Below are positions 1-26,960 of a DNA stretch of 26,960 nt, piece by piece (position 1 is the stretch's first letter; each line of letters opens with the position of its first letter). Source of the DNA: a virus. The position numbers and the translations under genes are program-made. Where the stretch lies: positions 1 to 26,960 of the IMG/VR virus record IMGVR_UViG_3300007522_000058. One strand, written 5' to 3'. Under the pieces are notes generated by a model. The model saw nothing but the letters and a program-made list of their open reading frames with translations. It made no database searches and was not told the origin of the DNA.

Positions 1-1
1 G

Positions 2-484
2 ATGAGCGAGCGCCTGGTGCGCAAGGAAGTGGGCGCAAGGCTCGATGCCGAACGGCTGCGCAAGCATGACGTCATTCTGGGAATGTTGCTGGACGAGGCA
101 GCGGGCGAGCGGCTTTACACCGCAATGCAGTTTTCCGAGACCTTCGAGAACCGGGGCGGTCTAGGCAGCAAGCATACCATCCGAGAGCGCCTCAGCGTCC
201 TCTCCACCAAGGGGTTCGTGAAATTTCTGCGCGATCCCTCGGGGTTCGGTTTCCCCATCACCCGGTCCCGGTTTGGCTATCTCTGCGTCGAAGGCATGCA
301 GTTCGGCGCACCCGTCGATGAGGTCGATCCAACCACTGGCGAGGTCACGACAACGACCCGGTCAGTCCAGCCCAGCCACTTCAAATGCCCCCAATCCGGG
401 CTCAGCCTTCAAGTCGAAAACCCAGCCTTCTGGGTCTACCCGGACGGGGTTGAAGACGACCTAACTCATATGAGTGAGGCCTAA
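2..484 (+). CDS. Phage protein with winged-helix-like N-terminal half
   Basis: 160 aa from the first ATG in the window. The frame is open to the window edge, so the true start may lie further upstream. I do not recognise a named family. Residues 10-75 are helical and charged. A TAMQFSETF...TIRERLSVLSTKGFVKF pattern reads like a helix-turn-helix with a wing, where a recognition helix is followed by a short strand. The C-terminal half has two spaced segments (HFKCPQSG and VENPAFWVYPDG) that look like a small beta domain with a single Cys. It is followed by palindromic boxes overlapping its stop codon, so it could be a DNA-binding regulator or replication accessory protein acting on them. That role is inference from fold impression and position only. 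Confidence 0.6.
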   Translation: MSERLVRKEVGARLDAERLRKHDVILGMLLDEAAGERLYTAMQFSETFENRGGLGSKHTIRERLSVLSTKGFVKFLRDPSGFGFPITRSRFGYLCVEGMQFGAPVDEVDPTTGEVTTTTRSVQPSHFKCPQSGLSLQVENPAFWVYPDGVEDDLTHMSEA

Positions 485-629
485 CACATATGTCTTCACC
501 AACAGTGCGTTCAATGAAATCAATAGGTTGCGGGAAAATAAGTGTTAGGTCCCTAACTCATACCCGAAGACTTCATGAAGTCTTATTTCTGAATGAAATC
601 AGCATCTTGTCTCTCTCGGAACAGTTAGG
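460..629. promoter_or_regulatory. Cluster of CCTAAC boxes and palindromes, probable operator region
   Basis: Five copies of the hexamer CCTAAC or its complement lie within 170 bp: 460-465, 480-485 and 552-557 on the plus strand, and 544-549 and 624-629 on the minus strand. The first two are 20 bp apart, and each runs into a palindrome (ACTCATATGAGT at 464-475, ACATATGT at 486-493). The pair at 544-557 forms an inverted repeat, GTTAGG-TC-CCTAAC. An 18-bp perfect palindrome lies at 567-584. The decamer AATGAAATCA occurs at 513-522 and 592-601. This looks like a multi-site binding region for a regulator, placed between the first gene and the RuvC-like gene. An origin with iterons is the alternative. 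No clear -35/-10 pair was found. Confidence 0.55.
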
Positions 630-637
630 TGTCAAAC

Positions 638-698
638 CCCCATACTACGTATGGGGAGGCCAACCCGCAGGTTTGGCCCCTTTCCCCATCCGTATGGG
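638..698. other. Three closely packed inverted repeats in the 485-820 non-coding stretch
   Basis: Three hairpins follow each other. CCCCATAC/GTATGGGG with a 3-nt loop spans 638-656. GGCCAA/TTGGCC with a partly pairing interior spans 658-678. CCCAT/ATGGG with a 4-nt loop spans 685-698. The first and third share the words CCCCAT and CGTATGGG, so one may be a degraded copy of the other. No run of T follows any of them, which argues against simple intrinsic termination. A structured leader RNA for the RuvC-like gene or protein-binding palindromes are both possible. I see no convincing gene in the rest of 699-820. Confidence 0.5.
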
Positions 699-820
699 AT
701 ATCCGCGCGCACCCCCCTGAGGGCGGATCAGTCGGACGACGATGGCCCGTACCGCCAAGCACAACGCCACCGTCGCCCTCCACCAAAAACGAATCCCCCC
801 TTACTCAACGGAGACCCATC

Positions 821-1357
821 ATGGCGTTGACGACTCTGACTCTGACCGAGCCCCAGGCAAAGCCCCCATTGTCGGGCGCATCCTCCCGGCTCATGGCAAC
901 CCTCGCGCTTGATCTCGGCACAGCAACCGGTTGGGCGCTGCGGGATCACACCGGGCTTATCAGCAGTGGCACGGCCAGCTTTCGCCCCGGCCGCTTCGAC
1001 GGTGGTGGCATGCGCTACCTGCGCTTCACCAACTGGCTGACTGAAATTGACCGGCTGTCGGGCCCGGTGGAGACGATCTGGTTCGAGGAGGTCCGGCGCC
1101 ATGCCGGCACCGACGCGGCCCATGTCTATGGCGGTCTGATGGCGACCCTGACCGCATGGGCCGAGCTGCGCGGCGTGCCTTATCAGGGCGTGCCTGTGGG
1201 CACGATCAAACGCCACGCCACCGGCAAGGGCAATGCACCGAAGCAGGCGATGATCGACGCGGCCCGAGCCCGCGGGTTCAGCCCTGCGGACGACAACGAG
1301 GCCGATGCCATCGCGATCCTGCTCTGGGCAATCGAGACCGGCGGAGGTGTGGCATGA
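821..1357 (+). CDS. RuvC-like RNase H-fold nuclease (Holliday junction resolvase type)
   Basis: 178 aa. The start at 821 is set by GGAG at 810-813, 7 nt upstream. The protein opens with about 25 variable residues. It then shows the first RNase H-fold strand with its acidic residue (LALDLGTATGW, Asp31), a central acidic strand (WFEEV) and a C-terminal DNEADAIAILLW helix. These match the Asp/Glu/Asp set that binds two metal ions in RuvC-type resolvases. Phage versions resolve recombination or replication intermediates and debranch DNA before packaging. Length is close to that of RuvC (about 170 aa). The stop overlaps the next start (ATGA at 1354-1357), so the next gene is probably translationally coupled. 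Fold assignment is firm; the exact substrate is inferred. Confidence 0.85.
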   Translation: MALTTLTLTEPQAKPPLSGASSRLMATLALDLGTATGWALRDHTGLISSGTASFRPGRFDGGGMRYLRFTNWLTEIDRLSGPVETIWFEEVRRHAGTDAAHVYGGLMATLTAWAELRGVPYQGVPVGTIKRHATGKGNAPKQAMIDAARARGFSPADDNEADAIAILLWAIETGGGVA

Positions 1358-1554
1358 GGTTTTACCCCAAAGGCTATGGCGGCCAGCGCCGGGATCCCGA
1401 TCAAGTCAAGCGGGAGGGTTGGAAGGAACAGGGCGTGCTGGCTGTTGCCGTCGATGACCATCGTCTGACCTGGCCTGAGCGGGAGCTCATTCGCCAGATT
1501 GGCGAGAAACTCTATGGCAAGCGGCCCGAAGGTCTGGAGGTGCGCAATGGCTGA
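1354..1554 (+). CDS. Small phage protein of unknown function
   Basis: 66 aa, starting in an ATGA overlap with the RuvC-like gene and ending 8 nt inside the next one. It is strongly charged: a basic first third (RFYPKGYGGQRRDPDQVKREG) leads into LTWPERELIRQIGEKLYGKRP, which looks like one amphipathic helix. There is no membrane segment and no known motif that I can name. Tight coupling on both sides makes it a real gene of the same operon. The basic composition would suit nucleic-acid or partner binding, but nothing in the sequence proves that. Confidence 0.7.
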   Translation: MRFYPKGYGGQRRDPDQVKREGWKEQGVLAVAVDDHRLTWPERELIRQIGEKLYGKRPEGLEVRNG

Positions 1555-1975
1555 TTGGACCCCAAGCATCGTCGAAGCCAGGCTGGCCGAAGCCGCATGG
1601 GTTCTCAAGCGCATGCCCGAACCGCGCATGTCGGGGTACTTCAGCACCTGGCCCGAGTTCGTCTACAGCTTCGCGGACAAGGTCGAACAGGAACCCAAGC
1701 CCATGCGGGTGCTTCCGTCGCCGCAGGCGATCAGCCGGATGGAGCAGACGCTGACTTGGACCGCCTGCCTCGAGCCCATCGACGGCAAGATCGTTTGGCT
1801 GCGCGCCTATGGAACGCGTTGGAAAGAAGTCTGCTGGACTGTCGGGCTGCAGCGATCTGCGGCCAACCAGCACTGGCTCTATGGGCTGTCTGTCATCTCG
1901 CTGCGCCTCAACAACCGTCGGTTCAACCGCAACCTTTCGAAGCAGGCCGTGATCAAGCTTGCGGGAGCGGCGTAG
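1547..1975 (+). CDS. DUF6362 family phage protein
   Basis: 142 aa, with ATG at 1547 preceded by GGAGG at 1536-1540 (6-nt spacing). The pattern WTPSIVEARLAEAAWVLKRMP, then GYFSTWPEF, then a C-terminal WLRAYGTRWKEVCW...WLYGLSVISLRLN segment matches my memory of DUF6362. That family is small and found beside replication and modification genes in alphaproteobacterial prophages. The C-terminal part resembles a helix-turn-helix of the sigma-like or terminase-small type (RAYGTRWKEVCWTVGLQRSAANQHW), so DNA binding is plausible. It is the last gene of the first rightward group; hairpins and non-coding DNA follow. Function is unproven. Confidence 0.82.
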   Translation: MADWTPSIVEARLAEAAWVLKRMPEPRMSGYFSTWPEFVYSFADKVEQEPKPMRVLPSPQAISRMEQTLTWTACLEPIDGKIVWLRAYGTRWKEVCWTVGLQRSAANQHWLYGLSVISLRLNNRRFNRNLSKQAVIKLAGAA

Positions 1976-2402
1976 GGGATCGCGCTGGATAGGAAAGTGT
2001 CCGCCGGACACTTTTCGAAGGGACAAATACCGGCTCCCGAGGGTATAAGTTGGATATACTCGGGAGAGGCGCGTGCGGGACAGCACAGACCTTTTCGAGA
2101 TGGATTTTGTGGTGGACCCCAGAGTCCGAACCGGGGTCCAGCCCGCTAACCCACTGACTTTACGGGTCCTTCCTGGCCGTAAACCTATACGGGGGGGCGC
2201 AGCGCGCAATATCGCTAGCGACAGGGCCGGTTTTTTGGGAAGCCACCCTGGCGGGCATCCACCCGCGATCTTCTGAAAACCACAACAAAACAAACTCTTG
2301 GAACCGGACACCCCGGTGGCCGCTGGACCCTTTGCGGAGTCCAGGCTGGCTGCCGGGGTCCGGAGTCCAGGGCATCCACCCAATTGAGGCGAACCGACCA
2401 GC
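1976..2402. other. 427-bp non-coding stretch with nested inverted and direct repeats
   Basis: Apart from the hairpin at 1994, it holds: CTCCCGAG (2034-2041) facing CTCGGGAG (2059-2066) across an AT-rich core; TGGACCCC (2113-2120) facing GGGGTCCA (2133-2140); GCGGG (2251-2255) facing CCCGC (2262-2266); the 12-mer GGGCATCCACCC twice (2253-2264, 2370-2381); and CCGGGGTCC twice (2131-2139, 2353-2361). One GTG-initiated frame of 67 codons (2073-2276) exists but looks random. The region separates two rightward gene groups. It could hold the promoter and operators of the methyltransferase genes, or an origin. No confident -10/-35 pair can be named. Confidence 0.5.
1994..2015. terminator. Hairpin after the DUF6362 gene: terminator or operator
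   Basis: A perfect inverted repeat AAAGTGTCC-GCC-GGACACTTT gives a 9-bp stem with a 3-nt loop, starting 19 nt after the stop codon at 1975. The 3' arm ends in four T (2012-2015), then CGAAG. The position suits a terminator for the first gene group. The short T tract and near-perfect symmetry also suit a dimeric repressor site. Confidence 0.45.
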
Positions 2403-3656
2403 ATGACCCTGAGCTTTGCCCCGGACGCGATTGAGACCTGGCCGCTGGCCAAGCTCCAGCCCTACGCGAAAAATGCAAAGATGCATGGCGCAGATCAGGT
2501 TGCGAAGATTGCCGCCAGCATGGCGGAGTTCGGCTGGACCGTGCCGTGCCTCGTCGCCGATGACGGAGAACTGATCGCGGGCCATGGCCGGGTGCTGGCC
2601 GCAACGCAACTCGGGCTGACCGAGGCCCCAGTGATCGTGCTGGGCCATCTGACCGAGGCGCAACGCCGGGCGTACCGTATCGCGGACAACAAGCTGACGG
2701 AACTCGGGACTTGGGATGAGGCGATGCTGTCGGCTGAGTTGAGCGACCTGCTGGCCGAGGACTACGACCTGTCGCTCATCGGTTTCGATGACGCCGAACT
2801 CAAGGCGCTTCTGGCCGGTGAGGTCGATCCTGAGATCGCTTCCCGCGAGGGCGAGGACGATGTTCCTGAGGCCCCTGAAACCCCGATCAGCCGACCGGGC
2901 GATCTTTGGGTGCTTGGCAAGCACCGATTGCTCTGTGGTGACGCCACCGTGGCCACCGATGTCGAGCGGCTGCTGGGTGATGTGAAGCCGCAACTGATGG
3001 TGACCGATCCGCCCTATGGCGTCGAATACGATCCCGGCTGGCGAAACAAGGCTGGGGCAGCCGCGACCAAGCGCACTGGTAAGGTGCTGAACGATGACCG
3101 CGCCGACTGGCGCGAGGCCTGGGCGTTGTTCCCCGGCGACGTCGCCTATGTCTGGCATGGGGCACTGCACGCGACCACGGTCGCCGACAGTCTGATTGCC
3201 TCAGGCTTCAACATCCGATCCCAGATCATCTGGGCCAAGGATCGCTTGGTGCTGAGCCGCGGCGATTATCACTGGCAGCACGAACCATGTCTCTATGCCG
3301 TGAAAAAAACCGGCAAGGGCCATTGGGCTGGCGACCGCAAACAGACGACGCTGTGGCAGATCGCAAACAAGGATCAGGATGCGGAAACCGTGCACGGGAC
3401 CCAGAAGCCTGTCGAATGCATGCGTCGGCCAATCCTTAACAATTCCAGCCCGGGTCAGGCCGTCTACGAGCCCTTCATGGGGTCCGGCACCACGCTGATC
3501 GCGGCCGAAACGACAGGTCGCGTCTGCTACGGGATCGAACTCAATCCGGTCTATGTCGATGTCGCTGTCGAGCGATGGCAGCAGTTCACGGGCAAGGACG
3601 CTGTCCTTTCTGGCTCCGATGAGGCCTTCAATAAAATCAAGACCAAAGACGCGTGA
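2403..3656 (+). CDS. ParB-domain DNA methyltransferase (beta-class, DPPY)
   Basis: 417 aa. Residues 10-140 form a ParB/sulfiredoxin-like domain: a nucleotide-binding-type GHGRVLAA box (60-67), then RAYRIADNKLTELG typical of phage ParB-methylase fusions. Residues 165-400 are an SAM-dependent N6-adenine/N4-cytosine methyltransferase with motif IV TDPPYG (201-206) before motif I EPFMGSGTT (356-364), which is the beta-class order. The TQKP segment (333-336) belongs to motif X. It methylates phage or host DNA, most likely to escape restriction or mark replication or packaging sites. The only ATG at the domain start is 2403; GAGG at 2386 is rather far (13 nt), so initiation may be weak. The C5-methyltransferase gene follows after 4 nt. 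Confidence 0.93.
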   Translation: MTLSFAPDAIETWPLAKLQPYAKNAKMHGADQVAKIAASMAEFGWTVPCLVADDGELIAGHGRVLAATQLGLTEAPVIVLGHLTEAQRRAYRIADNKLTELGTWDEAMLSAELSDLLAEDYDLSLIGFDDAELKALLAGEVDPEIASREGEDDVPEAPETPISRPGDLWVLGKHRLLCGDATVATDVERLLGDVKPQLMVTDPPYGVEYDPGWRNKAGAAATKRTGKVLNDDRADWREAWALFPGDVAYVWHGALHATTVADSLIASGFNIRSQIIWAKDRLVLSRGDYHWQHEPCLYAVKKTGKGHWAGDRKQTTLWQIANKDQDAETVHGTQKPVECMRRPILNNSSPGQAVYEPFMGSGTTLIAAETTGRVCYGIELNPVYVDVAVERWQQFTGKDAVLSGSDEAFNKIKTKDA

Positions 3657-3660
3657 GGCA

Positions 3661-4836
3661 ATGCATGACCTGGCTTTACCTTCCTCCGGCTACGCTTCCG
3701 GAGCCGGAGACCTATTTGGGCTCTCGCTCTGCTCCGGCGCCGGCGGGCTCGACCTCGGGCTCACCATCGCCATCCCCGGATATCGAACTGTGGGCCATGT
3801 CGAACGGGAAACCTTCGCCGCAGCCACTCTCGTGGCGCGGATGGAAGACGCGTCCTTGGATCCAGCGCCTGTCTGGGACGATGTTGCCAGCTTCGACGGC
3901 CGACCGTGGCGCGGCGCGGTGGACATCGTCACTGCGGGATATCCGTGCCAGCCGTTTTCGGTTGCGGGCAAACGCCTTGGTACCGAAGATCCACGCCACC
4001 TCTGGCCGCACGTCGCCCGGATCATCGGTGAATGCGAGCCGCCCTTCGTCTTCCTCGAGAATGTCGCCCATCATCTCCGCCTCGGCTTCCCCGAAGTCGC
4101 CAGCGGACTGGTCGGCATGGGCTACCGCCTTGCGGCAGGTCTCTTTACTGCGGCGGAAGTCGGCGCGCCGCACAAGCGTGAGCGGCTGTTCATCCTTGCC
4201 ATCCGCGAAGGCTGCGAATTGGCCGACCCCGCGCGCCTGCTCTGGGACCCGGTCGAGTGGCGGGAACCGGACCGAGATGTTGCGGCTATGGCCGACGCCC
4301 CGCGCCAGCGCCAACGAGAACCGGCAAACGAAACCAACGCCCTCGCAAGAAGCGGGCAAGCATGGGATGAACCTGGCAACCAGCGCCGCGATGTGGCCGA
4401 CGCCACAGACCGACAGCTTCCGGAGCCGGGGAGGAGACCGCAAGCACGAGAAGGGTCTGGACGGCATGGCGCGGGACTGGCCGACGCCGATGGCAAACGA
4501 TGGCTGCAAGCCGAGCGCGGGCAATCGCAAGACGGCCGATCTGACCCATGCCAGCCGCATGTGGATGACGCCGACGGCGCGGGATCACAAGGATGGGGCG
4601 ACGACATTGGCGAACACGCCGGTGAATGGCCTGCTTGGCCGCCAGGTCCTGGTGACGCCCATGGCTGGGAGCGATATCTCCGAGCAGCGCAGGACCTTGA
4701 ACCCGCTGTTCGTCGAGGCGCTGATGGGTTGGCCCACCGGGTGGACCGGCTTCGCCTCTGTGGCAACGGCGTGGTCCCCCTGGTTGCGGCGCATGCGCTG
4801 CGAACTCTCGCAGCTGAACTGCTGACCGATGGATGA
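3661..4836 (+). CDS. C5-cytosine-specific DNA methyltransferase
   Basis: 391 aa. Motif I is GLSLCSGAGGLDLGL (20-34) for SAM binding. Motif IV is GYPCQPFSVAGKR (93-105) with catalytic Cys96. Motif VI is FLENV (131-135). Motif VIII-like is EVGAPHKRERLFILA (166-180). Motif X is LCGNGVVPLVAAHAL (366-380). Residues 205-345, where the target-recognition region should lie, are low in complexity with repeated ADA words. It methylates cytosine at C5, probably against host restriction. The start at 3661 sits only 2 nt after GAGG (3655-3658), which is unusually tight; the same box is ideally placed for an overlapping ORF at 3665. In codons 220-272, 30 of 53 end in G or C (hand count), lower than the N-terminal half. 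See the overlapping ORF. Confidence 0.9.
   Translation: MHDLALPSSGYASGAGDLFGLSLCSGAGGLDLGLTIAIPGYRTVGHVERETFAAATLVARMEDASLDPAPVWDDVASFDGRPWRGAVDIVTAGYPCQPFSVAGKRLGTEDPRHLWPHVARIIGECEPPFVFLENVAHHLRLGFPEVASGLVGMGYRLAAGLFTAAEVGAPHKRERLFILAIREGCELADPARLLWDPVEWREPDRDVAAMADAPRQRQREPANETNALARSGQAWDEPGNQRRDVADATDRQLPEPGRRPQAREGSGRHGAGLADADGKRWLQAERGQSQDGRSDPCQPHVDDADGAGSQGWGDDIGEHAGEWPAWPPGPGDAHGWERYLRAAQDLEPAVRRGADGLAHRVDRLRLCGNGVVPLVAAHALRTLAAELLTDG
3665..4825 (+). CDS. Candidate overlapping gene, +1 frame inside the C5-methyltransferase gene
   Basis: An open frame of 386 aa from ATG 3665 to TGA 4823-4825, nested almost exactly in the methyltransferase gene. GAGG (3655-3658) lies 6 nt before this ATG, better than for the methyltransferase start. 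The second half (about 185-386) is not random-looking: WPTP recurs four times, then WMTP and VTP, each followed by polar segments such as TARDHKDG. Near the end comes LNPLFVEALMGWPTGWTGF, which resembles C-terminal segments I remember from phage methylase-associated proteins. Over 4319-4477, 42 of 53 codons end in G or C, against 30 of 53 in the methyltransferase frame (hand count). The N-terminal half is Ser/Arg/Pro-rich and less convincing. It could be an overprinted gene, part of a frameshifted methyltransferase, or an artefact of high GC. Confidence 0.4.
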   Translation: MTWLYLPPATLPEPETYLGSRSAPAPAGSTSGSPSPSPDIELWAMSNGKPSPQPLSWRGWKTRPWIQRLSGTMLPASTADRGAARWTSSLRDIRASRFRLRANALVPKIHATSGRTSPGSSVNASRPSSSSRMSPIISASASPKSPADWSAWATALRQVSLLRRKSARRTSVSGCSSLPSAKAANWPTPRACSGTRSSGGNRTEMLRLWPTPRASANENRQTKPTPSQEAGKHGMNLATSAAMWPTPQTDSFRSRGGDRKHEKGLDGMARDWPTPMANDGCKPSAGNRKTADLTHASRMWMTPTARDHKDGATTLANTPVNGLLGRQVLVTPMAGSDISEQRRTLNPLFVEALMGWPTGWTGFASVATAWSPWLRRMRCELSQLNC

Positions 4837-4864
4837 GGTGGTGGCCGATGGATGAGGTGGTGGC
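4827..4864 (+). repeat. 19-bp perfect tandem duplication carrying a stop codon and a ribosome binding site
   Basis: The unit CGATGGATGAGGTGGTGGC occurs at 4827-4845 and again at 4846-4864. The first copy contains the methyltransferase stop (TGA 4834-4836). The second supplies GAGG just upstream of the next start codon at 4865. It looks like a recent slippage duplication at a gene junction. Confidence 0.85.
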
Positions 4865-5185
4865 ATGAAGCAGTCGCGCCTCATGTCGCTGGTGGAGTCC
4901 GTCGCCAATGTGATCGTGGGCTACGGCGTCGCCGTCGCTACACAAATCCTGATCTTCCCGATCTTCGGGCTACACACAACGCTGGCGCAGAACCTGAAAA
5001 TGGGCGCGGTGTTCACGGTGGTGAGCATAGCGCGGTCCTATGTGCTACGGCGGCTATTCGAGGCAATCCGGGTCAAAACGACAAAGCCGCCGCCCATGAG
5101 GAGCGACGGCTCTGTTCGGCATCGACTTCCCTACCGCCGGTATTTCAGCGGTGCAGCAGGGCGGGATCAGTCTTCAATCCGATAG
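4865..5185 (+). CDS. DUF7220-like small inner-membrane protein
   Basis: 106 aa from ATG 4865, with GAGGTGG upstream in the tandem repeat. Residues 1-70 (MKQSRLMSLVESVANVIVGY then VAVATQILIFPIFGL and LAQNLKMGAVFTVVSIARSYVLRRLFE) match my memory of DUF7220. It forms two membrane-spanning helices with a short loop and a basic cytoplasmic end, so it should sit in the inner membrane. The last 35 residues are basic, read through a hairpin that probably serves the opposite strand, and overlap the 3' end of the leftward DUF3489 gene by 19 nt. That tail may not be conserved. Its role is unknown; being coupled to methyltransferases suggests a job in the same early module. Confidence 0.78.
   Translation: MKQSRLMSLVESVANVIVGYGVAVATQILIFPIFGLHTTLAQNLKMGAVFTVVSIARSYVLRRLFEAIRVKTTKPPPMRSDGSVRHRLPYRRYFSGAAGRDQSSIR
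5071..5111 (-). terminator. Candidate intrinsic terminator for the leftward operon
   Basis: Read leftward, AGCCGTCGC (5111-5103) pairs with GCGGCGGCT (5093-5085) with one C-A mismatch around a 9-nt loop. It is followed by TTTGTCGTTTTG (5085-5074 region). It lies about 55 nt beyond the stop of the leftward DUF3489 gene and inside the end of the convergent DUF7220 gene. In the rightward direction no T tract follows. Confidence 0.45.
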
Positions 5186-5682
5186 ATGCGTCCACGTTCC
5201 TCTGTCTTTTCTGAGGTGACCTCAAGCCCGAGCTTCTTTTTCAGCGCGCCGGACATGGCACCACGAATCGTATGTGACTGCCATCCGGTTGCGACCATGA
5301 TTTCCTCGATGGTCGCGCCGCCCTCAGCGCGGAGCATCTCGATCAGCTTTGCCTGTTTGGTCCCATTTCGACGCTGGACGGGTTCGCTTGCGCTATCGGT
5401 GGGGGCACTTTCGTTCGGTTCGTTGGTGATCCCGAGGGCGCTGTAAGCCAGCGACGTGGAACGCAGGGTTATCGGCCCGCGCTTTTCGTCGTGCCGCCAG
5501 ACCGTGTTCAGGTCCGTGGCTTCAATCTCCTCGAGGAGCCCCTTCTTCAGGAGGCTCTTGCAGACATTGCCAACAGCGCCGCCCTTGAGGCTTGCGGTGA
5601 CGGGGAACACTGCACCGTCTTCCCGCGCGCAGGCGGCGGACAGGATGATGGCTTGTGGGTCGGACAGCTGGATCTGGGTCAT
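5167..5682 (-). CDS. DUF3489 domain protein
   Basis: 171 aa read leftward from ATG at 5682-5680, with GGAG 7 nt upstream. An in-frame ATG at 5745 would add 21 Arg-rich residues but has no such site. The N-terminal part (TQIQLSDPQAIILSAACAREDG) continues as a winged-helix-like segment ending LLKKGLLEEI. After a polar linker, the C-terminal 70 residues carry KQAKLIEMLRAEGGATIEEI, then ATGWQSHTIRGAMSGALKKKLG and SEKTEERGRIYRI, the DUF3489 signature. That signature looks like a helix-turn-helix that splits and reads DNA. It is probably a DNA-binding regulator or modulator. It is the last gene of a three-gene leftward unit lying between the modification genes and the packaging genes, the sort of place where regulators of late expression occur. 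Confidence 0.87.
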   Translation of the reverse strand: MTQIQLSDPQAIILSAACAREDGAVFPVTASLKGGAVGNVCKSLLKKGLLEEIEATDLNTVWRHDEKRGPITLRSTSLAYSALGITNEPNESAPTDSASEPVQRRNGTKQAKLIEMLRAEGGATIEEIMVATGWQSHTIRGAMSGALKKKLGLEVTSEKTEERGRIYRIED

Positions 5683-5773
5683 TGGTTGTCTCCGGTCATC
5701 GGGGGCGCGGAATGCGACCCTTCTACCGGGACGAGCCCCGCGCATACGGGGCAGGTCTGCGCGGTTGCACGGT

Positions 5774-5992
5774 TCAGATCAGGTCGAGGTCTTTCAGGCT
5801 GGTTGCCGCATCAATCAGCTGGCTGGTCGGAACCTCGATGGTAATCGTCATGCTGTCGGCATAGGCGCGGACATAAACGCCGCCGTCGTCCATCAGGGCG
5901 CTTTCGATTTTGTCGAGGACCGTGGTGATACGGCTTCGGTCGAAATGATCGGGCAGCTTACGAATGGCAATGCGGATAGTACTGGTTTCCAT
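5774..5992 (-). CDS. Small hypothetical phage protein
   Basis: 72 aa read leftward from ATG 5992-5990, with GGAG (spacing 8) overlapping the end of the preceding gene. The sequence alternates short strands and helices (TIRIAIRKLP, ITTVLDKIESALMDDG, VYVRAYADSMTITIEVP, LIDAATSLKDLDLI), which suggests a compact alpha/beta fold of the ferredoxin type. There is no motif that I recognise. It is probably translated together with its upstream neighbour, whose TAA is 5 nt before this start. Between it and the DUF3489 gene lies a 6-bp GC hairpin (5735-5752). Confidence 0.72.
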   Translation of the reverse strand: METSTIRIAIRKLPDHFDRSRITTVLDKIESALMDDGGVYVRAYADSMTITIEVPTSQLIDAATSLKDLDLI

Positions 5993-5997
5993 GGCGC

Positions 5998-6267
5998 TTA
6001 CTCCGCGTGCTCGCCTTCGCTGAAGGCGCTGTCGGTGATGCGCTTCAAGAGGCTGGCGTAATGCTCAAGGGTGCCGACATGGCCCCAGTTGGTCTCGTCG
6101 GGGTGGGCGTTGAAGTGGTCGTCGCTCAGGCTCGACAAGCGGGCGAGCATCTCGTCGATCTCGGCTTTCTTGCCCATGAAGGCGCTAAGCGCTGCTTCAT
6201 TGTTCCGCGCAGCCTTCTCGGCGCGCAGTTGATGGCGGAGCGTTGTCTGCGGGTTCAGGCGGGTCAT
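5998..6267 (-). CDS. Small helical hypothetical phage protein
   Basis: 89 aa read leftward from ATG 6267-6265, with a strong AAGGAG 8 nt upstream. It is first in the leftward operon. It is almost wholly helical and charged, with a coiled-coil-like stretch (about 10-50) and a C-terminal helix LEHYASLLKRITDSAF. The mid-part NAHPDETNWGHVGTLEHY is reminiscent of small proteins found beside replication genes, but I cannot name a family. No membrane segment or catalytic motif is visible. Confidence 0.72.
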   Translation of the reverse strand: MTRLNPQTTLRHQLRAEKAARNNEAALSAFMGKKAEIDEMLARLSSLSDDHFNAHPDETNWGHVGTLEHYASLLKRITDSAFSEGEHAE

Positions 6268-6378
6268 CGTGGCTGCTCCTTGGTGAGTTGCATCTTTTTC
6301 TTGAGATCACGTTCGCTCTGGCACGGAGGCTTATCAACTACATAAGCACATGATTTTGAATGATAATCGGAGCACGCA
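6268..6378. promoter_or_regulatory. Divergent control region between leftward operon and late (packaging) genes
   Basis: This 111-bp AT-richer gap separates the leftward start at 6267 from the terminase small subunit start at 6379, so promoters for both directions should lie here. It holds an imperfectly spaced inverted repeat CTTAT (6330-6334) / ATAAG (6342-6346) and an AT-rich run at 6351-6367. I could not fit a consensus -35/-10 pair. In lambda-like phages the cos site also lies just before the terminase small subunit gene, so cos could be in this gap, though no feature proves it. Confidence 0.45.
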
Positions 6379-6939
6379 ATGGAGGGTCTGAGCGAGCGCC
6401 AGTATGCCGCCCGCGTCGGCCTTTCACGTGGTGCAATCCAGAAGGCCAAAGCGACAGGGCGGCTGGTTCTGTACGGCGATGGCAGCATTGACGCGGTGGC
6501 CAGCGATGCCTTGCGCGCCGAAGCGACCGATCCGTCGAAGACCCGGAAAGCGCCGCAGCCAAAACTCAAGCCTGTCCCGGAGGCGGCAGTGTCCGCAGTC
6601 GGCGAGACGCTCCGTGAACAGGGGTTAGCGGCGCCACAAATCGGCAGCGGCACCACGTTCCTGCAGGCCAAGACGGCGAACGAAGTGCTGAAGGCGCAGG
6701 AACGGCGCCTCCGGCTACAGAAGCTGAAAGGCGAGCTGATTGACCGGGCCCGCGCGTTGTCGCTGGTGTTCCGGCTGGCGCGGCAGGAGCGCGATGTCTG
6801 GGTCAACTGGCCGTCGCGAGCTGCTGCGCTGATGGCGGCCGATCTGGGCGTCGAGCCCGCCGCAATGCAAAAGGTTCTGGAGAAACATGTCCGTGCCCAG
6901 CTCGACGATCTTGCCGAGGTCAAACCCGATCTCCGGTGA
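6379..6939 (+). CDS. Terminase small subunit
   Basis: 186 aa from ATG 6379, with GGAG at 6369-6372. The first 30 residues form a helix-turn-helix (LSERQYAARVGLSRGAIQKAKATGRL) of the kind found in Nu1-like subunits, which bind the packaging site. A Pro/Lys-rich linker follows, then a long helical, coiled-coil-like segment (about 95-125, LQAKTANEVLKAQERRLRLQKLKGELI) suited to oligomerisation. A C-terminal helical end may contact the large subunit. Its position directly before a GpA-type large subunit, with overlap, supports the call. Length is close to that of lambda Nu1 (181 aa). The role is recognising phage DNA and recruiting the motor. Confidence 0.87.
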   Translation: MEGLSERQYAARVGLSRGAIQKAKATGRLVLYGDGSIDAVASDALRAEATDPSKTRKAPQPKLKPVPEAAVSAVGETLREQGLAAPQIGSGTTFLQAKTANEVLKAQERRLRLQKLKGELIDRARALSLVFRLARQERDVWVNWPSRAAALMAADLGVEPAAMQKVLEKHVRAQLDDLAEVKPDLR

Positions 6940-8887
6940 TGCCGACGATATGCCGGATTTTGACGGCTCGGCAGAGATCCTGCGTGCTTGGGGCGCGGGC
7001 CTCACGCCCGATCCGGACCTGACCGTTTCCGAATGGGCGGACCGGCACCGAATGCTTTCCGGCCGCGCTTCGGCCGAACCGGGCCGATACCGTACGGCGC
7101 GCACGCCCTACATGGCCGAGATCATGGACCGGCTGTCGCCCGGCGATCCAACGCAGCGGATCGTGTTCATGAAGGCGGCGCAGGTTGGCGCAACGGAAGC
7201 TGGCAACAACTGGATCGGCTTTGCGATCCACCAGGCACCGGGCCCGATGCTGGCGGTCCAGCCGACGGTAGAACTGGCGAAACGCAACTCGCGGCAGCGG
7301 ATCGATCCGCTGATCGATGAAAGCCCGGAACTACGCGAACGGGTCAAACCGGCCCGTTCGCGCGACGCGGGTAACACCATGCTGTCGAAGGAATTCGCGG
7401 GTGGCATCCTGATCATGACCGGGGCGAACTCGGCGGTCGGCCTGCGGTCCACGCCGGCGCGCTACATCTTCCTCGATGAGGTCGACGCCTATCCGGCCTC
7501 CGCTGACGACGAAGGCGATCCGGTTACGCTGGCCGAAGCGCGGTCGCTGACATTTGCCCATCGGCGCAAGGTGTTTCTGGTCTCGACCCCGACAATCCGG
7601 GGGCTGAGCCGGATCGAGCGAGAGTTCGAGGCGAGCGACCAGCGGCGGTTTTTCGTGCCATGCCCGCATTGCGGTCAGGAACAGTGGCTGAAGTTCGAGC
7701 GGCTGCGTTGGCAGAAGGGCCGTCCGGAGACGGCAGAATATCACTGCGAGGGCTGCGAGACGCCCATCGCCGAACACAACAAGACGGCGATGCTGCAGGC
7801 AGGCGAATGGCGCGCAACCGCAACGGCCGCCGATCCCGGCACCGTCGGCTATCACCTCTCGGCGCTCTATTCGCCGATCGGCTGGCTGAGTTGGGAGCGG
7901 ATCGTGCGGGCATGGGATGCGGCCCAAGGGTCGAACGAGGCGATCAAGGCGTTTCGCAACACGATCCTCGGCGAGACTTGGGTCGAAACCGGCGAAGCCC
8001 CGGACTGGCAGCGCTTGGCGGACCAGCGCGAGACCTGGAATGCTGGCGCTGTGCCAACAGGCGGTCTGTTCCTGACTGCGGGAGCGGATGTTCAGAAGGA
8101 TCGCATCGAAGTCGATGTCTGGGCCTGGGGCCGCGGGCTGGAGAGTTGGCTGATCGAGCACCTGGTCATTGAGGGTGGGCCCGGCGACCCGGCGTGCTGG
8201 CAGCAACTGACCAATTTGCTCGGGCAGACATGGGAGCATGCCTCTGGTCAGAAGATGACATTGGCACGGCTGGCCATCGACACTGGATATGAGACCAGCG
8301 CTGTCTATGGCTGGTCGCGACAGGTCGGCTTCGCGCAGGTGGCTCCGGTCAAAGGCGTCGAGGGGTTCAACCGTTCGAGCCCGGTCACTGGCCCGACGTA
8401 TGTGGACGCGACCATCGCAGGCAAACGGCTGCGGCGCGGGGCGCGGCTTTGGACGGTCGCCACCTCGACCTTCAAGACCGAGACCTATCGCTATTTGCGC
8501 CAGGACCGGCCGACACGGGAGGAAGTCGAGGCTGGGCATCTTTGCCCGCCCGGAACGATCCATCTGCCAAACTGGGCGGACGGCGAGTGGCTGAAGCAAT
8601 TCACGGCCGAACAACTGATCACGGTGCGCACCAAACGCGGCTTTGCCCGGCTCGAATGGCAGAAGCTGCGCGAACGCAATGAAGCTCTGGATTGTCGCGT
8701 CTATGCCCGGGCAGCCGCCTGGATCCTTGGGGCCGATCGCTGGTCTGAGGCGCGTTGGGCCGATCTGGAAGCACAGGTCGGGATCACGGCGGAGGACATG
8801 GCGGAAGACGGGGCGGGAAACACGACGCCCGCCTCTCGGCGCGCGGGACCACAGCGGCGAACCGTGCGCTCAAGCTACATGAGGTGA
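6887..8887 (+). CDS. Terminase large subunit, GpA family
   Basis: 666 aa if started at ATG 6887 (GGAG 4 nt upstream, 53-nt overlap with the small subunit gene); ATG 6950 is the other candidate. The N-terminal ATPase has a deviant Walker A, KAAQVGATEAGN (96-107), as in lambda gpA, and Walker B IFLDEVD (194-200). A zinc-binding-like insert follows (CPHC at 259-262, CEGC at 287-290). The C-terminal nuclease shows acidic residues in LTAGADVQKDRIEVDVWAWG (Asp401) and LAIDTGYETSAVYGW (Asp465), with a late DCRVYARAAAW segment. It pumps DNA into the prohead and cuts it. Family kinship with lambda gpA suggests cohesive-end packaging. The last residues (SRRAGPQRRTVRSSYMR) are basic and suited to portal contact. 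Confidence 0.95.
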   Translation: MSVPSSTILPRSNPISGDADDMPDFDGSAEILRAWGAGLTPDPDLTVSEWADRHRMLSGRASAEPGRYRTARTPYMAEIMDRLSPGDPTQRIVFMKAAQVGATEAGNNWIGFAIHQAPGPMLAVQPTVELAKRNSRQRIDPLIDESPELRERVKPARSRDAGNTMLSKEFAGGILIMTGANSAVGLRSTPARYIFLDEVDAYPASADDEGDPVTLAEARSLTFAHRRKVFLVSTPTIRGLSRIEREFEASDQRRFFVPCPHCGQEQWLKFERLRWQKGRPETAEYHCEGCETPIAEHNKTAMLQAGEWRATATAADPGTVGYHLSALYSPIGWLSWERIVRAWDAAQGSNEAIKAFRNTILGETWVETGEAPDWQRLADQRETWNAGAVPTGGLFLTAGADVQKDRIEVDVWAWGRGLESWLIEHLVIEGGPGDPACWQQLTNLLGQTWEHASGQKMTLARLAIDTGYETSAVYGWSRQVGFAQVAPVKGVEGFNRSSPVTGPTYVDATIAGKRLRRGARLWTVATSTFKTETYRYLRQDRPTREEVEAGHLCPPGTIHLPNWADGEWLKQFTAEQLITVRTKRGFARLEWQKLRERNEALDCRVYARAAAWILGADRWSEARWADLEAQVGITAEDMAEDGAGNTTPASRRAGPQRRTVRSSYMR

Positions 8888-8891
8888 ATTG

Positions 8892-9107
8892 ATGTCTACG
8901 ATTGCCGAGCTCCGTGCCCGCCGCGAGGCGTTGGCCGTTCAGCGTTCCTCTGGCGTGGCGCGTGTCAGTTACGACGGAAAGACGGTGGACTATCGCAGCG
9001 TCGCGGAGATTGACCGGGCCATCGAGGCGCTTGGCCGCGAGATCGCGGTTGCCGAGGGTCGTCGGATCGTTCGGCAGGTGCGTGTGACGACGACGAAGGG
9101 TCTCTGA
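8892..9107 (+). CDS. Head-tail joining protein, gpW type
   Basis: 71 aa from ATG 8892, with GAGGTG at 8881-8886; a TTG codon just before is not needed. The fold pattern matches lambda gpW: an N-terminal helix (IAELRARREALAVQRSSG), a beta hairpin (VARVSYDGKTVDYRSV), a second helix (AEIDRAIEALGREIAVAEG) and a basic flexible tail. gpW (68 aa) sits under the portal and stabilises packaged DNA before tail joining. The position between terminase and portal is the same as in lambda. The gene is 4 nt after the terminase stop. Confidence 0.87.
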   Translation: MSTIAELRARREALAVQRSSGVARVSYDGKTVDYRSVAEIDRAIEALGREIAVAEGRRIVRQVRVTTTKGL

Positions 9108-9110
9108 TTC

Positions 9111-10634
9111 ATGGGCATGTTCGATCGCTTTCGCCGCCGGGGTCCCGGCGGTCCCGCTGCTGTGACCGCGCGCCTCGAAGGCGCGATGGCCCGGCGGCGG
9201 CTTCGCGGCTGGAACCCGCCGCTAGAGAACATCAATTCGCTGGTGGCATCGGGCGGCCCGCGTTTGCTGGCGCGGTCGCGGGAACTGGTCGTCACCAACG
9301 GCTATGCCGCCAATGCCTGCGAGGCATTTGCGTCGAACATGATCGGTGACGGGATCAAGCCCTCGTCACTGATCGCGGATGCGGCATTGCGTGACAGTAT
9401 TCAGCAGCTCTGGCTTGCTTGGACCGACGAGGCGGATGCCGACGGTCTGACGGACTTCTACGGCCTGCAAGCCATGGTCGCGCGCGAGATGTTTGTTGCA
9501 GGCGAATGCTTTGTCCGGCTGCGGCCTCGCCGGTCTGAAGATGGTCTGCTGGTGCCGCTGCAACTGCAGCTCCTGCAGTCGGAGATGCTGCCGTTCGAGA
9601 AGACCGAGACCGTGGCAAATGGCAATCGCATGCGCTGCGGGATTGAATTTGACGGCATCGGCCGCAGGGTGGCCTATCACTTCCGTCGTCGCCATCCGGG
9701 CGACACCACCGATCAGGGGGCGGTGATCCCGGAGACGGTGCGCGTGCCCGCCGAGGATGTGCTTCACATTTACCGGCCCATTGATGCGGGCCAGATCCGC
9801 GGCCTGCCGCATGTGGCACCCGCGATGGTGCGGCTGTTTCTGCTGGACCAGTACGACGACGCTGAACTGGACCGGAAGAAGACGGCGGCGATGTTTGCGG
9901 GGTTCATCACCAAGACCGCGCCGGAAGACCCGATGATGGGTGAGGCCGAGGCCGATCTCGTTGGCACCGCCATTGCGAGCCTCGAACCCGGCACGATGCA
10001 AGTGCTGCTGCCGGGCGAGGATGTGAAGTTCTCGAGCCCCGCAGATGTTGGGGGTGGCTATGAGGCGTTTCAATACCGGACGCTCTTGTCGGTCTCGGCC
10101 TCTCTGGGGCTGCCCTATCACCTCGTCACCGGGGATGTGCGCCAGGCGAACTATTCGAGCTTGCGGGCAGAGCTGGTCGAGTTCCGGCGACGCATTGGCC
10201 AGCTGCAGCATGGGGTGATGGCGCACCAGCTGTGTCGGCCGATCTGGCGGCGCTGGCTTGAGACGGCCGTGTTGTCGGGGGCGCTGGATATCGGCAATCC
10301 CGCCGTCGCGCGGCCGGTGCAATGGATCCCACCACGCTGGGATTGGGTCGACCCGCTGAAGGACATCCAGGCGCAAGTGCTGGCGATGGAAGCGGGCATC
10401 ACCTCGCGCCGCAAGGTGGTCGAGGCCACCGGCTATGACGTCGAGGAAGTCGACCGAGAGAATGCGGCGGATGCCAAGCGCGTTGCTGATCTGGGGCTGA
10501 GCTACCGCGCGAGCCCCGGCGAAACGCAGGGCGCGCGAGCGACGCCCGCAGCGCGGCCTGATCCTGGAGATGGCACAGGCGAAGACACAGGCGACGGATC
10601 CGCCTCCACCGATCCCGCCACCGAACAGGAGTGA
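9111..10634 (+). CDS. Portal protein, lambda gpB family
   Basis: 507 aa from ATG 9111; a second ATG at 9117 is possible. The start is basic (DRFRRRGPGG). The core carries the lambda-portal landmarks: LLARSRELVVTNGYAANACEAFASNMIGDGI near 50-80, HIYRPIDAGQIRGLPHVAPAM near 222-242, a hub segment DQYDDAELDRKKTAAMFAGF, and the ANYSSLRAELVEFRR signature near 345-360. The C-terminal 30 residues are Asp/Gly/Thr-rich and probably disordered. It forms the dodecameric ring at one capsid vertex that docks terminase and tail. Length compares well with lambda gpB (533 aa). Confidence 0.95.
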   Translation: MGMFDRFRRRGPGGPAAVTARLEGAMARRRLRGWNPPLENINSLVASGGPRLLARSRELVVTNGYAANACEAFASNMIGDGIKPSSLIADAALRDSIQQLWLAWTDEADADGLTDFYGLQAMVAREMFVAGECFVRLRPRRSEDGLLVPLQLQLLQSEMLPFEKTETVANGNRMRCGIEFDGIGRRVAYHFRRRHPGDTTDQGAVIPETVRVPAEDVLHIYRPIDAGQIRGLPHVAPAMVRLFLLDQYDDAELDRKKTAAMFAGFITKTAPEDPMMGEAEADLVGTAIASLEPGTMQVLLPGEDVKFSSPADVGGGYEAFQYRTLLSVSASLGLPYHLVTGDVRQANYSSLRAELVEFRRRIGQLQHGVMAHQLCRPIWRRWLETAVLSGALDIGNPAVARPVQWIPPRWDWVDPLKDIQAQVLAMEAGITSRRKVVEATGYDVEEVDRENAADAKRVADLGLSYRASPGETQGARATPAARPDPGDGTGEDTGDGSASTDPATEQE

Positions 10635-10638
10635 CAAT

Positions 10639-11721
10639 ATGACAAGCTGGTATGCGATCCGCGCCCGGGGAACAGGTGCGGAAGTGGCGATCTATGACGA
10701 GATCGGTGCCTATGGGGTCTCGGCGAAGGGGTTCCTTGCCGAACTCGGCGCACTGCCCGACGGGACGCCGGTCGATCTGCGGCTGAACAGCCCGGGCGGG
10801 TCAGTCTTCGATGCGGTGGCGATCTACAATGCGCTGAAGCGGCACGCGGGCACGGTCACGGTCTGGATCGACGGTATTGCCGCCTCTGCCGCGTCCTATG
10901 TCGCCATGGCGGGTGACGAGATCGTCATGCCGGAAAACGCATTCCTGATGATCCACGACCCGTCGGGGTTGGCAATGGGCACGGCGGGTGACATGCGCGC
11001 CATGGCCGAGGCGCTCGACAAGGTCGCGGGCAGCCTCGTCCGGGGATATGCCGCCAAATCCGGCAAACCCGATGACGAGATAGCAGCGCTGATGGCGGCC
11101 GAGACCTGGTTCGATGCGGCTGATGCGGTGGCGGCGGGCTTCGCGGACCGGTTGGCGGACCCTGTCAGAATGGCCGCACGCTTCGACATTGGTCGGTTCC
11201 GCAATGCGCCGCCGGACCTCGTCGAGGCAGTGGAAGCCATTGGCCAGGAGGGTGTTAAGCCCGAACTGGAGCACGTTCCCGAGGAAAGTAGCCAAGACAC
11301 GGGCACAAAGACTGACAGCATCCTGGACGACGATGTCGAACCTGACGACGGCACCGGCGAGGCGGGCAGCGACGATGCACTCGTTGGGCCCGAGGGGTAT
11401 GGTGTCACCGACGACATGCCCAGCCCTTCGGACCCGATTCCGACTCCGGATGGCGCACCGCCCGATCCCGCCGCGATCCGCGCCGAAGCAATCACCCATG
11501 CCCGCGCTATCGTCGATCTTTGCCGCCTCGCAGGCCAGCCACAGATGGCCGGGCGCTTCCTCGAACAGGACGCCAGTCTCGACGACGTCCGCATGGCCCT
11601 TCTGGCGGCAAAAGCCGAGGCCGAACCCGAGATCACAGCCCATCACGCACAACCCGGCCGGACCACGACGGCCCGCCCCTGGGGCGAGATCGTCGCCCGT
11701 ACCTTCAAGCTGAAAGGATAA
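10639..11721 (+). CDS. ClpP-like head maturation protease with C-terminal scaffold-like region
   Basis: 360 aa; ATG 10639 is chosen because AGGAG lies 7 nt upstream and the portal stop is just before. Residues 1-185 are a ClpP/S49-type serine protease: RLNSPGGSVFDAVAIY (48-63), catalytic Ser83 in GIAASAAS, His106 in FLMIHDPSG and an acidic helix region WFDAADAVAAGFADRL. From about 205 to 300 the chain is very acidic and Pro/Gly/Asp-rich. A helical end (AIRAEAITHARAIVDLCRLAGQ and on) finishes in a basic tail, FKLKG. In lambda the protease gene C also encodes the scaffold Nu3 at its 3' end, and this layout looks the same. It cleaves head proteins inside the prohead. Confidence 0.93.
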   Translation: MTSWYAIRARGTGAEVAIYDEIGAYGVSAKGFLAELGALPDGTPVDLRLNSPGGSVFDAVAIYNALKRHAGTVTVWIDGIAASAASYVAMAGDEIVMPENAFLMIHDPSGLAMGTAGDMRAMAEALDKVAGSLVRGYAAKSGKPDDEIAALMAAETWFDAADAVAAGFADRLADPVRMAARFDIGRFRNAPPDLVEAVEAIGQEGVKPELEHVPEESSQDTGTKTDSILDDDVEPDDGTGEAGSDDALVGPEGYGVTDDMPSPSDPIPTPDGAPPDPAAIRAEAITHARAIVDLCRLAGQPQMAGRFLEQDASLDDVRMALLAAKAEAEPEITAHHAQPGRTTTARPWGEIVARTFKLKG

Positions 11722-11725
11722 CCAC

Positions 11726-12091
11726 GTGACCACGCTCACCGAGACCACCCATCCCGGAGGCTTCCTCGTCTGGGAAGCCTTCCGCGACTACACTCGCGAA
11801 ACCATCACCGTTGCGTCCGGCAAGCTCGATCCGGGCACCGTGCTGGGCAAGATCACCGCGTCTGGCAAATACGCCGCCCATGATCCCGCCGCCGTCGACG
11901 GTACTGAAACCGCCGTGGCGGTGCTCTGGGGCAAGGCCGACGCCACAGGCGGCGATGTGCCAGCCGTTGCGCTGGTTCGCGGCCCGGCCATCGTCAATCG
12001 CCATGATCTCGTCTTTGTCGGCACCCCCAGCGAGGGCGAAATCACCGCCGCCCATGCCGCGCTGCTGGCGGTCGGCATCCTCGTCCGCTGA
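11726..12091 (+). CDS. Head decoration protein, gpD family
   Basis: 121 aa from GTG 11726, with AAAGGA 7 nt upstream. The sequence fits lambda gpD (110 aa): a disordered Thr-rich start (TLTETTHPGGFLVWEA), then TITVASGKLDPGTVLGKIT and a beta-rich body (GTETAVAVLWGKADAT, ALVRGPAIVNRHDLVFV). The C-terminal helix LLAVGILVR is also typical. gpD trimers plug the three-fold sites of the expanded capsid and hold it against DNA pressure. Placement between protease and major capsid gene is the lambda order. Confidence 0.92.
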   Translation: MTTLTETTHPGGFLVWEAFRDYTRETITVASGKLDPGTVLGKITASGKYAAHDPAAVDGTETAVAVLWGKADATGGDVPAVALVRGPAIVNRHDLVFVGTPSEGEITAAHAALLAVGILVR

Positions 12092-12116
12092 TCAAACCCT
12101 CAAAGGAGGCATTCCC

Positions 12117-13130
12117 ATGACCACCATGGATATCTTCGAAGGCGATGCCTTCACCATCATCGAACTCACCCGTGCTCTGGAAAACATCCCCTTCAAGCCC
12201 GCGATCCTGTCGGGCGCCAGCCTGTTCTCGCCGCGCGGCGTGCGCTCGCGCACCGTCGTGATCGAGAGCCGGGACGGCACGCTGTCGCTGATCCCGTTCT
12301 CCGAACGCGGCTCGGCGGCCGAGCAACAGGTGCCGGAGCGTCGCGACATGCGCGCCTTTGTCTGCCGCCAGTTCAAGAAGCAGGACGTGCTCTGGGCGTC
12401 TGAAATCCAGGGGATCCGCGACTTCGGCTCGGAAAGTGCCACCCAGCAAGTGCAAAGCGAGGTCGCCCGAAAGCTCGGCCGTTTGCGCCAGGATGCGGAG
12501 GCGACGTTCGAATATCACCTGCTGAACGGCATTCAGGGCATCGTGAAGGATCCCAAGGACAGCGCCACGGTGATCAACTACTTCACCGAGTTCGCCATCA
12601 CGCCCGCCACCGAGATCGACTTCGATCTGGACAATGCGACCCCGGGCTCAGGCGCGCTGCGCAAACGCTGCCAGGCGCTGATCGAAAGCGTCGAGGACAG
12701 CATGGGCGGGCTCGCGGCCGGGGCTGTGCAGGTCCGCGCGGAATGTGGCTCAGCTTTCTTCGCCGATCTCATCACTCATAAGGAGGTGCGCGAGACCTAT
12801 CTCAACACTGCCGCTGCCGCCGATCTGCGCGGCCGGGTCGCCGACGAAGTCAGCTTCGGCGGTATCAGCTTCCGTCGCTATCGAGGTGGGGCGGGCTTCG
12901 GCGTGCCTACCGACAAGGCCTTCTTCTACCCCGAAGGGGTGGAGGGGTTGTTCGAGATCTACCACGCACCCGCCGATACGTTCGAGACGGTCAACACGCT
13001 CGGTTTGCCGCTTTATGCGCGCACCATCCCTGACCGGGATCGCGACGAATGGGTGCGGCTCGAGATCGAGAGCAATCCGCTGCCTATCTGCACTCGCCCA
13101 CAAGTGCTGCGTAGCGCCCGGCGGACGTGA
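12117..13130 (+). CDS. Major capsid protein, gpE family
   Basis: 337 aa from ATG 12117, behind the strongest ribosome binding site in the window (AAGGAGG at 12103-12109, 7-nt spacing), as expected for the most abundant virion protein. Family signs are TIIELTRALENIPFKPAIL at the start, TVVIESRDGTLSLIPFSERGS, PERRDMRAFVCRQF, the long helix segment ATQQVQSEVARKLGRLRQDAE and, near the end, GLPLYARTIPDRDRDEWV followed by LEIESNPLPICTRP. The last is the gpE signature. Length matches lambda gpE (341 aa). It has an HK97 fold and forms the capsid shell, assembled around the scaffold encoded upstream. Confidence 0.95.
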   Translation: MTTMDIFEGDAFTIIELTRALENIPFKPAILSGASLFSPRGVRSRTVVIESRDGTLSLIPFSERGSAAEQQVPERRDMRAFVCRQFKKQDVLWASEIQGIRDFGSESATQQVQSEVARKLGRLRQDAEATFEYHLLNGIQGIVKDPKDSATVINYFTEFAITPATEIDFDLDNATPGSGALRKRCQALIESVEDSMGGLAAGAVQVRAECGSAFFADLITHKEVRETYLNTAAAADLRGRVADEVSFGGISFRRYRGGAGFGVPTDKAFFYPEGVEGLFEIYHAPADTFETVNTLGLPLYARTIPDRDRDEWVRLEIESNPLPICTRPQVLRSARRT

Positions 13131-13441
13131 TGTCTGTCTTCGACGCCGCCGTCGACTTGCTGTTCGCCGACCCGAACATCGGGCGCGAGGCGATCTACAC
13201 CTCCGACGGCGGCGCGCCCATGCTGGTGCGCGTCGTCTCGCGGCAGGCGGATGCAATCAGCGACTTCGGCGACGCGCGGCTCTGGTCGGAAACGACCCGC
13301 ATCGACTTGCGGGTGGCTGAGGTCTCCAATCCACGGCCGGGCGACCGTTTGGAAATGGACGGCGATGCCTTCCTCATTCAGGGCGAACCCGTCCGCGACC
13401 GGGAGCGGCTGGTCTGGACCGTGGATCTGAGGCCCGTGTGA
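13130..13441 (+). CDS. Head completion / head-tail attachment protein (FII-like position)
   Basis: 103 aa from ATG 13130, whose first base is the last base of the capsid stop (TGATG). A GTG at 13127 is an alternative. Short beta strands dominate (EAIYTSDGGAPMLVRVVSR, RIDLRVAEVSNPRPGDRLEMDGDAFLIQGEP, LVWTVDLRPV). This agrees with the SH3-like barrel proteins that close the head and accept the tail, such as lambda gpFII. Family identity is judged by position and strand pattern, not by a clear motif. Confidence 0.75.
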   Translation: MSVFDAAVDLLFADPNIGREAIYTSDGGAPMLVRVVSRQADAISDFGDARLWSETTRIDLRVAEVSNPRPGDRLEMDGDAFLIQGEPVRDRERLVWTVDLRPV

Positions 13442-14070
13442 AACTGAAGCTCGACATCGATCCCGACATTGTTGCGATGATGGCGGCCGAGATCGCGGCG
13501 GGCGAACGCGCGGTGACAGCGGCCATGCGCGAGGCCGGTACCGGACTCAAGACTGCGTGGCGCACGCAGATCACTGGCGCGGGGCTTGGGCGGCGGCTCG
13601 CCAACTCGATCCGCAACCAGAACTTCCCAAGGTCTGGCGAAAGCCTCGATGCCGCGGCGCTGGTCTGGTCCAAAGCCCCGGTGATCGTCGGCGCGCACGA
13701 TACCGGCCCGCTGATCCGCTCGAAGGACGGCTTCTGGCTGGCGATCCCTCTGCCTGCCGCAGGCAAATCCACACGTGGCGGTCGGATCACCCCCGGTGAA
13801 TGGGAACGGCGACGCGGTCTGCGCCTGCGGTTCGTCTATCGTCGCACGGGTCCGAGCCTGCTGGTGGCGGAGGGGCGACTGAATACGAAGGGTCAGGCGG
13901 TGGTCTCGCGCTCGAAGACCGGGCGAGGCAAGGTCACCGCGCCGATCTTTCTGCTGGTGCCGCAGGTAAAGCTGCCCAAGCGACTGGATCTCTCGCGGGA
14001 TGCAGACCGGGCGTTGGACAGCGTGCCGGGGCTGATCGTGGCGAACTGGGTGGAGAGTCAGCTTAACTGA
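13438..14070 (+). CDS. DUF6441 family connector or tail completion protein
   Basis: 210 aa from GTG 13438 in a 4-nt GTGA overlap with the previous gene. It has a helical N-terminal half (VAMMAAEIAAGERAVTAAMREAGTGLKTAWR). The landmarks GAGLGRRLANSIR, SKAPVIVGAHDTGPLIRSKDGFWLAIP, TPGEWERRRGLRLRFVYRR, SRSKTGRGKVTAPIFLLVPQV and a Trp near the C-terminus match my memory of DUF6441 from rhodobacterial phages. By position it corresponds to lambda gpZ (tail completion, 192 aa), which it also matches in length and basic charge. The role in joining tail and head is inferred from that. Confidence 0.82.
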   Translation: MKLKLDIDPDIVAMMAAEIAAGERAVTAAMREAGTGLKTAWRTQITGAGLGRRLANSIRNQNFPRSGESLDAAALVWSKAPVIVGAHDTGPLIRSKDGFWLAIPLPAAGKSTRGGRITPGEWERRRGLRLRFVYRRTGPSLLVAEGRLNTKGQAVVSRSKTGRGKVTAPIFLLVPQVKLPKRLDLSRDADRALDSVPGLIVANWVESQLN

Positions 14071-14203
14071 ATGATCTTGGCGCGAGTGCTTTGCCTGATA
14101 GGGCCAGACCAGACCACATGCTCGTCCCGATGGCCCCGATTGTGTTTGCCAGCGAACTGACGGCGACATTGGGTTTCTCAGTAGTAGCGTGCTCTGTGTT
14201 CAT
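14063..14203 (-). CDS. Small leftward ORF in the inserted segment
   Basis: 46 aa read leftward from ATG 14203-14201, with a strong AAAGGAG 6 nt upstream (14217-14210). It runs against all late genes and ends 8 nt inside the DUF6441 gene. It is a polar start (NTEHATTEKPN) followed by a mildly hydrophobic, Ala/Ser/Gly-rich segment. The same frame stays open upstream to ATG 14374 (103 aa in total). That added part codes for two hydrophobic stretches (VLCLVGLVGW and LLCLGGLLTFIALWALAYAVAL), so the full product could be a small membrane protein. No ribosome binding site supports the longer start. A moron-type lysogenic gene is one reading; a chance ORF is the other. Confidence 0.38.
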   Translation of the reverse strand: MNTEHATTEKPNVAVSSLANTIGAIGTSMWSGLALSGKALAPRSFS

Positions 14204-14348
14204 GTGGTGCTCCTTTCCATTCGTTGTCGATAGCGCAACGGCGTAAGCCAAAGCCCAAAGGGCGATGAAGGTTAGAAGGCCACCAAGACAGAGCAGGTGA
14301 AGGGGAATCGAACCCCAACCAACCAGACCTACCAGGCAAAGCACTCGC
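14082..14348. repeat. 267-bp segment bounded by 21-bp inverted repeats, element-like
   Basis: The 21 bp at 14082-14102 reappear inverted at 14348-14328 with one mismatch (A versus G at the 17th base). The repeats begin GCGAGTGCTTTGCCTG on each reading. Between them lies sequence poorer in GC than its surroundings, with a leftward ORF. The segment fills a gap (14071-14442) between two adjacent structural genes that are normally tightly packed. No direct target duplication is visible outside the ends. Terminal inverted repeats around a short cargo resemble a MITE-like element or an invertible segment. Nothing else in 14349-14442 is recognisable apart from possible upstream starts of the next gene. 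Confidence 0.6.
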
Positions 14349-14442
14349 ACGGGTAGAATGGTACTTTCCAACATGCTGTTCAAGATGCTTGGAAACACAA
14401 CGGATTTGGCAGTTGGCCAATAGGATGGAAGCTGAACAGAAG

Positions 14443-14862
14443 ATGCCCACCCCACGTGAAACCATCCTCACCGCGCTACACGCGCGGCTCTCGGCGCTGC
14501 CTGCCACCGCCCTGCGCGGTGAGGTGCTGCCCGAGCGCGTCCCAGCCGATGGGCTGCTGATCCTGCGCGACGGCGAGCCGGGGGAGCCCGAGGTGACTTT
14601 GTCGCCCCTGCGCTACCACTACCAGCACCGCGCCGAGATCGAGGCGGTGGTCCAAGGCGCGGCGCGTGACGCTGCGTTCGATACCCTGACCACCAGCATC
14701 GGTGCGGCAATTGCTGGCGACCGCACTCTGGGCGGCCTCTGCGACTGGGTCGAGGCGGAAGCACCGCGCCCGGTCGATCTGCCCGTTGAGGGCGCGGCCA
14801 GCCTGAAGGCGGCCGTGATCCCGGTGGTGCTGCATTATTCAACGGCCGATCCGCTCGGCTGA
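14443..14862 (+). CDS. Phage tail protein, tail terminator-like (gpU position)
   Basis: 139 aa from ATG 14443. Upstream in-frame ATG 14425 or TTG 14389 are possible, and none has a clear ribosome binding site, perhaps because the insertion replaced the original leader. The family, often mislabelled acyl-CoA transferase in my memory, shows PTPRETILTALHARLSALP, LRGEVLPERVPADGLLILRDGEPGEPEVTLSPLRYHYQHRAEIE and VEGAASLKAAVIPVVLHYSTADPLG. Position and alpha/beta pattern match lambda gpU (131 aa), which ends tail polymerisation. The start is uncertain, the gene itself is not. Confidence 0.82.
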   Translation: MPTPRETILTALHARLSALPATALRGEVLPERVPADGLLILRDGEPGEPEVTLSPLRYHYQHRAEIEAVVQGAARDAAFDTLTTSIGAAIAGDRTLGGLCDWVEAEAPRPVDLPVEGAASLKAAVIPVVLHYSTADPLG

Positions 14863-14886
14863 CCCTGACAATTCAAGGAGAACACA

Positions 14887-15825
14887 ATGGCACGAGCCCA
14901 AGGGGCGCGGGCGCAGATGGCGCTTGCGTTCGAGACGACCTATGGAACGCCGCCGGTGGGCGGTTTCACGAAAATGCCCTTCGCCAGCACCTCGCTCGGC
15001 GCGGAGCAGCCTCTGCTTAATTCGGAACTTTTGGGCTACGGCCGTGATCCGCTGGCGCCGATCAAGGATGCTGTGACGGCCGACGGCGATGTTGTCGTGC
15101 CGCTGGACGCTGAGGCATTCGGGTTCTGGTTGAAGGCGAGTTTTGGCGATCCGATCACTACCGGTACCGGCCCCTGGACGCATGAATTCCAGTCAGGGTC
15201 TTGGACGCTGCCCAGCATGTCGATCGAGACCGGCATGCCCGAGATCCCGCGTTTTGCGATGTATTCCGGCTGTGTGCTCGACCAGATCAACTGGCAGATG
15301 CAGCGTTCAGGGCTATTGACCGCAACAGCACGGCTGGTGGCGCAGGGCGAGACGGTGGGCACGACGACCAGCGCAGGCACGCCTGCCGCGCTCGAATTGC
15401 AGCGCTTCGGCCATTTCAACGGAGCGATCACACGAAACGGATCGGCCCTTGGCAATGTGGTCTCGGCCGACATCACCTATGCCAACAACCTCGACCGCAT
15501 CGAGACCATCCGTTCGGATGGCCGCATCGATGGAGCAGACCCGTCTATTGCCGCGCTGACCGGCTCCATCGAGGTGCGCTTCGCCGACCAGACGCTGGTG
15601 ACACAGGCGATCAATGGCGATCCCTGCGAGTTGGAGTTCGCCTATGTGCTGCCCTCCGGCGAAAGCTTCACCTTCACCGTACACGCTGTCTATCTGCCGC
15701 GCCCCCGGATCGAGATTTCCGGTCCGCAGGGGGTGCAGGCCACCTTTGACTGGCAGGCCGCGCGGGACAGCACGGTTGGCCGGATGTGCACCGCCACCCT
15801 CGTGAATGATGTGGAGATTTACTGA
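14887..15825 (+). CDS. Major tail tube protein
   Basis: 312 aa from ATG 14887, with AAGGAG at 14875-14880, another strong site fitting a highly expressed virion protein. It starts ARAQGARAQMALAFETTYGT, as in the tail tube proteins of rhodobacterial siphophages. Beta-rich repeats follow (SIETGMPEIPRFAMYSGCVLDQINWQMQR, LLTATARLVAQGE, and SADITYANNLDRIETIRSDGRIDGADPSIAALTGSIEVRF). It ends with a strand set suited to ring packing. Hexamers stack around the tape measure to form the flexible tail tube. Length exceeds that of lambda gpV (246 aa), so an extra domain may decorate the tail. The stop overlaps the next start (TGATG). Confidence 0.92.
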   Translation: MARAQGARAQMALAFETTYGTPPVGGFTKMPFASTSLGAEQPLLNSELLGYGRDPLAPIKDAVTADGDVVVPLDAEAFGFWLKASFGDPITTGTGPWTHEFQSGSWTLPSMSIETGMPEIPRFAMYSGCVLDQINWQMQRSGLLTATARLVAQGETVGTTTSAGTPAALELQRFGHFNGAITRNGSALGNVVSADITYANNLDRIETIRSDGRIDGADPSIAALTGSIEVRFADQTLVTQAINGDPCELEFAYVLPSGESFTFTVHAVYLPRPRIEISGPQGVQATFDWQAARDSTVGRMCTATLVNDVEIY

Positions 15826-16280
15826 TGCTGAAGCTCGATCTAACGAACACGCCGCACTGGCATGATCTCGCGCCGGGCGTCCGGCTGCAGCTGCGCCCGC
15901 TGACCACGGCGCTGATGGTTGCAACGCGCAGCGACACCGCTGTGGAGGCGGTCCCCGAGGAGGCGTCCGACGAGGAACGCGCCGTTGCCTTTGCCAAGGC
16001 GCTGGCGCGCCGGGCAGTTCTCACTTGGGAGGGCATCGGTGATGCGGATGGCAACCATATCGATCCGAGCCCCGACGCTGTCGACGCGCTTCTCGACATC
16101 TGGCCGATCTTCGAGGCCTTCCAGCTGACCTACGTTTCCAAAGGACTGCTGCTGGACCAGGAAAAAAACGTCTCCGCGCTCTCGCCGAGTGGTCCTTCGG
16201 CGGGGGCGAGCGATACTGCGAGGGTTGCGAACCCAGCGAAGCGTGCGAAGCGACGTGCAAAACCTGCCCGGCGCGGCTGA
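15825..16280 (+). CDS. Tail assembly chaperone, short form (gpG-like)
   Basis: 151 aa from ATG 15825, overlapping the tube stop. Residues 1-115 look structured: LTNTPHWHDLAPGVRLQLRPLTTALMVATR, then two helices ending in ALLDIWPIFEAFQLTYVSKGLLLDQ. From residue 116 the zero frame becomes Ser/Ala/Pro- then Arg/Lys-rich (SPSGPSAGASDTA, AKRAKRRAKPARRG) and looks like filler. The change coincides with a slippery A_AAA_AAC at 16163. In lambda, gpG and its frameshift product gpGT coat the tape measure during tail assembly and are made in a fixed ratio. Placement between tube and tape measure genes is the same here. Confidence 0.85.
   Translation: MLKLDLTNTPHWHDLAPGVRLQLRPLTTALMVATRSDTAVEAVPEEASDEERAVAFAKALARRAVLTWEGIGDADGNHIDPSPDAVDALLDIWPIFEAFQLTYVSKGLLLDQEKNVSALSPSGPSAGASDTARVANPAKRAKRRAKPARRG
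16163..16208 (+). promoter_or_regulatory. Programmed -1 ribosomal frameshift signal
   Basis: The heptamer A AAA AAC lies at 16163-16169 exactly in the required phase of the chaperone gene (codons GAA AAA AAC). After a 7-nt spacer (16170-16176), the arms 16177-16188 and 16197-16208 can form a 12-bp stem, including two G-U pairs, with an 8-nt loop. Slippage by one base enters an open frame that runs to 16505-16507. Confidence 0.8.
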
Positions 16281-16507
16281 ACCGGCCTGCGACCTTTGAG
16301 GGCTGGCAGGTCTGGGACCTGATCGGTCGCCTCGGCGGCCAACTTCGCATGCTGCCGGGCGCGGTGATCGGCTGGGATATGGCAGCGGCACTGGCGCTTG
16401 GTGATGCCCTCGGAATCCCGCCTCTGGCGATGGCCGAACTTCTGCCCGCCGTCGAGGCGGTGATGGTCGCAAAACTTAACGAACAGATGGATCATTCCAA
16501 TGGCTGA
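16169..16507 (+). CDS. Frameshift extension of the tail chaperone (gpT-like domain, DUF7697-like)
   Basis: Open -1 frame of 112 codons that joins the first 115 residues of the chaperone gene to give a 227-aa fusion. It has no credible start and ribosome binding site of its own near its beginning; the first ATG is well inside, near 16350. It opens RLRALAEWSFGGGERY. A Cys-rich stretch follows with five Cys in 17 residues (C-x2-C-x5-C-x3-C-x2-C), possibly zinc-binding. A conserved-looking GWQVWDLIGRLGGQLRMLPG then leads to an Ala/Leu-rich helix region ending VMVAKLNEQM. The frame ends 8 nt into the tape measure gene. By lambda analogy this domain binds the growing tail shell while the N-terminal part coats the tape measure. 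Confidence 0.75.
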   Translation, partial: RLRALAEWSFGGGERYCEGCEPSEACEATCKTCPARLNRPATFEGWQVWDLIGRLGGQLRMLPGAVIGWDMAAALALGDALGIPPLAMAELLPAVEAVMVAKLNEQMDHSNG

Positions 16508-18983
16508 AAAGCGCGTTTCTGTCCGCTTGGCGGCAGTTGGCGGCCGACAGGTGCGCGCCGAACTGGAAGGCGTGGGCGAAGCCGGTGCTCGCGGGTTCGG
16601 GCGGCTCAGCAGGGAAATGGAAGCTGCTAACACCCGGCTCGCGGCGTTTTCCCGCCGTGTCCGGATTGCCGCTGCCGCTGCAGTCGTCGCAGCCGCTGCT
16701 GCTGGCGTCGCTATGGTCCGCTCGGGGCTGCAGACCGTCGATGCACAGGCCAAGCTGGCGCAATCGTTGGGCACGACGGTGGCCTCGATCCAGACTCTCG
16801 AGCGTGCTGGCGAACTGGCCGGTGTCTCCATATCCGGCATCGAACAGGCGACCAAGGATCTGACGCGACGGCTGAGCCAAGCGGCTGCCGGGTCTGGCCC
16901 CGCCGCCGACGCGCTGGAGAGGCTGGGACTGTCTGCCACCGACTTGATTGCCCTGCCATTGGATCAGCGAGTGGGGGCGATCAACGCGGCCATCGAGGAA
17001 TTTGTGCCCGCAGCCGAACGCGCCGCCGTTGCGGGTCAGCTGTTCGGCGAGGAAGGCTCCATCGCCATGAGCCGGATCGACACGGCAACGCTGCGCCAGG
17101 CGACCGAGGATGTTCTCGCCTTCGGTGTCGTTGTTTCCGAGCAGGATGCAGACCAGATCAAGCGCACCAACGACGCGATCTCGCGCCTTGGCCTCGTCTG
17201 GCGTGGGCTGTCGAACCAGCTGGCGGTGGCCGCGGCCCCCGCGCTCGAAGCGGTGGCGAATGCCATGGCGTCCGTGGCCAGTCGCACAGGGCCGCTGGGG
17301 GTTGCGATCCGGGGTCTGTTCGACAACATCGGCCGTCTGACCACCTACGCCGCGACCTTTGCGGCTCTCCTGGCGGGGCGCTGGGTGGCCGGAATGGCGG
17401 CTGCGGCGATTTCCGTACGCGGCCTTGCGACGGCACTGGTTGTGATGCGCGGAGCGCTGATCCGCACCGGGATCGGCGCGCTGATCGTTGGCGCAGGTGA
17501 GTTGATTTACCAATTCGGCCAGCTTGTCTCCGGCGCAGGCGGCTTTGGCAATGCAATGGCACTGCTGGGCAATCTCGTGAGCGAGGTTTGGGAGCGCATC
17601 AAGATGGGGGCTGCAAGCTTTGCGGCTTCTGCGATGGCGGCTTTTGCGGACCTGCACGCAGCGTCGGCTGCCGCGATGCAGGGCGCGCTCGAGGGCGTCG
17701 TCGGTTTTGCCAATGCGGCCGTGAACAGTTTTGAGGGGGCTTTTGAGGCGATCAAAGCCGTCTGGGGGCTATTGCCTGCCGCCATCGGCGATCTCGCGTT
17801 TCAGGCGGCAAACAGCCTGATTGAAGGCGTCGAGGCAATGCTGAACGGCGTTGTCTCCCGGATCAACGGTTTCATTGATGGCGTGAATTCCGGGCTTGAA
17901 GCGCTTGGCGTTGAGCGACGGATCGGCCTTATTGCCGATCTCGATCTGGGGCAGCTCGAGAACCGCTTTGCAGGCGCTGCGACCCAAGCGGCCAACGCAG
18001 CGCAAGATGCTTTTGCCGGTGCGTTTGCGGACAACCCGCTGGCGGTGCCGGATCTCGGACTGACAGGGGCCGCCAATGACGCCGCCGCCTCAGCCGAGGC
18101 CTGGAGGCAGACTGCCGCGACGCTCGCCGATGGCGCCCTACAGCCGCTCGAAGCGATGGAGACATTACGCATGGCGATGCGTGCGGCCGGAACCGAAGCC
18201 GAGACCTCCCTCGACGGAGCCACGGCAGCTGCGGATCGCTTCGACGCTGCTTTGGCCGAAGATGAAACCGGTGGCCCGTCAGCTACGCTCGATGAAACAG
18301 CGGCTGCGGCCGGTCGTGCGGGAGGTGCGCTGCAAAGCGCCGCCGATGTCGCGCGCCAGTCCTGGGACGCGGCCCGTGCTGCCGTTGAGCGCACACAGGA
18401 GATCGCGCGGGGATTGGCGGATGACATCACCGGGCCGATCAAGGACGCGCTGAAGTCGGGCGAGCTCAGCTGGCAGAGTTTCGCGAGCGCAATATCCGGG
18501 ATCGCCCAAAACCTTGCCAACAGGCTGATCGATACCGCCTTCAAGCCGATCGAGGACGCACTTTTCCGGGCTCTGTCCGGGTCGGGCGGCGGCGGTGGCG
18601 GTCTCTTTGGCTGGCTGACCAGCGCGCTTGGAGGTCTGTTCGGCATGGGCGGCACCTTCGCGCGGGGCGGTGCCTTTGGGCAGGCTGGCGAAATCACAGC
18701 CTTTGCCAACGGTGGCGTGGTTTCGCGTCCGACCGTATTTCCCTTTGCGCGCGGGATCGGGCTGATGGGCGAGGCAGGCCCGGAAGCCATCCTGCCGCTG
18801 CGACGAGGTCGGGGCGGTCGGCTCGGCGTCGAGACGAGCGGTGAAGGTCAGTCCGCGCAGTCCGCGACCCGCATCGTCAATGTGCTCGATCCCTCCATTG
18901 TCGGCGATTATCTGGCAACGCCTGCGGGCGAGCGGCTGATCGTCAACGTGATCCGGCGCAACCGGGGAGGTCTCGATGCCTGA
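16500..18983 (+). CDS. Tail tape measure protein
   Basis: 827 aa from ATG 16500, overlapping the chaperone frame by 8 nt. It has helical, Ala-rich repeats throughout. A hydrophobic stretch lies at 56-73 (IAAAAAVVAAAAAGVAMV), and a longer one near 280-345 may cross the host inner membrane during DNA entry. Near the C-terminus come a Gly run and the family signature FANGGVVSRPTVFPFARGIGLMGEAGPEAILPLRRG (written across several short blocks at about 735-780). The protein sets tail length. Its size is close to that of lambda gpH (853 aa), so a tail of similar length, about 0.12-0.15 micrometre, is expected; that is inference. It is encapsulated by the chaperones encoded just upstream. Confidence 0.94.
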   Translation: MAEKRVSVRLAAVGGRQVRAELEGVGEAGARGFGRLSREMEAANTRLAAFSRRVRIAAAAAVVAAAAAGVAMVRSGLQTVDAQAKLAQSLGTTVASIQTLERAGELAGVSISGIEQATKDLTRRLSQAAAGSGPAADALERLGLSATDLIALPLDQRVGAINAAIEEFVPAAERAAVAGQLFGEEGSIAMSRIDTATLRQATEDVLAFGVVVSEQDADQIKRTNDAISRLGLVWRGLSNQLAVAAAPALEAVANAMASVASRTGPLGVAIRGLFDNIGRLTTYAATFAALLAGRWVAGMAAAAISVRGLATALVVMRGALIRTGIGALIVGAGELIYQFGQLVSGAGGFGNAMALLGNLVSEVWERIKMGAASFAASAMAAFADLHAASAAAMQGALEGVVGFANAAVNSFEGAFEAIKAVWGLLPAAIGDLAFQAANSLIEGVEAMLNGVVSRINGFIDGVNSGLEALGVERRIGLIADLDLGQLENRFAGAATQAANAAQDAFAGAFADNPLAVPDLGLTGAANDAAASAEAWRQTAATLADGALQPLEAMETLRMAMRAAGTEAETSLDGATAAADRFDAALAEDETGGPSATLDETAAAAGRAGGALQSAADVARQSWDAARAAVERTQEIARGLADDITGPIKDALKSGELSWQSFASAISGIAQNLANRLIDTAFKPIEDALFRALSGSGGGGGGLFGWLTSALGGLFGMGGTFARGGAFGQAGEITAFANGGVVSRPTVFPFARGIGLMGEAGPEAILPLRRGRGGRLGVETSGEGQSAQSATRIVNVLDPSIVGDYLATPAGERLIVNVIRRNRGGLDA

Positions 18984-20097
18984 TCTCTGGCTTTTCCCGG
19001 TACGCCAGCCCGTGACCGAAGTGCTCGAATGGAACACCGACACCCTGATCACCGAGTCGGCCGAACAGAGGATCGCGCTGCGCACGTTGCCGCGGTCGAT
19101 CCTGACGGTCTCGCATCTCCTCAATGCCAGTGACCTCGCGCGCGCGGCCGAGCTTGCCCGGGCGGGATTGGTCGATAAGTGGACGGTGCCGCTCTGGCAC
19201 CTTGCACGCCCGTCCACTGTGCCGGTTGATGCCGCCGACATCACTGTATTCGTCGATACCGGCGAGGGAGCGTTCGAAGCACCAGGACAGGCCGTCATCG
19301 CAGCCGACGGCGGGGAGGCATTTCTCGTCGAGGTCAGCGCGGTCCTGCCAGACCGGTTGGAGCTGGCCGCGCCTGCGGGCGTTAGCCTTGAGCATCCGAT
19401 TGTGACCCCGGTGGGCATCGGGATCCTGACGCGACCCCTCGAGATCGACCGGCGGCGCCAGGGGCTGGGAACGGTCACGGCGACCTTCACCCTGCAAACT
19501 GGGACCGACCTGTCTGCCAGCAGCTACGCGACCCATCTGGGTCTGGATGTGCTGACCGATCCGGCCGTGCTGCGCCAACCGCTGGCGGAGAGTATCGCGC
19601 AATCCGTCGAATACATCGACAACGGCTTCGGTCCCATCGTGATCGAACCCGTGCTGACCCATGTCCAGCGCCGCTCGACCATCACATTGATCGACCGGGG
19701 TGCTAGGCGTTGGTCGCGCCGCCGCTGGCTTTATTCTCTGCGTGGCCGCCAACGCGCGTTCTGGCTTCCGACCTGGGGGCGGGAGTTGGTCCTGCAGGCA
19801 CCTCTCACGTCCTCGGCCACCTCCGTGATCGTCGCGGCCAGCGCCGATCCCGGCGTCTGGATCGGACGGCATGTGTTGTTCGATGTCGCCTCCGGCCCGG
19901 TGTTCCGCCAGATCACAAACGCCGTCTATGACGCGCTCGGGCTCAAGCTGACCATCGCAGCGCCGGGCAAGAACATTCCCGTCACTACACCGATCCATCT
20001 GATTACCAAGGTGCGGCTCGATACCGATCGGATCGAACTGGAGCATTTTGCGGGCCGGACTGAGTTCGCGGCAAGCCTGATTGAGATTCCTGGATGA
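18976..20097 (+). CDS. Distal tail protein (minor tail protein)
   Basis: 373 aa from ATG 18976, with GGGGAGG ending 5 nt upstream and an 8-nt overlap with the tape measure gene. The N-terminus (LWLFPVRQPVTEVLEWNTDTL) and the aromatic-rich middle (RRWLYSLRGRQRAFWLPTWGRELVLQAP) are typical of tail-tip proteins that precede DUF2163-type proteins in rhodobacterial siphophages. It is mostly beta strands, with paired domains and no enzyme motif. Position suggests it caps the tube and connects to the baseplate hub, as lambda gpM or other distal tail proteins do. The exact lambda counterpart is uncertain. Confidence 0.8.
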   Translation: MPDLWLFPVRQPVTEVLEWNTDTLITESAEQRIALRTLPRSILTVSHLLNASDLARAAELARAGLVDKWTVPLWHLARPSTVPVDAADITVFVDTGEGAFEAPGQAVIAADGGEAFLVEVSAVLPDRLELAAPAGVSLEHPIVTPVGIGILTRPLEIDRRRQGLGTVTATFTLQTGTDLSASSYATHLGLDVLTDPAVLRQPLAESIAQSVEYIDNGFGPIVIEPVLTHVQRRSTITLIDRGARRWSRRRWLYSLRGRQRAFWLPTWGRELVLQAPLTSSATSVIVAASADPGVWIGRHVLFDVASGPVFRQITNAVYDALGLKLTIAAPGKNIPVTTPIHLITKVRLDTDRIELEHFAGRTEFAASLIEIPG

Positions 20098-20942
20098 CCT
20101 ATGATCTTGCCGAGACCTCGACCGCCGAAGGGCGGCCGTATTTCCTGTATCTGTTCGCGGAAGGCGATCAGGTCTGGCGCTTCACCAGCCGAGCGGCGGC
20201 CTGGACCTCGCCAGCAGGTACCATCGCCGATGAGACTGAGGATCTGATCTGGGACGCTTCAGCGGTCAGCCACGGCTCCGTTGTCCAGAGCAGCGATCCT
20301 CGCCGTGTTGATCTCAGCGTCACCTTTCCGCTCTCCGATCCCTTCGCGCGCCGTTATCTCGGCCCCCGCGGCCGAGCGGTCACGACGCTCACCATCTTTC
20401 GCGGCCACGAGCAGGTGCCAACGGAGGTGGTCGCGCATTGGAAGGGCCGGGTCGTCTCGGCCCGGGTCGAGGGGCGGCGCATCACCCTTCGCTGTGAATC
20501 TCTGTTCACATCCATGCGTCGCGAAGGCGTGCGCGCGAAGTACCAGCGCCTTTGCCGTCATGCGCTCTATTCCCGGGGCTGCCGCCTCGACATCGAGACC
20601 TTTTTTGTGGGCGGCACAGCAAGCGCGCATCAGGGCCTCACGATCACCGTCCCGGAGGTCGCGTTGCTGCCAAACGGCTGGTTCCGGGGCGGTGTGCTGC
20701 GCCACGCGGGCCTTCTGGGTTTCATCACCGGGCATGTGGGAGATGCACTGACGCTTTCCGGCCGCATGCCCGATCTGGAGGCGGCCATTGATGATCCCGA
20801 AGCCCTGGCGCTCGTCGAGATCGCCCCCGGCTGTGATCTGCGGCGCGACACCTGCAAGGCCAAGTTCGGCAATCTCCTGAACTTCGGCGGCTTTCCCGAC
20901 ATTCCCGGCCGCAACCCGTTTGGCGGCACCAGCATCGTCTGA
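20094..20942 (+). CDS. Phage BR0599 / DUF2163 family baseplate protein
   Basis: 282 aa from ATG 20094 (ATGA overlap). The C-terminal signature is clear: LCRHALYSRGCRLD near 155-168, then CDLRRDTCKAKFGNLLNFGGFPDIPG with NPF at the end. The four Cys in the pattern and the closing NFGGFP...PG.NPF are those of the family. That family in gene transfer agents and siphophages forms part of the tail tip, where an Fe-S cluster or metal may bind as in lambda gpL; gpL-type chemistry here is inference. The N-terminal half is beta-rich (VDLSVTFPLSDPFARRYLGPRG). It belongs to the tip assembly series of four co-transcribed genes. Confidence 0.88.
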   Translation: MTYDLAETSTAEGRPYFLYLFAEGDQVWRFTSRAAAWTSPAGTIADETEDLIWDASAVSHGSVVQSSDPRRVDLSVTFPLSDPFARRYLGPRGRAVTTLTIFRGHEQVPTEVVAHWKGRVVSARVEGRRITLRCESLFTSMRREGVRAKYQRLCRHALYSRGCRLDIETFFVGGTASAHQGLTITVPEVALLPNGWFRGGVLRHAGLLGFITGHVGDALTLSGRMPDLEAAIDDPEALALVEIAPGCDLRRDTCKAKFGNLLNFGGFPDIPGRNPFGGTSIV

Positions 20943-20962
20943 CCCAAATCTGAGAACCCATC

Positions 20963-21211
20963 ATGGTCTGGAACTTTGTCGTCCAGATCGTCGCCAGCCT
21001 CGTGCTGACGGCGATCTCCTATGCGCTTTCGCCCAAGCCGAAAGTCGAGGCCCCAAAGGCAGCCGGGCTAGATGATTTCGACCTGCCGACGGCCGAGGAA
21101 GGCCGTCCGATCCCTGTGGTCTTCGGCACCATGCTGCTGCGTGGCCCGAATGTCGTCTGGGCCGGGGATCTCAAGGTCGATCCGATCCGCAAGAAGGGCG
21201 GCAAGAAATGA
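20963..21211 (+). CDS. Small tail-tip protein with N-terminal membrane-like helix
   Basis: 82 aa from ATG 20963. The first 22 residues (VWNFVVQIVASLVLTAISYAL) are hydrophobic. The second part, EEGRPIPVVFGTMLLRGPNVVWAGDLKVDPI, matches a segment that often begins large tail-tip proteins and ends in a Lys-rich tail. It looks like a split-off N-terminal module of the tail hub, here a separate gene ahead of a J-like protein. In lambda the equivalent slot holds gpI/gpK-type assembly factors. Whether the hydrophobic helix enters the membrane or packs inside the tip cannot be told. Confidence 0.75.
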   Translation: MVWNFVVQIVASLVLTAISYALSPKPKVEAPKAAGLDDFDLPTAEEGRPIPVVFGTMLLRGPNVVWAGDLKVDPIRKKGGKK

Positions 21212-21426
21212 GCGAAGATCTAATCGTTACCGTGCAGGACCTGCGCGCCTCCCGGCTCTGCTTTCAGGGCGCGCGGCCGTGGTTCCGCCGCCATGGTCTC
21301 GACTGGCAGGCCTTCCTCGCAGATGGGCTGCCCGCCGACGTGCTGGCCGCGACTGGCGACGTTTTGGCTGTCCGGGTGATCGCAGAGGCAGAAAAACGCG
21401 CCGCGCGCACCGCGAGCGAGACTTAA
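21208..21426 (+). CDS. Small hypothetical protein of the tail-tip operon
   Basis: 72 aa from ATG 21208 (ATGA overlap). The sequence reads SEDLIVTVQDLRASRLCFQGARPWFRRHGL followed by a helix-rich WQAFLADGLPADVLAATGDVLAVRVIAEAEKRA. I remember similar short genes at this place in rhodobacterial phages but know no function. It is acidic and lacks membrane segments. Coupling to both neighbours makes it a genuine gene and suggests a tail assembly role. Confidence 0.75.
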   Translation: MSEDLIVTVQDLRASRLCFQGARPWFRRHGLDWQAFLADGLPADVLAATGDVLAVRVIAEAEKRAARTASET

Positions 21427-21427
21427 A

Positions 21428-24400
21428 ATGGGCGGCCGTTCGAAGTCGCAAACCGTCGGCTATCGCTATTCGCTCGGGGCGCATCTAGCGCTCTGTCACG
21501 GGCCCGTGGATGCGATCCGCGAGATCAGGGTCGATGGCCGCACGGCCTGGTCGATTGGAACGGGTCAGAGCACGTCGCAAGGAACCGGTGTCGGCGCGTT
21601 GACGAGCTATGGCACCGTCACCGGCATGTCCGCCACCGCGGCCGCAGAGGGCGACAGCGTGGCCGAGGTCCGGTTCCCAGGCACACTCAGCGGCATTCGG
21701 CTCGGCCAGAGCTATGACCTGCAGCTTCTGGCGGATAATGCGACCCGCACCGTGACGGTCCAGGCTGTGAGCTATGCTGCGGGCACTGGCATCACCACCT
21801 GGCTCGTCGAGCCCGCCGCCACGGCGTTCTCGGCCCAATCGGTGGCGGTGTCGGACGCGGCCAGCGTACCAAGCCTGAACGGCGGCGCTGCAGGCGGACG
21901 CATCCGGATCAACAAGCCCGATCTCTTCGGCGGCGAGAAGCGCGAAGGCGGGATCGTCGGCGACATCGACGTGCTGATGGGTGCGCCGAGCCAGGCGCAG
22001 AACGACTATCTCGCCGCCAATGCCGGTGCCGATGTGCCGGGCTATCGCGGGATTTGTTCGCTGGTGCTGCGGCAGGTGTTTCTTGGCCTCAATCCCTACC
22101 TCAAGCCATGGTCGGTCCGCCTGACGCGGATCCTGAAAGCTGAGGATGGCGGCCAACAATGGTATCCCGAGAAGGCGCAGATCGTACCGGAAGTCCGGAT
22201 CGGAGATGCCGCCATTTATATCGCCATGGACGCCTCGGGCTCGATGTCGGGATCGCGCATGGCGGCGCAGATCGCCGCGGTCTCGCGTCTGGTGGAAGAG
22301 ATTGGCGAGAATGCCCTGGAGCCCAACGACGTCCAGATCGTCACCTGGAACTCCACTGTGTCCGGCACGATCCTGCGGCGCGACGCCGATGCCACGGCCT
22401 ACGGCGAGCTCAAGGACTGGGTCGATGCGCTCTCAAGCTCCGTGAGCGGCGGCACGGATTTCGGCGTCGCCGTCAGCCAGGCGGGGACGTTTTTCAACGG
22501 CTCCGGCGGCAAACGACGCATCCTGATCTTCGTCACCGACGGTGAGCCGAGCCCGGCCTCAACCCTTCAAACCGCGATCGCAACGCTCGCAGGCATCTCG
22601 GAGGTCGATGTCTTCGCCTTCAACATCGCGCTCTCGGACACCAGTGCCACGGCCCAGATTGACAACACGCCGGTTGATGGCGTGCCGGTCGTGCCGCCCG
22701 GCGATCCTGATGCACTGGTCGCCTTGCTGCGCGCAGCCTTCGGGCAAGGCCCTGACATGAACCCGGCCCATATCATCCGGGAAAGTCTGACCAACGGGGA
22801 TTGGGGTCTCGGGCATACCTTCACCGATATTGGCCCCAGCTTCGCTGTCGCTGCGGACGCGCTTTTCTCAGAGGGCTTCGGGTTGTCGCTGCTCTGGCAG
22901 CGGGAGTCGACCATCGAGGACTTCATCGCAGACGTGCTGAAGCACATCGACGCCTATCTCTATGTTGACCGTCGCTCGGGTCGCTGGGAGTTGCGCCTGA
23001 TCCGCGCTGATTATGATCCCGAGACCCTGCCGGTCTTCGACGAGACCAATGTCGTTGACTGGGGTGAGCTCGGCCGCCGCGAGGCCGCTGATCTCGTGAA
23101 CTCAGTCACCGCAAAGTTCTCTGACGCTCGCACCGACCAGACCGGATCGGTTAGCGTGACCGACACCGCGCTCGTTCAGGACCTCGGTCAGGTGATCAGC
23201 GCGACGGTCGATTACCCGGGCATTCGCTTCGAGTCCCTTGCCGTGCGGGTCGCGGAACGCGATTTGCGCGCACTCTCCGCACCGATCTTGTCGGGCGAGA
23301 TCACGGTCTCCCGTGTCGGTGCCGAGCTCGATCCGGGCGACGTGATCGTGCTATCAAACCCGAGGCGCGGGCTCGAAGGCGTCGTGGTCCGCATCGTCGA
23401 AATCGACCATGGCGACGGGCGCGCCAATGGCGTGCGCCTCAGGGTCGCCGAGGATGTCTTCGCGCTTGGCGAGACCGCCCTTGTCGGCGGCGAAAGCGGC
23501 GATCCCGGCAGCCTGATCCTGCCGCCCAAGCCGCTGACGCGCCGCTGGGTGGCTGAAGCGCCATACTGGTTGTTGGTCCAGGAATTGGGGCACGCGCAGG
23601 CCGACGCGCTTCTCGATGAGGATCCCGATGTCGGCGCGATCGTCGCGGCCGGGGAACGCCCTTCGGCCGATGCGCTCTCGGCGCAGGTCTGGAGCGACAG
23701 CGGCGCAGGGTACACGCTGGAAGAGGCGGTCGAGTTCGTGCCAACCGCTCTGCTTGTGTCAGACGTCAGTGACGACCCGGCCGAGAGCGTCCTCGTGGTT
23801 GGCAGCTGGACCGGGCTCGGGGACGTGGCCATCGGCACGCTGGCCGCGATCGGAGATGAACTGGTCCGGATAGACGGGGTAAGTGCAACGGTGCTGACCG
23901 TCGGGCGCGGCTGTCTGGACACTGTCCCGCAAGCCCATATCGCGGGCATGCCGGTGATCTGCTGGCAGCAGCTGGCGAATGCGTCGGAGGCGGGGTTTGT
24001 GGCCGGAGAGACGGTCACGATCAAGATGCTGCCCGAGACCGGTTTCGGGACATTGCCGCTCGCGCAGGCCCCCGAAGATGCCGTGACACTGGCCAGCCGC
24101 GCCATCCGGCCGCTTCCGCCCGGTGATCTGCGCGGCAATGGCGTCTCGGTCGTGAACCCGAACGTCCTGAACCTCGGGCCGGTCCTTTTGACCTGGTCCC
24201 ATCGTGACAGGCTGACCCAGACCAGTAGCGTGTTCGACGCCTATGACGCGGGCGACATCGGGCCGGAGCCCGGCGTCACCTATGCGGTCGAGATCCGCTG
24301 GGTCGATCCTGATACTGACACAACGCTTGAGCCACCCGCCGCCGTGATAGACGTGGGTGCCGCCAACAGCATAACGCTGACCAAGGAGGATATTCCGATC

Positions 24401-24769
24401 CTCGCAGCGCCCACTGGCACGAAACATTTCGAGGTCCGGGTGCAGGCGCGCCGCACGACCGGTACGATCGCCTACGAGGCTTGGCAGGCCCGTTCGATCC
24501 GGCTCTTCATGCCGGACGGCATCAAGGTGGCCGAAGTCTCTGCCTGGACCGAGATCGGGGCCGATGCGCGTCTTACGGTCGCCGACACAGTAATCTTCCT
24601 TGATCGCGGCGGGGCGGTGCTGCTGACCATCGCCGAGGCCGCCATATGGATCGGCTTTGGCAGTGACGCGCGCCTCACCATACCGGACATCGACATCTTC
24701 AACGAATGGGGCGGCCAGTCCCGTCTCACGGCCGCCGAGGCCGCTCTCTATATCGAGGTACTCCCATGA
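21428..24769 (+). CDS. Large tail-tip / host-specificity protein with inserted vWA domain
   Basis: 1113 aa from ATG 21428; the ribosome binding site is weak. The N-terminal part (1-255) begins RSKSQTVGYRYSLGAHLALCHGPVDAI, as in phage hub proteins. Residues about 262-437 are a von Willebrand A domain with a full MIDAS: DASGS (Asp268, Ser270, Ser272), Thr343 in GGTDFG and Asp371 in VTDGEP. Residues about 475-690 resemble a gp27/J-type hub (YLYVDRRSGRWELRLI, GELGRREAADLVNSVTAKFSD, PGDVIVLSNPRRGLEG). Beta domains of fibronectin type probably follow (about 915-1025). The end carries five 17-residue repeats. It should sit at the tail tip and touch the host surface. The vWA domain suggests metal-dependent protein binding there (inference). 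Confidence 0.9.
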   Translation: MGGRSKSQTVGYRYSLGAHLALCHGPVDAIREIRVDGRTAWSIGTGQSTSQGTGVGALTSYGTVTGMSATAAAEGDSVAEVRFPGTLSGIRLGQSYDLQLLADNATRTVTVQAVSYAAGTGITTWLVEPAATAFSAQSVAVSDAASVPSLNGGAAGGRIRINKPDLFGGEKREGGIVGDIDVLMGAPSQAQNDYLAANAGADVPGYRGICSLVLRQVFLGLNPYLKPWSVRLTRILKAEDGGQQWYPEKAQIVPEVRIGDAAIYIAMDASGSMSGSRMAAQIAAVSRLVEEIGENALEPNDVQIVTWNSTVSGTILRRDADATAYGELKDWVDALSSSVSGGTDFGVAVSQAGTFFNGSGGKRRILIFVTDGEPSPASTLQTAIATLAGISEVDVFAFNIALSDTSATAQIDNTPVDGVPVVPPGDPDALVALLRAAFGQGPDMNPAHIIRESLTNGDWGLGHTFTDIGPSFAVAADALFSEGFGLSLLWQRESTIEDFIADVLKHIDAYLYVDRRSGRWELRLIRADYDPETLPVFDETNVVDWGELGRREAADLVNSVTAKFSDARTDQTGSVSVTDTALVQDLGQVISATVDYPGIRFESLAVRVAERDLRALSAPILSGEITVSRVGAELDPGDVIVLSNPRRGLEGVVVRIVEIDHGDGRANGVRLRVAEDVFALGETALVGGESGDPGSLILPPKPLTRRWVAEAPYWLLVQELGHAQADALLDEDPDVGAIVAAGERPSADALSAQVWSDSGAGYTLEEAVEFVPTALLVSDVSDDPAESVLVVGSWTGLGDVAIGTLAAIGDELVRIDGVSATVLTVGRGCLDTVPQAHIAGMPVICWQQLANASEAGFVAGETVTIKMLPETGFGTLPLAQAPEDAVTLASRAIRPLPPGDLRGNGVSVVNPNVLNLGPVLLTWSHRDRLTQTSSVFDAYDAGDIGPEPGVTYAVEIRWVDPDTDTTLEPPAAVIDVGAANSITLTKEDIPILAAPTGTKHFEVRVQARRTTGTIAYEAWQARSIRLFMPDGIKVAEVSAWTEIGADARLTVADTVIFLDRGGAVLLTIAEAAIWIGFGSDARLTIPDIDIFNEWGGQSRLTAAEAALYIEVLP
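24509..24766 (+). repeat. Five tandem 17-residue (51-bp) coding repeats at the end of the tail-tip gene
   Basis: Residues 1028-1113 split into four 17-residue units and a last one of 18. Examples are ADARLTVADTVIFLDRG and SDARLTIPDIDIFNEWG. The shared pattern is hydrophobic at position 5 and 7, acidic at 9, aromatic at 12 or 13 and Gly at 17. DNA identity between units is low, so this is an old repeat kept at protein level, likely a strand-turn structure such as a beta helix. Confidence 0.75.
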
Positions 24770-25761
24770 GCCACATTCTCCATCTTGGACACCAGGTCAC
24801 TGACCTTTCCGGGGTGACCGGATTGATCAGCGCCGATGCCGCGGGCTTCGACCCCGTCTATGACGTCAACGCCGTCAAGATCACGGCGAACAACGGATCA
24901 TCCGTACCGTTCACAGCCACATGGGCGGAGCCAACGGGCGATGTCTGGGTCGGATTCCGATACCGAGCACCGTCGATCAACGCTCATATCATCGCGCAGG
25001 ACGGCATCTTCCTCGAGTTCTACGACGCCGCGAACCGGCAGGTCGCCCTTGTCCGGACCGAGCGCGACGATGAGAGGTACCGCGCCATGGCTGTTGGCGA
25101 CACCAGTGTCGACGGCGCTTCCTCCTTCGTCGCGGCCACGAACCAGGCCTACTGGATCGATGTGAAGATCGCCGTCGGCGCGGACATCTCGATCGAGTTC
25201 TATGTCGATGGTGTGCTCCACAGCAGCGCAACCGCCGCAAACACCGCTGGTAAGGGACGGCCCGTCCGATGCGTCTGGCGCAACCTCTACCTCTTCGATT
25301 TCTACAACCCCGCAACCTGGTACTACTCGCATATCGCGGTGCTTGATGGCGTTTCGACCATCGGGCGGCGGTTTGCGCGGCGCACGCCCGATCTGGTCGC
25401 GACCTATGACGCCTTCTCGGGTGGGGTCGATGCGGTGAAGGACGGCGACATTGCCACGCGCGCGGCGAGCGACATTGCCGGTCAGCGCATGTCGTTTTCA
25501 CTGGCGGGGCCAACGGGGCCTGCCGGGGCTTCGGCCATCGCGGGCGTGCATGTGAAGCAGCTCGCTCAGCTCGGGACAGCAGGACCAACCGGTATTGCAG
25601 GTTTCCTTCGGATCGGCGGGGTGGATTATGACGCGTCGCCCGGCACGCCGTCGCCGGATATGGCCAGTCCCGTCTATTCGACATGGGATGTGAACCCGGC
25701 CGACAGCACGCCCTGGACCACGGCTGCGCTGCCGACGGAAGTCGGGATTGTCTCGTCATGA
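24766..25761 (+). CDS. Tail-associated protein with lectin-like beta fold
   Basis: 331 aa from ATG 24766 (ATGA overlap with the tail-tip gene). Residues 1-225 look like a jelly-roll, LamG-type domain: DVWVGFRYRAPSINAHIIAQDG, IFLEFYDAANRQVALVRTERD, WIDVKIAVGADISIEFYVDGV and YYSHIAVLDGVS are the usual strands. A short Gly-Pro rich piece (AGPTGPAGASAIAG and TAGPTGIAG, about 257-290) follows like a brief collagen-type linker, then a beta C-terminus. Such proteins at the end of tail operons bind glycans or serve as side fibres. It is a candidate receptor-binding or accessory fibre protein here, on position and fold impression only. Confidence 0.78.
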   Translation: MSHILHLGHQVTDLSGVTGLISADAAGFDPVYDVNAVKITANNGSSVPFTATWAEPTGDVWVGFRYRAPSINAHIIAQDGIFLEFYDAANRQVALVRTERDDERYRAMAVGDTSVDGASSFVAATNQAYWIDVKIAVGADISIEFYVDGVLHSSATAANTAGKGRPVRCVWRNLYLFDFYNPATWYYSHIAVLDGVSTIGRRFARRTPDLVATYDAFSGGVDAVKDGDIATRAASDIAGQRMSFSLAGPTGPAGASAIAGVHVKQLAQLGTAGPTGIAGFLRIGGVDYDASPGTPSPDMASPVYSTWDVNPADSTPWTTAALPTEVGIVSS

Positions 25762-26048
25762 CGCCACCTCGCGCCGAACAGGGCGACATGCGCATGTCCG
25801 AGATTGAATTCCAGACCATGCTGACGCGCGCTGCTGAAGCAGGGGCCAAACGTGCGCTGGCCGATGCCGGGATCGACGGCAAGGACGCGGCCCTCGATAT
25901 TCGCGATCTGCGCTCGCTGCTGGACTGCATCCGCTTCGTGCGGCGCACGGCCGTTCAGACGGCTGTTCATCTGATCACTACTGGCGTGATGCTGGCGCTC
26001 CTGGCCGGAATTGCTCTGAAGCTCAAGATCTTCGGCGGCGGTCCGTAA
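25758..26048 (+). CDS. DUF6127 family membrane protein
   Basis: 96 aa from ATG 25758 (ATGA overlap); ATG 25794 is an alternative start that fits the conserved part. The core SEIEFQTMLTRAAEAGAKRALADAG, DGKDAALDIRDLRSLLDCIRF, then a single hydrophobic helix (TAVHLITTGVMLALLAGIAL) and a KLKIFGG end match my memory of DUF6127. The cytoplasmic helical part comes first and one transmembrane helix last. Sitting just before the endolysin, it is a candidate holin or lysis regulator, or a small tail-release factor. None of these is proven. Confidence 0.82.
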   Translation: MTPPRAEQGDMRMSEIEFQTMLTRAAEAGAKRALADAGIDGKDAALDIRDLRSLLDCIRFVRRTAVQTAVHLITTGVMLALLAGIALKLKIFGGGP

Positions 26049-26081
26049 AGGCGCTCCGCCTCAATTCACCTGACAACCTGT

Positions 26082-26110
26082 ACCCGTCCTAGTGGCGGGT
26101 TTCTTCTTTT
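26082..26110 (+). terminator. Intrinsic terminator between DUF6127 and the endolysin
   Basis: ACCCG (26082-26086) and CC (26088-26089) pair with GG and CGGGT (26094-26100) around TAGT, giving 7 bp with one bulged T. A T-rich tail, TTCTTCTTTT (26101-26110), follows. It lies 34 nt after the DUF6127 stop and only 2 nt before the ribosome binding site of the next gene. It probably ends or attenuates the long late transcript. Confidence 0.75.
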
Positions 26111-26122
26111 CTGGAGGACACC

Positions 26123-26797
26123 ATGACCACGACCTTCTACGAGCATTGGCGCGACGTGCCGGACGACACCTGGCGTTGGCCAAATTTCTCACCCGCCGAA
26201 ATTTCCTGCCGAGGCACCGGCAAGCTGCTGGTCAACGAGCCTGCGCTGGACAAGCTGCAGGCGCTGCGAGACCGGCTGGGCAAGCCGCTGATCGTCCGCT
26301 CCGCCTATCGCAGCCCGGAGCACAACCGAGCCGTCGGTGGCGCGACGCGGTCCAAACACATGGATGGCGCAGCCTTCGACATTGCTATGTCAAACCATGA
26401 TCCGGTCGCGTTCGAGGCGGCGGCACGAGCAGTGGGGTTTCTCGGCTTCGGTTTCTATCCCCGCTCTGGCTTCATCCATGTCGATCTCGGCCCCGCGCGC
26501 CAATGGGGCAAGCGCTTCCCGGCCCGGGCGACGGCATTTGCAGCCGAGACGCCGCCCGCGCGCGAAGTGCTGGCCGACAGCCGCACCCTGAAAGGCGGCG
26601 GGGCCGCAGGCATTGCCACTGTTGGCGCTGCAGGTGTCGAGGTGGCGCAGGAGGTCCTAGCCGAAACACAATCCGCCATCCTGCCGCTGGTGCCTTACCT
26701 CGACACCCTGCGCTGGGTGTTCATCGCGGTGGCGCTGATCGGCATCACTGTCGCCATCCACGCGCGGATCGACGACTGGAAACGAGGGCAGCGATGA
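26123..26797 (+). CDS. M15-type peptidoglycan peptidase (endolysin) with C-terminal membrane anchor
   Basis: 224 aa from ATG 26123, with GGAGG at 26113-26117. Residues 20-125 carry the Peptidase M15A signature: NFSPAEISCRGTG, LRDRLGKPLIVRSAYRSPEHN, SKHMDGAAFD with zinc ligands His79 and Asp86, and FIHVDLG with His119. These enzymes cut D-Ala-containing cross-links or stem peptides in the wall. After an Ala/Gly/Pro-rich linker, residues 196-213 (LRWVFIAVALIGITVAIHARI) form one transmembrane helix with a basic tail, so the enzyme is likely tethered. An N-terminal signal is absent. The next gene starts in an ATGA overlap. Confidence 0.92.
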   Translation: MTTTFYEHWRDVPDDTWRWPNFSPAEISCRGTGKLLVNEPALDKLQALRDRLGKPLIVRSAYRSPEHNRAVGGATRSKHMDGAAFDIAMSNHDPVAFEAAARAVGFLGFGFYPRSGFIHVDLGPARQWGKRFPARATAFAAETPPAREVLADSRTLKGGGAAGIATVGAAGVEVAQEVLAETQSAILPLVPYLDTLRWVFIAVALIGITVAIHARIDDWKRGQR

Positions 26798-26960
26798 TGG
26801 GCTGGATCACCGCAATCCTCACCAGCGGCCCCGCGCGCAAAGCGCTGGGCTTATTTTTGGCGGCCACCACCATCGCCCTGTTCTTTCTCAATCTTCGCCG
26901 CGCCGGGGAACGCACTGGGCGACTGGCAGAACGTCTTTCAAATTCGGAGAGAGCCCATGA
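26794..26960 (+). CDS. Small membrane protein, spanin-like or holin-like, 3' end beyond window
   Basis: The first 55 codons only, from ATG 26794 (ATGA overlap with the endolysin); a second ATG at 26797 is also possible. A short polar start (GWITAILTSGPARKA) leads into one transmembrane helix (LGLFLAATTIALFFLNL) and then a charged helical segment (RRAGERTGRLAERLSNSERAHE). An N-terminal anchor followed by a periplasmic coiled coil is the usual plan of an inner-membrane spanin (Rz-like), which suits its place after the endolysin. With the C-terminus missing, a holin or a different small lysis protein cannot be excluded. Confidence 0.75.
   Translation, partial: MMGWITAILTSGPARKALGLFLAATTIALFFLNLRRAGERTGRLAERLSNSERAH

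Follow-up and report, generated by a model that had tools for sequence, protein, structure and literature searches.

M.EcoHK31I is the type of a methylase with specificity YGGCCR in which two chains are both required for methylation, the smaller (beta, 176 aa) being encoded in an alternative frame inside the gene for the larger; M.EaeI is similar. Long genes that code in two frames of one strand are rare and contested, and annotation rules usually suppress them. Of the two polypeptides reported for M.EcoHK31I, the larger carries motifs I–VIII and X and the smaller carries motif IX, and the predicted recognition domain was placed in alpha in 2012 (PMC3404938). M.AquI is another natural two-chain, split C5-methyltransferase (PMC3404938).

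The pair of frames described here lies in a window (the whole 26,960-nucleotide stretch of viral DNA that was analysed) which by its gene content is a piece of phage genome, other phage genes being those for terminase gpA (6887), a lambda-type portal (9111), a Clp protease (10570) and capsid E (11811). Like M.EcoHK31I, with which it was compared by description, the pair has motifs I–VIII and X on the larger chain (alpha, frame A) and motif IX on the smaller (beta, frame B). Unlike in M.EcoHK31I, frame B is nearly as long as A, starting 4 nt after it and ending 11 nt before it; the tandem start is conserved; and selection assigns the recognition region to beta. We consider it highly probable (about 0.87) that this locus specifies a C5 DNA methyltransferase of two subunits and of the M.EcoHK31I kind, made from two almost co-extensive frames. 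Computed evidence for this consists of selection on both frames, the map of coding phase, conservation of the starts, the collinearity with one-chain enzymes and the fold predicted for alpha.

Layout of the locus and nature of the two proteins

The features of the locus are as follows.

2403–3656, + strand: gene upstream of the pair, an N6/N4-type DNA methylase (PF01555), whose TGA stop (3654–3656) lies 4 nt ahead of the alpha start
3655–3658, + strand: GAGG box, ending 2 nt before the alpha ATG and 6 nt before that of beta
3661–4836, + strand: alpha gene, frame A, 391 aa; a C5 cytosine methyltransferase that lacks motif IX and the recognition region (PF00145, AF2)
3661–3667, + strand: overlapping tandem starts ATG-C-ATG (alpha 3661–3663, beta 3665–3667)
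3665–4825, + strand: putative beta gene, frame B (+1 to A), 386 aa (selection and relatives)
3665–3690, + strand: N-terminal tip MTWLYLPP, B-coded (A third positions invariant)
3712–4218, + strand: motifs I–VIII, A-coded, with B constrained in patches at A residues 41–66 and 131–160 (dN/dS, four-fold sites)
4217–4684, + strand: beta recognition region of repeated W[PM]TP modules, B-coded (dN/dS)
4228–4614, + strand: spacer inside the recognition region that is neutral in A, A residues ~190–318 (dN/dS, A stop counts, pLDDT)
4615–4734, + strand: doubly constrained stretch, A residues 319–358 (selection in both frames, four-fold sites)
4697–4747, + strand: motif IX, LNPLFVEALMGWPTGWT, B-coded (columns of alignment A3 almost invariant; collinear with single-chain LAPAFSEWMMGWPAGW)
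4738–4833, + strand: motif X, RVDRLRLCGNGVVPLVAAH..., in alpha (A dN/dS 0.03 [0.01–0.06])

The initial annotation had given both frames with exact coordinates, lengths and distance between stops, had measured the spacing of the box correctly, and had listed motifs I, IV, VI, VIII and X for A and, for B, the WPTP words and LNPLFVEALMGWPTGWT, all of which are present; it was also right to assign motif IX to the second frame. Its counts of G/C-ending codons in A and B (30 vs 42 of 53 codons in one sample, 39 vs 41 of 53 in another) were reproduced exactly. The open stretches themselves begin further upstream, A from 3553 and B from 3653.

Frame A alone belongs to PF00145, with motifs I, IV (PCQ), VI (ENV), VIII (RxR) and X (GNxVxP), and scores 111 bits over profile positions 4–168 only. 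An A-B-A composite (A 1–186, B 185–363 and A 356–391), which serves as a search query only, scores 122.8 bits over positions 4–320 of 324. As in M.EcoHK31I-type enzymes, the chain with motifs I–VIII and X lacks IX, and motif IX is found in another frame of the same DNA, selection pointing to a separate chain. Two mycobacteriophage proteins, prophiGD91-2 gp27 and Rita gp76, are 44–49% identical to A 1–190, match B 185–360 (E 1e-6 and 2e-5) and have motif X as in A. Their order is motifs I–VIII, PTP words, L.P.F.EWMMGWP.GW and GNGVVP; the parts and their order are thus identical to those found here, yet they occupy a single frame and a single chain. These matches indicate that the C-terminal half of B corresponds to the recognition region plus motif IX, exactly the parts that A is without.

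The predicted structure of alpha (AF2) has a core with pLDDT mostly 83–97 and a C-terminal motif X region at 53–91, separated by residues 197–321, which are predicted to be disordered (pLDDT < 50, mostly < 35). Its best PDB matches were M.HhaI and M.HaeIII, aligned over ~170 residues only. Beta modelled alone was poor (mean pLDDT 46) and was left out of the fold search; a PDB sequence search with beta gave nothing useful, two weak matches to MS2 coat protein being taken as chance.

On the proposed model, alpha would provide the catalytic domain, with motifs I–VIII joined to the C-terminal motif X helix by an unstructured spacer, and beta would provide the target-recognition region and motif IX. 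Both chains would be expressed and would associate so that core, recognition region and motif X meet as in a one-chain enzyme, and the active split enzyme would methylate the phage's own DNA. We infer self-protection of phage DNA against host restriction as its biological role because this is the usual role of phage methylases. The layout may have originated from a one-chain gene whose central part was shifted by one base, through a slip ahead of the recognition region that a second slip ahead of motif X compensated; each frame would then consist of ancestral enzyme segments and overprinted filler.

Several further features were noted in the window. Two neighbouring methylases of unlike chemistry occur in this phage, the N6/N4-type enzyme of PF01555 (2403–3656) adjoining the C5 pair. 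Right after the beta stop and across the end of alpha, GATGGATGAGGTGGTGGC occurs twice as a short tandem duplication (4826–4862), a site at which tail length varies among relatives. A DUF7220 protein (4865–5185) lies directly 3′ of the pair, and a large tail protein (21428–24769) combines a phage-tail domain with a von Willebrand factor A domain.

Coding phase and selection

Third positions of A codons, which are nearly silent in A, are second positions in B, so the position at which relatives vary shows which frame is constrained. The main phase map was built from 128 sequences, with estimates that ignore phylogeny and mutation bias, and the same map had come from an earlier, smaller sequence set. 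Since the relatives are not independent, the counts give direction and size rather than exact probabilities.

Across motifs I–VIII (A residues 18–186) variation falls at A third positions, and dN/dS is 0.13 for A and 0.59 [0.40–0.85] for B in the 128 sequences; B comes close to neutrality over motifs IV (0.98) and VIII (1.10). From residue 187 to ~318–340 the variation shifts to A first positions, the third positions of B, with dN/dS of 1.01 [0.69–1.44] for A and 0.13 [0.09–0.17] for B, the low B value spanning 154 codons where A is neutral. Residues 319–358 vary little at all positions, both frames being at about 0.4–0.5, and in motif X variation returns to A third positions, in keeping with the low A dN/dS listed above. 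Diversity at four-fold A sites follows the same map: 0.25–0.32 in the motif I, IV and VIII blocks vs 0.003 in the B-coded block, and 0.036 in the doubly constrained stretch. Within the N-terminal half, A-silent variation is suppressed in the two patches, A residues 41–66 (p = 2e-5) and 131–160 (p = 2e-6).

The strong purifying selection on B makes it most likely that this frame encodes a second protein, as the initial annotation had suggested; that annotation had proposed testing both frames in homologous loci, and when these were gathered purifying selection was found in each, depending on the region. Its idea of a dual-coding 3′ half stands for residues ~319–358, where both frames are constrained. 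It fails for ~187–318, where A is neutral and B alone is constrained, and motif X is coded in A.

Free breakage of B among relatives, which would have spoken against a second protein, did not occur. The set of close relatives comprised 80 viral and 80 genomic loci. Interruptions of frame B were confined to two of them, L072 (a stop at residue 178, beyond which the frame continues intact) and L108, and those of frame A to four, L009, L010, L101 and L111; each of these copies has an intact other frame. L011 is a partial locus, and L171 and L172 show artefacts of start coordinates. Prophage genes can be expected to include some broken copies, yet one subunit could sometimes be dispensable. In the B-coded block, only two A-frame stops were seen in 72 sequences vs 2.15 expected per sequence given the B protein. 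That A is kept open while its amino acids vary freely is expected if alpha must reach motif X. For the N-terminal half of B, the relatives' own codon usage predicts just 0.53 stops per sequence, so its openness says little as a test.

Start codons and the extent of beta

The tandem start ATG-N-ATG is present in all 153 close loci scanned, with N free to vary among C, A, G and T, while divergent loci mostly have GTG-A-ATG, ATG-C-ATG or GTG-C-ATG. The first eight A codons have invariant third positions and varying first positions; this lack of third-position variation indicates that the tip MTWLYLPP is read in B. Its motif M[TAS]W[LCV][YHF][VLI]P is retained in divergent phages at 30–45% overall identity.

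The upstream gene stops at -7, -6, -4 or +1 with respect to the alpha start in 199 of 220 loci. Within the divergent GTGAATG group, the A start, upstream stop and B start (G-TGA-ATG) occupy only seven bases. An SD-like word occurs in just 96 of the 220 loci, and the GAGG box is not conserved. The coupling to the upstream stop, together with an SD-like word in under half of the loci, makes it likely that both subunits are started by re-initiation of ribosomes finishing the upstream gene. Ribosomes leaving that methylase gene would re-initiate at either of the two start codons, 4 nt apart. Influenza B virus also makes two proteins, NB and NA, from different frames with start codons 4 nt apart; unlike these, the phage pair is coupled to an upstream stop and its products are proposed to be parts of one enzyme.

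Full-length B is our best reading of these starts, the extent of the N-terminal half that matters being less settled. By somewhat better than even odds, all of beta would be functional, including the half lying over motifs I–VIII. About 390 codons read in two frames would then yield interlocking subunits, the tandem start at the upstream stop would set their ratio, and the frames would be reciprocal mosaics of ancestral segments and de novo filler.

It is unlikely, though this is the best placed of the alternatives, that beta is a chain of ~182 aa begun at an internal start near B residue 204, with the N-terminal half of B only passively open. Such a chain would be close in size to the 176-aa beta of M.EcoHK31I, would fit the near neutrality of B over motifs IV and VIII, and would survive the B stop of L072, downstream of which the frame is intact. 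Nonetheless, the candidate internal starts are variable (a mixture of ATG, CTG and TTG at A position 206), and the segment WPTPRACSG, which lies upstream of them, is itself constrained in B. Conservation of the distal ATG and the N-terminal tip over divergent phages, and the suppressed A-synonymous variation in the N-half patches, also argue against an internal start and for the full-length frame.

The initial annotation had further raised a hybrid methylase produced by frame switching. Ribosomes would leave A for B once past motif VIII (near 4215) and might return to A ahead of motif X, giving a single chain. We regard this as very unlikely. The B coding pressure does begin exactly at the junction of motif VIII and the recognition region, B has no conserved start codon between the L072 stop and ~B residue 204, and the hybrid order exists naturally in single-chain relatives. 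However, two programmed shifts of opposite sense would be required, and inspection of divergent junctions by eye, rather than by formal search, revealed no shared slippery sequence. Nor would frameshifting have any need of the invariant B ATG 4 nt after that of A, of the B-coded tip, of the constrained N-half patches or of a neutral spacer almost free of A stops, since a hybrid never translates that spacer in A.

Openness of B in one sequence is weak evidence of coding, because its probability is 0.05–0.08 under synonymous recoding: the +1 frame was open across the whole gene in 5% of trials when A was recoded synonymously with window codon usage, and in 8% when A's own codons were permuted. 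It is conservation in relatives that makes the overlap other than a product of chance. We can dismiss the readings of B as a side effect of high GC in a methylase gene, where an open +1 frame would arise in 5–8% of single genes of such composition, or as what is left of an older, decayed frame: B has a dN/dS of 0.13 over 154 codons in which A is neutral, and nearly all divergent loci examined repeat the layout.

Related systems, distribution and annotation

Close relatives of the pair occur in genomes of Rhodobacteraceae and other Alphaproteobacteria, B matches being present in at least 40 of 199 sampled genomes of the family of L095 and at least 14 of 289 genomes of its class (lower bounds, as scoring covered only part of the candidates). 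Of the divergent viral loci from Alphaproteobacteria that were examined, nearly all carry motifs IV, VI, VIII and X in A, and W-TP words plus motif IX in B. Two loci look broken by indels: in L184 alpha stops early and motif X carries on in frame B, and in L208 alpha ends within the tail of beta, which runs on.

A second type is found in gammaproteobacterial phages and E. coli prophages. The overlapping 'C-specific methylase' and 'Mte8-like' genes of Escherichia phage K1ind2, and E. coli prophage relatives (L085, L313, L314), have the +1 two-frame layout, with motif X in alpha, motif IX in beta and the same phase map as here. Unlike here, their beta starts ~88 nt inside alpha rather than at 4 nt, the N-termini differ, and motif IX reads LNPAHSRWLMG. 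The spacer of this type cannot be aligned by A, so pairwise phase counts were used instead of an A-based selection alignment; differences at A positions 1/2/3 were 0.11/0.05/0.31 in motifs I–VIII and 0.35/0.09/0.08 from motif VIII to IX. The K1ind2 alpha has 309 aa, as does the EcoHK31I alpha, and is likely a close relative of M.EcoHK31I. The phase map found here puts the recognition region in beta, contrary to the 2012 placement for M.EcoHK31I, and the locus bears on the location of the recognition domain in enzymes of this type.

A split like that of M.AquI, whose smaller chain has both IX and X, was considered for the present pair and rejected: here motif X sits on the larger chain, in frame A (dN/dS 0.03). 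Genes 78 and 77 of Mycobacterium phage Happiness (L090) are adjoining annotated DNA methyltransferases with a 23-nt overlap, and probably represent this type of enzyme split in the manner of M.AquI.

The two-frame layout turns out, on comparison of these loci, to be old and common in phages. A two-chain build with motif IX on the smaller chain was already known from M.EcoHK31I (PMC3404938); new here are the near-complete overlap, the recognition region assigned to beta, the tandem-start anatomy and the wide distribution. Our literature search, of partial coverage, found no open-access paper on widespread two-frame methylases. The locus represents an old, common dual-coding gene with a likely enzyme function that would explain the retention of both frames, and it permits a direct test of dual coding as well as one of whether overlapping start codons control subunit ratio.

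Public records of such loci may list A alone, B alone, both frames or halves of a pseudogene, a mixture indicating that split methylases are being mis-called. In E. coli ECCTRSRTH03 (L313), RefSeq has two incomplete halves flagged as pseudogenes, though both frames are open. Finally, a beta module, [WP]TPKAITGG[AP]NSKR.ER.GGPDLQE, is shared by the otherwise divergent beta proteins of five loci (L180, L181, L186, L189 and L194); its recurrence suggests that recognition modules have been exchanged among beta proteins, necessarily as segments free of stops in both frames.
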